Shown one piece after another: positions 1 to 64,000 of a stretch of 64,000 nt of DNA. Position numbers and translations under genes: made by a program. The stretch is taken from the NCBI GenBank assembly GCA_015143295.1, contig CM026573.1:6188434-6252433 (forward strand), read 5' to 3'. Each line of letters begins with the position of its first letter. Within the stretch, counting starts at the first letter, position 1. The notes beneath the pieces are model-generated. The model had not been told where the DNA came from and did not search any database. It saw only the letters and a program-made list of their open reading frames with translations. Source of the stretch: Tetracentron sinense (Eukaryota > Streptophyta > Magnoliopsida > Trochodendrales > Trochodendraceae).

Positions 1-597
1 TATTATCGACTGATCTCATAACAACCCAACATCCAAAAACAACCATACAAACAAGTACTTCGAATTTCAAATCAACAAGCTAAATCCTAAATATAACCGG
101 AGACAAGAATCATTCAATTATCCAAGATCCCAATACCAAAAAAAAAAAAAAAAAACAGATCCGAAGATCTGATAAAGTGACTAGAAATAGATCCAACCAA
201 CAAAAATACATAATATAATCGTGATCAATCTGGTCTGTTTGATCACATGCAATGAACTTGGATCAAAAAATTTCAAATTAAAACCAACAACGACAAATAA
301 AGTGAACAAAGATAGAAGATTGGTTGCTAAAATTGCGACAATCATACAAATTAAGTCACCATTAACAATGAGTGTCGCTAAAATCTTCGCTAAAACTATG
401 AAACGAAAGAAGATTTCGATTCTAAAAACAGAGATTCAGATTAGTTGCAGATATTATTAGTGTTCTTTAGAAAATCACCAATAAAAGGACCCACAATTAA
501 ATTATTTTATAAAAAAACTGATTAAAACCTAGATTTCAGATCTAGGTTGTGGTGGTGGGAGATTGAAGAGTGTAAAAAATTAGAGATTTGTACTTAC

Positions 598-860
598 AAA
601 TCGTTCTTGGTGTGGCGGTTTTGGATTCAGAGTGATGGAGATGAAGAACAAGAGTCTGAGTCAAGAGTCGAGAACACACAATGGAAATAACTTCTCTCTG
701 TATTTGAGAGAAATGTTTTCCTTCTATATTAGAGAAAATATTTACTCAAGAAAAAAGTTTTCCGACAGAAAATAGATTTTCCAAACTACCAAACACTTTT
801 GTTTTCCTCTAGAAATATTTTCTTTCACCTATTTTCCTGACAAACAAATAGAATTTTAAA
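598..860 (-). other. Possible 5'UTR exon of a gene running off the left edge, beside a MITE-like patch
   Basis: On the minus strand, roughly 760 down to 598 is CT-rich leader-like sequence ending in a good donor (GATTT then GTAAGT at 597-592). This would fit a noncoding first exon whose coding part lies left of the window. No coding frame of quality is present in 1-597, which looks like intron with an A-run at 139-156. The stretch 700-860 also has the look of a foldback MITE (GTTTGGTAGTTTGG on the minus strand). Weak call. Confidence 0.25.
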
Positions 861-2880
861 GAAAAAAATAGCTCATGTCTCCTTATTACAAAACCTCTAT
901 TTTAAAAAGATTTAGAAATCTAATTAAACTTTAACTTAACAATCTAAAGTCCAACTAAGATTAATTTTCAAATAAGCTTAAGCTCTTATTTTAAGTTTAT
1001 TTTATCAAACGCCTGTAATTTTTATGATCATGGTATGTGAAATGTGATTCTTCCTCCTGATGTTACACACATACGCGTGTATATACAAGATCTTAAGTTA
1101 TAAACTTTTTTTTTTTTTTTTATAGAAAAGTGATTTTTTTTTTTTTAATGATGGATAGAAAAATGAATCTATTAAATAGATTTAGCAAGATAGATTTTAT
1201 GAAAAGTAAATCAATCTAATCTAATCACACCTAAGCAAATCTAATCTACCCATGATTGATGCTAATCTAATATTGTGATGACATGAATAATTTTGAGGAT
1301 AATGCATGCCCTCTACCCCATATATATGGCCCTGTTACTCAATGATCTCGATCTTTTGATCCCCATAGAGCAGAGCGATGGAGGTGGACCATTTGATCCC
1401 AGTCAATGAATTCTTTGGGGAGTATCATCTTCAATATACTCCAAGTGCATCTTACATTTTCTCTTATAACATAAAGTTTCACTTGAATGGAGTATGGAGA
1501 GAGTACACTCTGTCATTATTTTAGAGAGAGAGAGAGAGAGAGAGAGGTTCACGTGAGAGCGATAGTACTGCCTTGCTGCTTGACAAGGACTCTTGACTTC
1601 TTACAGTTCATTTCTTATTCTGTTTCTCTTCCCTCAGTATCTCAGTCAGACCAACTGAAGTACTATATAATGTAAAAAGAAAAAACAGTTTAAATGTAAA
1701 GAGGAGCTCTGCTTCACCACGTTGTGGTGAGCTCCCTTTTTTACACAATCCAGTGGTAAATGTGTAATTATGGTGTGTTGCAAAATTACCCAAATCTCTA
1801 TCAATAATTACAAACATGCCACTTAGCGTAATAAAGGAAGCTCCGCTTCAACACCATGAAGCTGAGCTCTGGCTCAAAACTAATCTAAAAAAAAAAAAAC
1901 TAACATTTACGTACAAAAGCTAAAAAATATCTTTTTTTCTCTGGTTCAATGAGTTAGTTCTTGAGATAGAAAACAAGTACATGTAAGAGAGAAAACATAT
2001 CAATTTCGCAGCAATCTTTATTGAAGAATGTTAAGCATCATAATCTTTATTCTCAATCTTTTCAGATGATAAAACAATTGAATTATTGTGGGGTCCACAA
2101 GTGGGCTAAACAAAGCCAGTTGTTTTAGAAGAGTGCTAGCTAGCCCAATCTCACAAATCAATTTTTTCTCGAAGTCTCACAGTAGTAAGAACACCTAGCA
2201 GTGCCTGCCACTCCTTCAACAGTTTTTTTTTAAACAAACAAACAATCAGAGAAAGTTAGGTTTGCATCAGTTCTCAAGGTAATAGGAGGTGTAGCGACAC
2301 TTGCCTCTACCACCGTGAGACTATAGAAGTTTAGACTCTGTCTAGGATTTCTCGCTGTTTTATTATCTAAAAAGAGTTGCGTATTGAGAGTAGTGATTGT
2401 GAGAGTATGCTTAGCATTCATTATCTTTATTTTATGGGTTCAACCTAGCCCATAGCTCGATTGGTTGGCACTTGTATCTTTCTTCTTCTTCTTTTTTAAA
2501 GCAATGTAACCTAGTCTTCTTTTTAAAAGACCTAGTCTTCTTCTTTTTAAAAGCAATGTAACCTAGTTTACCTACCCAGGAATGAGAAGAATAAGAGGAA
2601 GCATCTCTTTGTCCTTCTGTTCTTGTTGGCTTCTTATTTATGGCTGTCACGTGGATCAGTGCCAAGTCAGACGTTTAGATTTAATCATCTAATCTAACCA
2701 AATGTCACGTTGACCACATGGATCATTCACATTAATATTTGGTGAAACTAGATCATCATACTTTTAAGTTTGTTTGTCAGAAAGTTGTTGAGTACATGTG
2801 TGTTCTCCATCTCTTATCTGTGTAGCACTATTTACTGGCCAGACTAATGGTCAAAGAGTCCAGATGAAAATTTTCTGATC
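861..2880. other. Intergenic, no gene seen
   Basis: AT-rich DNA without a supported coding frame. It holds a (GA)n microsatellite at about 1523-1546 and homopolymer T tracts near 1110-1145. A near repeat of a TCTTCTTTTTAAAAG phrase occurs around 2488-2550. The open frames here are short and show no family signature. Confidence 0.6.
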
Positions 2881-2881
2881 T

Positions 2882-3772
2882 CGATAGGTAATGGAGTAGG
2901 ATAATAAAGTGTAATGAGATCAAAGTGATTTGAATTTGAATTAATTAGATTATATAATATTAGATTTGATTTGATTGAGGATTTCTTCTATAATAATAGA
3001 AACATTGAGTTATGTATTTAAATCTTCTATAGGTCAATATAAACCATTAAAGTTTATCAATAATTTTCAATTTTTATATGGTATTAGAGTCATCGATCAT
3101 TGAGTGACATGTTAATTCTTGTTTTTATCTCTCAGGCAGATGGTGCAGCCACTACCTGCCAGGTGTAAAACTTTTGATTTTTTTAAAATAAAATCTTATC
3201 ATCCTCCTTTATACCTCTATAGCGTTCTCATACTCATCTCTCATGATCTTTTTTGTTTTTTTTTCATTTATTGAAAACCTCTTCAACTTAAAATTTTCTT
3301 CACATTATCAGGTTATACTTCATGTGCTTTTGAAAGAAGATCATTACACTCTAATCTAGTGGGCCACCGACTCCGACAGACTCATAAAAATAAATGAGAT
3401 GTGACATAAATGGACTTCACAGGCTGATGGTGACCACCAACTATAGTGATTGAATGTTATAGTTATTTATCAACAAATCTCAAATATTAAAGATGATTAA
3501 GAACTTACATTTGTAACCAATTAATTGCATGCCCCTTATCCAAATGACCATGAAATTACGTAAGAGTGTTAGAGAATGGAATAGGATAATAAAGTGTGAT
3601 GAGATTAACTGTATCTAATCACAAAGTGATTTGAATTTGAATGAATTAGATTGGTAATATTAGATTTAATTGAGGTTTCATTCTATAATAGGAACACAAA
3701 GTTATCTATTTAAACCTTCTTTAGGTCCATGTAAATCATTAAAGTCTATCGATAATATTCAGTTTCTATACA
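2882..3772 (+). mobile_element. Small LTR element relic (TRIM-type, Copia-like primer site)
   Basis: Two direct repeats, about 2882-3078 and 3567-3772, flank a 0.5-kb interior with no coding frame. The second copy begins TGTTAGAGAATGG and ends TATACA, the TG...CA form of LTRs. Directly after the first copy, at 3079, lies TGGTATTAGAG, close to the TGGTATCAGAG primer-binding site (initiator Met-tRNA) of plant LTR elements. Short LTRs, a primer site and no genes fit a terminal-repeat retrotransposon in miniature. The repeats have clearly diverged, so it is old and broken. No clean 5-bp target duplication was found. Confidence 0.6.
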
Positions 3773-4480
3773 TCTCCCTGTGGGTCATGGGCGAGCAAGG
3801 CCTCACTTCTTCATTACCATCAACTTGGTGCTAGGGGCCTGATGGCAGATATGGATTCTACGTTGGAGGTGTCTTCATTAAGCACATATGTTCCCTACTG
3901 GATGAACGTTCTATAGGTGTATGGTCGCCTTGTAGATGACACTCTCATTGCTAACATCCTTTTGGGGAATGGTATATATGTAATCTTGGGAGTGGTATAT
4001 ATATGTAATCTTGTAATTTTGAGGGTATGAAAGAGAGTGTTTGTTAAAGAATGAGATTCATGGCGTCTCAAGTCTTATGAGCCTTGGTATTTTATTTAAC
4101 TTATGAAGTACCTTAATAATTAACTTGTTTTGGATATACCAAATCTATGAGAATTCTTTTAAGAAACTTTAAACCTCACTCATTTTTTAACACTTGAAAA
4201 TCTGAGATAAAATCCATTTGACTCTCTCAAATTCCCGAATCTCCCTAAAGTTAGCTTAGTAGATTCTATTTATTCTTCATATCTCATGCTTTATCATTAT
4301 TTTCCTTCTTCCTTTTATTTGTTATTTGTTCAAATAATCAGAACAGCTTGGATATCAAGTTTGGGCTGATTCTAAGTTATAAGAGTACAAATCTTCCTTA
4401 GTGCACAAATATGTACGTACCAACTCAGCTTCCAGATCATTCTCGAGATCATTTTATTGATAGAGTTCAACACCTTCAAC
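3773..4480. other. Intergenic, no gene seen
   Basis: No supported coding region or recognisable repeat end. A short near-duplication (GGGAATGGTATATATGTAATC-like phrase) occurs around 3964-4015. Confidence 0.5.
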
Positions 4481-4484
4481 CCGT

Positions 4485-4962
4485 ATAGTTATAGGTGTAA
4501 AAACCAAGGATGAACCCTAGGGGTGGGTGAATCTTAATCATAATTAAGGGGTGTCAAAAGGGACATGGTCACCTCAAGGGCATGATCGGATTTGCCAAAT
4601 CCGGTTAAAACCGACCCTTTCCTTTCCTAAAGGATGTCTCTCTGAGCCTTGTTGACAAGGTCCAACCACATTCATTGCTTTAGGGTGTTCTTGTGCAAAC
4701 GTTCTAGAGAGGAATGGTAAGCATACTCTTACAAAATCTACTCTCACCCTTTTTAGATATGGGTTCGTATTTGCTCTGAGGGCTCGGGCGTCCACAAACC
4801 ATTGGGCATATGGCGATAAAAAGTGGGGAGATATCCTGGGGGGAGAAATCAAAATTATGGGGAGAAAATGAAATAACTTCTCCCCTCTTTTTAAATCAAA
4901 ATTATGGGGAGAAAATGAAATAACTTCTCCCCTCTTTTTATCGCCAAGTGCCTGAAATCCAA
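4485..4962. repeat. MITE-like element with a perfect 47-bp tandem duplication
   Basis: 4757-4800 carries GGGCTCGGGCGTCCACAAAC, the terminal segment of the palindromic MITE family also seen at 20509-20725 and 63451-63536. The right side (4939-4955) has the mirrored TATCGCCAAGTG. Between them a 47-bp unit occurs twice in direct, identical tandem at 4846-4892 and 4893-4939. Upstream, 4490-4560 carries the ACCCTAGG...TTAATCATAATTAAGG phrase of a dispersed repeat also seen near 31040, 53030 and 63000. Confidence 0.5.
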
Positions 4963-4979
4963 AGTCTTTAGATATTAAA

Positions 4980-5310
4980 GCAAAGGATATATTGTGTCAG
5001 CCTATTTTGTAGGTCCCAACTAATTCATTTGTTTTATTATCAAAAATGATGAAAGTAAACTTTGTGAGACTAGGCTTAATTTTTTTTTCCGTAAAATTAG
5101 AGGTCCCGTCAACTTCCCGCGAAAGTTCGAAGTAGCTACTTCCGCGGGAAGCTACCTGCACTTTCTCGGGAAGCAGATATATCAACTTCCATGAATTTTT
5201 ACTTCCACGGGAAGTTATTTCGAAAGTTGCTAACCAAACACATTTATCTTGGACTTTCCACTTCCTGAAACCCAAAAGTCAGGAGGAAGTCTAACCAAAC
5301 GCCACCTTAG
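4980..5310 (-). mobile_element. MITE-like repeat rich in ACTTCC/GGAAGT
   Basis: The block holds many short direct and inverted copies of CTTCC and GGAAGT. It ends with TCTAACCAAACGCCACC; on the minus strand this reads GGTGGCGTTTGGTTAGA, a common opening phrase of nonautonomous DNA elements in plants. Related GGAAGT-rich sequence is at 16430-16500 and 20240-20310. No coding content. Confidence 0.4.
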
Positions 5311-5833
5311 CATTGCTCAACTTTTTTACTTTTTATATATTAAGAGGACCCTTAAGACTTTCCCTCTATCCTGGGTACCTTGAAATACAGAGGATAGTGA
5401 CAAAGAGGCAGAGATCCCAAGTTCCCCACTTTGAGGGGAAAAGGTGTTTTACTAGCGGTACTCGCAATCAACCCATATTCTCACTATATTAACTAAACAC
5501 TTTTTTTTTTTTTTTTTGGTGAAAAAGTGATTTTATCACTACAGAATGCACAAGCCGTTGGTGGAGGATGAGAGTAGTTTGACCGAAAGTAGGTGTTATG
5601 AGGGAAGAGAAAGAAACACATAACAGTGGGGCTAGGACTCTTTTTTTTCCTTTCTTTTTGGGTTTGACTGTTGAATGCAAGTTTTTTTAGAGCCCCAAAA
5701 GAAAGGTTTCCATTTGCTTAAACCTCATTAATCTTCATGATATGAAAACCCACTAACCTAGATATGAGTGTTTATAATTCAAAAATTATTTAGTAAAATC
5801 AGTATCTCAATTTAAGAAAACAGCCATACGTAC

Positions 5834-5866
<33 letters not shown>

Positions 5867-6005
5867 CTGAAGACTGATGCACTATGCTACAAGTGAATCT
5901 CTACTAACACCCATGGGTAGAAATGGGAAGGACAACCCAATCATGTTGTTATAAAATAGGGACATGGCAAAAGATTCAATTTCCAAGAAAAAAAAAAAAG
6001 AATAG
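5311..6005. other. Downstream flank of the MYB gene; compound microsatellite
   Basis: No gene seen apart from the probable 3'UTR of the adjacent MYB. A compound (TA)n(GA)n microsatellite lies at about 5834-5866. Confidence 0.5.
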
Positions 6006-6920
6006 TTACAAGCCATCCCAAACTAGGTCAAGAGGATACTCATCTAGAAGCTCCATTAAGTTAGGTGAATTCAGATTTAAATTGTCATCAGAAAACCAGA
6101 AAGAAGTGATTTCACAGCACCCACTTGTAGGTTCTTGTGTATTTGTGGCTTCAATGGTGTTCTGAGGCCCTTCATTCAATTTGGGTACAATGCTTCCACC
6201 ATTACTGTCACAAGGAAGCTTAGAGTTCGAATCTATGGGGATCCTCAGAGTCTCCCCTACTTCTCTAGAGTGCTTCAGTGAGGAACCACCAACTTTGCTC
6301 TTTCCCTTTTTTATCCCAAGCTTCTTGCTCAAATAAGTGTTCCAGTGGTTCTTCACTTGGTTGTCCGTTCGTCCCGGTACCCTCCCGGCAATTAGAGACC
6401 ACCTGCAGAGAGAAGATTTGTCAAATTTTTGTTTCATCACCACCACCATCTACTCAGTACTACTACTACTACAACACACACACAAGAAAAAAAAAAGAAA
6501 AAAAAACTGAGATGAGATGAGATGAGTCACTAAATTTTTAAAGAAGAATTATAGGCATGGAGAGAGAAGAACCTGTTTCCTAGGAGATTATGGAGTCTAA
6601 TGATGAGGTCTTCTTCTTCCTCTGAAAAATTGCCTCGTTTCACATTGGGACTTAGATAATTGATCCATCTTAACCTGCAACTCTTCCCACACCTCTTCAA
6701 ACCTACACCACTTCCACAAAATTACCAATTACAATCCATTTTCTCTACATTACAAAAATACCCAAGTGACCATTAATCCTATGAATTCCTTAGGGACCTC
6801 ACCTGTCGTTTTGGCGACGCGATTCCACCGCCCTTTTCCATGAACCCTTATGTAATCCATGAGAATCTTGTCTTCCTCTACTGTCCATAACCCTTTCTTA
6901 TGGTGACTCCCTCCTTCCAT
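6006..6920 (-). CDS. R2R3-MYB transcription factor, subgroup 15-like (WER/GL1 relatives)
   Basis: Three exons: 6920-6803, 6702-6573 and 6402-6006, with introns of 100 and 170 bp, giving 214 residues ending at a TAA. Exon 2 is 130 bp, the canonical plant R2R3-MYB size. R2 (about residues 10-60) opens [18 protein letters not shown]3 (about 63-111) carries the bHLH-contact pattern DL-x2-R-x3-L-x6-L-x3-R within [20 protein letters not shown], so the protein probably acts with bHLH and WD40 partners in the nucleus. The C-terminal [14 protein letters not shown] resembles the short acidic tail motif around the Trp in WEREWOLF and GLABRA1. That family sets epidermal cell fate (root hairs, trichomes); the exact role here is inferred. 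The start was chosen because the R2 repeat begins nine residues later and a TATA-like site lies upstream. Subgroups 5 and 6 share the bHLH motif but lack this tail. Confidence 0.93.
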
Positions 6921-6953
6921 TGCTGTTGCAGATATAGAATTACAGATAAACCA

Positions 6954-7020
6954 ACAGAGAGAGAGAGAGAGAGACGTATATACTTGGATTCTTGTGAAGT
7001 CTTCGTATGTATTTATATAG
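6954..7020 (-). promoter_or_regulatory. MYB leader (GA)n tract and TATA box
   Basis: On the minus strand CTATATAAAT at 7020-7011 sits about 92 bases upstream of the MYB ATG, a good TATA box. It implies transcription starting near 6985. The leader then contains a (TC)n microsatellite at about 6974-6954. Confidence 0.55.
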
Positions 7021-7029
7021 TTATAAAGA

Positions 7030-8960
7030 AGTGTTAGTGGGATTCCCTAGTACTGTTGAAAGTTGAAACTGTGTGTGTGGTTAAATTTCAATATAGCCAT
7101 CAGAAAAGGATAGTTTTGTAGTTTTGTTTGAAGATAGACAGTGCTAATTGATAAGCTGTCCAGTCCCATGCAGCTTAGCTTTGTTTGAGGGATACTCTTA
7201 GTACCCTCCCCAGCAGTTTCATATCATTAAGATCTCGGTCCCCCCAAACTGTACACCTCCTTTACGTTCAACTATCCACCATTATTTTCTGCATAGTTAC
7301 GCGTGCCTATCATCAAACTAGCACGTGAGTAAGGGTCTCTTTCATGGATTCTGGTTACTCCTGTAATTTTATGACAACGTTACATGGTTGTGGTACACCC
7401 ATCTCTGTGCAAGCAATGTATCTAATAATTTAGCCCTGTTGAAGCACTGCAACAATTCCCATTCTTAACTGTGTCTAAATACTCCAAAGAAAAGCAGAAC
7501 AAAGAGAGTGAGTCAAATCCATCTTAGTGGAGTAGTAATTCTGTGTGTGACCATGCAAGCAAATCATCTACCGTTGATCAGGATTGTGCTGTGATTGATC
7601 AACCGTCAAATGGGTGGCTTTGGATTCTCTCTGGCCCGTGCCAGAGAGATGCTCTCGGGCCACCACAAATGAAGCTACAAGTGGAGGGAGAGAGAGAGAG
7701 AGTGGTATGGGCTTGTTGTGGCTAAGATACACGTGATCATAATGGTGGTCAAGGGGTCCAACACACAAAAAACAATGAAGAGAGAGAGAGAGAAAAAAAA
7801 AAAGAGGGTCGGAGTCCGAACCATGAGGGCATAAAAGAAGGGACCCGGATGTTGAATTTGTAAAAGAAATAGTGGAGTCGTGAGGGCAAAGAAACAAAAG
7901 CATTTAATGAGGAGTCAATGGCGTATTTAATGGTGGGGGACAGAAACTGGACGCGTGTGGGGTATTGGAATTGAATGCGGTAATACTTAGATCGTACTCA
8001 ATTAGCGGTGCAAATTGGTCGGGCCGGACTGAGTCGAGTCAATTGAAGCCCAATCCTAAGAGCCCACCCAAGAGCTCATTTCTCAAACTAGGCTCAGACT
8101 GGCCCCATTACGTTCATTAATCGGGCTGCCACAAGCCTGATTGGACACCCTTACTTTTAATAGTCTAATCACTAGTGAGTGTCATTCAAGGTTTCTAATG
8201 ACAAAATTTCACCCATTTCAGAATCCTGTTTTTAAAATATCACATACAATACGTTTTTGAATATTTTATTTGACAAAAAATATTTCAAAATTTCAGATAA
8301 AATAAATAAACTTTTTTTCTTAATAGATGCAAAATTAAGAAACATAATATTTTAGGTTTAAAAAAAAATATAAATTTCAAAAAATTAGAAATAATTATTA
8401 CTTTTCAAAAAAAAAAAAATTAATTATCAAATTACTAAAGCAATATAATACTTTAATTTTTTTTACTAAACCACAACAACTTATTAAATTATTAAATCTA
8501 AACATAATCTTTTTTATTGAATAATTAAAATTATTTTTATAAAAATTAAATAATTATAATTATCAAGTTACCTAATATTTAGGTTTTTTAGTTTAAATAT
8601 AAGTGTTTGTTTTAAGTATCCTAATTCCCAACTCATTGAGTATCCTATTATAGTTGGGGATGAACATCTAATTAACTTTGTAATCTGGTAAAAACATTAT
8701 TTTTATATATTTCAAATAAAATCCTAAAATTCAAAAAAAAAAAAAAAAAAATTGAATATAACATTTGAACTTTCAGTATAAATCAAAAAATATTGAATTT
8801 TTTTGTTAAATTATTATTATTATTTTATAAATAAATACAAAACAACACAACTTTGACAGACTACAATTTCAAAATTCTGATTTTCAAAATTTTGGCCAAA
8901 ATAACATTGCCCAGAAATTAAAAACTATGGTATCATTTTCTAGAAAAGTTCCAATGCAAT
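7030..8960. other. Intergenic, strongly AT-rich, no gene seen
   Basis: 7030-8000 is the probable distal promoter of the MYB and holds a GGCCCGTGCC inverted phrase at 7630-7665 and (GA)n at 7688-7702. 8003-8152 is a short TAGCGGTGC...CACCCTTA foldback relic rich in GGGC/GCCC. 8160-8930 is nearly all A+T with many homopolymers and no coding frame. Confidence 0.5.
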
Positions 8961-9552
8961 AGGCAGCCCATCGCTGTAAAAAGGGTAAAACCCTAACCCT
9001 AATCCATTTTTCAAGTGCAACATCAGCATTCTGTCAGAGCGGGAAAGGGTTTTAGTGTTATGGTTCCACAGAACTATATTAGAATCATGATCAGATCTAC
9101 TGATAGTTTAATTTCATTCCATGTGAGAAAATTAAAAGAAAAACAAAGAGAGAAATCACCCTGAAACGATCATCACTTCCATCTCTAAACTATACTCAAC
9201 CAATCATGCCTAGCCTCAGTTATAAACATTGGATAAAAAAAATTAGTTACATTGTCCGTTGCTCACGCTGTCAATAAATATCCATTAAAACTGCAAATGA
9301 AAAGGAATGAAAATATGGCATAACAAAAATTCAGTAATCCGATTCGAACCTTCAACTAAAGTGATGTAAATTCCCACCTGTTGCCAAGAAAGAAAATCCA
9401 AGGGTAATGTATCAAAGAAACCAAACAAACTTAATACATATATATGAGGCTGTTTAAAATTTTGTTAATTCAGTTCCTTGGAAATGTTTCTGTTTCTAGA
9501 TGTAGAAGATAGCTAAGAGATGGTGATAAATGGCTTCTAACTAACCTCTTGA

Positions 9553-12500
9553 TCACTGAATTCTCTGAAGTAGTTTCTCCACCATAATTCTTTGCTGTAC
9601 GCCACTTAAAGACTCTGAGCTCATGATTGCATTTCCAACAAGGATGACTGTGGATGGAGAGGCAGCATTCACCTTCAATTCAAAAAAGTGGGGAAGAAAA
9701 GGGAAATGGAAATTAGTATTACTAGATAGGAAAACTGGGATTTAATTAGCAAACCCCAAGGTTAGAACAGAAAATCTTCCAACTGAGCTGAGATCAGCCC
9801 TGAAAAGGAGTATAAAGTGATTAAGCAAGAAAGAAAGATTAGAGGTGAAAAGAAAATGAGGAAATATGATTACACTAATAAACCATGGAAGAATACTAGC
9901 TTATCATGTTATCACTATTAACACCAATTGTCTACCATACGACTGCAGTGTTTTGACGCACTATTATATTGCTTTATGGAGAAAGAATAAAGGATGCACC
10001 ATAAAATGGATCAATGAATCCAACATCATCCACTCGATGATGCTCAGAGTCACTAAGGACAGCGACCTGAACCAGTGAATCCCACCTAAATTCTCCACAT
10101 AAAGGAAAGGTTTTCTAAAAGTAAATGAAGAAGTGCCTAAAACCATACCCAAACACGGCCATTCAACCCGACGGCTATCTCAAAAGATAGCTTCTTCCCA
10201 AGAGCCTCAAGGACCGGACATGTTGGAGAGCTTAGCAGCCTAATGATGCCAAAATGCAAATGATACATTCGTCAAAATCATTTGAAGAAAAGAAAAAACA
10301 ATGGGAATCCAGCTTCACTTTGTTTAGTAATTTTAACAGTGCAGTGAAATGAGTGCTTCAATGTAAAAAATAAAAATAAAAAAATCTCACATTCGTGATA
10401 GGCCGGTTGATGATTCAAACATGTACCCTTCTTTTAAGGGGCCAAACTCCGCCGCTTTCCCACTGGCTATTAAATCAGTAAAGCAAGAGATGGTCTTTAG
10501 AAATGATTGCTCAATGCAACAATACTAATGTATGACTAATAGCAAAGCAGGCCAAATAAGTAGTCTACCATCAGTGCATGTCAACTCAGGATTCACGCCG
10601 TCGTTTGCTTTGACCACCCGGACATAGAGCAATGTACCAGTCTGTAGCAAAATAGATAAGCAAATTAGGATACCACCAAAACAATAAAATGCACACCGAA
10701 GAACTACAGTTACGGGGGTACATTAACAGGAAACTCTTCATAATTAAATGTGGAAATATGTTTTCAAAGGAAGCATGAAAATAACTATACTGCAAATGAG
10801 AATCATGAGATACAACTTCGCATGCAACAGAAGATAACAAGGTCCTCCGATAACCACTCATGGCTAATATAGTATTTCTAAAACTACTTATTGCTTAATA
10901 GACAACTAGTTTTTAAACATTTTCTATTTCTAAAGTAACACCAAATAGAAACCAGAATGCTAAGTAAAAAAGTGTCCAAAATGGTCCTAAGTTTATGTAT
11001 TGAATGCAACCAATACCAAGTTGAAGTCACCAATGGTAAAATTAAGACCGACCAGTCAAGTTGTCCTTTCAGTGATACTTAGGTCAGAAGCTTTGGCAAT
11101 AAACCATGGATCCTTTTTCCTCATTTTATTTAGGACGAACACAACAGATTATCTCAAGAAGAATACAGCAAATAGGTGTAGCGAGGAGGGAGTCATTTTC
11201 TGAGCGGTTTCTTTGTAAGAGCACATAATAATTTTTTCTCTTTTTATGTCATTTTCTTTCGAGCCCCGGCTGACAGTGTTACGCTCGGTCTCTTTTTCTC
11301 TTTATCATATCCTTGTATATTCCCATTTATTCTGTTGTTAGCGACAAAAAAAGGACACTAAAAAAAGGTAATTTAGTTGAGGTTGACGAATGAGGTGGGA
11401 TGTCCCTTCCTTTCGTTGATTTGTTCCTTCATGTGAAGATTTTTCTCTGTTTTTTCCCAGCCAGTAAGAGAAATTATATTTAAAAAGAAAAAAGCATACA
11501 AGGCTGGGTCATGGATCTGTAAACCGATAGTACATAAGAAAAAAACAAACCCCTCTACCTATTTACACGAATAGCCAACATCTCCACAGCACAAGGACAG
11601 ACTAATCGAACTCCAAGCAATGATCTACTTGGTGATGTACTTTCATGCTTTCTCTAGGATGCATTCAATTTCCAAACACCCTCCTCTTGCTTTCTGTCCA
11701 AATGCTCCAACAAATGGCTCCACGAATAAAGCTTCATAACACACCCTTTATTGGAGAATGTCGATGAAGCCTCAGGAAAGACACATGAGATGAGACCCCA
11801 TAGAGAGATAAGAATTGGTCTCAGATCAATATACGTGTTTTGATAAAAACGGCCTGACTAAGAATTGACCCTTGCTATCCCTAGACCATAGCCTGTCATC
11901 CCTAAATGAAACATTTGGTTTAACCGTGTTGAGGCGAATCATGAGCCACAAGAAGTCCCCCACCTCCCAATCATTTAACCTCCTACGAAACCCTGGATAC
12001 CAAACCACTGAGCTACCCATACACTCCAAGGAAGAAGCTATTTTGTTTTTCTTATCTACTGCCATCGAGTACAAAATACGAAAATCCTCTTTGAAGGTTG
12101 ACAGCGTACACACCAAATAGCATCTCAAAGCCTCATCACTCTACCAATGGTGAACGTAATATGGATACCAAAATCTCCTTTAGCATTCAAAATAGCTTTC
12201 AACATCCATGTAAAATAACTAGTAAAGGTTTTACAATGCAAACATGGAACATAACATTGAGATGAGACAAACCTGCCCCTCTAGTTCAGATGGCAAGGAG
12301 TGTCCTTATTGGAGGGAGGTCCTGGGATCAAGTCCCAGGTTGGGAAACTCCAAATAGATTGGTAGTTTCCCTCGATGATGTGCCTAGCAAGAGGCCCTCC
12401 CACCATTTACTAACCCTAAAAGCTAATAGTAAATAAATGATGCCTTGTAACAAAAAACATATTGAGCTGAAGAATCTACAGGTTAGTGCACAGGGTTTGT

Positions 12501-15500
12501 CGTGAAGCACTTTATATATCTCTAGTGTAACAATTAAGACGGCAAAATAGAGTATGTAGATTTATACATAACCCCAAACTCTGCAATTAATAGAATAAAT
12601 TTGACCCAAAATTGTCGCAGTTGTACCTCAAATTTTGGTATATTTCTCCTTGTTCCTCCTTCAAATGCAAGTACAGGTAGAAATGCCAATGCAGGTCCTT
12701 TTATGTCTACAAGGAAGTTCTGCAAGGAACAGAAAAATAGTGTCTTATTATAAAGTCTACACATGCAGATGCAGATACCATTAACATATACCAACACGAA
12801 AATGAAATGTGAATACTAGCAATTCACGTGGATATACTGTAATATAGGAAAACACGATGAACAAGCACATCAACTATCAATCACAAAGAAAAATAAGAAA
12901 ACAAAAAGATAGAGCCAAACAAAGCAGACAACTATCACATAAATAGAATAACTTTACTATTTTTAGTTAAGTTTACAATAAACTAAATTCTGCATATAAA
13001 ACCGTTATTAAAACTTCAATCAGTGGTAAGATAATTATTGGAGCTAGCATCACACATGCACTATGTAAATTTGATAAGTATTGGAGGATACAAAAAGAAT
13101 TTGAATATCCATCCATATTCCAAACCAACATGCAAAAAACAGTCACCAAGTGCAAAGCTATATGGAGGAATAGTGTAAATGATTGATAGCTTGTATTATA
13201 GAATCTGGGTAACATGTTTCGGAATTTTTTAGGGTAACATAGTACCTATCTTCAAGGTTATAAATATAAGATAATGTATATTTATATTTCTACAATATTA
13301 AAGAGACAGAACATAAATATTTTCCAAGTTTAATTGAACAATAAACAGAAACAGAGAATAAGGTTCTAAAATTCCTAAAATGGAACTCCGTTATGATACT
13401 AAGATTCTTCAATAGATGCTTACATCAGCCTTAGAGTCAACCACAATACCAAGAATTGTATCCTCCACGCAAGGTACATACTGCACAAAATATAACCAAA
13501 CCAAATAATAATATTAGTATGCAAGGAAAAAAAATATTAGAATCAATGAAAACTATTCAATGGTGCTTGAAGACTAGAAGGTGATAATCACTGTAAAGCA
13601 TAGTTCGAAAACTCGGCGAGTTGACTCGAACTCGCCCGAGTTACTCGACTTGACTGAGTTTTGAGTTGAGTCGCCTCAAAACTCGAAGGAAACACTATTC
13701 GGCAAGTTACTCAAGTGACCCAGCCGAGTTAGGTTTTTCGACTCGCCAAACTGGGTTGAGTCACGGAAGGGTTTTATTGTCATTTAATATTTTAAAAAAA
13801 CCTAAACTCGAATGGCACACTGTTTTTGCATTAGATTTTTTTTGGGGCTGCAAAACCAACCTACAATGGGTTTCTATTAAACCTAGGTTAAGGTGGTTTG
13901 AGACTGCAAATCCAGCCTACTTTGGGTTCTTTTAAACCAACTTTTTAAAATTATTTGTGGTTCGATCTTGGATAAAATGTCAAGAAATTGGTAATTGCCT
14001 AATTGGTGTGTGTGTGTTATATATATATTCAACATAAAATAAAATATTTTCAACCAAGGGAATTATGTATCTACTATTTTCTCGAGTTTCAATAAACCAA
14101 TGACTCAATGAGCTCTCAATTATGAATGCAAGAATTGAAACTGCTAACAAAAAATAATCACAAACTTATGAATATGACCCTCTGTTTCAATAGTGAAAAC
14201 ATGTAAGAGACATATATAGCAGTTCATTCTCTTATCTAAGGGTTTACAATTTACAAGTATTGATCTATAAGAAGTTATTAATTTTTTTAAATAATCCAAC
14301 CTATAACTATTAGCTCCTTGGAGCAAGTTTTCATGCTTGTCCATCAAAGGAAAGCATTTTTCAGCAATGAGGTCTGGTGTTATGTTGTAGAAAATGATTA
14401 TTGAGAATGCTAACATTTTTCCATCATGTCTAAGAAAACAAGATTCTCCAAACGATGAGGTAGAAAAATCCCCATCAAGATTAGCAATCCCTTTTTTGGT
14501 TGGATTTAGCACTATGCCCTGATTACCCTTAAATAACTTTTTCTTTTCAAAAGATTAAGCCAGCATCAAATTGGCATACAGGGGGATGTTTCACTAATAA
14601 CATCGATTGGTCAGAAACTTCAACCTTGATTTGATCATGTTATTTTGTTTAATCAACAGAAAAGATCATGCATTGATAACTTCAACCTTGATTTGATCAT
14701 GTGATCATGTCATGATATTGGTTGCATTATGACCTGTTTAATCATCAAGTAAAATTTTCTTCCTTATAAAAAGACAACCCAGCACCAAATCGACATAGAT
14801 ATTGTCTGAAATATAAGTAATACTTCCAGTAAAATACAAAAGGAAAGAAATCTAACACCACCTTTTTTTATCGGTAGATCTAACATAACACTTGAAATGT
14901 GAAATGGAAAAATGCAGGTAGAATGTGAAGATTTTACACTCACTAAAATAAGAAGAAAACATATTTTTTTCAGCTGTATGATGAGTTAAGGGGGCTATAA
15001 CCCCAAAGGGGTGGACCAGTAGTTCCTGGGCCTTTCGCCATGCAGGAGGTCATGAGTTCCATTTCTCACTCCCCCTTTGGGGCCAGTCCAGTCCAAATTT
15101 TCCGGACTTTCCTGGTGGGGCGGGTTGTGGGCTCTCATCACTCCCCAGGGGACTTAGTCCTGACCTAAAGTTATTAAAAAAGTTAAGGGGGCTACAATAC
15201 TCACCCTCTTCTGGGAGCTCTCAACCCAATACTTGTTTGGTTTTGAGAACCTTAGCTTTCCAGCCTTCATGACAGAAATAGCATCACAGTCCTGAAAGTA
15301 AAAGTGTCGAGAATGAACATCGATGATATACTCTCAATTACATCCATGTAAATAGAAGTGTACACTGAAAAACCAATGAAAAGAAATACTCAGACATTAC
15401 CCAGGTGTTAATTCAAATCACATAATACAACTTCATGATCTTAAGACATATTTCAGCTTCTAATGTGTACCACTTAAACCTTTGATTTGTTCAAGCAAAC

Positions 15501-16301
15501 CAGGGATCTACAACACAATGACTGATTAAAATCTTCCGCAAACTTGATTAAACACAAACTGGACCACAATTAATTGATTGTTCAAATAATTCAAGTTTGT
15601 TGAATTGAATTATATGAATTCTGTATATGAGCTTCATCACATTTTTTTTTTTTAAATCTAAAGATATTTTTTTAAAAAAAAGCCTCCCAGATGGGGAGGG
15701 GGTTTGGCATGGACCCTTATCGGTATATTAAATATCATAATAGAAAACAAACAAAAGAGGGGCATTAAACCTTACCTCTAAAACCCTCCTTAACTTGAAG
15801 ATTGAAAAAACCTTCTTCTTTTTTTTATCGATAATCATGAAGATATATTAATCAAGAGAGAGATACAGAAAGGCGAAAGTTTACAAAGGTGTAAACTAAA
15901 GACAAAAAGAGAAGAACAATAAGCAACAGGCATGAAAAAAAAAAACCTAATTTGTCCAAGTTTAACAAACCCTTAAAATTCTAAGCTTATTTTATCAAAA
16001 AAATTAGAATTATTGACGAGCCAGAGATAGAGAGAGACCACGCAACTGAACCCTAATACATACCTGACGCAAGCCTCCCCCTAACTTAATGGTGTGGTTG
16101 GCCATGCTTGACAGATTAAGAACCACATCTCCTGGAACCTGGACCAGGAAAAAAAATATTAACAAGTCTAGATGTGGGGAACAGGGGCTTCAAGAACAAA
16201 GGGGGTGGTGCATAGAATGCAGCGAGCGTACAGTAGAGAATAATACTCACGACAATGTGGTCTACAAAGCTTGTAGGCGAAGTCAAGGGCCTCTCATCCA
16301 T
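9553..16301 (-). CDS. RRP40: Exosome complex cap subunit RRP40 (EXOSC3)
   Basis: Nine exons keep frame: 16301-16251, 16138-16064, 15291-15205, 13480-13424, 12719-12627, 10641-10569, 10466-10391, 10239-10149 and 9672-9553. They give 240 residues, close to the 241 I recall for Arabidopsis RRP40. The N-terminal part reads VVPGDVVLNLSSM; the S1-like part includes VDIKGPALAFLPVLAFEGG and RRNIPKFE; the KH part carries GLNGRVW, the GxNG signature of RRP4/RRP40 cap proteins. The subunit binds RNA at the entry pore of the RNA exosome (nucleus and cytoplasm), which trims and degrades rRNA, snoRNA and mRNA 3' ends. Motifs and exon phases agree throughout and no break was seen. Introns hold a SINE, a SINE-in-LINE patch and a foldback. 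The leader probably has its own intron. Confidence 0.96.
11510..12250 (-). mobile_element. L1-type LINE fragment, 5'-truncated and decayed
   Basis: In RRP40 intron 5 the minus strand encodes a piece starting near 12128 with WYPGFRRRLNDWE and later LWSRDSKGQFLVRPF. This matches the region after the reverse-transcriptase domain of plant L1 LINEs, where a conserved FRR-x-LN-x-WE phrase precedes a W-x(3)-S-x-G-F-S-V segment and a zinc-knuckle region. The frame is interrupted downstream of 11826, so this is an inactive remnant. No polymerase motif is present. Confidence 0.65.
12266..12455 (+). mobile_element. tRNA-derived SINE
   Basis: An internal pol III promoter is visible. The A box reads TAGTTCAGATGG near 12282, and the B box reads GATCAAGTC at 12326-12334, matching the TRGY-NNA-NNNG and GWTCRANNC patterns. 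The copy is about 190 bp with an A-rich end, flanked by imperfect target duplications (AACATTGAGATGA at 12253-12265 and AACATATTGAGCTGA at 12456-12470). It lies in RRP40 intron 5 against the LINE fragment. Confidence 0.75.
13599..13800. mobile_element. Foldback-type repeat fragment built on ACTCG/CGAGT
   Basis: In RRP40 intron 3, CATAGTTCGAAAACTCGGCG opens a block with about ten copies of ACTCG or CGAGT in both orientations. The form is like the other CG-motif elements here, but no matching right end was found, so the boundary is a guess. Confidence 0.4.
14536..14815. repeat. Short direct repeats in RRP40 intron 3
   Basis: The phrase AACTTCAACCTTGATTTGAT occurs twice (about 14616 and 14679). 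The phrase AAGCCAGCATCAAATTGGCA at 14557 recurs imperfectly near 14777. A local duplication in intron sequence with no coding content. Confidence 0.45.
15001..15180 (+). mobile_element. SINE with 17-bp target duplications, next to the RRP40 exon 3 donor
   Basis: A 180-bp block with tRNA-like A and B regions (TGGACCAGTAGTTCC and GGTCATGAGTTCC) ends in TTATTAAAAA. It is flanked by 17-bp direct repeats at 14984-15000 (AGTTAAGGGGGCTATAA) and 15181-15197, one mismatch apart. The right repeat stops one base short of GTGAGT, the donor of RRP40 intron 3 (15204-15199). Confidence 0.8.
15812..15910 (-). mobile_element. Retroelement 3' tail repeat (copy 1)
   Basis: Minus-strand sequence runs GTTTACACCTTTGTAAACT to GATTATCGATAAAAAAAAG, ending in an A-rich tail. 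A related block lies at about 42448-42570. The form (CT-rich end, ATTATCGAT, then A-run) resembles the 3' end shared by plant LINEs and SINEs. Family not settled. Confidence 0.4.
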
Positions 16302-16404
16302 GTCTTCTCTTCGATTTCTATCTGCAGCGTGTTCTTTGATCTCCAGACAAACACTTTCAAACTGAAAAGCACCAAAGGATCAGGGGGTGAATTTCATGCC
16401 TCAC

Positions 16405-16690
16405 TAAGGGCTTGTTTGGTTAAACTTCTCTGAAATGAAAAAAACTTCTTCAGGAGTTACTTCGGAGGAAGTAGCTCCTGAAGAAGTCTGCAGAAGTCAT
16501 TCTGGACGCAAAGAGTGTTTGGTTTGCACTTGCAAAGAGTGTTTGGTTTGGTTGCGAAGAGTGTTTGGTTTGCACTTGCGAAAAGCTACTCCTATAATTA
16601 CAGAAATAAAAATATTGTTTGGTTTGCACTTACAAAAATTTACTTTCAGAAGTTTATCCTCAAGCATCCAATAAATATGAAAAGGCAAAC
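16405..16690 (+). mobile_element. MITE-like element with GTGTTTGGTTTGCACTTGC repeats
   Basis: Begins with GGGCTTGTTTGGTTAAACTT, a common nonautonomous-element opening in plants, then AACTTCTTCAGGAG/CTCCTGAAGAAGT arms. From 16510 to 16640 there are about four imperfect copies of GAGTGTTTGGTTTGCACTTG. Lies in the inferred RRP40 leader intron. It produces open frames, but the repeats explain them. Confidence 0.5.
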
Positions 16691-16947
16691 AATTGAAATA
16701 GATCAATACAATAATGGGACTACTAATATAGTCTTGTGAGAACCATAACAATATCCACCATTTTTGACCAAACAAAAGTCTAGCTTTAACAACAAATACA
16801 AAACAAGTCTTATAAATATAATATAAGAGATAATGGTTTAGATCATTCATATACATCATTACATGCTTTTACAAGTCTGTCCCCTATATTGACCCATCGC
16901 ATGTTCCTCATGTGGGTTGACAAAGCCTGTCGGATGATAACTAAAAC

Positions 16948-17454
16948 CTAGAAAGCACGGATAATTCAAATAGGTCCTCGTACCCGTATCGAATACGTAT
17001 CGAATACAGATACGGCGGGATACAGCTTAGACGTATCTAGTTAATTTAAAAAAGTTTTTTTATTTCAGATACGGCTCCGATATGGCATGGATACGCAGGG
17101 ATATGGACTTTTTTTTTTTTTTTTTGAGACCCGGGGGCGTGACCCTATCTCTTTTGTTTTTGCATGGACATGGTCTTCTTTATATTTTGCTTAGTGGATG
17201 ATAGGATGACTTTCTTTTTTGCTTAGTGGATGATGAGATGACCCTATTTCTTTTGCTTTTGCATGGACATGGTCTTTTTTATACATAAAGAGAACTGAAC
17301 CAGTGGTTATTTTGTAATTATAATACAAAATATAGTATTATTATTTTTATTTTTTAAATTATAGACGTATCATGGTCATACCCGTATCCTTTTTTTTAGG
17401 TTCTGCCATATCGCCGTACCCGTATCGTATCGTACCCGTATCCGTGCTTCCTAG
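16948..17454. mobile_element. hAT-type foldback element, GTATCG motif family, perfect 8-bp TSD
   Basis: Ends CTAGAAAGCACGGATA and TATCCGTGCTTCCTAG are inverted repeats, flanked by a perfect 8-bp duplication ACTAAAAC (16940-16947 and 17455-17462). Both ends carry many GTATCG/CGATAC copies (for example 16985-17040 and 17400-17445). 507 bp, no coding capacity. An 8-bp duplication is diagnostic of the hAT superfamily, so this is a nonautonomous hAT. Confidence 0.85.
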
Positions 17455-18793
17455 ACTAAAACATAACACAAATTTGAAAGAACCTCGATAATTAATCCGA
17501 TGATACCATAACTATGAGTTCAATACACTAATAGACATGAATTAGCACTCCAGTAGAAGATTATGATCTAAGGGTGAGTGTGATAACGGTGATTGACAAA
17601 ATGAGATGGATTGGGTGACCACTGAATGAGGAAATAATTGTATACAGAAATCCACAATTCTGCATTCCCATTTATTAAATTCAGCTTAATCAGAATTATT
17701 ATGAAATGGTCTTTCATTCTGCATTAGATCCTACATTGTGCAAGATTTTGCATTCCCAATTTGGCATTAAGTCCATGGTAAAATCCTGGTCTTTAAATCC
17801 AATTATGCATTATATTCAATTCTGCATTCCCATCATCTTTGACTGGTTACATCTTTGTTATTGATAAACAGGAAGAAGTTAGAAAAATATATATATAGAG
17901 AAAAAAAATTGTGGTATTCTGCATGGGGTTATTGCAGGAGATTTTAGCTGTAGGGTCTACTGGTTTATTCCTCTTCACTAAAAGGTTTGCATAGTACTTA
18001 ACATTATCAATAATTTGGTTGGACACTTGGCTGTTAATTATTCATTGCTATTATTAACTCCCTACATGCTAATCTCTCTTTCTTGCTACAGCTCCAACTT
18101 GCATGTATAGAGATCCAGCAAGTAAAGCTACACTTTCACTGATTTGGTACTGAAGTAGCTGGAAACTTGAACTTTGAGTCTATTTGCTCAATGAAACCGT
18201 GGCTTCATTGTACATACAGTGGGAATTCAAGCCTTTTGGCTTGAGACCATGATGTCATGGACATAATCCTACCTGGTTTCCTAATAGCAAACTTAGGTTG
18301 AGGAAATGCTTTATACCTAAAAAAAGAGTTTTTTTTTTTTCATTTATTCACATTCTCAGCATGCGTTACATTCATATCCACAACAACTCTATGGCTTTAC
18401 ATAGTTCCAAGAGATTAAACCCACAAATTCAAATAGGAGTTCTAATAATAGGGGATGTTTTTTGCCTCACCATGATCCAAAAAAAACAAAACAGAAAATC
18501 GAAACATACCTAAGAGATTAAACCCAGAAATTCAAAAAGGAGTTTAGCAATAGGGGATGTTTTTTGCTTCACCACGTTCCAAAAAATGAAAAAAAAAAAA
18601 CAGAAAATCGAAACATACCTAAGAGATTAAGCCCTAGGTGAGGAAGTTCTTGCACCAATCTGGAAAAGCTGAAAGGGAAAGAGAGCTCGGTTAGATGAGA
18701 GAGATTAGGGTTTTGCTAAACCCTAGGTGAGAAGGGAGAGATTGAGCGAGCGAGCGAGCGAGAGAGAGGGAGGGAGAAAGTCAAAAAAACGAA

Positions 18794-20217
18794 GGGTGCT
18801 GTTAGGCGCCCCGCCCCCCCCCCCCCCCCCCCCCCCATTAGAAAAAATTACTTGTTATACACCATTAAAACCATAAAATTACTTACACACACCAAAACTA
18901 AAAAAAATAACTAGAAAATTTATAACTACACCACAGGGTGCAGGCGTATCTGTTTGGATGTGTTCATTTTGAATAACAAACAAAAAAAAAAAAAAAAAAC
19001 CAAGTAATCCAAGATATACCTAGTTGGGTGTTTACCTTCCTCAAGCATCAAGCAAATTGAGGCTGCTTGCGTAAGCACTGAGCACTCAAGAACTCTAAAA
19101 AAAAACCAAGCAACCAAGATGTATCCTTGAATGAGAGAGACAATGATGTTCAGGTCTTTCACAGATAATCAAAAGCCCACAAAAAAATTTCAGATCTTTG
19201 ATTGCTACTGCATGCCCACAACCAAAACCATATATCAGTTTCTCTTCAAAGAAACCATCTGAATCCGACAACTATACCTGTTGTATCCGGTAGCCGAGGA
19301 AGAAGGGCAGAGCGAAAGAAGCAAACGAAGAGCAGACAGCAAGAAGAAAACGGCGCAAAAAAACAAAAGAAAAGTCGGGTGCGGCTATAAAGTTTAGGAA
19401 ACTGAGTGTTATAAAAAAAAGGTGGTGTTAGGTGCACACCAATATTTTTATTACATCCCATTTTTTAAAATTGATGACTGTACACCATTAGTTTCTTGAA
19501 ATTTTAAATGCACACCAAAATCAAAAAATACTTATAAATTTATAGTTACATACCAAATTCCAAATTTATTAATTATAAGAATAGAGGGTAATGTCAGTTT
19601 CATTTTCACTTAAGAGTCACTTTACCCAAAAATAAATAATGCAACCACTACTTGTTTAATTAAAGGTTGAAATTTCTTATTTAATATTTATGGGTAATAA
19701 TCTATGCAAGTACACTATGGTGGTGTAAAAAAATTTCAATAGGACTATTTTTTTTTCTGATTTTATCAATATCAATGACTTAAATTGAGGGAATTTCAAA
19801 TAATCAACAATTTTCATACAATAATTGAATTATCAATAGTTATTGATTAAACAAAGAAAATCAAAGGCATATGAGAAATTATATAAATAATTTTCAATAA
19901 AATAAATAAAATTTAAATAAACAAAATTGTCAAACTAAAAGCTGAGACTATGAGAAAATTTTGGTTAATGGAGAAATAATGACTAAGTGAGACCGTATAG
20001 AGGTGATGACGAATAGAGAAAAAGTCAGGTTGAAAAATAAAAAAATTATAAATGGAGTGCACATCTAAAAATATAAAGAACTTCAAAATATAAAAAAAAT
20101 TTTAAATGGGGGTGTAGTCATCAAATATTGGTGTGCACATAACACCACCCTAAAAACAAAAGGAAATAATGGGGTGTAGTCATAAAAAAAAACAATGAGG
20201 TGCACCTAACACTACCC
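18794..20217. mobile_element. Nonautonomous element with GGGTGCTGTTAGG ends, carrying a 23-C tract and a nested relative
   Basis: Left end GGGTGCTGTTAGGCGC (18794) pairs with the right end CACCTAACACTACCC (20217). A run of 23 C lies at 18814-18836, just inside the left end. A related element (19421-20149) is nested within it. 19200-19400 holds non-repeat sequence of unknown origin. The element abuts the RRP40 leader, so its left end lies in the RRP40 promoter. Confidence 0.55.
19421..20149. mobile_element. Nested element with GGTGGTGTTAGGTGCACACC inverted ends
   Basis: Left end GGTGGTGTTAGGTGCACACC pairs with the right end GGTGTGCACATAACACCACC (20130-20149), with one mismatch over about 28 bp. 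Interior AT-rich, noncoding, 729 bp. A-rich flanks on both sides prevent a clear target duplication. The right end of a third member is at about 24360-24460, next to an 11-G run (24413-24423). Confidence 0.65.
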
Positions 20218-20508
20218 AAAAAAAAATCGTAAAAAAGGGTTGGATTTTGTACGTGCCTTCCGTCAACTTCCCACAAAGTCGATTTTTACCTTCCGAGAAG
20301 TCAAGGTAAACACAGCCTAACACTGAGTAGGGCTGGGTTGGGTCAGTTCAGTTCGCCATTTTGGTACATTTATAATTGATTTATCTCTCGTTACGCCAAG
20401 GAGTCACTGCAGTTTATAATGTGTAAGTGCAGCAAAAGTTTTCCAAATTCAATTACGTTTTATCTGACTTCCAAAAAAAAAGAAAGTTAAGATTTCATTT
20501 TTTTCAAA

Positions 20509-20725
20509 GGCAAAAGATTAGCCCTGGCTGCTCCAGTTGGGCGCTCGGGCATCTACAAACCAGTGGGCAAGTGGCGATAATTTAGGGGAGAAGTCATTTC
20601 ATTTTCTCCCTAGGATTTTGACTTCTCCCCACTTGATATCTCTCTCCTTTACAAAGCCACATGCCCACTGGTTTGTGGATGCTCGAGCACCCAACTCGGG
20701 CAGCTGCTAGAAATAATCTTTTGCC
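20509..20725. mobile_element. Palindromic MITE with 10-bp TSD, MULE-like
   Basis: Nearly the whole 217-bp element is an inverted repeat: GGCAAAAGATTA...GGGCGCTCGGGCATCTACAA at the left mirrors the right arm that ends TAATCTTTTGCC. It is flanked by an exact 10-bp direct repeat TTTTTTCAAA (20499-20508 and 20726-20735). A 9-10 bp duplication with long terminal inverted repeats fits Mutator-like nonautonomous elements. Partial relatives are at 4757-4955 and 63451-63536. Confidence 0.75.
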
Positions 20726-20968
20726 TTTTTTCAAAATAAATCCCTAAAACTAAGGTTAGATTCATTAATTCTAAGGGTTAGTAATTTTAACTAGAGTTAA
20801 AAGATACACGTCTTGGGCAAAGAGGCTAGGCCCAAGTATAATACTCGGCCCTCAGCTTAGCTCTCTTTCTGATCCTTTTATAAAAGCGTGCTTCAAAAAT
20901 TGGACCATATTCCATAAATTAATTAAAAAACTGGACCGCCAATGGAATTGTAATGGAATCGGTTCATG

Positions 20969-21585
20969 TAGGGGGGAGGGGTGGAAATTGGGCCCGGTTG
21001 GGATTAGCCCAAGCTCATCTCAAAGTTTAAAAACTTAGCCCAAGTTCAGCCCAAAGTTTAAAATCTTAGCCCAAGCTCAGCCCAAAGTTCAAAATCTTAA
21101 TCCAAGCTCAATCCAGCCCAATCTCAGCTTGAGCACCCAGCTCAAACTCAACTCATAAACAGCATCGGGCATTTGATTGAGTTCAAATTAGCCCAAATAG
21201 ACTAAGTTCGGGTCGATCCATAGAAGCTATGAATTGCATCATAAAATCATAGTTTAACAAAAGAGGGATGGTCGTGAAGAGAGATGGTTGTCAACGTTGA
21301 AGAATGAAAAGGGATTGAGATGTTTATATTAATAGGGGCAGAGATAGCCTTTAGATCAAGAATGAAAGGGATGTACGAGATTTGGGCCGCTCATATCTCT
21401 CTCTCTATACATAGTTCAAGGCGAGCTGGGTTAAGGGCAATCCAAGCTCAACCCAAAAATTACTTCTGACCTACATTCTAGTCCAAACTAAACCTAACCC
21501 AAAGTAAGGAAGGCTCAGCCCAACCAAACTTCAGGTCGAACAATCAGGCTTCGAGCCTAGCCAGGCCAGCCCAATTGCCACTCTA
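20969..21585. mobile_element. hAT-type foldback element, AGCCCA motif family
   Basis: Flanked by GGTTCATG (20961-20968) and GGTTCACG (21586-21593), 7 of 8 matching. The ends start TAG and contain AATTGGGCC on one side and GGCCAGCCCAATTG on the other. The interior has about ten copies of TTAGCCCAAGCTCA-like phrases. Noncoding. Confidence 0.65.
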
Positions 21586-21767
21586 GGTTCACGAATTGAC
21601 GTTTAGTCAAACTCAAGATAGTATTTCAGGAACAAATCAAGTTGCTTTTATTTGAGCTGTAAAGTCTAAACAAGCCAAGTTCAAACTAGAGTACCAAACA
21701 CTGTTTAATTTGGCTCGACTCGTTTAGGACTTGATTCGGCTTGAGCTAAACTCAACTCACACAGCCA

Positions 21768-22135
21768 ATGGGGAGTAATACAATAGGATCCTCGCATCAA
21801 TATGGTAAGAGGACAAAACACAGTAAAAACATCGAAGCAGTGAATGAGACAGTGGGTATAGTCGCTCATACCATGGGACACTTGGTTGAGACAATTGAGC
21901 GGAGCCATAACTTTGTTAACGATGAAGAATTGATGCAAAAAGTTGAAGGGAAGAGGTCGATGATGCAACACGTGTAATTGCGTTGGAGTTCCTATATGAT
22001 AATCCAGCGAAAGAGAAGACCTTTATGCAGCTCTCCTCCAAACAAAGGAGGACATTCTTCATCTTTAGGCATTTTTCTGATTATGACGTTCGTTGGTCTT
22101 TGCTTTGCTATGTAAGAGAAGAATTTCGTAGGTAA
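21768..22135 (+). pseudogene. Harbinger-associated Myb/SANT-like protein, C-terminal fragment with a frameshift
   Basis: 21768-21977 reads a 69-residue frame with MGHLVETIERSH. The next piece, in a shifted frame from about 21958, reads LEFLYDNPAKEKTFMQLS. The pairing of a helical middle with a final L-x-x-L-x-x-x-P-x-K-A-x-x-F-x-x-L phrase is typical of plant Myb/SANT-like proteins carried beside PIF/Harbinger transposases. The N-terminal DNA-binding part is absent, and one frame change separates the two segments, so it is a broken remnant. No transposase was seen near it. Confidence 0.5.
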
Positions 22136-22282
22136 GTCGTCCACAAAAAATTGGTTGATTATGGAATATTGTGGCACACGATTCATATTATTACTAGCTA
22201 GGATTGTTTGGATGGTAATGTATGATTTTTATCTCTTTTATGTTATATCTATTGTTAATGATTGTGATTAATTATACTTTGA

Positions 22283-23345
22283 TATAAGAGATGTTTTATT
22301 CGATTATCAAGATATTTTTTTAGATTATTGAAACATTTTCTTAGATTTTTCATAGATTATCGAGATTTTTTCTTAGATTATCGAGATGTTTCATATCAAA
22401 TAGACCACATGTTTTCTTAGATTATCAAGAGATGTTTTCTTAGATTATCGAGATATTCTTTTAGATTATCATGATATTTTCTTAGATTATCAAAATATTT
22501 TCTTAGATCATCGAGGCTTTTCATAAATTATTGAGATTGTTTCATAAATTATCAAGATATTTTAATAGATTATGAAGATTATTTTATACATTTATTAGAG
22601 TGAGATCTATGTTTCCCTACATCTATGTCAATCCCTCCTAATAATTTGATCGTCGAGCTTAAATATGTTTGGTAGAAGTTTTTAAGGTTTTAAGTATCCT
22701 AACTTTTTAGGTATCCTGTTACAATAAGTGTTTAAGGGTTTTAAGTATCCTAACATCTCGATAATTTATGAAAAACTTGATAAGCTATGAAAAGTCTTGA
22801 TAATCTAAGAAACAATTTCAATAATCTAATAAAATATCTCAATAATCTAAGAAAATATATCGATAATCTAATAAAACATCTCTTGATAATCTAAGAAAAC
22901 ATCTAGCTAGTCCATTGATATGAAACATCTCAATAATCTAAGAAATAATCTCGATAATCTAAGAAAATATCTTGATAATCTAATAAACAATCTCGATAAA
23001 GGAGTGCTAGTCCCAATCGCATTTACTACAAATTTTTCCACAAACGCAAGATTGGGGCTAACACATGGAGATGTTTTATATATTAACAATAAAAAAAAAA
23101 AATCAAAGAATGTTTGACATTTGTAGCCACCCAGTTGCTTCTTTGAAAGATTTGCGACTGAGTTAGCAAAATCCATCTCGATAATCTATGAAAAGTTTCG
23201 ATAATCTAAGAAAACATCTCTTAATAATCTAAGAAAATATATAGTCCATTTGATATGAAACATCTCGATAATTTAAGAATTTTTTTAGATAATCTAAGAA
23301 AAATCTCGATAATTTAAGAAAAAATCCTTATAATCTAAGTACAGT
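22283..23345. repeat. Large inverted array of about 21-bp units (foldback)
   Basis: The left arm (22283-22575) repeats TTAGATTATCGAGAT-type units about 12 times. The right arm (22757-23341) repeats the complement, ATCTCGATAATCTAAGAAAA, about 20 times. The spacer (22576-22756) holds two copies of AAGTATCCTAAC. A unit-free insert (about 22998-23170) interrupts the right arm. Transcription through it would give a long imperfect hairpin. No terminal duplication recognised. Confidence 0.75.
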
Positions 23346-24360
23346 GCTGATAATCAGTGGAAAAAGTGAAAATTTTATTTTTTAATCGAAATGTTAATTA
23401 CTATTGAAGAATACGACAAGACTGAAAATGGTTTCCCTTTCACAATTGAACACTTCCTTCTTTATTTATGCATGAATAGTGGACAATGGTTGATGAACAG
23501 ATTTTACCATTCTTCTTTTTAGTTACGCATAAACAATAGACAATGGTTAATGAACGGGTTTTTCCATTCTTGATCTTCTCTCATTTTCTTCTTCTCACGT
23601 GTGTGAGCCTACATAAATAAATGTTGAAAATATGAGCTTCTTTAAGGGGGTTTTCAATTCTTGGGGCCCATTTCTATTTATTTTTTTTTTAACCCCCAAT
23701 TTTTTTTTGGGGTGGTGTATGAGTACACCCCAATTTTTTTTGCTTTTTTAGTTTTTCCACATTTAATAGTCGCACCCCAATACTGTTTTGGAGCTTCTTC
23801 AGTTTTCTTCTTGAGAAGATGTTGTTTCTCCCAAGTGAAGAACTGTTTTTACGTAACTATAAAGATCAACATTCTCCATTAGACAACTCAAACCTGCAAA
23901 ATCTACAAAGACCAATTAAAAAAAAAAAAAAACCCAACAAAACCCAGGATTTTCTCTTCAAAATTCAGGCAAAAAAACTTAAGATCTCGAATTCTAGATC
24001 AATCAGAGACAGGATTCTTTTGTATTCTGTTCTTTGTTTCTCTTACTCTACCGAGAGATCCAAATTTTTTTTTTATCCCTTTCTCTTTCTCTATACGTGA
24101 ATCGATATCTCTTTCTAGCGTTAGCAAGAGCTTCACGATGATTTTGAATAATTAAAGATAATGGGAAATGGATTAATATACTGTTCGCATTGAGAGTTCA
24201 TCATAGGTGGCATTTGACGTGCTATTCCAACGAGATTTCTTAGAGGGAGCAGGTCGGCTTAGGAAATCAATTAAAGTTTATTGATTAAAATTTATTGGCA
24301 GTGCCTAATATTCTTATTGGGGTGTAGTTATAAAATTCGTAACAAAATTTCTTTTTGGAG
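23346..24360. other. Intergenic, no gene seen
   Basis: 23440-23560 holds an imperfect direct repeat around GGACAATGGTTGATGAAC. 23640-23780 has long T runs and CCCCAATTTTT phrases. The open frames are low complexity and without a family signature. Confidence 0.5.
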
Positions 24361-25048
24361 TGTACAAGTAATTTTATAATTTTAAGGGGTGCAGTTAGTA
24401 ATTTTTACTAATGGGGGGGGGGGTGCAGTCTTCAAAAAGTGGGGTGCGCCTAACAGCACCTTTTTTTTAAAAAACATAAAAACATGTTTGGTATGCATGT
24501 TTGCTGTTTTTAAATCTAATACCAAAGTTTTCAAAAATCAGGTTCTTGGTACCTCTAGTTTTAGAAATTAAATCAAAAGTACAACACGTGGTGCACCAAC
24601 TCAGTCAACGACTCTCATCCACAACCACCACAGGACCACCACTACCAACAACAAAATGATATTTTTGCTTGTAATTTTTCGATGTAAACCCTTAAATTGA
24701 TCCGGTGCTAATAGTATTCACAAGTTATGATGACTCAATGAGTAAATGGTCAAAATTCCAGTTGACAATTCTATAACCAAATGACCATTACTATGCAGGC
24801 GTTAAAAGGCTGAAAAAAAAAAACTCTCAATAGATTGGTAGTAGATTGAGATTCCTTGCTAATGAGCTGTAAGGACCACTCACTCCACTAACCCTAACAA
24901 CTAATATTCGATTGGTCTAAGGGTATGGAACATACAGTAGGGTTCTGACTGGATGGAGCTGGAATGCTCACCGTATGTTTTTTTCATTAATAAATGTTCC
25001 ATAGAAGTTCCGCAGCCTGCATGAAAAAAGAAACAAAAAAATGGAGGG
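24361..25048. other. Element right end and OM47 downstream flank
   Basis: 24361-24460 is the right end of a GGTGCTGTTAGG family element with an 11-G run. 24800-24900 shows weak likeness to the 3' part of the SINE at 12266. 24950-25048 is probably OM47 3'UTR. No other gene seen. Confidence 0.45.
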
Positions 25049-28000
25049 TTACAAAATTTTTCCAATGGGTCTCAATTCCCTCGGTAAGCAATCGAAATTC
25101 CCAGAGTCTATATCTGATTGTAGCATCGGTATCTTTCCAATCTTCCAAAGGATGCCCTCTGCCAGATGCTCTTTGTTAGGCGTCAACATTACATAATTTG
25201 GATCAGCCCTTTGATAACTACAAGTGAGTAAATCAAAATATATTAGCGGTGGATTGAGTCTCAATCTAAGAACCTCAAAGAGATGTCAACACCAATTAAA
25301 TAGCAAGCACGATTGATGTCAAAAAATTCTCACAACTTCCATTATACGAACCAAATGAATCAAACCAAAATGCATTTTAACCAAATTCTATCTCAATTCT
25401 GGAATTAATTGAGCAAACTGTAAACAAAGCAGATGGAAATGACTCGGGCTAGGGAACTGCGGTAATGGTTAACTTATGGTAAGAAGTAGATGAAGCAAGT
25501 GTGAGAAATATAAGAGAATGAACATGGTGGAATTAAACCTGGCTTGTCTAAGGTCTTCAATACGAACTCCAAATCCAAAGGCCGTCCTTCCAATTGTACG
25601 ATCTCGAACAGCTGCAAAGCAAAAGGAAAATGTGCTTTGTAAACAATTTTGGGTCTTTAGACTGAGTGCCAATTTATATTTGCATGTGTTATAATGGCAA
25701 ACTAAGACTCTCTCTAAGAGTCGATTCGTTTTAACTTTTAAGAACAAATTCTTCAATGAAAAGGGTTTAAACATCATAGACCAGAATATATAATCATAAT
25801 ACCATATGGCAGGATAATCAGATTGAGTTAACTATATTGCGTAGGAGACCTCCGAGGTAGGGCTTGAGGTCTCTCAGACCCTTTGCATCTGCACCTCATG
25901 CAGAGTATAGGTCCAACTGACAGGTTTCCATAGCCCATCTGTCCTACTAGGTATGTATAATCAATTTGACATCCTATTTATCTCGAACACTTTGCTCCAA
26001 TGTATGTGTCTCTCACTTGATTTTACAATTACAGTCCTAACATTAAAGGATAGGAAGAATCTAAGAAGGCTCTAAAGAGACTTTCATCTATATGTATAGT
26101 AGGAGACTGAACCTATCTTAAACTAGTTATATATGCAACATATTTTGACTGAACCTAAACTAGTTATATATGCAACATATTTAGTGACCCTTTTAGTAAT
26201 CTAACAGTCATAATTAGGGTAGAGAATCACATTTTATATCCAAACAATGGAAAGGGCCTTCAAGTCATGAACCAAAATACCAACTAGATCATATACCTGA
26301 AACGCTGAATGTGAAGGAAGGTTTCCACCATGACTTGAATGCCAGAGCTATAGAAGAGCTGAAAGGACCCACCTTTCCCTGCAAAATAATGTAAATAAAA
26401 AACAGTAAATATGATCCACCATTCCCAACCAGAGGAATCTGTCAAAGATGGTACCTTCAACAAGAAATTTTTATTGGCTTGCCAAGATGCAGCTACTTGA
26501 AAATTGGTTTCTTGGGCACTATTTGCTGATTCAGCCCCATCAATCCTTCAGAACAAAATCAAAGTGAACTAAACTTCCATGGTTTGTTGCATTGATTTTC
26601 AATTAAATAATCAGTTCACTTAATATACCTTGTCTCTAACTGAAATCCAAAGTCAATATAGTTCGTAATTCCAACAATTTCATTTTCTTCAAATGGATTC
26701 TTCACCTGTTTGGTTGAATCAATCATGGGCTTTATTATGATTTAAAAAAATCATGGGCTTTATAAAATTCGATCCACTAACCAGGTTAGAAAGGTTGAGC
26801 ACGAGTAGGACAAAAGCATCAACAATCTCAAATTACAATAGACTAAATGGACAGAAGGCAGTGCATGCACCACAAAATAAGTGAAATATTCAGTAACAAG
26901 TGCTTTCTCTTCAAAACATAGTAACAAAGTCCCGAATAATACGTGATTTTTTCACTGAAGGATTAATTCTCGGACTATTCACGATTTTTTAACTTTTTCA
27001 AAAAGTCGCGAATTTCACGAATTATTCATGATTTGAAAAAGTTTAGAATAAATATCTAATAGATGAAATATGTTTATTTATAATTTTCATAATTAGTAAT
27101 CTTATTTCTTATTTTTTCATATCTTGCCCGATTGTTTACTTGATTTATTTTCATAAATTCCAAATTTTGCCAATTTTTTTTTTAAATTCCCGGAGGAATA
27201 ATTCTCGAACTCCGACTTGGTAACTATGGTTGGTATCAAGTTACTTCCTCTTTATAGTTATTAAATTTACTTTTATTTATTTATTATTTTTGCTTTTTTT
27301 CCAAAGTTTTCCCAACTTTGCAGAATTTTACCGATTTTATCCGAACTAGACCCCAGCCAAATTATTCCGAATCCGACTTTGTTACTCTGCTACAAAAACC
27401 AGTTCCTTGTCATGGTGTGCACTTTGTTAGTCTTATGTGCATCAAAATCAAAGTCACAGTACAACCTCATGGGTTCATAAAACACGAAACCAAAAAGCAT
27501 TCAAAAGAAACTAATGCATAAGCTTATTTGATCTGACGTGAAAACAGGCTCACAAGCTAGAAAATTTGGAACTTAAGTTATCAAACTCAGACCAAATATA
27601 TAAAACAATTGATGAACACACTAATCACAACTAACTGAAAGCAAATAATGATGATTATGTTTACTTATAAAAAAATTCATTTTTATATTTAGTGACAACA
27701 AAATGGAGGTTTCTACACATAAAACTACGCTGGCCTTGTCAATAAAGCAACTTGGGTCAAAAAGCAGCAAAGCATATATTCTTCTCTTTTGTCATATGCT
27801 TATTTGTGAGGAGCTCAATTTAAGAATTTAGCACAAATAACTGTATGTTATGTGAATCCAGGACCCTTACTATGCCACCGAAGATATTATTTCCATGTGG
27901 AGTACATCAAATTGGTTGATTTTCCAAGGAAGATTGAGTGAAAGTGAAACTTTCTTTTCAATATATTGATATCATAATGAATTGCTTGTGGGTCAAGCTA

Positions 28001-31000
28001 CCTAAAAAAAATATTCAGAACAAATGCATTACCCACTAGATGTTTCTGTAATGTAACTAAACTCTTTACTAAAGGCCATTTTCGACAATGGATATCTTAG
28101 AAAATGTGTATGTCGTTTCTGGTCTTGATCCTGGACTAAAATAATGTGACCAAGAAAGATTCCCACCTACTAAGTTATCCTCCGCTTCTTATAATTGATA
28201 GCTAGTTTAGGAGATCCATGGAGTTCCACATCAGCTCAAAATTCCTACCCCGAGAATTTGGCAACCCAGATTGTTGGGTGGGGATTTCTACAAAAACCAA
28301 CTAGGTCCAACTATTGGGCAGACAAGTTATCCAAAAAAGTATCGGAAGAACTCCTAGATGGTCTACTAAGAATAGGAAATGACACAATTGGAAAGCTTGT
28401 TTGGGAATTAAGTTTCACTTAGTTTGACCTGCATCAGTGGCAATCTACAGTTACCTTGTCCTAGGATGTCTATATTTCAATTTCTGAGACTTTTTCTTTT
28501 TCAAAGATTAAATAATAGAATGCAGCACAATTTTTGTATAGAAAATTGGTTCAATCCAATAAATTCCACCATTTGAGTCATTGATTTCAAGATATTCAAA
28601 AGAAAATAGTGTCAGGGAAGGAATTTCAGTATATATGACCATTAAAAGAAAAGGGCAGAGGAGCATACCCGTCTTTGGACCACAGCATGCTGATAGAATG
28701 AGGCAATCAGCTGCAGTTCGGAGATGCATATGAGAAAGTCAGTAAATAAGTGCATAGTACATAATGAATCAGTATTATCACATCCGACTCAAATTCATGC
28801 ACATGACCATGCCTGGGTGCATGATTGTTAAAGGCATCACCTTAGGCGGTCACCTAGGCAACCAGGCGCTATTTGTTGGGCTCAGGCAACTGCCTGCCTA
28901 GACAATCATTATTAAAAATCTGATATATGTTATATTTTATTGTTTAAGGGTGTAAAAATCATTTTATTTAAAGATGATAATTTAGTCAACAAAAAATCAT
29001 TATTTTATATGATTCTCGTCTCTTTTACCATATAATTGTCAGGGTTTGTATATCCAACAAAAAAAAGTTTGCAGATAGAAGAAAAAAAAAAACGAGACTG
29101 TATGATGTCAAGTATGTTTACTCATGCTAACATGCCCTCTCTCTCACTCAATGGGTGGATCAATTGGTCACTCTCTCTCATCTGTTTGTGGGTGAACCAT
29201 ATACTCCGTAGAGTCAAAACTTTGTGTCTTGATGTTTGTGCAAATTGAATGAAAAATCTTGAATTTTGTGCCAAAACTTCTCATTTAATGTTAACTAGTG
29301 TTTAACATGGTTATAGGTGTTGTATGTTCAATGGGTAAGGTTCTAAGGGTAGGATTTGCATGTCTTCAAGAGGGTTTTATGTTGATAATTGTGAATGGAA
29401 TAAGGGATATGGGAATTGATATGTTACTAATTTTATAATGATAAATTGAAGATTATATTGATGATTGATGCATGGTGTTATGCTGATTTTTCTGGAAATT
29501 CATGCATATATGATTGAGATTGAATGAAGGGATGATTTCCGGGGTTTTGTATGTGATTGAAATTGGAGGAAGGGATCTATGTTGAATGATGAAAAAATCT
29601 GGAAATTTATGATTACTATTGTGATTCTATTCCATGTATAATAAAGTATTATTCGATGATCTCACATGTAAATTATATGAAATTATGTATGTATTGTTAG
29701 TTAAATTTCGGATAGGCAAATACTTAGAGAATGATATTAACGACCCCGAATTCTCTAACCATCGTTGTGTGGGCTGCTTTGGTGGAGTTTCAATGGTTTG
29801 ATATCGGAATCTAAGGGATAACCTAAAAGAAGGTTGACCATAACACTCAAACACATGTCTCACTGCCATGGTTCAAAATATCGGTATCGGTTGCCGTATC
29901 GGTAAGTCCAAAATAGAATACGTATCGGCGTATCGGTATCGTATCGGTTGGATACGGCGTAAAAATTCAGGATACGCTAAAAAAAGCTTGGATATGCAAG
30001 GAAAAACTTAGATACCTTGCATAAAACCACTTTTAATGCAAATATAAGTTAAAAACAAACTAAATGAAGGCCCCAACTACATTTATAGTCATACATATGA
30101 GAGTTAAAACATTTATAAGTTAAAAAAGGCGTGTGCGCTAATAGTCTGATAAATATGTATGAAAATACAAACCATAATTACTTAACCAAGTGATAGAAGC
30201 TCACTTGCATTCATAAATCAAAAGTATGAAAATATATAGACATTTGCTCACAAATCTAACCTTGGTTTTTAGAAATAAATATAAAAAAAATTAACAATAG
30301 TTAAAAATTGTTAACCTTAGGGTGTGATTAATAGTCACTACAAGGGACACATGTCTAACTCTAATATTTGTTTTTTAGAAATAAATATAAAAAAAATTAA
30401 CTAGAGTTAAAAAATCCTAATATCAGGGTGTGATTAATAGTCACTACAAGGGACACTTGTCTAACTCTAATATTGGTTTTTAAAAATAAATATAAAAAAA
30501 ATTAACTAGAGTTAAAAATTCTTAACCTCAGGGTGTGATTAATAGTCACTAAAAGGGATACTTGCCTAACTCTAATATTAGTTTTTAAAAATAAATATAA
30601 AAAAAATTAACTAGAGTTAAAAATTCTTAACTTAGGGTGTGATTAATAGTCACTACAAAGGACACATGTCTAACTCTAATATTTGTTTTTTTTAAATGAA
30701 TATAAAAAAAATTAACTAGAGTAAAAAAAATTTAACCTTAGGGTGTGATTAATAGTCACTAAAAGGGACACATGTCTAACTCTAATATTGGTTTTTTAAA
30801 ATAAATATAAAAAAATTAACTAGAGTTAAAAATTCTTAACCTTAGGGTGTGATTAATAGTCACTAAAAGGGACACATGTCTAACTCTAATATTGGTTTTT
30901 AAAAATTAATATAAAAAAAATTAACTAGAGTGAAAAATTATTTACCTTAGGGTGTGATTAATAGTCACTAAAAGGGACACATGTCTAATATTGGTTTTTA

Positions 31001-34000
31001 GAAATAAATATAAAAAACTAGAATTAAAAATATTTAACCTTAGGGTTATTTTTTTTAAAGATCACACCCTAAGTATTAGTGTATCTTAATCACAGAGTTA
31101 AAATGCCTTATTTAAATCATGATTGGCTTGATTCAATCTCATTTTGGTGAAAGGTTAACACCATACATACATTAATCTAAAAAAAAAAACACACAACACA
31201 ACACATTTGATGTGCAGAGTGAGTTTAGCAAATAACACATATGATGTGCAGAGTGATTTTAGCAAACAACACCTATGATGTGCAGAGTGAGTTTAGCATA
31301 TGCCCTCTACATTCATTTAATAAAACAGAATCTTACGCATTCAAGAGTCTTCAATAGTTTGAGATTTTGTTTGGCTGAAAGGGGCAAAGCGGCTAGCACT
31401 TCTCTTCGGTTTCTTTAAGCGATGGCCATGGAGAATGCGATGACGGCAAGGGCGATGATCACCGGTGGAGGCACAGGTATGTACCCTAGTATCCTCCTCC
31501 TTCTCTAATCTCTACCCTAACCCCGTACGACAGTACCCACAATCTGATTTTTTTTCTCCTTTTTTTTTTTTCTTTCTCTACTTCTCAATCTCATTCTCCT
31601 AATCTCCTCTTGGAATTTTTCAGTACTTATAGAGATTAGAGAACCTATCTTTTTTTATGGTTCTCTACAATCTGCAACTTTTTTTTTTTTTGTCGAAACC
31701 CCCGTATCGCACAATATCGAGCGTATCGGTACCGATACGGTCGATATGATTACGATACTAGGAATTTTTTTTTTCACCCGTATCTTCATATCGGGTATGT
31801 GAAAAACTGGTACGTATCAGCCCGTATCGGCCAATACATATCGATATTTGAACCATGCTCACCGCATGATAGGCATTATAAGCACAAGAACCCCATGTTA
31901 CATGTCATTGGAGAGCTACCATGTTACATGTCATTGAGGAGATATCATTTTACATGCATTGCCTATTATCATGCTACATGCGCTGTCAAAATCTCTAACA
32001 TGAATTGATATATACGATTACATGACTTACATGAACATGCACAAGTTTTACATGTCTACACAAGTCACGAGTCTCAACATGCCATGAATGAATTATGCTA
32101 TGTTTACATGTTTCCGCACCATGAATTGTAAGATATGTTTATTTATGATACAACATGACCATGATTACATGATATAATATTGTTAGCTAGACTTTATATA
32201 CACTGAGCGTTGTCAATGCTCAGCCGAATTATTATTGTCGACAGGTTCAAGAGGATTCAACATTTGCACCCCAAGACCTTGGATTGAGGAGGAATATCCA
32301 GAGGAACTGGAAGGAGAAAATCAGGATAGGGAGATTGACTTGGATCACTGTCCGTATTATTGATCCAGTGACTAGCTAGTTTTTATTTTAGTTTTGAGAG
32401 AGATGTAATAAGATAATTTAAAGATGATGTTGCTTAGGTTTAATTTTGAAATTGAGATCATATAGGTGATCAGATTACTTCTGTTAGTTGGTCAACAGTT
32501 TAAAGGAGTTATATTATTGATTATGGAATTGCTATTGTTATCAATTTATGAGAAAATTTTGAGACTCACATTTTAGTATGCTTTTTATGTGTTAAGCTAA
32601 TATGGATATGCAGTGTCACATGTCCAAGGCCTCATTGACCAACAGGGGATTTTGGGACGTGACATGATCTCTCTCTGCTTTTTGTATAGTGTTAAAGGCA
32701 ATCACCTAGGTGACCAAGCGCACAATTGGACTTGGACAACCTAATAACAGAAAAAGGCCTTTAAATGCCCCAAAATTTCTCTAGGGCACCCAAAACTCTC
32801 ATAAACCCCTCCTTATGGTATCTTTTATAATTTAAATAAGTTTAAGCTTTATAATTATATACATTTCTGATTTCACTTGGTGAATGGTTTTTATTATTTT
32901 TCTCAGGCAAATAAGAAGATGGAAGAAAAAACAAAAGGAGAAGAGGTATTGCCTATCTCTCTCTCTCCCCTGGTTCGGCAATCACAGTTGACTGTTAGGC
33001 TTTTTTTTAAATGTTTTTTATTCAGTCTCACTCTCCCCTCCCCCTCCCCTTCTCTCTCTCTTGCTTGACTTTCATTGTAGACTTATTTTTTCCTATTTTT
33101 ATCCCCCAGCCCCTCTCTCCCTCCTTTCGACGATCATTGTAAACTATTTTTTATTATTATTCCCAACACTTGAAATCTTCTTTTACTATTCCTAAAACTA
33201 TCTCCAAGGATGGTTGTATCAAAGTGCATCTTGACAATGAAGATTTTGCAATTTAAGCAAATTGCAGAGCCCCTTGTTCAGAGAAATGCAACATATACAT
33301 GCATCATATACAGATCTAATAATATGGGGGCATTTTCTAAAAAGATAAAAAAAAATCCACCATTTCGAAAATATCTTGCAAAGTTTCCTATTTTCAAACA
33401 GTGATAATTTCCAAAAAATCGATATTTTAAAACCATGTGTGTGTATCGTGTGCACGTGTTGTATGCATGTATTAGTGCCTGTATTACCATAATTTTACAT
33501 ATAATGTAGTTTACTCAACTTTCAAAAAATGCACTGGACATAAAACTGATTAACAGAACTAGGAGCCATCTTTAAAACTGTACCTACCTAATGTGATAGA
33601 TAAATTTAGCACTAAATGTGAAGCTATTGACCAAAGAAGGTTGCGGTGGATTGTTGCTTTTTTGGCCATAGTGTATTGTTGCACAAGTTAATCAATGGAG
33701 AACCAATTATCATCATTAGTGCCTTATCCCATTCACCAACTATTTGGGGTTATCAACATGAATCGTGTTCTGCATTCCATTCTATCAAAAGCTATAAAGT
33801 CAATCGAAGTGTATGCTATCAAATCTTTCCTCACTATCTCCACCCAATTCATTTTTTGCCTTCCTATCGACCTTTTAGAGCATTCAACTTGCACAAACTC
33901 ACTAAATGTCCTAATTTCCCAAATTGAAGGGAGTGCATGTTCATGGGCAACACATAAGATTACCATTTTTTTTGTTTTTTTGTTTCTTTTTCTATAAATA

Positions 34001-37000
34001 CACAAACAGTTTGTTTGGGTGTATGTGTATTAATCAATGTTACCTGGTTCGTCGGTTCACTCGATTCAAATCGTCATTCGTAATTCGCCACTCTAGAGTG
34101 AACCCGGTTCGCCAGGGCTAGGATGAGACAGTTCATTTTTCGGTTCGCTTAGGTTCTTTAGTTTGGTTCGCTAGCTTGGTTTGCTTATATAATATTAATA
34201 TATTATATATATAAATATATTAATCGTGTAAAAAATATATTACAAATACTTATTTTAAAAAAAATTAAAAAATAGGTTTTATGGCCGGTTCGCGAACCTA
34301 GAAAACAAATTCGCCAAACTCAAAGTATAAGTTCGCCGAACTTAAAGAACAAATTCGCCGAACCCAAACAAAAAGTTCGCCAAACCAAAGCTATTGGGTT
34401 CAGGTAACGGGTTCGCTCATTTTCACGAACCTAAACGAACCGAACCGCAAACTGGTTCTCTTCGAACCAGTTCGCAGTTCCTACTTTGGTACTAGTAGGT
34501 AGCGAACTAGGTAACACTGGTATAAATACACAAACAGTTAGAAACTATATACAACTCCTTCAATGAATTGCCTATAAATAAAAGAAGATATCCTTCAACT
34601 TACGAACCCATGGTTTTCCAACTACATTTTATTATTTTTCTAAAAAGAAGAAAGATATCAATAGAATAAGAAATCATGAAAGTTAGTATGGACCAAACCT
34701 GGGAACTTTTAGCAAGTTCAAGACCAAAATTGAATGATGGGCTCAAAGGGCTGTTTGACCCTAACCCATACCCTATTGCACAGCTCCAATTCACTAAATT
34801 GTAAAAGCTTGCACTGTCTTTGCTTCCAACTAATGAAAAATAGAGTCAACAAAAAAAGCAACAAATCAAGATTTAGTCATTTGACAGCAAGTTTCAACTA
34901 TATATATATATATAAATAATGCATGTCACTTTAAATGCACCATTGTGCTTATACTATGTAACCTAGAGAACAAGTTAAGTAAAACATTCTAAGAGAAAGA
35001 AAAGCCTTTGAGAGAACAAAAGGAGAAGTCAAGTATGATTCCCAAGTCCCAAATAAACATAGAAACCAACAGCAAGAAAGCTCATCATATGCATGAGTGG
35101 TCAAGTATGACTGAAACTTTTGTTCCTCAATAGATACCTTTCCTTTGCTTCTTGCATTGACATGTAACATAGCAACAAAGGTTTTCATTTGCCTTAAGCA
35201 TATGGATGTCTTGAACAAGCTATTGTTTGAGTGAATTTGTACAATATGTTGGCCAAGATATTCCAAGTATAGATGTTACAAATCCAAATGCCTACAAAGC
35301 AGTAGGTTCACTTGCCATGTCTTAAATGTTACCTACAAGGATTCAATGAATTAACATGGTTTATAATATCAACATGAATCAGTCCGATATGTATCGTTTT
35401 TCAAGGTACCAATAACTATGGACAAAGTATTATATTTATTCATGTGTATCAAGCATATCGTGTGTATCAACACTGATAAGCACGGTACGGTGCAATACAG
35501 ACTCAATACATGACAAATCATAAGCGAAACATGAATTTTTTTCCCGGTATCAATTGATGTTGGTGTATCGCAAATCGCAACAATCTCGGTCGATATTGTT
35601 ATGATACACAACAGTATCAATCAATGCGTTGCAAAAACTTGTGAATCAAAGGGTTCTGAATTTATTTATTTATTTATTATTATTTTTTTTGGGGGGGGGG
35701 GGGGTCAAACATACTAACAAAAACAAAGTTGGAGTTCGGGAATAATTTGGCGGGGGTCTAGTTCAGAAAAAATCATCAAAATTCGGCAAAGTTGGGAAAA
35801 AAACGGAAACAATACAAAAATATTAATATTAATAAAGAGAAAATAACATGATACCAACCATAATTACCAAGTCATAGTTTGAGAATTATTCGTTTAAGAA
35901 TATTTTTTTTTAAAAGGCAAAATTAAAAAATAAATCAATTAAAATTGGGCAAGATATGAAAAAAATATTAAATAAGATTACTAATTATGAAAATTATAAA
36001 CAAACATAGTTCATATATTAGATATTTATTTGGGATTGTTTTAAAAAGGCGTGAATCATTCAAGAATTAATCGTTTGACGAAAAAGTCTTGTATTATTCA
36101 AGACTTTTGAAAAAATTGGAGAAATTTGTTACTATGTTCTCAAACACACTCAAACCACAAAGAAACCTTCCCAAAGTCATTTCTAGGCCATATATTATTT
36201 CAACAACTCTGCTAATGATTTTTTTTCAAAATAACATTCAATCTCCTCCCCATTCTCAAAATAAAAAAAATTACTAAAATTTGAAGGTATTTCACTTTTA
36301 ATTTCTTTTATTCATTAAAGGCTAAATTGCTAATACCTTATGCAAATCACTCCCAATGGAGTTTAGTAACTAGTTAGTGAGTAGATCTGTAGATTTTATG
36401 CGAAATCCATGAACGTAAAACAATTTATTTTGTAGTCACCCTATTGGAATAAAGAAAAAGAAAAGATCAATAATTTTTCATGCGATTTTTGGGAAAATCT
36501 AAAAGTGGTCATTTTTAAAAAATATATATAAAACTGAAATTAAGGATTAGGAGCGGTAGGATTAACATATGGCTTTAGGCTATGATCTATCAATTTTTAT
36601 TTTATAAAAGCAATTGAAAATTAGAACTATTTCCTTTTAAACTCTTATTAGTTACATTTTTATATAAAATTTTTTTGTAAATTATTCAATGGATCCTCTA
36701 CCACATTTATTGACTAATCATGACTTCAGCAATGTTTAATTATATTTAAAATTAATTTTTCAATTTTAGTTTTAAAAATGTATTTTCATTATTAGTATTA
36801 GTGTAAGCTATGTTTTGTTAAACTATCTTGTTTTGCTTCACTATATGTTGCACATCTTATTAATACTTTTATCTCATTGGAACATATTTGATTATAGTCT
36901 AGTCATCGAGATGCCATTAAAGAAGACAAAAGAGCGCCATTAAAGAAGACAAAAGAGCGAGTCTAAAACATCGGGGGTAGTACGGGAACCCATAAGAACT

Positions 37001-40000
37001 GATTATGGACTAGCTACAAATTTTGTGGTTTTGAGTTTAGAGGTGGTGGGAATTAGGATAACCCTCCTCAACTGCATTTAACTGGCGGGTTCATTAATGT
37101 TCACATTTACCTAAAGTGTCCACGAGAGATTAACCATGACATGAGGATGGACTTGAAAGACAAGAAGGCAGAGAAGCAGCGTGTGAAGAAAGCATAGAAG
37201 CAGCATGTGGCATTGAAGAAAGGTGGATCTGGGGAGGGGGTTAGTATTGATGGTAGCATGGCTGATAGTGGGTATGGTGATGATGATGGCAGACCCCTCT
37301 TTATAGGAACAGATGGACACAGCTAGGCGAAGCTCCAGGTTAGAAGCATAGGAGAGGGAGATGCAGAGATTCCACGCCAGTCGCCAGCATGCATGGTCTT
37401 GGGAGTTCAAAGCATGAGGTTGGGAATTCTAACAGCAGGAGAGGTGGGTTGCAGGACAAGCAAAGCATCAAAGATACATTTGACAGATCTATAACTAGCA
37501 TAGGAGCATGCTGAAGTCAACGATAATGAAAAGTGGTACGAGCATTGTGAATATGGGTCCACACATATACAAGGAGAAGGGATCCAAAAAGAAGAGGCTG
37601 AAAGAGATGTTGTCAAAAGGAAATGTCAGGAAAATGGCAAGGACGCCATTGGGACTTCATATCCAACCACATCCCAGCCAACGATGTGACATCCCTCCTA
37701 TTACCAATGCATGATTGATTGATCGGGCGTAAAGGGACCAACTTCCTATGAGATCACAATGCCAATGCTTGATGTAGAGATAGCTGAGATTTGCACGTAC
37801 ATCAGGTCCTTTAAGAAGAACTGAGAGACATATGGCGTGACCCTTATGTGTGATGGCTAAATTGGACCAACGAAGTTGTCTCTAATCAACTTTCTCGTCT
37901 ATGGCGATGGTTAGACTGTTTTTCACAAATCAATTGATGCATCTACCTTTATAAGGATCATGTGTGTTTGTATCAACTGATGTATCATGTGTGTAGGTTG
38001 TCACGGACAACCATGCTTCATTCAAGAAAATTTGGGAGCTATTAATGACAAAGAGAAATCACCTACAATAGACACCATGTGCGTCTCAATGCATCAATTT
38101 GATGCTAAAAGATTTTGGGGATAAGTAGACAGTGAAGAATATGGTTGAACAAGCCCAAAAATTGACGAGCTACAATATAACCACAACTGGGTATTGAGCC
38201 TGATGAGGGAGCACACGACTGTTGAGCTATTATGACTGGGCATCACCCTCTTTGCCACCAACTTCATCACCGTATAGAGCATTCTCTCCCAAAATCCAGG
38301 GCTGAGGATGCCCACTTCAGACAGGTGGCATGAGTACCCACACAACCATACCACTAAAGCAAAGGGAGTAGAGGATATAATTTTTTAGTAATCGGTATGT
38401 ATGACAGTTGACCTGAGATCCTCAAGGATGTTGTGAAGGTCCTAAAGATGGTTTATGGGAACAAGTGGGCAACAAACGGGATATACATATGAGGTAATGA
38501 GGTGGATGAAGCTAGCTATCCGGGCCGTTATACCAAATTCCTAAAGAGCTACTGCAAGAATGTCGATACACAGTGGGACAAGCAACTCCTACATGAGGGA
38601 GTATCAAGCTTCGTGATGTAGGACATCTAACCAATACTCCCAAAAGCTGCGACTAGTAGGAGCGAAAGATTACATTCATTTTATCTCATAGCTCAGATCC
38701 AAGCTCTCGGCCGTACCCACCTCGTGGGCCATGTTACAACGGCCACCCCACTCCGAGTGTGCCCCCACTTCACACAGGCCGGCCCACTCGAGCCCGGTGT
38801 GACAATTCTCCTCCATTAATCACCCCCGGTGAGGAGTTTCAAACACGAGACCTCCCACTCTGATACCACTTTGATGTAGGACATCTAATCAATACTCCCA
38901 AAAGCCGTGACTAGTAGGAGCGGTGATTAAATTTCTTTGATCTCATAGCCCAGATCCATGCTCTCGGCCAAATCCCCCTTGTGGGCAATGTTACATAGGC
39001 CACCCCACACCGAGTGTGCCCCCACTTCACGCAGGCTGCTCCACTCGAGCTCGGTGTGACAATGCTCCTGCATTACTTGGTACCACAATTATTACTACAA
39101 CCATGTTTTCCACAACTACAATGTACAATTGGGAGCGTATAATGAGCCTAATGAATTCGAGCCAACATGAAATAGTATAAATTACTATTAATGTATTTCA
39201 TTACATACAATGTTTCCAATGCTAAGTAGTGTTTGTAATTGCTTAAAAATGATTATGACGTGTTTTCATACTCATCTATCAGCCTGCTCACTCTTTTATG
39301 ACATATAATGTTATTAAATATTATATGCATGATTATAAATGTAGTTGTAAGACTTTACTTAGTGTGCTTTTAACCAGTGTTACAAATCTCGTTCTCGGGT
39401 TTTTATCGACCGCAATTTTTCTCGGGAAATTTTCAAACCTGAAATTGTTCAGGTATTTCTCGCCTAAATCTCGGCAATGATTAAAAAAATATATTAAATT
39501 ACATAAAATAGTAATTAATATCACAAATTTATAAATTCATAAACCCAACAACATTGGGTATTTATCACGATATTTTAAAACTAAATCTCGCAGTATTTAC
39601 TAAATAAAGAGAAAATTATATTTCTCGCGCGATTTTTAAAATATCACGATAAAAACAGAGTTTTAAAATTTCGATGTTTTTCTCGGGGGAAATTGGGTAT
39701 TTCTTGAGAGATTTGTAAGAATGCTTTTAACTTATCTTAGCATTAAAAGCAGTCTGTGTAAAGTATACTAGTGTTTCCTAGCGACTAGCGTATGAGTTTA
39801 TTAGTGTATCCTAAAGTTTTACCCACGTATCCAAACATATTCTCCATACGTACCTATTTTGGATTGACCAATACGTGACGTCGATACTCAATACCAATAC
39901 TTTAAAACATGGGAATTGACACCTAGAAATATTGACTATCCCCAAACCAGATGCCTCTCAAGTATATATTCAAATGCGTGTTCTAGAAAAATTTGGGACA

Positions 40001-43000
40001 TAATTGAATAACTAAATGAATAAAAGATATATAAAACTTATCCAACTAATAGTTTCACTGATACCCATCAAAGAATGAGTGATAACAATGCAAAGTATGA
40101 GAAGTCCAAAAGGCAAAGGATAAGAAAAAAGATACATTTTCTTTAAGGGGAATATAGTCCCGTGCCAGGTCTTCGGCATTTCTAATTCATGCCTAAACAC
40201 CTCTTAATCATCAAAAACGGTGAATTTTTTACTTCCTCAAATGTCGAGAGTCCTACGTGGCATCAACAATAGCTCATCAACTCATCGTCCCACACCAATA
40301 ACCTACACGGACTCTGATCTACCTACCTCTTTCAGTTTCTTCAGTTCTCTGGACAAAGATAATTTAACAATAACAAATTCATTTTACAATAATCCCGCTT
40401 CAAGCTTCTAGTTTCTCTAGATAGTCGTCCAATGAAGCAAAATACAGTTTTTCCCTAAGGTCTTAAGATTTTTAGATTCATTTTAAGGGTGGGCCCATTA
40501 TTGGTGGAAGTAGATTCTCCCAATGTCATTGTTGGGCTAAATGAGTGGAGGATGGACCATGAGCGTGGAGACTTCCTAACATGATAGATCACACTGGAGA
40601 CCTCTCGGTTCATTATCGTTTGTCTAACCCTAGTAGGGGCCAGTGGCCACTGAAGTGGCACTCTCTTTAGCCAAAGGGAGGGTAAATAGGACTACATGTA
40701 TATAGGGAAGTCTGTTCCCCAATTTTATATACTTCCTATTAATTTAATACATAAGAGATAGTAATCAAAAAGTTTTTTTTAAAAAATACCCTTATCGTGG
40801 TACATTTACCACCAACCACTGCCGCATTGTCCCAAGATCCCTTTGTTTGCTCTCATTGTCGACAAATCGTAATGTTAACAGCTTAAATTGTTAAAATTTC
40901 CTCCATATTACTTAACTCTTTATCATTGTCAGAGCACCTCTACCTCAGTTACCTGCAAGTCCCCCATTGTCCCTTCCTGTTGTATTGGCTACAAGTGGTA
41001 CAATGGCACCCATTCTACCGTTCTCTCTAGAGTCTCCCAATGATTTGGCCCAGTCTAGTCCACATGCAAGACAGTGCATCTACTAGAAAGAAAAGTACCA
41101 TTTATCAAAACAAATAAATTATGAGAATCTACAATATGGAAGGAATAGAGAATTGTATCCGGAGATCTAATGATATTTTTCAATCGGTGATACAATATAT
41201 TGCAAGAAATAAAGTGAAACTAGGCAATACAATTCCCAATGTAGAAGGAGAATTAAGAAGTATATAAATGTTAGAAGGAAGAAGCATCTTTAATTGACAT
41301 CTGTCGAAGTATCACACACATGTACGCAGTTCACCAAATGATAGTTGCAAGCAGCCCAAAAGCTTACATCCTCAAAATTCGGTATTAACTCCTTAAAATG
41401 GAGGCATAGCATTTTTTAATTGATACAATGTCAAATAAATAATCAATGGGGATCCAAGACCAATCAAAATAACAAACTGAGAAAATAGCCACATTTAGTA
41501 CTTGGCATAAGGAGCAATTCTCAAAACTACAGTGTAACAAGTTAGATGAATATGTATAAATTGAAATCACCATGAGGGAGACTGATTCTAAAACATAAGG
41601 AATATGGCATGTACTAATTGAACTCACAATGTGGCTCATACTGCACCCCTACAGTTAGCCTTCCCATCCTGCTTACTAACCATGCGCTTCTTGGAAACTC
41701 GTCTAGCACTATAGAGCAACATCAGTAAGTCTGCAATTATTTTACTCTGCAACTCGTATGTTCACATTGTTACCAAATCAAATGCCGTCCAAATTAAAAT
41801 TTTCCAAACCTAATCAAAGCCAACCTAGACAAAAAAAATACTCCTAGCCCTTGATAATTCAAAATGTGAAGATATTTGTGATGCATAAAATAAATTGAGT
41901 AAACAAACCACAAATAATTACAAGATGTCTTAATAAGAATATGGATCAAGATTCAAGTTGAAATTTGGACTAAATATATGAATTATCATGATAATTCAAA
42001 ATGCTTAACAACAATAAATTAAGTTTTGTAGGGATCCCTGGAAACCAAACAATAAAATTTGGATCAAGATTCAAAGGGAATCTGATTACCCAAAATAAGA
42101 ATTATGGACTAAATATGTGAGGCCATATGCTTAAATAATAGCAAAACTAAGTTAGCTACGGCCTTATGGGACAAGAAAGGGTTAGGCACCTAATGCCACC
42201 CAGTATGATTGATCGGTCTCTACTTCTAAGTTTTAAGATTAAATTCTCATAGAATGGTCCTCACCTTATATCATGCCAAACGATCATCGACCTAACAATT
42301 AAAAATGCACCATTGTCTAACAGTAACAAAAGTAAAGAGTAGATTCTAGGCGTCTATGCAGTATGCACCATTATCCAATCAGCAAGAATAGATCCAAGGT
42401 GCCAATGCCTCATTATCCAACAGAAAGAATATACCTTAGGTGTCAGTTTTTCTTGATCGGTAATCAAAATACTATCTAAGAGAAAAGAGATTACATCCAC
42501 TATTACAATGATAATAAGAATAGGAAAAGAGTTTACAAGGGAGTAAACTCAAGTACACTAGTAATACTATATGAACTCTCCGAAAAGAAAACCCTTTGGT
42601 GTCAATGTGCCACTTTTCAACAGTAATAATGTGAAGACTAAATTCCAGGTGCCTATGCACCATTTTCCAGCAACAAGAATGTAAAAAGCAAACACTAAGA
42701 TCCCAATGCACCATTAACCAACTCAACAAAAGAAAAAAGCTTAAGATCTAGGTCCAACTGTGCAAGTGCAATATTAACCAACTGACCAGAAAAAAATAGC
42801 TTAAAATTAAAATGCCAATGCACTAGCAACCAACCAAACAGAAAAAGAAAAACTTAAGATCTAAGTTACAATGCACTATTAACAAACTGAAAAACGGTAG
42901 AACTTAGGATCTAGAATGCCAATGCTTCTTTATTAGCAGAGCATTAGAAAGAACTGAAAAGACATTTCGGGTATTAGAGTCATTATTTCAGGAAAGAGTG

Positions 43001-46000
43001 AGGAAGATTCTTCACTAACATGACTCAGAGTGGGGTAGAGGCTATGGATCTTCTTTCTGCAGTGTACTTAATATTCTTCTCCGACACTCTCAGATAGAAT
43101 TCAGAGTTCACCTTTAGGGGTATTCGCGTGTATCAAATGGGCTCTGGCCTCTGAGTAGGGGTTTCATCTGAGGTTTGAGGTCGAAGATCGAATCTATAGT
43201 GAAAATGGGGTACATTTGATATATAAAGTAGCTTTGACATCAAAGGATGGCACTTGGATGGTTTAGATCAGATTTAGGAAGTTTGTGGTAGGTTTTCTAA
43301 ATAGCAAGATCGGTTATGGTCATTCCTAGGGTTTGGGGGGTTTGGTAGAGATCACCCACCAAAGGTTGGGAAAATCAGGGCCACTTTAATACAATCTGGT
43401 CTTAAAGAGGTAGTTTACCATTGCTCACTGTTTGTATGTGAACTGCTGCTCGAGATAGTGAATCGGATTCCCCTTGAGAATAACTGATGATTGACTGTTC
43501 CTTCGCAAAACCGATCAGCTGTTTACCAGCTGACTTACTGAAGACTGCTGGTTTGAATCATGATATCTTTGTTGTTTGATCTACAGTTCTGTTGATATTG
43601 GGCTTGTTGGAAAGCTTCTTCAGAGACTTCCAATGATCCAGCTTGTGCTTTAAAAATACGAGGGTGTTTGAATCGAAATTAGGTATAAACCAAGGTTGCC
43701 TTATCCAGCGGTCTATTTGTCACTTTTATGAAATGCTAATTTTAGCTCCCAAAATAAAGTGTCACACCATGGTCATCTGAAAGGTCTTTGATCTTTCATC
43801 AAGAAATGATGTTTCGATTTACCCTTCGAAATTTAATACAAAAATGTCTGTCTTCATGTGTTTCTGGAAATCAAGGTTTCATGGATGGCTGAGTGACTTG
43901 AGTTAGAAAATGCTTCCAATTCTGTTTGATTTAAGAAAATAAGTTTTCATTTATAAAAAAAGTTGGATATGAAATCAAATGATTCTGGTCACATGATTTT
44001 CATATGATCCGATGTAAAATCGCGTTTCAAAATGATATCCCATTACAATGATTCAAATTAAAGATCTGATATACTGATTTCCCATGAAGGGGACCTCTCA
44101 AACCCTGGACACATCTTATATCATGATCAAAGAGCAGTCTAAGATCCAGGAGTGCTTTCAGGCCAACCATGATACCATAAGGTTTGTCTACTCTATGACG
44201 ACTGCAGATACTGAATCTTTTATGCTAACACCCTCAAACAATGAAACTCTATCTACACAACTTCTCAGTAAAATTCATTAATCTAACTTCTAATGATGCT
44301 AGAAAGCAATACAAACAAATCAAAACATGTTCTTTCTATAAATATTGTCAATATCTCAAATAACTTGATTCTTTATTATTCCAAAGGTTAATCACTTTGA
44401 CAAAAAACTATGAGAAGCTTTTCATGATGCATCATGTTGGACATATATGCCCTCGAAAGCCAATAAGAGACTTTTCTATGTTGATTAGATAAGCATCATA
44501 TTCACACAACCAATTATAAAGGGTATTTATATTAATTACTGTCTCATATGATGAAGACATAAAGTTCCATAGGTAACATTGTAGGAAAATCATGCAAAGG
44601 TTGCGAAGAGATATGATTTTCCAGTTCCTTGTAAACCTAATATTGTTCGAAGCCTCTAGAGTACTGGTTGGGCGCCGTACTTCATCATGGCTTGCACATG
44701 TGTAGTTCTATGAGATAGTGTAATGAATCTCATTCACAGAGAGTGGTGACTCTTGACTAACATGTGAGTATATGTAGTAAGTACATAATACTGAACGGGG
44801 TCACTAGTGGATACCCTATGGAATACACTGTCAGATTGTATTAGAGTTATCCATTTGACAAATTGTCCTTAGACCTGAGAGGTTAACATCTTCTCAGACA
44901 TTTGTCTATATGGCTTTGATGTGCTAATCGGCAATGTCCAATACACAAGACTAACTCCGGGTACATTGGGTCATGTACACTATGTTTGGAGAAGTGTGTA
45001 AACACTCAATAAGGAATCCACAACTCCTTAATTGGAGATAATGATATCAAGGTGATACTTGTTGAACTGAACTGTTAAATCCAGTACTGGTGCTTTTCGG
45101 TAAAATGGTTTTTATCGAAGTTGATATTTTTAATATGGAAAAGTATATATATATATATATATATATGTCAGTTCTTTTCTAATGTTTCTTCAAAAGTGTT
45201 TTGGAGGTTCAGTTCATTGAAAAAGTAATCATGAGAAAGAGTTCTATTCATAAGCTAGGGACTAAGACAGTGGAATTGTTCTAATCCCGGAAGCTTACAA
45301 GTGATATCGGAATGTGGAAGGATTTATTTGTAAATATATTGTGAGATGGTACTTACAAGCAATTCTCTAATTTCTGGAGGTTAATCACATTGTGTTAATG
45401 GACATTAATTGTGATTGGTGGAAGTCCAGGGACTTAGATAACATTCTATGATCCTAATGGAGTTTTAGGAAAGGTGTTTCCTAGTAACAATGCTTCAACC
45501 AAAAAGGTGAAGTACTTGGTCCCACAACCGGAAATAGGAGATCCCTTTAGATCCCACACACGAGGACCTTCTTAAAGTATTTAATTTAATTTATAATTAA
45601 ATTAATTAATTTCTCTAAGTAATCACTATATGGTATAGTGAAGCTCTAAAAGGTGGAATCACATTAGATGTGAAAAACCAAATGGGTAGGACCCATTGGG
45701 AATTATTATAAAAGAATAATTCAAGTGACCAAGAGGGTTTTGGAAACCCTTTGGGCGTGTGGAGTGGGACCCACCTAGGGTGGGACGCCCACTTCAAGGA
45801 GGAATAATAATTGTTATTATTTTAATTAGTTTCTAATAACTAATATCCTTATTAGATAAGGTTAGTTAGTTATTTAGTTAGTTACTAATTAAATATTCCC
45901 TAATTGTTAGGGATTCCATTAGTTAGTTACTAATTCAAGATTCCTTATTGGATAAGGCTAAGATTAGTTACTAATGGATAAGGTTGGTTTCTTTTAAGAT

Positions 46001-49000
46001 TAATCCTAATTGGATTAGGAGAATAATCAATAAAGGAAACTATTGAGGAATCCTAATTGGATTAGGATAAGGTTAATGAATTATAATTGGATTACAATTC
46101 AAGCAACCAAGAGAGAACTTATATAAAGGATTGGATGCCCAGCCCTTTAAGAAAAATAATTCTCCAGAATTTTTTCTTCTCTCCCTCTCCTCAAGTTCAC
46201 GCCCAGCCCTCTCCTCCTTTGAGGGCGTACGGTCACCCTTCCCCTTCTTCCTTTTGTTTGGTTTTTGATCTTGATGATCAAGAACAAGTTCTTTGAAGAT
46301 CAAGATTGGATCTTGTTTGATCAAGAAAGGTTCTTGGATCAAAGAAAAGATAAAAGAGCATGGAATTTGGAAGGGCCATTAGCTTCCATTAGAGAAAGCT
46401 TTAAAGGAAAAAGAAGGTTCGTGTGAATCGACAGGAGACTTGACACTTGTGAAGTTTTGCGAGTACTATTCTAACGTGGATTTGACTTAACAATTTCAAA
46501 GTTGCAAATGTGAATGTTATTCTAACCTTCATTGAATAAAATCAATTAGAATCTTAGTCAGATCTTGGGATTCGATGTATGCCCCCCAAGAACTATTTTT
46601 CTAAAATTAAAAAGAGGCATACTTTCACATCATACATATATAGTTGAAGTCAATGCCTATACTAAGAAGAGTAAACACATCAAAGTGAAATACCAGTTAC
46701 ATACAAGAGAGAGGCACAAGTTTGGCTCCAATAGATAAATTTCCTGAACCATATCTCAAGCCCATAACACCATAATCTTCTGAACATATCCTGCATGCAA
46801 AATTAGCTTTCAGAACAAAGCACACATTGATATACGTGCTTAACTCTAAGAACAGACAAGATAATATAACAGTGTCTTATATATAGAAACACACCTTTTC
46901 TTTATTATCAAAGGGAGAATGCCAAATGCACCGAATCCGTACTTAGGGTAGTAAGCACATGACCTCATCCGCAAAATTCTACGTTACCCAATGTCCAGTA
47001 CTCGTTAAGTAATAGCAAAAACAATAAAACAAAAGTTCCTAATGTAATAAAAAGAAACTATTGATAGTAGAGATCTTTCCTTCCCGGAAAAAATAGTAAA
47101 GATCTGTATTCATTAGGAAACTTTTTTTTAAAATCTCTACCAAAGAAGATCGTTTACTTACGGTTCAGAATTCGATACAAAAAGGTCCATGAATGTATGA
47201 GGATCATCAACATCCCTGCTCATAGAAGAAAACAACAGAAGATAGCTCAATAACATCCTTTACAGTAAAGCAGTTCATGACAGAGACCAAAACTAACTCT
47301 GCCTGTACCTTTGCCAGCGAAATAAAGCATTTCCTTCAATTCTCTCCTCAGGTTTATGATCAAGTGGGCCTGACACCTGAAGATGTTAAGGGGAACAAAT
47401 TTCTACTCCTTGCTGGAAATTTCCATACTTGATTTTTAAGATAGTCAAATACAAGCTATAATAAATCTTCATCATACATAGTTCATGCTAAGCAATGAAG
47501 TCATTCCAAATCTTGTGTAATCATGCAAATCATGCCAGTCCTCAGATTGAGTCAAGGAACCTCTACTCAGAATAATTCACGAAAGAAGGCAGATAAATTC
47601 AAAAGGTAAAGTCATCTCTTTCACATCCCCCCACCCCACACACACTCTCTCTCTCTGGGTACATGTCCAGAGAAAACAAACTGATAGAAGAAAAATCAGC
47701 TGCAAATTTCAAGACGTATACAAGCTCATTGATATAAATAGGTCCCTATCTGTTCGAAGACTATAAAAAATCATTTTGCACGTCTTTGAAGATTTATGAC
47801 CCACCTTTTTTTTTGGAAATGGGGTAAGGAAAGAGAGAGCGAACTTTCAATTGTCCAGATTCCGAGATAGAGGTTTTCAAAGATTGATGGCATAGGAACT
47901 CATAGGTAGAATTTATATACTTTGACGGTTGATAGGAATAGCATTTTTAGGCTACATATAAATTGATTGATGGTTCATATGTAGTTCAAATTCACAAAAA
48001 GTCTCCTCACACTCAAATCTATAACTCTGCAAGGGCCATCAGACTAAATGTTGACAGTAGTAGTAGGGAAAATCTATGCTCAGCTGCTTAGGGTGGGTCT
48101 CACATTATTAATACATGCTCTTGCATCCTCAATTGAAAGAAAAAATTCAGTCCATTATGAAGTTGAAGCATAATGGTTGTCTCTATTGCAATTGATATAT
48201 ATTGTTTAAGGAAGTGCTCAGAATGTAGCTAGGTAGAAATTAGAGAAGAGGGCTAAACCTCTTGGAAGGACTACTGAAATTATTGCTAATATATTTGATA
48301 TTGTTGACTGAATCTCTAATGCTTCTTACAGGTTGCAACAGTAGAGAAGCAGCCCTCAAATGACATATTGGCCAGCAATGGGATCAAGCGGATTCATATC
48401 AATTTACAGAGAACATAAATGTGATCTTTATTACTATCATTATCATAATTCGTATATTGAAGTCAAGCTTATAGACTTATATTGGATTCTAATTCTATAC
48501 CTTCGGAAAACTCATTTTTCCTTTTAAGAAAAAAGAGATAAGCATGGCTGAACAAATTTAAAATTTTAATGCGACTCTAAAAGGGGGAGGGAAAAACTAA
48601 AAATGACATGGATAAGAGTTACTGAAATTATGGCTTTTAATAGAATGGAATGGTGGAACAGGATTCGTGTTGCCGACTTCAAATATTTGGGATAACCGGA
48701 TAAGGCATTGATGATGATGATGACGACGACTAACCTTACAAGATGCAATGTTTCTAATATCTAACAAAGACAAAGCTTGGTCGACGCAATATGCACAATG
48801 ATCAAATACTGATTTCAGAGTAAAACTTGAAAATAAAATAAAAACTCGGAGAAAAGTATTCATCAATGCCTTTACACAATTTTTGTATCAGGACAGACTC
48901 TGTCCTCTACCAAGAGAAAAACATGGAAGGAAGAAAATGTGGTATAGAACAATAGGGAAGAAAAATTAGGTATAATTTTGGGGGATACAGTTGCAACCAA

Positions 49001-51792
49001 ATCTACATTTGGGTCATCAATTGGCTTTAGCATAATTCTTGTGCTAAAATGCCTTGCTTCTTCAAAGTAATCCTCAAAAAGGCATTTCAAAGCAAGCTTT
49101 CCGAATAACAGGTCATATGATGACTCCAACATCCTGCATTACAGTGCGAAATATGTCAATTACAACCTTTTTGAACCTCCTAACTACAACACATACTATC
49201 CCTCACCAAGAAACTGATACCAGTAGAAGTTCAGACAAATATAGACAGGAATTTAAATAGCGGATCAACAGTTGATGTCTCTTCTTGGCACCTATAAGGA
49301 TTCACTAATCATGAAATATTGTTACCAATCTGAGCATCGAAATCTTAGGCTACCCCTTTCACTGGCTGTGGACCCAAATACATTCCATTTTGACAGTTTT
49401 CATTTTTCTGACCAGAGAAGCATTGATTATTGAATCGGTTAACTACAACTTGTCCAAGTGAAAGACTCTCAATTGCACTGTTTAAACTTTAAATAATTTT
49501 AAAAAAGCGCATCTATTTTAAGTCTTGGCCAATCCAGAGGTCAATTAACAATAGGATGGTTTGAATTGATGAACGTGTGTTTAAATTGTTTCAATTCTGG
49601 GAGTTGGCGAGATCGCCCAAGAGGGGCGATCGATCGCAGGTAGCGGCGATCGATCCCCCAACCTGCGATCGATCCCCCCTCTTGGGAGATTGATCGCCCG
49701 AAGCGGGATTAGTTACGTAAATTTCTTTTTCCGAGTTTTCCCATATATAAAGACCACTTTGTATTAGGGTTTTATACCAAGAGTTCGTAGAACTGAAGCC
49801 AAGCTATTTCTTTGAGAGGGAGAAATTGTTTGAGAGGCGAGACACTCTTTCTCTTTGCTTTGACTACTAGTGAAGAAGGTACTCTCTCCGTGGAAGTAGC
49901 CCCAGTTGGGTGAACCACGTATATCCTATGTTATTTGTGTGTTTTCTGTTTGTGTTCATTAAGTTCTATTTTCACCACAACGTGAACAAACTTGGGTAAT
50001 GTTGATTTGACTTGCTCCCTGCACGAGGGCTCTTAACTGGATGCTCAAGATCGTCAAAGACATTTGTATTTTTGTTCGCGGCCAATCAAAAGGGCTGGTC
50101 GGGACATTAATTTGTATAATACTGATATACGACAAAGACCTATGACAGCAGAAATATTCTCACAACCTAAGTCCAGTCACTGGTTAAACTAACTCTTTAT
50201 ACAAAAATATAATTTTTTTTTTTTTTTTTTTAAAGGCACATGAAGTCATCCTCAATAAATTACATCACATTGCTATACAAATAATCCTAGGTTCACTGTG
50301 TTAGGAACCTAACCAATACTCCAAAAGAACCTAGAGTGATTATATGAGCGGAAAGCTAGGGTCATAAACCATTGGAGATCACAACATACTACCACGCTCC
50401 GCAGCCATCCTCACCAGCTTTCACTTTGGCTTCTCTCTTTTTATTTATCCCATGGCATTCAGGTAGCCCTTTCCCTTTAGCGGTTCTCACTCTATCCCAT
50501 GGTGTCTAGTTTAGGGGTGTCAACAAGCCGAGCCAGCTCGGCTCGACTTGAAATAAATCGAGCTTGAGATTTTACTTTGGGCTCGTTGAGCCGAGCTAAG
50601 CCTTAAACGTGAGCTCAAAAAATAAACGAGCCGAGGCTGAACAATAGGTGGCTCAGCTCGGCTCGGCTCGATTAATTTTATAATAATACCCTTTAAAAGT
50701 TAAATTTATATTATATATTTAGTATACATTTTTTTTGGTAAAATATATTTATTATACATTAACATAATTATTTTCGTTTAAGTTTTAACTCAAGCTTTCA
50801 CGTGAGTCACATGACATCCCAAAAAAAAAAATTGCCCTTTTAATTTTTTTTAATTGAATTTAGTGCTTATCAATGTATTTTTTAAAAAAACATTATCGAG
50901 CTGAGCCGACCCAAGCTCGAGCTCAATGATTTGTGGATGAGCCGAGCCGAGCCGAGCCGAGCCTGAGCATCTATAAAATTCCAACGAGCCGAGCTGAGCC
51001 TGAGCATCTGTAAAATTCCAATGAGCCGAGCCCAAGCAGTGCCCAGCTCGGCTCGTTGACACCCCTAGTCCAGGTAGTCTGTGGCCCTTTCCCCAAGTTG
51101 CCCCTAAGAGACTCAGAACTCAAAACGTGGTGCCAAATCTGCTAACAGTTAGGAACCTAACCAATATTCCAAAAGGCCCTATGGTGATTAAGGAGGCGAA
51201 AGTTAGGCTCGTATATCATTAGGGATCGTAACACACTCTGCATAGCCAGGATTGCATAGAATCCATGGAAAAATGATTATTACTAGAGTGCCTCTGGGTT
51301 TTATATTTTTCCTGATCTAATTGTTGAAAAGTGATTAAAATATTTAGTTTTTCATAAACAAGTTTGGATAACAACTGATTTAATCAAATTTATAAAATCC
51401 CCCCATTTTAACTAGAACTATCTTAAACAGCTGAGACATGTTTATGAAATAATCGATTATTTTTCCAGTAGTTGAATGTCTAATGATTATATTATAAATG
51501 ATTATGGCTAAAATAATCAAAAATCAAACGCACCCTAAATTTATTGATTTTGTTCATGAGTTAATAGTTGGTGTGATTGTAATGCACTGAAATGATTCGA
51601 AATTGCATGAATTTCCACCAAAACCCACAGTGTTGTAGCCTCAATATTGAATCCAAGAAGAACCAAAAAGCGAGAAAACAGAATTTAGAAAAAAAAAACT
51701 CACCTGGTACGTGCAGCTAGAGGAGGGAAATCAAAGAGAGGTGGAACCAACACCATTGGCGGTGGTGGATCCTTGTTCAATAAGTTTCCCAT
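25049..51792 (-). CDS. OM47: OM47-like mitochondrial outer-membrane beta-barrel protein
   Basis: Fourteen exons keep frame: 51792-51704, 49133-48989, 47376-47309, 47215-47162, 46978-46895, 46790-46705, 41702-41628, 34829-34699, 28710-28669, 26705-26629, 26545-26455, 26378-26297, 25611-25539 and 25217-25049. They give 421 residues, about 47 kDa. Diagnostic stretches include MVLVPPLFDFPPLAARTRML, YYPKYGFGAFGILPLI, SAWLVSRMGRLTVGVQYEP, NPFEENEIVGITNYIDFGFQ and a final PRELRPIGKIL. From memory these match Arabidopsis OM47 (At3g27930), a plant-specific VDAC-like barrel of the mitochondrial outer membrane; the assignment was not searched. Alternating strands such as FSSSIALAFKSWWKPSFTFS fit a barrel, and no signal peptide is seen. 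Its cargo is not established. Coding DNA is only about 5% of a 26.7-kb span; introns 6-8 are 5.0, 6.8 and 6.0 kb and full of mobile elements. Confidence 0.9.
26917..27389. mobile_element. hAT-type foldback element, GTAACAAAGTC family (copy 1)
   Basis: In OM47 intron 9. Inverted ends CATAGTAACAAAGTC and GACTTTGTTACTCTG, flanked by CTTCAAAA and CTACAAAA (7 of 8). Inside the ends lie CGAATAAT, TCGCGAATTTCACGAATTAT and similar phrases. A second, oppositely oriented copy is at 35710-36136. Confidence 0.7.
28826..29120. repeat. GTTAAAGGCATCACCTAGGCG repeat fragment
   Basis: In OM47 intron 8. Opens with GTTAAAGGCATCACC and several CCTAGGC/GCCTAGG phrases, then AT-rich sequence. A sister copy in the same orientation starts at 32687 on the other side of the Gypsy LTR relic. 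Ends not resolved. Confidence 0.35.
30310..31050. repeat. Tandem array, about seven units of 105 bp
   Basis: The phrase GGTGTGATTAATAGTCACT starts at 30321, 30427, 30532, 30635, 30742, 30846 and 30951, spacing 103-107 bp. Each unit continues with GGGACACATGTCTAACTCTA, then TTAACTAGAGTTAAAAA. Units are highly alike; a decayed unit follows at about 31030-31080. Confidence 0.92.
31422..31476 (+). pseudogene. Captured first-exon-like fragment inside the hAT element
   Basis: An ATG at 31422 opens 18 codons (MAMENAMTARAMITGGGT) followed at 31477 by GTATGT, a good donor. GC-rich coding-like sequence and a CT-rich downstream stretch contrast with the AT-rich element around it. It looks like the start of a host gene picked up by the element. 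I do not recognise the source. Confidence 0.35.
32687..33190. repeat. GTTAAAGGCAATCACCTAGG repeat fragment (sister of 28826)
   Basis: Same opening phrase and orientation as at 28826, then AT-rich sequence, then CT-rich sequence at 32950-33130 (TCTCTCTCTCCC, CCCCTCCCC). A short TTCTCAG acceptor-like site at about 32901 precedes an AAGAAGATGGAAG phrase. No supported gene. Confidence 0.3.
33690..33990 (-). mobile_element. RTE-type LINE 3' end fragment
   Basis: Minus strand reads ECSKRSIGRQKMNWVEIVRK and then DRMECRTRF, the end of the plant RTE reverse-transcriptase ORF (consensus GRPK-x-x-W-x-EVV-x-KD, then LDR-x-x-WR). It is followed by GGGATAAGGC and an ATGATGATAA tail at about 33715, the usual RTE 3' signature. 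5'-truncated, in OM47 intron 8. Confidence 0.7.
34035..34519. mobile_element. hAT-type foldback element, GGTTCG motif family
   Basis: Inverted ends CAATGTTACCTGGTTCG and CGAACTAGGTAACACTG, flanked by GTATTAAT (34027-34034) and GTATAAAT (34520-34527), 7 of 8. About 20 copies of GGTTCG/CGAACC/TTCGCC crowd both halves around an AT-rich centre. 485 bp, OM47 intron 8. The host sequence TATAAATACACAAACAGTT occurs on both sides (33995 and 34521), a longer local repeat. Confidence 0.8.
35350..35640. repeat. Degenerate GTATC-type foldback fragment
   Basis: In OM47 intron 7; scattered GTATCG, GATATCG-like and CGATATT phrases (for example TATGTATCG at 35389, CGGTCGATATTG at 35586) resemble the element families at 16948 and 29867. 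Ends are not clear. Confidence 0.35.
35710..36136. mobile_element. hAT-type foldback element, GTAACAAAGTC family (copy 2, inverted)
   Basis: Reverse-oriented relative of the element at 26917: CATACTAACAAAAACAAAG at the left, TTTGTTACTATG at the right, and shared internal GGAATAATT, GAATTATTCG and CGAATTTT-like phrases. Flanking 8-mers match only in their last five bases (TCAAA), so it is older. In OM47 intron 7, preceded by a run of about 13 G. Confidence 0.55.
36903..39175 (+). pseudogene. hAT transposase pseudogene (BED finger plus DUF659-type core), interrupted by a TRIM
   Basis: Pieces of a plant hAT transposase in order: LTGGFINVHIYLKCPREI (about 37080-37130, BED zinc-finger tail); YGVTLMCDG, then PTKLSLINFLVYGDG (about 37830-37915); TPCASQCINLMLKDF (about 38068-38112) with KNMVEQAQKLTSY; WVLSLMRE; SILSQNPGLRMPTSDRW; and YYYNHVFHNYN near 39100. 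Several stops and frame shifts separate them. The C-terminal dimerisation region is missing. A TRIM (38617-39061) sits inside. A 27-bp direct repeat at 36911 onward (CCATTAAAGAAGACAAAAGA) lies at the start. A dead remnant of an autonomous-type element in OM47 intron 7. Confidence 0.75.
38617..39061 (-). mobile_element. TRIM/SMART-class mini LTR element
   Basis: Two direct LTRs of about 188 bp (38617-38804 and 38875-39061), each TGTCACACC...CCTACA on the minus strand, flank only 70 bp. That 70 bp holds TGGTATCAGAG (minus strand, 38868-38858), the initiator Met-tRNA primer site, and a purine-rich tract before the other LTR. It has no genes. Beyond the outer LTR, 39062-39075 again matches the start of the 70-bp interior, suggesting part of a second tandem unit. 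LTRs are roughly 85-90% alike by eye, so moderately old. Nested in the hAT pseudogene. Confidence 0.85.
39375..39723. mobile_element. hAT-type foldback element, CTCG motif family, perfect 8-bp TSD
   Basis: Begins CAGTGTTACAAATCTCG, ends GAGATTTGTAAGAATG, and is flanked by exact CTTTTAAC at 39367-39374 and 39724-39731. CTCG/CGAG and TTTCTCG copies fill both halves. 349 bp, noncoding, OM47 intron 7. The exact duplication makes it one of the younger elements here. Confidence 0.85.
39780..39915. repeat. GTATCC/ATACGT repeat fragment
   Basis: Scattered GTATCC, ATACGTAC and CGATACTC phrases at 39770-39905, ending TACTTTAAAACATGG. Looks like a decayed relative of the GTATCG family; ends not found. 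Confidence 0.3.
39920..41627. other. OM47 intron 7, unassigned part
   Basis: No exon, RNA gene or clear repeat end was recognised between the GTATCC fragment and exon 7. The short open frames here have no family signature. Confidence 0.5.
42300..42935. repeat. Decayed minisatellite in OM47 intron 6
   Basis: An imperfect unit of about 55-65 bp recurs around ten times. Its core is GGTGCCAATGCACCATTA followed by CCAAC and A-rich AAAGAA. Examples begin near 42305, 42368, 42402, 42598, 42648, 42700, 42765 and 42815. A retroelement-tail-like block (42448-42570) has inserted into the array. Confidence 0.65.
42448..42570 (-). mobile_element. Retroelement 3' tail repeat (copy 2)
   Basis: The minus strand resembles the block at 15812-15910: GTTTACTCCCTTGTAAACT, then a CTCTT-rich part, then GATTACCGATCAAGAAAAA. 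It lies inside the minisatellite, so it arrived after the array formed. Confidence 0.4.
44435..46627. mobile_element. Complete solo LTR, Copia (Angela/Tork-like), with 5-bp TSD
   Basis: Starts TGTTGGACATATATGCCCTC and ends ACTTTCA, flanked by exact CATCA at 44430-44434 and 46628-46632. 2193 bp. The opening resembles the TGTTGGAAATATGCCCTAGA start of Angela-type Copia LTRs (from memory). No internal genes on either side, so it is a solo LTR left by recombination; it looks whole. It lies in OM47 intron 6, 77 bp from exon 6. It contains an (AT)n run at 45143-45166. Confidence 0.8.
48595..48735 (+). mobile_element. RTE-type LINE 3' end with a trinucleotide tail
   Basis: Plus strand reads FNRMEWWNRIRVADFKYLG then stop, the last residues of a plant RTE ORF (LDR-x-EWR-x-RIHVADP). 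It is followed by GGATAAGGCATTGATGATGA and GACGACGAC, the usual (ATG)n-type tail. Strongly 5'-truncated. In OM47 intron 2. Confidence 0.8.
49563..50120 (+). mobile_element. Copia-like LTR relic with clustered GCGATCGATC palindromes
   Basis: Contains a promoter-like CATATATAAAGACC at 49741, a GAGAG-rich leader and GTGAACCACGTATATCC at 49910, a phrase typical of the transcribed part of Copia LTRs. Upstream at 49605-49700, GCGATCGATC or GATCGATCGC occurs about five times within 90 bp. No genes; boundaries approximate. In OM47 intron 1. Confidence 0.4.
50299..51250 (-). mobile_element. TRIM-related relic, host of a nested hAT foldback
   Basis: The phrase TTAGGAACCTAACCAATACT at 50301 recurs at 51149; it resembles the LTR end of the TRIM at 38617 (TAGGACATCTAACCAATACT). 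Between them, after removing the hAT at 50512-51067, is about 0.3 kb with a degraded primer-site-like GATTTGGCACCACG on the minus strand near 51135. Probably a decayed member of a related TRIM family. In OM47 intron 1. Confidence 0.4.
50512..51067. mobile_element. hAT-type foldback element, GAGCCGAGC motif family
   Basis: Inverted ends TAGGGGTGTCAACAAGCCG and GGCTCGTTGACACCCCTA, flanked by GTCTAGTT and GTCCAGGT (6 of 8). About 20 copies of GAGCC/GGCTC and AGCTCG fill both arms around an AT-rich centre. The tandem GCCGAGCCGAGCC at 50942 gives a spurious open frame. The duplication is more diverged than in others, so it is older. Confidence 0.8.
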
Positions 51793-51930
51793 CTCTCTCT
51801 CTCTCTCTCAAATTGCTTTGAAAATGGTCACAGAAATGAATCCCATGATCACTGAGAGAGTGTCTGGAATGAGATCCGAAAATTCAGAACCCTCTCTCTA
51901 CCCTTTCCGCTCGACGACACGTTCAAAAGC
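51793..51930 (-). promoter_or_regulatory. OM47: OM47 leader with (CT)n tract
   Basis: Just upstream of the OM47 ATG the minus strand has GAGAGAGAGAGAG (51793-51809), then a CT-rich leader to about 51925. No TATA box was picked out. Confidence 0.4.
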
Positions 51931-51959
51931 AAAATCTTAGTGACTTGGCAGTTGGCACT

Positions 51960-52380
51960 AGGCAACGGGGATGGGCCGGGCTGCTGCCCAAAAACGGCCC
52001 CATTTTTAGGAGTAGGGCTTGTCTCAATAAGTAAAAGCCCGCATGATTTAGGGTCAGCCTATGGTTGTTTAATTAAAGCACAATATATATAATATGTTTT
52101 TATGCTTTAAACTTAAATTTTACCTTCGTGAAATTATATTTTTAGCTTTAATGAGATGTATGTTTTTTTTTTAATTAAAACAACTTATTTTAAAAAGAGG
52201 GAAAAAAAGGCTTGTTAACCATTTTATAAGCCCGGCCCAGTTCATATTAGGGTTGAGCTAGGACTTGATACCTTCATGCCCAATAGGGATTGGGCCCGGC
52301 TTCGTTCAATACTTTTCTCTTAGGGATGGGCCTGAACAACCCCTAAACCGGTCCAAGCCCAACCCATTGAAAGCCCTAAA
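51960..52380. repeat. GGGCC/GGCCC-rich foldback relic in the OM47 upstream region
   Basis: GATGGGCCGGGCTGCTGCCC at 51970 and CCGGTCCAAGCCCAACCC at 52350 bracket an AT-rich centre, with GCCCGGCCCAG and GGGCCCGGC between. Same style as 20969-21585. Ends are diffuse. Confidence 0.45.
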
Positions 52381-53427
52381 TGCTACCATTTTTTTTTTAT
52401 ATTAGAGCCACATGTAGCAATTAAACACTTATGTGCCCAAACTAGGTTTTTTTTTTTTTTTGTAAAGGGCTTAAATATGAACTTCCAATGTGTAGCCCAT
52501 AGGTCCCTGCGGCTTCCAATGAACCCAAAAACAAAGGATGGGGAGGGGCTTACATTCGAATTCATTCAATACTTTCATGAGAAAATTATCAATATCATGT
52601 CATGTTAAGGTAATCATTTATGAGATGAATAAAGTTGGTTTGCATCATGGTCTAGTTAGTGGTCAGTACGCATTTAGGCTATGTGATAAAAACAAAGGAC
52701 AATGAATGTCCTACCATTCATTATGATATCTTTTTTTCTAGGTAGTTGAAATACGGTAAGGTTGCAACTTCATTTAAGTTTGGTTAGCAGTGATTAGAGG
52801 GTTCGAGAGTCCATTTAGGTTTGGTTAGCCGTGATTAGTGGGTTAGAGAGCTGACCGCGGACTTATAAGTACAAGGGTTAAAACAATAGCAACGGTTATA
52901 ATCACATCGGTTATAATCACATCTTCTCCATCATGAATTATGCGTACTCATGTAGACAAAGCCCCTTTAACTGCCCTTCAACTATGGTTAAAAAGTTTTG
53001 ACCCCTGGTTTTTTTTTCCTTTTAAAAATCAAGGCTAGATGCTTTATACTTGAGGGTTAGTGTATCTTAACCACAGTTAAAGGGAATTTTTAAAAAAAAA
53101 GGAATATGTGGTGAAAACAAAGGGGGACGAGACGGCTTCTCCCCTCCTCGTCCAAGGAGGAGATTATTTCCCTTTCCCAGGTTAGGGTATCTAAATAATT
53201 GGACAAAGATCCTGACAAATACGGAGGGTTCATGTTGAAGAGATTACCTTAAAATAGTGAAATTAAGAGCTCAATTACCAAGCAAATGAAAGGAAATGTT
53301 TTTCGTTCCGATCTGAATCAGTTAACAACACAATGCCATAAAAGGTTCATATTTGAACACATGAATCTAAAGAAGAAAAGAAAAATATGGTACATATGGC
53401 ATAGTACATAATTCCAGAGAAAAATGC
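52381..53427. other. Intergenic between OM47 and the kinase 3' end
   Basis: No gene seen. 52770-52850 has a near duplication around TTAGGTTTGGTTAGC-GTGATTAG. 53025-53095 carries the dispersed phrase ...GAGGGTTAGTGTATCTTAACCACAG-TTAA also seen near 4500, 31060 and 63020. Confidence 0.5.
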
Positions 53428-56400
53428 CTAGGCTTTTAAAGAAGTGGACTTACGAACAGCGATACACCTTGGGATGCATCGCAGAAAAGTCTGTTGTTGG
53501 GAAGGTTTGTAGGAAGAGAAAAATGTTGGATCCTGTTCAAGGGACTCTGTATAACATTCAAGAGTTGAGACAATCTCTTCAAAGTGTGGCCGTTTATCTG
53601 GGTTACTTGACCAGCATCGACTGATGAGATGACTGAACGCCATCGGGCAAGAGGCGGGCAACGGTGGTCTTTCATTCTGCATTAACACAACTCATATAAG
53701 AAACAATTAATTTATGAAGTTTGCCTCTTATGGAGAAATATTTTCAGAGAAATATGACTTGGTTCATCTCCATTCACATCAATCAGATTAGCTTGGCTCC
53801 AGAGGACTACTTTTGTAAAGCCTTGGTTTCAAGGACTTTTTTTTCTTTTTCTTTTTGTGTCTATTTCCTTATGGAGGCCAACACAAAATGGGGGCAAAGT
53901 AAGCCAAGCAATGCAATTTTACAATTTTCATAACTAATCCAAAATTAATTAGCACTTTCAAGTAATTCTTCATACACAGTAGAAACAGACATAGAAACCC
54001 GGTCACCTTGAGATAGAACAAATTTCTAGTCAGTAATCTAAACTAGAGGAACATTTTCTATAAATATTATCAGTTGGTTAGGCAAATTTTAATTTTCAAC
54101 AACAATGACTAGATGAATCGTGTTTTTGATATTCTGTTGGAGTTGGTGTCGGACTGTCCTAGGCATATGATGACTAAAGCTAACATACTCTTAAGTAATT
54201 CTAGACCTTAGAAATGAGCTCACCACATAAAACAGTAATTTTATCATCTTTGAACACGTGTTTACAAAAGCTCTGGTCATGATGAATAGTAAAATGGAAT
54301 CTGAAACTGTAGCAGATACAGAGTTCCTAGTTCGATAGGCAGCTAATGTGGATTGTGTCTACTTTCAAGAGTTTCTTCAGGTGAAAATCTCTTTGCAACT
54401 GTTCACACAAGACTGGAAACCGGATTAAGGAGGGAAAAAGAAGCACAAAGGATGTTAAAATGTTAGATGTTACCATTGTAATTGAGTTAAGAACTAGAAC
54501 ATGCTGGAAGGTTCTCTTCTGATTAGTCAAGAAAAGAGAAACTATAAGTCCGGTTTATAATGTCAATACTTCATATGCACAACATATATTAGTATATGCC
54601 AAATATGATTTATAGATATGTCCAGTCTATTAGGTTCCGATCTTTTGGTAGAACTTTTAAAGTCCGGAACATTGATATTTTAGACCAACAGGCAAGAGTA
54701 TGGGAGGAGAGGGGAGAGTTTCTAACTCTTTCACACAATGGTATCTCAGATTTATCAGGTTCAATCTAATTAGAAGTTCCACATGTATTAAAAAATCCGA
54801 AATTTTTGTTGGAACTTGAAAGTTCCATATTTGGAGAACTTTTGCACTCTATGGAATAATATAGTTCTAGACATTAAGTAAAATTAGGCATGAAACAATG
54901 AAATTTCTAGACTTTAAAAGCTCCACCGAAAGAACAGGGCCTTAGAGATAGTTTAGAGAATCTCTAATATTCAGCATAACAAAAGACTCTACCTACATGG
55001 AACAGAAAGGATGCTATAAAATAACAGGGATGGAAGAAAAATATCAAAATCTTCATTACCAATCAAAAAAAACATATCAAAATCTTAATAACCTCTTTTA
55101 TAGCCTCCTATTTCTACAAGATTCTGAACGTACAAAATATCTTCGTTAACCCAACATCCTAAACAACTCTTGTTAGAAGGTAGATTCTCTTCAAAATTAG
55201 GAGTTTGTCAACTTGCTTTGTACATAGGGGATGACCTACTTTCAATATAATCTTACATTGCTGAATACAAAAAACTCATCTGTTGAAAATTAAGAACCTT
55301 CGATTTCTTTTTCAAATAACCCATTTAAATCAATTTATAAAGTATCATACTCCAATTAGAGAAATGGATAATGACATTGCTAGTACTAAATGCATCTGCG
55401 CACCTGTGTCATGCTTGGGCATGTCTGATTGATTGAACTGCCTGTGTTATTGTAATCTGCAATATTGACTGTGGACCTGTGATTTTGGCCGCTTGTAGAC
55501 TTGTAGTTGCATCACTTGATTGAAGATTTATCTGATAGAGCTACTTATTTTCTTGCCTTCTGTTGCACTTCCCAGCAATATAGGGAATCATGATCCTTGT
55601 ACATCCAGAATTGGATATGTAGAAGGCATACCACTGATGACTGTATTAGAGATAGTTTAGAGAATACTGAGTGGTGTAATTAGGTGAGATGAGATACACT
55701 ATCTCATCTCATAGGTAGATTTGAATTTGAAAAAGATTAGGATTTATTGTTTTGATTTGATTGCTGTTTATTGACAGTCTTTAATGTATCATGGCTGAGT
55801 AGTAGAGGAACTAACTCAAAGTATGGAGGGTTTGGAGGTTTAAGCATTGTGGTAACAAATGCTTCATAACCTGATCCAAGACCTTTGAGTAAACCAAACA
55901 CTTTTTGGCGGTCGTGTACAGGCTTGCCGATGGAAGATAAGTCATCACAGATGCTCTTGAACACACGCACGTACTTGGGCATGGTAGATGAGGCCTTATA
56001 AATGAGCTGTAGTGAAGGCAGAATTCTCTCTCCTGTGACCCTCGTGCAAAGTGATTGAGAAGGGCATTCCATACATCGGAAGAGGTTTCAAGTCCAATAG
56101 CCATGTGGCCTTATCACATGCAATCAAACCAATGAATCCTAATCTTTTTCAAATTCAAATCTACCTATGAGATGAGATAGAGTGTATCTCATCTTACCTT
56201 ATTACACCACTCAGTATTCTCTAAACTATCTCTAACAGTGAATACCTTGTGTAATTCAAACTTCCAGATATTCATTCCCATGCTTTTGATTTATTGGTGG
56301 ACATCAACAAGAAGTTACTGATTTTTCAGATTATATGTTTCTACAGCTGGTAGGGCTTGAACTGTTTTCAATCAAAATTAGGCAAAAACAGTGCCAAACT

Positions 56401-59400
56401 TGTTTTCCTGTTGCTAGAGAGGGGTTTGACAAGATCCTAAATAATATAAGCCATTTCTTAGCTAAATATTCACAAGGTATTACAATTATTAAACTGGTAG
56501 CTACCCAGAGAGTATTGGCCAAACAATGAGACAAGCTACCCTACAAGCAACTATCTGCCAGATTATACATTTACATCATATGTGCGCATCGATGTGTCGC
56601 AGAAAGATTTCTTATTTAATAAAATTAGAAAAGCACCATGGCACAAGTATCAAGGTTGTCATACCTTCTTGCAGACTGCAAAAGCAGCTTGTTCTGGAGT
56701 CATGTCGTGGAATGGTGTCAATGCTGTTAAAAGCTCCCAAAGGACTATGCCATAACTGTATACATCAACTTTCCTTGTATGATGTTTTTCTCTGATCATT
56801 TCAGGGGCCATCCAACGGTAAGTGCCTGTGAATCCCTTTCCACTGCCACATTGAGATTCTAAGCATGAGATCCCAAAATCTGCTACCTTCACACACATAT
56901 CTTCCCCAAGCAATAGGTTTTCTGACTTGAGATCCCTATGAAGTATCCCCTGAGAATGCAGGTAATGCATTCCCCGTGCAATATCGAGGGCCAATTTCAG
57001 AACTAGGTCGAGTGGAACTGAATGTGGCTCATGCTGATGGAGGTATTTTCTTAATGAGCCCCCTGCCAAATACTCGGTGATGATACAGAAAACAGGAGGT
57101 TTCTTGCATGCTGCAAAAAACTGCATAAAAAATTATGTATTCTGGTCATATAAATCCATATGGTTATAGTAGACTTCAGTTGTTAACCAAACAGTTTGAA
57201 TCCACTACATTATAACTTCAGAATTCGACTGATGCAAAATAAACAGGTTAATCGAGTGTATGCTTTTGACATTTGGAGGAGAATTAATAACAAACCAACT
57301 TGTTGTTTACAAAGAAAAACAAAGTCTAACAATGCCTGGGAATTAACTGGATATGACAAAGTCTGTAAATGTGAGCATAGCACCTTTTTAATGACCAAAG
57401 ATTCTATTTTTTCAAAGGTTCCAAACTTTCAATCACCAAAGATGACTGTAAATTGTGTTCAGTCCACGACAAACAACTAGTTTCTTAGGTTCATATTAGT
57501 TATTACAACCTGGCATAAGAGCAGAAGCACTTAACAAAGTTTGTTCTCTATGGAATGAGATCTACTGGTACGTGAAGTATGGGACATTGACCTTATGGAT
57601 TCAGACAGCTCTCACAATGTGATCCTAAGACTAGGTGGAACCCAAATATGCTTGAAGATACGGGATTGAGCATTGAGCATCTCCCTTCATTGTGAGCCAT
57701 ATCCAATCTCCAGGTTTGCAGCCACTTGCTAATTTTGTTCTTGGTTGCAGACTGTCATACACGTGCAGGGGCGGAGACCTGGGGGGGGGGGAGAGAAAGG
57801 GCTAGAGCCCCTCGAACTTTTGAGGAAAATAATAATTTATACTTTATATTATTTAGTTTAAAAGGGCATAGGCATGGGGGGCAGCCCCACCCGGAACCCA
57901 CCTAATCATTCTTCACAAACCCATCAATAATAATTACTATTATTATCAATCAACCCTTGCTTGCCCCCTACAAGAAAATCCTGGCTCCGCCCCTTATACA
58001 CGAAATAGACTTGATGCATTGGAAGTAAAGGAATACATCAGACTTTGTTGCTCTCTATTTTGGAAATTCAGAATCAGGTGAACTGAACCTGTAAGACACT
58101 TAAATGAAATAAGGAGAAGAAGGGATAGTTGGGCAGTGTAATATTGGAGGTGGCAGTGAGATATATAGAGTGTCAAAGGGATGAATGAGATATGCAGAAC
58201 TGCAAGTGTTTAGATTATATGGAAGCTAATAAAGAAACGACTTTTAAAGATAACCTATAAATCCAAAAACAATAGAATAAAGAGGAAAACACTAGAGGAA
58301 GAGATGTGCTGAATAATTCTGTAGTCTTCCTCGCACTATAGAGTATAGCCCAAGATGAATAGAACACCCAAGATTTTGGTCATTTTGTTTGTCTTTCCAT
58401 AAGTAGCCCAAGAACAAAAACGATTCTTGAACATCTTAGACAACAATATAACAAGTCAGGGCTTGCACATGAGATGAAGATAGTGTTAACATGGTTTCAA
58501 ATAATGAATGAGACTAGAACACCCACACACCCCTTCCTCTTCCGGGCCCAAAAAATAAATAACTAAATAAGTCATGTCTAGTAAATAGATTTGGTGCTGC
58601 CGGTGAAGCTTAAAATCCTCTTCATCAAAGAAGAGTAGCACGAGTAGTATAGCGTCTACTGCACAGAGGTGATATAGTGATCAATTGGTGTAATTACCAA
58701 TCAAAAAAAAAAAAATCAATTGGTGTAATTGCAATGCATTAACGCCTAACTGATAGAACTCTGAAATGAATGAACCTAAAAATTTGAAAGTACTTGGAAT
58801 TGCTGAGGAAAAGAAAGGCATCTTTTTTTATAATGCAAGTATGAATTTAAGCTCTCTATCTAGAAGCTCCTTTTGACAAAGAAACTATAGTTTCTCACAG
58901 CAACAACAAGTTTTAAATAGCCATTATAAGGTAAATTTTGCATAGAGAATATCTGAAACTACAAAAACTATAGTATCTCACAGCAATAGTAAGTTTCTTG
59001 CTCTACACTCTGTTTTATTTTAAGGCCAAACGAGATAAGAGTTACCTAGAAGTCTAAAACCCACATGACTTCAATTCAAGAACCACATAACGTTCTTCTC
59101 TTACAATGCAGGAAAAGAAAAAATGTAGCATCTCAGATAATCCTACTAACTTACTAAGTACCAAAGCATTCCATCAGAACAGAGCTTACAGTGATGATAT
59201 TAGGATGCCGGAGGCGAAAGAGCAAGGTAACCTCTGAAGTAAATTGCTTCTCCAGCAAATCTGCCAAGCTCTCATCTTCCTCAGGCTGGCTTATAAGTTT
59301 GATCGCCACGTCCATCTGCTTGTATATCCCGTGGTAGATCCGGCTGTGCCGGCCGGATGCGAACTTACTGCCTATGAACAACTGAGACATGTCGGCACTC

Positions 59401-59549
59401 CATTCTTCCTCACCCTCTCCTTTTATCTCTGCACCAGAAGATACCAGGTACTTCGACCAAGAAACTGCTAGCTTGTATTCTCCCAGGGAGAGACTCCTCT
59501 CAGATCTACCATTGTTTGAAATCTGCTTAAACCATTGGAAACTCTTCAT
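53428..59549 (-). CDS. HT1-type Raf-like MAPKKK (group C) Ser/Thr kinase
   Basis: Three coding exons, 59549-59190, 57120-56665 and 53676-53428, give 354 residues. A 50-residue N-terminus precedes the kinase domain. Seen motifs: degenerate glycine loop IGSKFASGRHSRIY (residues 59-72), VAIK with catalytic Lys84, the Glu of EKQFTSEV (106), HRDLKSENLL (Asp183), DFG (201-203) and MAPEM (224-228). All catalytic residues are present, so it should be active. EEEWSADMSQLFIG and NERPPLPASCPMAF are hallmarks of the plant Raf-like group that includes HIGH LEAF TEMPERATURE 1; in that family members act in guard-cell CO2 signalling and in blue-light or stress pathways. The exact Arabidopsis partner was not determined. 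The start Met opens a family-like N-terminus. Intron 2 holds a Copia gag relic; intron 1 a MITE. Confidence 0.94.
55643..56237. mobile_element. Inverted-repeat unit enclosing a Copia gag fragment
   Basis: Arms of about 120 bp (55643-55763 and 56113-56237) are inverted copies beginning TGTTAGAGATAGTTTAGAG. The space between encodes, on the minus strand, pieces like UBN2/gag of plant Copia elements (AIGLETSSDVWNALLNHF; KVFGLLKGLGSGYEAFV). The gag piece is broken and only a fragment of the family's gene. The arm opening resembles the LTR of the TRIM relic at 2882-3772, so the arms may be LTR parts in opposite orientation. A further short copy of the arm tip is at 54943-54962. In kinase intron 2. 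Confidence 0.7.
57764..57995. mobile_element. MITE with CAGGGGCGGAG ends and a 7-bp TSD
   Basis: Ends TGCAGGGGCGGAG and CTCCGCCCCTT are inverted and lie between direct repeats ATACACG at 57757-57763 and 57996-58002. 232 bp, noncoding, with a run of about 12 G near 57781. CAGGGGCGGA-type ends are widespread in plant hAT-like MITEs. In kinase intron 1. Confidence 0.75.
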
Positions 59550-60300
59550 CGATCCGAGCCAACACGTTCCAAAATCATCAAATGTCCACTTCTCTCAATC
59601 CTCTTTTGAACAACAAGTAGTTCCAAGAAGCCCTAAATTCGGTTGTCTGTTCAAGCTCAGCTGAAAACGAGAGTTTTGAACATAATCTTGCGACTTATAT
59701 AAACCATCAGAGAAAACTCACGGAAAGGATTAAGCTTAAATGTTCAAAACTCCCCTAATTCAATTACATTTCATATATTCTCGAACTCCTCCTCTTCAGA
59801 CACCGATCCGGTGCATTCAAACCCGCAAATACTCATTCACTCAAAGATCAGAACAAAATCTCGATACCTAACCACAAAATCAAAGAAAAACAATACATTT
59901 TTTGTTCAAAAGTCCAAATCTAATTCAAATTTCTCTTCCCCTGCATAGCTATAAAAGCTAGTCATTCCTTAATCCTTTCCAACAGATACAACTTCGTTTC
60001 TCTGCAACAACAGGAGAAACAGAAACTCCTTTCTTCGAACCTCAAATCTCCAGCTCGAAATCAGAAGCTCAGAAAACCTGAAGCAGAATCGACAGTCATG
60101 AACCATTTTCAAGAGAAATTAGTTTGAAACACGAGATTTTCAAAGCTGCGCAACTCCGCCATGGCTGTTACAGAGAAAGCTCAGAATCGCCGTTGGTGAC
60201 AAATCGATTTCTTAGAAATTACTCAGAGGAGGTTGGAGCTTGTTAGGGTTTGAAGGAATTATTAAGAACAGAGAAATAGAGAGAGAGAGAAAGTAGTTGT
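59550..60300 (-). promoter_or_regulatory. Kinase 5'UTR, probably with a leader intron
   Basis: On the minus strand a CT-rich leader runs from about 60300 and shows CTGCTTCAG followed by GTTTTCTG near 60080. An acceptor, CGTTTTCAG, lies near 59663. This would give a leader intron of about 0.4 kb. Inferred from splice-like signals only. Confidence 0.35.
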
Positions 60301-60595
60301 TGGGGGCTTTTCCGGTGAAGTGAAAGCATTTGCTGGAGCTGGCGAATTGGCGATTCTCCGTCACTCTACACTTTAAAGTCTAATAGCCTAACGTGGGGAA
60401 TATGAATATCCACGTCTGAGGGAGACAAACCGGGGTCCTCATAAAGATTGCTACCTATTTTCAATGAGATTACCCTTTATATCTCTTAAAATATCTGAAA
60501 TGACACTTCATCACGTTGGCAGCCAACCCCCGGGTTGACCAAATTACCCCTCTTGGTCTGTCTGCCTCGTCCTGTTTCCTTTGATCTACGGTCAA

Positions 60596-61039
60596 TTGGG
60601 GTGTACACAAGCCTCGGCGGCTCGTTCTTATCGAGGCGAGCTCAAGTTTGATTTTTAAGGCTCTTTCGGGGCTAGCATAGCTAATTTTTCAAGTTTGAAA
60701 TATGTTTAAACCGAGCTCGAGTTAAAGTTAAGGCATGTTTGATTCGGCTTGATTCGAAGTATGACTCGAGCTCGGCTCGGCTCGGCTCGGCTCGGCTCGA
60801 CTTGAATATTATATAAATATATATATATGGTGATATATAGATAATATAAAATATTATTATTATTCAAGTTGAGCTTGGCCCGAGCTTGAATCAATTCGAG
60901 CTCGAGCCAAACTATTTGATTTCGAGCCGATATTATGAACACAATTTCAAGCTAAGTTGAGCTCGAGCCTAGAGTAACTCCCTTTCAAGCCAAGCTGAGC
61001 AAGTTCAAGCTCGGATCAGCCGACTCAAATAAACCCCTA
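60596..61039. mobile_element. Foldback element, GAGCTCG/GGCTCG motif family
   Basis: Opens TTGGGGTGTACACAAGCC and closes GACTCAAATAAACCCCTA, in the style of the element at 50512. About 20 copies of GCTCG/CGAGC occur, including five in tandem at 60767-60798. No matching 8-bp flanks, so either older or the ends are misplaced. Lies upstream of the kinase. Confidence 0.5.
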
Positions 61040-61199
61040 GCTCTCTACCTCATAGCGGCTAAGACTTTTGTTTTGGGTTAGATGGGGCCCAAGGTGAAAC
61101 TACACTAGTACATTCCGATAGCTAGTAAGACTTTGACTCCGACCTAAAACTTGTTTAGGCCTAAAACAGAACTCTATTATAATTACTGATACTGATAAC

Positions 61200-61565
61200 T
61201 AGGGTTAATGCATCAAATCAATATCCAAATCTGATCCGATCAGAATCCGATCGGATTAAATGAAATTATAATTCTATTATGGATTTGTCAAATCGAATAC
61301 AGATGTAAGACCTAAATTCGATTATAATCAGATTGAATTCGGATATATAGTGATCCAATCCGATTAAAATCTAATTCAATTATATATATATATATAATAA
61401 CAATAATAATATTTATATAATTTTATAAATGTATTATAGTATTAATTATAATATTTAATTAAAATTTTAATTTTTAGATATATTAATATTAATCAAATTG
61501 GACTCAAATCTTAAATAAATAATTTGATTCAAATTCAAATTGGACAATTTAAAATCTGACGAATT
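61200..61565. repeat. Foldback-like repeat rich in AATCCGAT/ATCGGATT
   Basis: Many copies of GATCCGAT, AATCCGAT, AATCAGATT and AAATTGGA around an AT-rich centre (61380-61460) with an (AT)n run. Same architecture as the other families; ends not resolved. Confidence 0.4.
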
Positions 61566-63450
61566 ATCATCACAAAGAAAAATGCACAAGTTCAATTCTC
61601 GTCGTTCGCCGTCTTTACTGTTATTTTTTTTTTACAAATAGGAAGATACGAATTCAAATTCTCAGCTGGTGGTATCAGTGTTGAGTGATCACTCACTATT
61701 TGGCTAGGAAATGTGGTCAGCAGCTTAAACAAGCCCTAAAATCCCTTGTTGCCTAAAACTTTGCCAAGAAAGCGCTGACGGCAACCCCTACCTACACAGC
61801 CACAACATGGATGATATATGGCAGATATAACGTTGGAATCGACCATTAAAGAGACAATCACTAAGGAACAGAGCCCTTCTTTTACTATCAGTGAGGACTT
61901 TAGTTGTTCCATCTGCTTCCTTCCTTTCGACCTTCGGTCACTTACTCTTATGACATTAAAGATTCTATCCAAGCTTGAGAAAGGTCTCGGATGAATCCAT
62001 TTATAGTCTTACAAATAATACGTGAACAAATATGAGAGCACTAAGGCTATTTATTTATTATTTTTTAATGTGTATTTGTTATAACATTTTTCTTTCTTTC
62101 CATTTTTGAAGATTAAAAAACATGGTGGTTACATAGGAAGGATGATGGTTACATAGGAAGGACGGATTTTGAGCTTGGCTTCTTGGTTGACTCCCAATGA
62201 TTTTTTTAACTTAGCAAGTTGGCATTTTTTTTGGGTGTGTTAGTGTTACTAATAGTTCACCAAAAATACAAGGTGCCATTTTTTTTGTGTAGGGTGGGTA
62301 AGCTTAACTTGAACACGCAACACATTAGGTCTGATAGTGTGTGTATTTAGGGTATTACATTATCACATAATCATAAAAAGTAAATTTTGCGTTGCGGTTG
62401 GGTGTTATTGTCTCGCTTTATTTCCACATTGATTGGGTATTAGTCTTCGCAGGGGTGTATTAGGAATTACAAATCCTCCTTTCAGACCCTTTTGGAGTGA
62501 TTAAATGAAATTACCCTTATGACACCCTTATGCCTAGCTGTGTGTGTTTAAGGTGTTACATCATCACTTAACCAAAACTAAAACAAAAAAAATGTGCAAG
62601 CTAAGCCCATAGCACTTTTCATGAGGGTTTTTGTGTCATATGAGGAAATCGACGGTTGTGAAAGTCGAGTGGCAGTTTTGCTATTACGGAAGAACGAGGG
62701 CAGTTTAGACTTTAGAGTCTTTGGACGTTACAACAGAAACGGAAAACGGAACGTTGGGAGGGATCGCATTGTTGTAGGGATGGTAAGTGGGACCCAAACC
62801 AACATTAGGTATCCGTGGGCGTGTCGGACAGCCGTATGGTTCTTCCGTATACGGCCACTATTATTGACACAAGCGGTTTAATCACAGTGGACCCTTGGGT
62901 ACTTTACTAAAGTGTCCTCGTGTCCCTTGTAAACCCGCCATTTAATCCTGGTTAAGCTTCACTAAATTATACTTAAAGATTATTATTATTATTTTAAAAT
63001 CAAGGTTGGATTACTTAACCCTAAGATTGAGTAAATTTTAACCACAATTAATGAGTGTTAAAAAAAGGGGCATGTACCAATGAGGACTAGCGATTCCGTT
63101 AGATAAATGCAACCCCGGATAAGTTTTTCCTATAAAATTTAAAAGCATATAAGCTGCATATGCCTATTTATTAATATAGTTCCGCCATGTACCCTTATGG
63201 TTAATTTAAGATAATTAACACCGGCTTATGCTGTGTGTATATCTTTTATGTGGGAGTGTTTAGAGTTTTCGCTTAACCCGCTTTAAGCCAAACATTTAGC
63301 TCTCTAATCCACTAACCATTGTTAATCGCTACTATCTAGGGTTGGGGCTTAACCTTTTCCAACTTTTAAAAAAATGTATATTTTTTACCTTCCCTGCAAC
63401 ATGGTTGGAGTTAGACGAGCACAAACAGCCTCCAAGGAGCCTTTAGAATT
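61566..63450. other. Intergenic, no gene seen
   Basis: Open frames at 61736-61972 (minus) and 62594-62881 (plus) have no family signature I recognise. 62130-62165 has GGTTACATAGGAAGGA twice in tandem. 62985-63065 carries the dispersed AACCCTAAG...TTAACCACAATTAA phrase. Confidence 0.5.
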
Positions 63451-63536
63451 GGGAAAAGATTCCCTCTGGTGGATGCTTGAGCTGGGGGCTCGGGCATCCA
63501 CAAATCATGCCGCACTTAGGATAATTTGGGGAAGAA
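63451..63536. mobile_element. Half of a palindromic MITE, cut by an LTR
   Basis: GGGAAAAGATTCCCTCTGG followed by GGGGGCTCGGGCATCCACAA matches the left arm of the MITE at 20509. The mirror arm is missing because the LTR starting at 63537 follows directly. Confidence 0.55.
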
Positions 63537-64000
63537 TGTTAGACATGATGCTCATAAAAGTCATTTAGATTATAAGATTCTTATTACTTTGATTAATAGA
63601 GACTTATTTTTTATCTATTGTGAATTCATTATGGGTAATTAACCATGATCATGAGATGATCTATACAATATGAGATATTGATAAAAGTTCATAGGATATA
63701 TTGTAGGAAAGTTATGTGATTGGATTATCACAGGTAGATATAACTTTCCAGTTCCTTATACCTTACATAGTCACAGCTGTGGGTGAAGCTGAGCACTTCA
63801 CTTATATGGCTGCCACAATGTTAAGATGTTCTCAATGGTTGAAATGTAATTTTATCTCAAACTATTGTAGTGGAGACTACATATCATCATATGGATGCTT
63901 AAATGTACACTGACTGATTGCATGTAATGAGAGACCTCTTACATAAACATATGATCAGATAGTTAGTCTCTCATTCACATTGAACAGTTTCGATAATCCT
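63537..64000. mobile_element. Start of a second Copia LTR of the same kind as 44435-46627, cut by the window edge
   Basis: Opens TGTTAGACATGATGCTCATA, comparable to the solo LTR start. It shares AACTTTCCAGTTCCTTATA (63737) with ATTTTCCAGTTCCTTGTAA there, and GGATATATTGTAGGAAAG (63696) with GGTAACATTGTAGGAAAA. Clearly diverged between the two. Its end lies outside the window, so solo or full cannot be told. Confidence 0.6.

Follow-up and report, generated by a model that had tools for sequence, protein, structure and literature searches.

A candidate Ds2-like nonautonomous hAT element with an internal 105-bp tandem array near a degraded DUF659-bearing relative in Tetracentron sinense

The window (the whole 64-kb stretch of DNA that was analysed) contains a transposon-like element at 29867–31857, whose terminal inverted repeats are identical over 11/11 bp. 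A preliminary description had reported inverted ends and 8-bp flanks matching at seven of eight positions, and both were confirmed; the flanks differ at a single position, T versus the C of a CpG (Table 1). Neither the terminus at 29867 nor its reverse complement ending at 31857 has a further exact copy in the window. Perfect inverted 11-mer pairs spaced 200–5000 bp apart, with flanks agreeing at 7/8 positions at least, number three in the 64 kb, and the element is one of these. With at most one mismatch allowed, the CGTATCGG motif occurs 27 times in the window versus 8.8 expected – a count reached in 0/100 shuffles – and 11 of the 27 fall in 29883–29947 and 31703–31830. At E 1e-4, nothing else in the window matches the element's flanks. 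A Pfam search of the element's six frames at E up to 1 returned no match, and the element is without a detectable transposase.

Table 1. Coordinates of the element's features and of its degraded relative within the window
Feature	Coordinates	Strand	Basis or remark
Left target site duplication copy (8 bp), CTCACTGC	29859..29866	.	7/8 identity with 31858-31865
Left terminal inverted repeat, CATGGTTCAAA	29867..29877	+	Exact inverted match to 31847-31857
Left terminal block common to the relative	29867..30237	+	Versus 39911 to 39191, minus strand
Left subterminal cluster of CGTATCGG-type motifs	29883..29947	+	5/27 window matches, at most 1 mismatch
Tandem array, A+T-rich, seven ~105-bp units and a partial eighth	30255..31047	+	TRF, unit splitting
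G+C-richer block: leader-like sequence, ATG at 31422, 18 open codons, donor-like CAG/GTATGT	31346..31480	+	Composition, motifs
Possible intron, acceptor-like TTTTTCAG ending at 31623	31477..31623	+	Prediction only; 1/9 candidate AGs
Right terminal block with six subterminal CGTATCGG-type motifs	31703..31857	-	Family's 5′ end by comparison
Right terminal inverted repeat	31847..31857	-	Exact reverse complement of left repeat
Right target site duplication copy, CTCACCGC	31858..31865	.	7/8 versus left copy
Degraded larger hAT relative, CATGGTTTATA ... TTTAAAACATG, flanks TGAATTAA / GGAATTGA (6/8)	35355..39911	+	Ends, flanks
A+T-rich stretch upstream of the relative's DUF659 region; best match to the 105-bp unit outside the element	36635..36778	-	
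Broken transposase region, two DUF659 (PF04937) stretches in two reading frames	37738..38161	+	Pfam

A larger relative with similar ends lies 3.5 kb from the element, in the opposite orientation. Two of its three forward frames contain stretches of DUF659, a domain family that takes in hAT transposases and occurs chiefly in green plants (PMC3985635). The two stretches, at 37738–37953 (E 8.3e-12) and 37991–38161 (E 1.4e-12), with coordinates derived from residue numbers, both score above the Pfam cut-off. The surrounding region is degraded, its three frames containing 22, 35 and 40 stops across 37000–38620, and DUF659 is the sole part of a transposase detected: the Pfam scan of the relative reported no C-terminal dimerisation domain, and the three minus frames of 36900–39911 were empty at E up to 1. 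NCBIfam returned no match for the two DUF659 frames up to E 0.01, and Rfam (gathering scores) and ARAGORN returned none across the whole window. A DUF3120 hit in the plus-strand Pfam scan of the relative fell below the cut-off (E 0.15) and was set aside. The relative is also heavily rearranged, carrying in its 5′ part a repeat also present at 27047–27383 and two further inserts. We infer that it was once of autonomous type.

Both ends of the element align to both ends of the relative, in agreeing order and orientation. The first 371 bp of the element match the relative's 3′ end at 68% over 203 columns (E 1e-18) and 69% over 196 columns (E 2e-17) when the two sequences are compared directly, and the match was equalled by 0/1000 shuffles; judging from this alignment, which begins at 39911 on the relative's minus strand, the element's left end is the family's 3′ end. 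A nested short element interrupts the relative's counterpart of this block. The last 154 bp match the relative's 5′ end (35355–35498) at 60% over 156 columns, with E 8e-5 in the two-sequence comparison and 0.007 in a whole-window search, and were likewise equalled by 0/1000 shuffles. Taken alone, this right-end match is weak. The first 100 bp of the block score 12.0 versus 12.5 for the best of 500 shuffles, and part of the match rests on the shared motif, because the opposite orientation scores 24 (the expected one, 30) against a shuffle mean of 15.4.

Of the family's sequence, the element thus retains ~370 bp at the 3′ end and ~155 bp at the 5′ end, together with the repeated subterminal motifs, and it is flanked by an 8-bp duplication. 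We read the imperfect duplications of the element (7/8) and of the relative (6/8) as decay. Since the element's termini match those of the relative around other DNA, it appears to be a nonautonomous derivative with the architecture of maize Ds2. The assignment to hAT, proposed in the preliminary description from the ends and flanks, is firmer because 35355–39911 is a degraded larger relative with similar ends and DUF659. The terminus is unlike the C/TAGGGATGAAA end of Ac/Ds (PMC3260210), as it might if the element belonged to some other superfamily that makes 8-bp duplications. With a DUF659-bearing relative that has both ends in common with the element, and with terminal similarity that extends beyond the motif repeats, we regard such an origin as exceedingly improbable.

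Inward of the left block lies the tandem array. TRF calls it at 30255–31017, with a period of 105, 7.3 copies and 89% matches, and cutting at an anchor yields seven units of 99–106 bp and a partial eighth, with pairwise identities of 84–96%. The seven tandem units originally proposed were therefore borne out and joined by a partial one; of the accompanying label, a young satellite, the array stands, but "young" is generous given that units differ by 4–16%. Those differences also bear on whether the assembly has collapsed or expanded the array, in which case it would say little about the real locus. Assemblies can, as is generally known, misjudge arrays of this size, and the copy number may be off, but units that differ this much from one another make it improbable that the array itself is artefactual, and we consider misassembly very unlikely to account for it. 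One 20-mer of the array unit had no exact match in prokaryote and viral contigs, a result that is uninformative on a plant.

The array, put forward in the preliminary description as a possible seed of dispersed satellite DNA, is seen once within the window and starts within ~20 bp of the point where the match of the 3′ terminal block to the relative ends. Its best counterpart outside the element lies in the relative, upstream of the DUF659 region, in the order between the end blocks and the orientation that would be expected. This match, at 65% over 138 columns (36649–36778), ranks top of 1228 overlapping tile-strands outside the element; its score of 39 was equalled by 15/5000 shuffles (1/300 in a separate test), and the next best site in the window scores 32. 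The relative's opposite strand scores 24, which 172/300 shuffles reached, and for one natural pair of array units 19/1000 shuffles scored as high. At 65% in A+T-rich DNA the similarity is modest. Because the relative supplies the best outside match, placed and oriented as expected, the array may have grown from family sequence. Arrays have been suggested to multiply transposase-binding motifs in Galileo and Tetris (PMC4079207); that idea is not supported here, because the array contains no CpG and only one GTATC, counting both strands.

Between the array and the right terminal block, none of the four blocks tested within 31047–31702 matched the relative, which for this comparison is one degraded copy and no intact parent. 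Shuffles scored as high in 643/1000 cases for 31047–31197, 997/1000 for 31198–31345, 907/1000 for 31346–31480 and 290/1000 for 31477–31702. Simulated copies at 65% identity outscored the values seen for the four blocks in ~95% of cases or more, the simulated identities (65% and 70%) being above the 60% of the right end. The block at 31346–31480 is thus not common to that copy, because it found no match there although 65%-identical copies are usually detected. The blocks missing from the relative could be losses there and not gains in the element. Three 34-bp direct repeats at 31198–31298 (plus strand, 91% matches) were absent from the preliminary description, as was the degraded relative.

The block at 31346–31480 contains the ATG, 18 codons and donor just as they had been described (31422 to 31476/31477). 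An intron would start at 31477, and the predicted splice to 31623 would give an open frame of 77 codons in total, extending into the right end. A strict version of the feature (ATG, at least 15 open codons, MAG/GTRWGT) occurs in 18/1000 dinucleotide shuffles of the element and three times in the window, both strands counted; with a looser donor it occurs in 122/1000 shuffles and 17 times in the window. The exon-like signal is above chance only weakly and is suggestive only.

This gene-like fragment may be captured, or it may be chance. It comes close to an even bet that the exon-like piece is an accident of a G+C-richer patch, leaving the hAT element and its array alone as real: the weak signal was chosen after the fact, the looser donor makes it more frequent in shuffles and in the window, and the six-frame Pfam search was empty. 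Against this reading, the patch is distinct, with 53% G+C and seven CpG at 31367–31466 versus 21–35% G+C for the bins spanning 29967–31366, and with a pyrimidine-rich stretch and an acceptor-like CAG that would preserve the open frame. The same composition would suit a Pack-type element that took up a host gene's leader, its first exon and the beginning of intron 1, with the array as a captured host minisatellite. On composition and motif, the block may be a captured first exon; the ATG, open codons and strict donor coincide in few shuffles, the block is unmatched in the relative, and gene capture by hAT elements has been published (PMC3260210, PMC8903248). Eighteen codons are, however, too few for a testable coding signal, two other strict ATG/donor features lie in the window, and the array has a candidate source within the family. 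We therefore treat the Pack-type account as possible but rather unlikely.

Three further checks concerned the origin of the exon-like piece. That it might be the transposase's own first exon is not supported, because the piece reads outward on the plus strand while the family gene would run on the minus strand of the element, and because the relative contains nothing that matches the block. A 20-mer match in a Saprospiraceae MAG did not extend, the flanks agreeing at 6/30 and 13/40 bases. One exact 20-mer of the piece had no match in viral contigs; exact-pattern searches across prokaryote and viral collections brought up no plant DNA, and no donor gene was seen.

The explanation we favour, and hold to be probable, is that the element is a nonautonomous, Ds2-like plant hAT of DUF659 type, with an interior left by aborted gap repair and an array that grew in place. 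Such an element would have moved by cut-and-paste, relying on an intact family member elsewhere for its transposase in trans. Aborted repair of an excision gap would have dropped the transposase gene and left filler, to which the exon-like block, its leader and the donor, absent from the relative, would belong. The array would most likely have started by slippage as the gap was being repaired and grown further through unequal exchange, drawing on noncoding family DNA from upstream of the transposase. A more elaborate version, in which a satellite was born by slippage at a Ds2-like hAT deletion junction and can now be dispersed by hAT together with a captured first exon and donor, seems to us doubtful.

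If the array did grow from family DNA at the junction of transposase loss, the element would join in one object how nonautonomous hAT derivatives are made and how tandem repeats are born, both of them known processes. Otherwise, the locus offers a well-preserved plant hAT of the nonautonomous kind, with a degraded relative close by of a type that may formerly have supplied its transposase.

Published precedents exist for hAT elements that capture genes and, separately, for transposons that contain arrays. Among the literature searched, mainly as titles and abstract openings, we found no account of a satellite array inside a plant hAT element, nor did one appear in the available portions of PMC6337768, PMC2820488, PMC2872659 and PMC7385995; among the matches listed for papers containing the terminal sequence, none was on transposons by title. 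Maize Ds2, of the Ac/Ds group of hAT elements, is likewise nonautonomous, with 11-bp inverted ends and an 8-bp duplication, and like the element here it holds ~0.5 kb of parental termini around unrelated internal DNA (PMC3260210). Gene fragments are carried by two Ds2 and nine Ds-l4 elements of maize, and the words "tandem" and "satellite" are absent from the main text of that paper (PMC3260210). The present element differs from Ds2 in its end sequence and in its DUF659-type family. Pack-TYPE hAT elements also combine hAT ends and 8-bp duplications with internal non-transposon DNA; they are more abundant in maize than in rice, and one maize hAT insertion provides a splice donor to a gene (PMC8903248). 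Those elements were judged against host genes (PMC8903248), whereas the element here is known from the window alone. In satellites borne by MITEs – Xenopus miDNA4 and Xstir, and rye D1100 – a monomer or short array lies in, or derives from, a nonautonomous element, and the miDNA4 satellite is flanked by A+T-rich sequences; miDNA4 is a Tc1/mariner MITE and Xstir apparently a piggyBac-type one, each studied in many copies (PMC9659126, PMC12628747). Tetris of Drosophila virilis is also a nonautonomous DNA transposon with internal tandem repeats, which are thought to be self-derived and to vary by unequal exchange (PMC4079207). Tetris, however, is a foldback element that houses its repeats within long inverted ends and is reported to seed kb-sized satellite arrays (PMC4079207), whereas the array described here is central and known from one copy.

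Our analyses establish an element, probably a nonautonomous, Ds2-like hAT, that shares its ends with a larger, degraded hAT in the window (the relative), is flanked by a near-perfect duplication, has no detectable transposase, carries a tandem array and has interior sequence that the relative lacks. CATGGTTCAAA opens the element and its exact reverse complement closes it, with no second exact copy of either terminal sequence in the window. The 8-bp flanks agree at seven positions, the sole mismatch (T versus C of a CpG) being compatible with a decayed duplication. The inverted ends and flank match claimed in the preliminary description are thus borne out. CGTATCGG-like motifs occur 27 times in the window, against 8.8 expected, and 11 of these fall within two clusters – one at each end of the element.

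A sensitive self-comparison aligned the element's first 371 bp to 39911-39191 on the minus strand (68-69% identity), with a second insert interrupting the alignment on the relative's side. Reading outward from this match, we found the 4.6-kb relative. It carries DUF659 matches in two of three forward frames (E 8.3e-12 and 1.4e-12); DUF659 takes in hAT element transposases and occurs chiefly in green plants (PMC3985635). The gene is no longer intact, the three frames of 37000-38620 containing 22, 35 and 40 stops. The relative's 5' end matches the element's right end at 60% over 156 columns (E 8e-5 for a pairwise comparison of the two stretches, 0.007 when the whole window is searched). None of 1000 dinucleotide shuffles reached either end-block score. 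The right-end match is the weaker of the two: it outscores all 500 shuffles when 60 or 170 bp are compared but not over the first 100 bp, and against its score of 30 the opposite orientation still reaches 24, which we put down to a motif common to both ends. From the end-block alignments, the element is therefore reversed relative to 35355-39911, its right end being the family's 5' end. Consistent with the earlier claim of a nonautonomous hAT, it shares both ends with a DUF659-bearing relative and none of its six frames contains a detectable transposase.

Coordinates of these and other features are collected below; elsewhere in the window, 4 of 10 scanned frames hit fragments of two genes, one with a MYB domain and one for a protein kinase. 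Together with the DUF659 relic, these suggest that the window is plant DNA.

Features of the window, by position
Position	Feature	Ends and flanks	Details
16948-17454	Short hAT-type element	CTAG(A/G)AAGCACGGATA; perfect 8-bp duplication ACTAAAAC	CGTATCG-like motifs
20508-20726	Possibly one further short element	Perfect inverted 11-mer AGGCAAAAGAT; 8/8 flanks TTTTTCAA	
22289-23364	Several blocks of ~21-bp repeats (AGATATTTTATTAGATTATC...)		Both orientations; e.g., 22304-22561 vs 22999-22752, 80%
27047-27383, 35722-36030	Inverted repeat pair		342 columns, 77%; one copy within the relative
29867-31857	The element		
29867-30237	Left end block		Family's 3' end
30255-31017	Tandem array (TRF)		Period 105, 7.3 copies, 89% matches
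31422-31476	Exon-like piece		ATG, 18 codons, donor-like CAG|GTATGT at 31476/31477
31703-31857	Right end block		
34035-34519	Third short element	CA(A/G)TGTTACCT; 7/8 flanks	Repeated TTCGCC within
35355-39911	The relative	Starts CATGGTTTATA, ends TTTAAAACATG; flanks TGAATTAA / GGAATTGA, 6/8 alike	
38614-39075	Two direct copies of an unrelated repeat		205 columns, 86%; between the broken transposase region and the relative's 3' end
39375-39723	349-bp element	CA(G/T)T(G/C)TTACAAATCTC; perfect 8-bp duplication CTTTTAAC	Nested inside the relative
55646-55757, 56122-56235	Inverted repeat		114 columns, 95%; near protein kinase exons

We compared the element's interior with the relative in four blocks – 31047-31197, 31198-31345, 31346-31480 and 31477-31702 – and none did better than shuffles (643, 997, 907 and 290 of 1000 as high; observed scores 20, 14, 12 and 21). 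Copies simulated at 65% identity had 5% points of 28, 26, 27 and 44 for the same blocks (31481-31702 for the fourth) and would usually outscore the observed values. With scores at shuffle level and below those of simulated copies, ~650 bp of interior is therefore absent from this copy of the relative, through either gain in the element or loss in the relative. At the left edge of the array, the short stretch 30190-30260 was likewise matched by 506 of 1000 shuffles.

Seven tandem units of 105 bp had been claimed; cut at a common anchor, the array comprises seven of 105, 106, 105, 104, 106, 104 and 99 bp plus a partial eighth, with pairwise identities of 84-96%. A doubled consensus unit matches the relative at 36635-36778 (score 39; 15 of 5000 shuffles as good; best other tile in the window, 32), on the expected strand and between both end blocks, with order kept. 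For one natural unit pair the match is weaker, with a score of 35 that 19 of 1000 shuffles reach. This similarity makes it probable, though not proven, that the array arose from sequence of the family itself, upstream of its transposase, and the position of 36635-36778 ahead of the DUF659 region suggests a noncoding leader.

We propose that the element would have been transposed in trans, that its internal loss may have come through interrupted gap repair, and that the array may have grown via slippage and unequal exchange. The left-block match ends within ~20 bp of the array's start, which suits a deletion-junction origin – though alignment edges are soft at this divergence.

To the right of the array come three 34-bp repeats, a smaller set, and then a G+C-richer block containing the exon-like piece. 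The ATG, 18 codons and perfect donor described previously are present. Shuffling the element gave an equally strict feature in 18 of 1000 cases, and the window contains three; when the donor pattern was relaxed, these counts were 122 and 17. An acceptor-like TTTTTCAG ending at 31623, one of nine AG positions listed, would create a 77-codon open frame reaching the right end. Judged from sequence, the exon-like piece is putative: a lead, not a gene.

Among the matches listed, titles and abstract openings included no plant hAT element with both an array and a gene piece. Each has precedents. Maize Ds2 has ~0.5 kb of Ac termini enclosing unrelated DNA, and two Ds2 and nine Ds-l4 elements of maize contain gene fragments (PMC3260210); Pack-hAT elements are known, and are more abundant in maize than in rice (PMC8903248). 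Drosophila, Xenopus and oyster have described cases of tandem arrays within nonautonomous transposons and of satellites that arose from such arrays; in rye, a satellite has been traced to a MITE (PMC4079207, PMC9659126, PMC12628747). Given these cases, the element belongs to a kind already known. Its array lacks CpG and contains GTATC just once on either strand, so its repeats do not amplify the subterminal motif – in contrast to Galileo/Tetris, for which motif multiplication by repeats has been proposed (PMC4079207).
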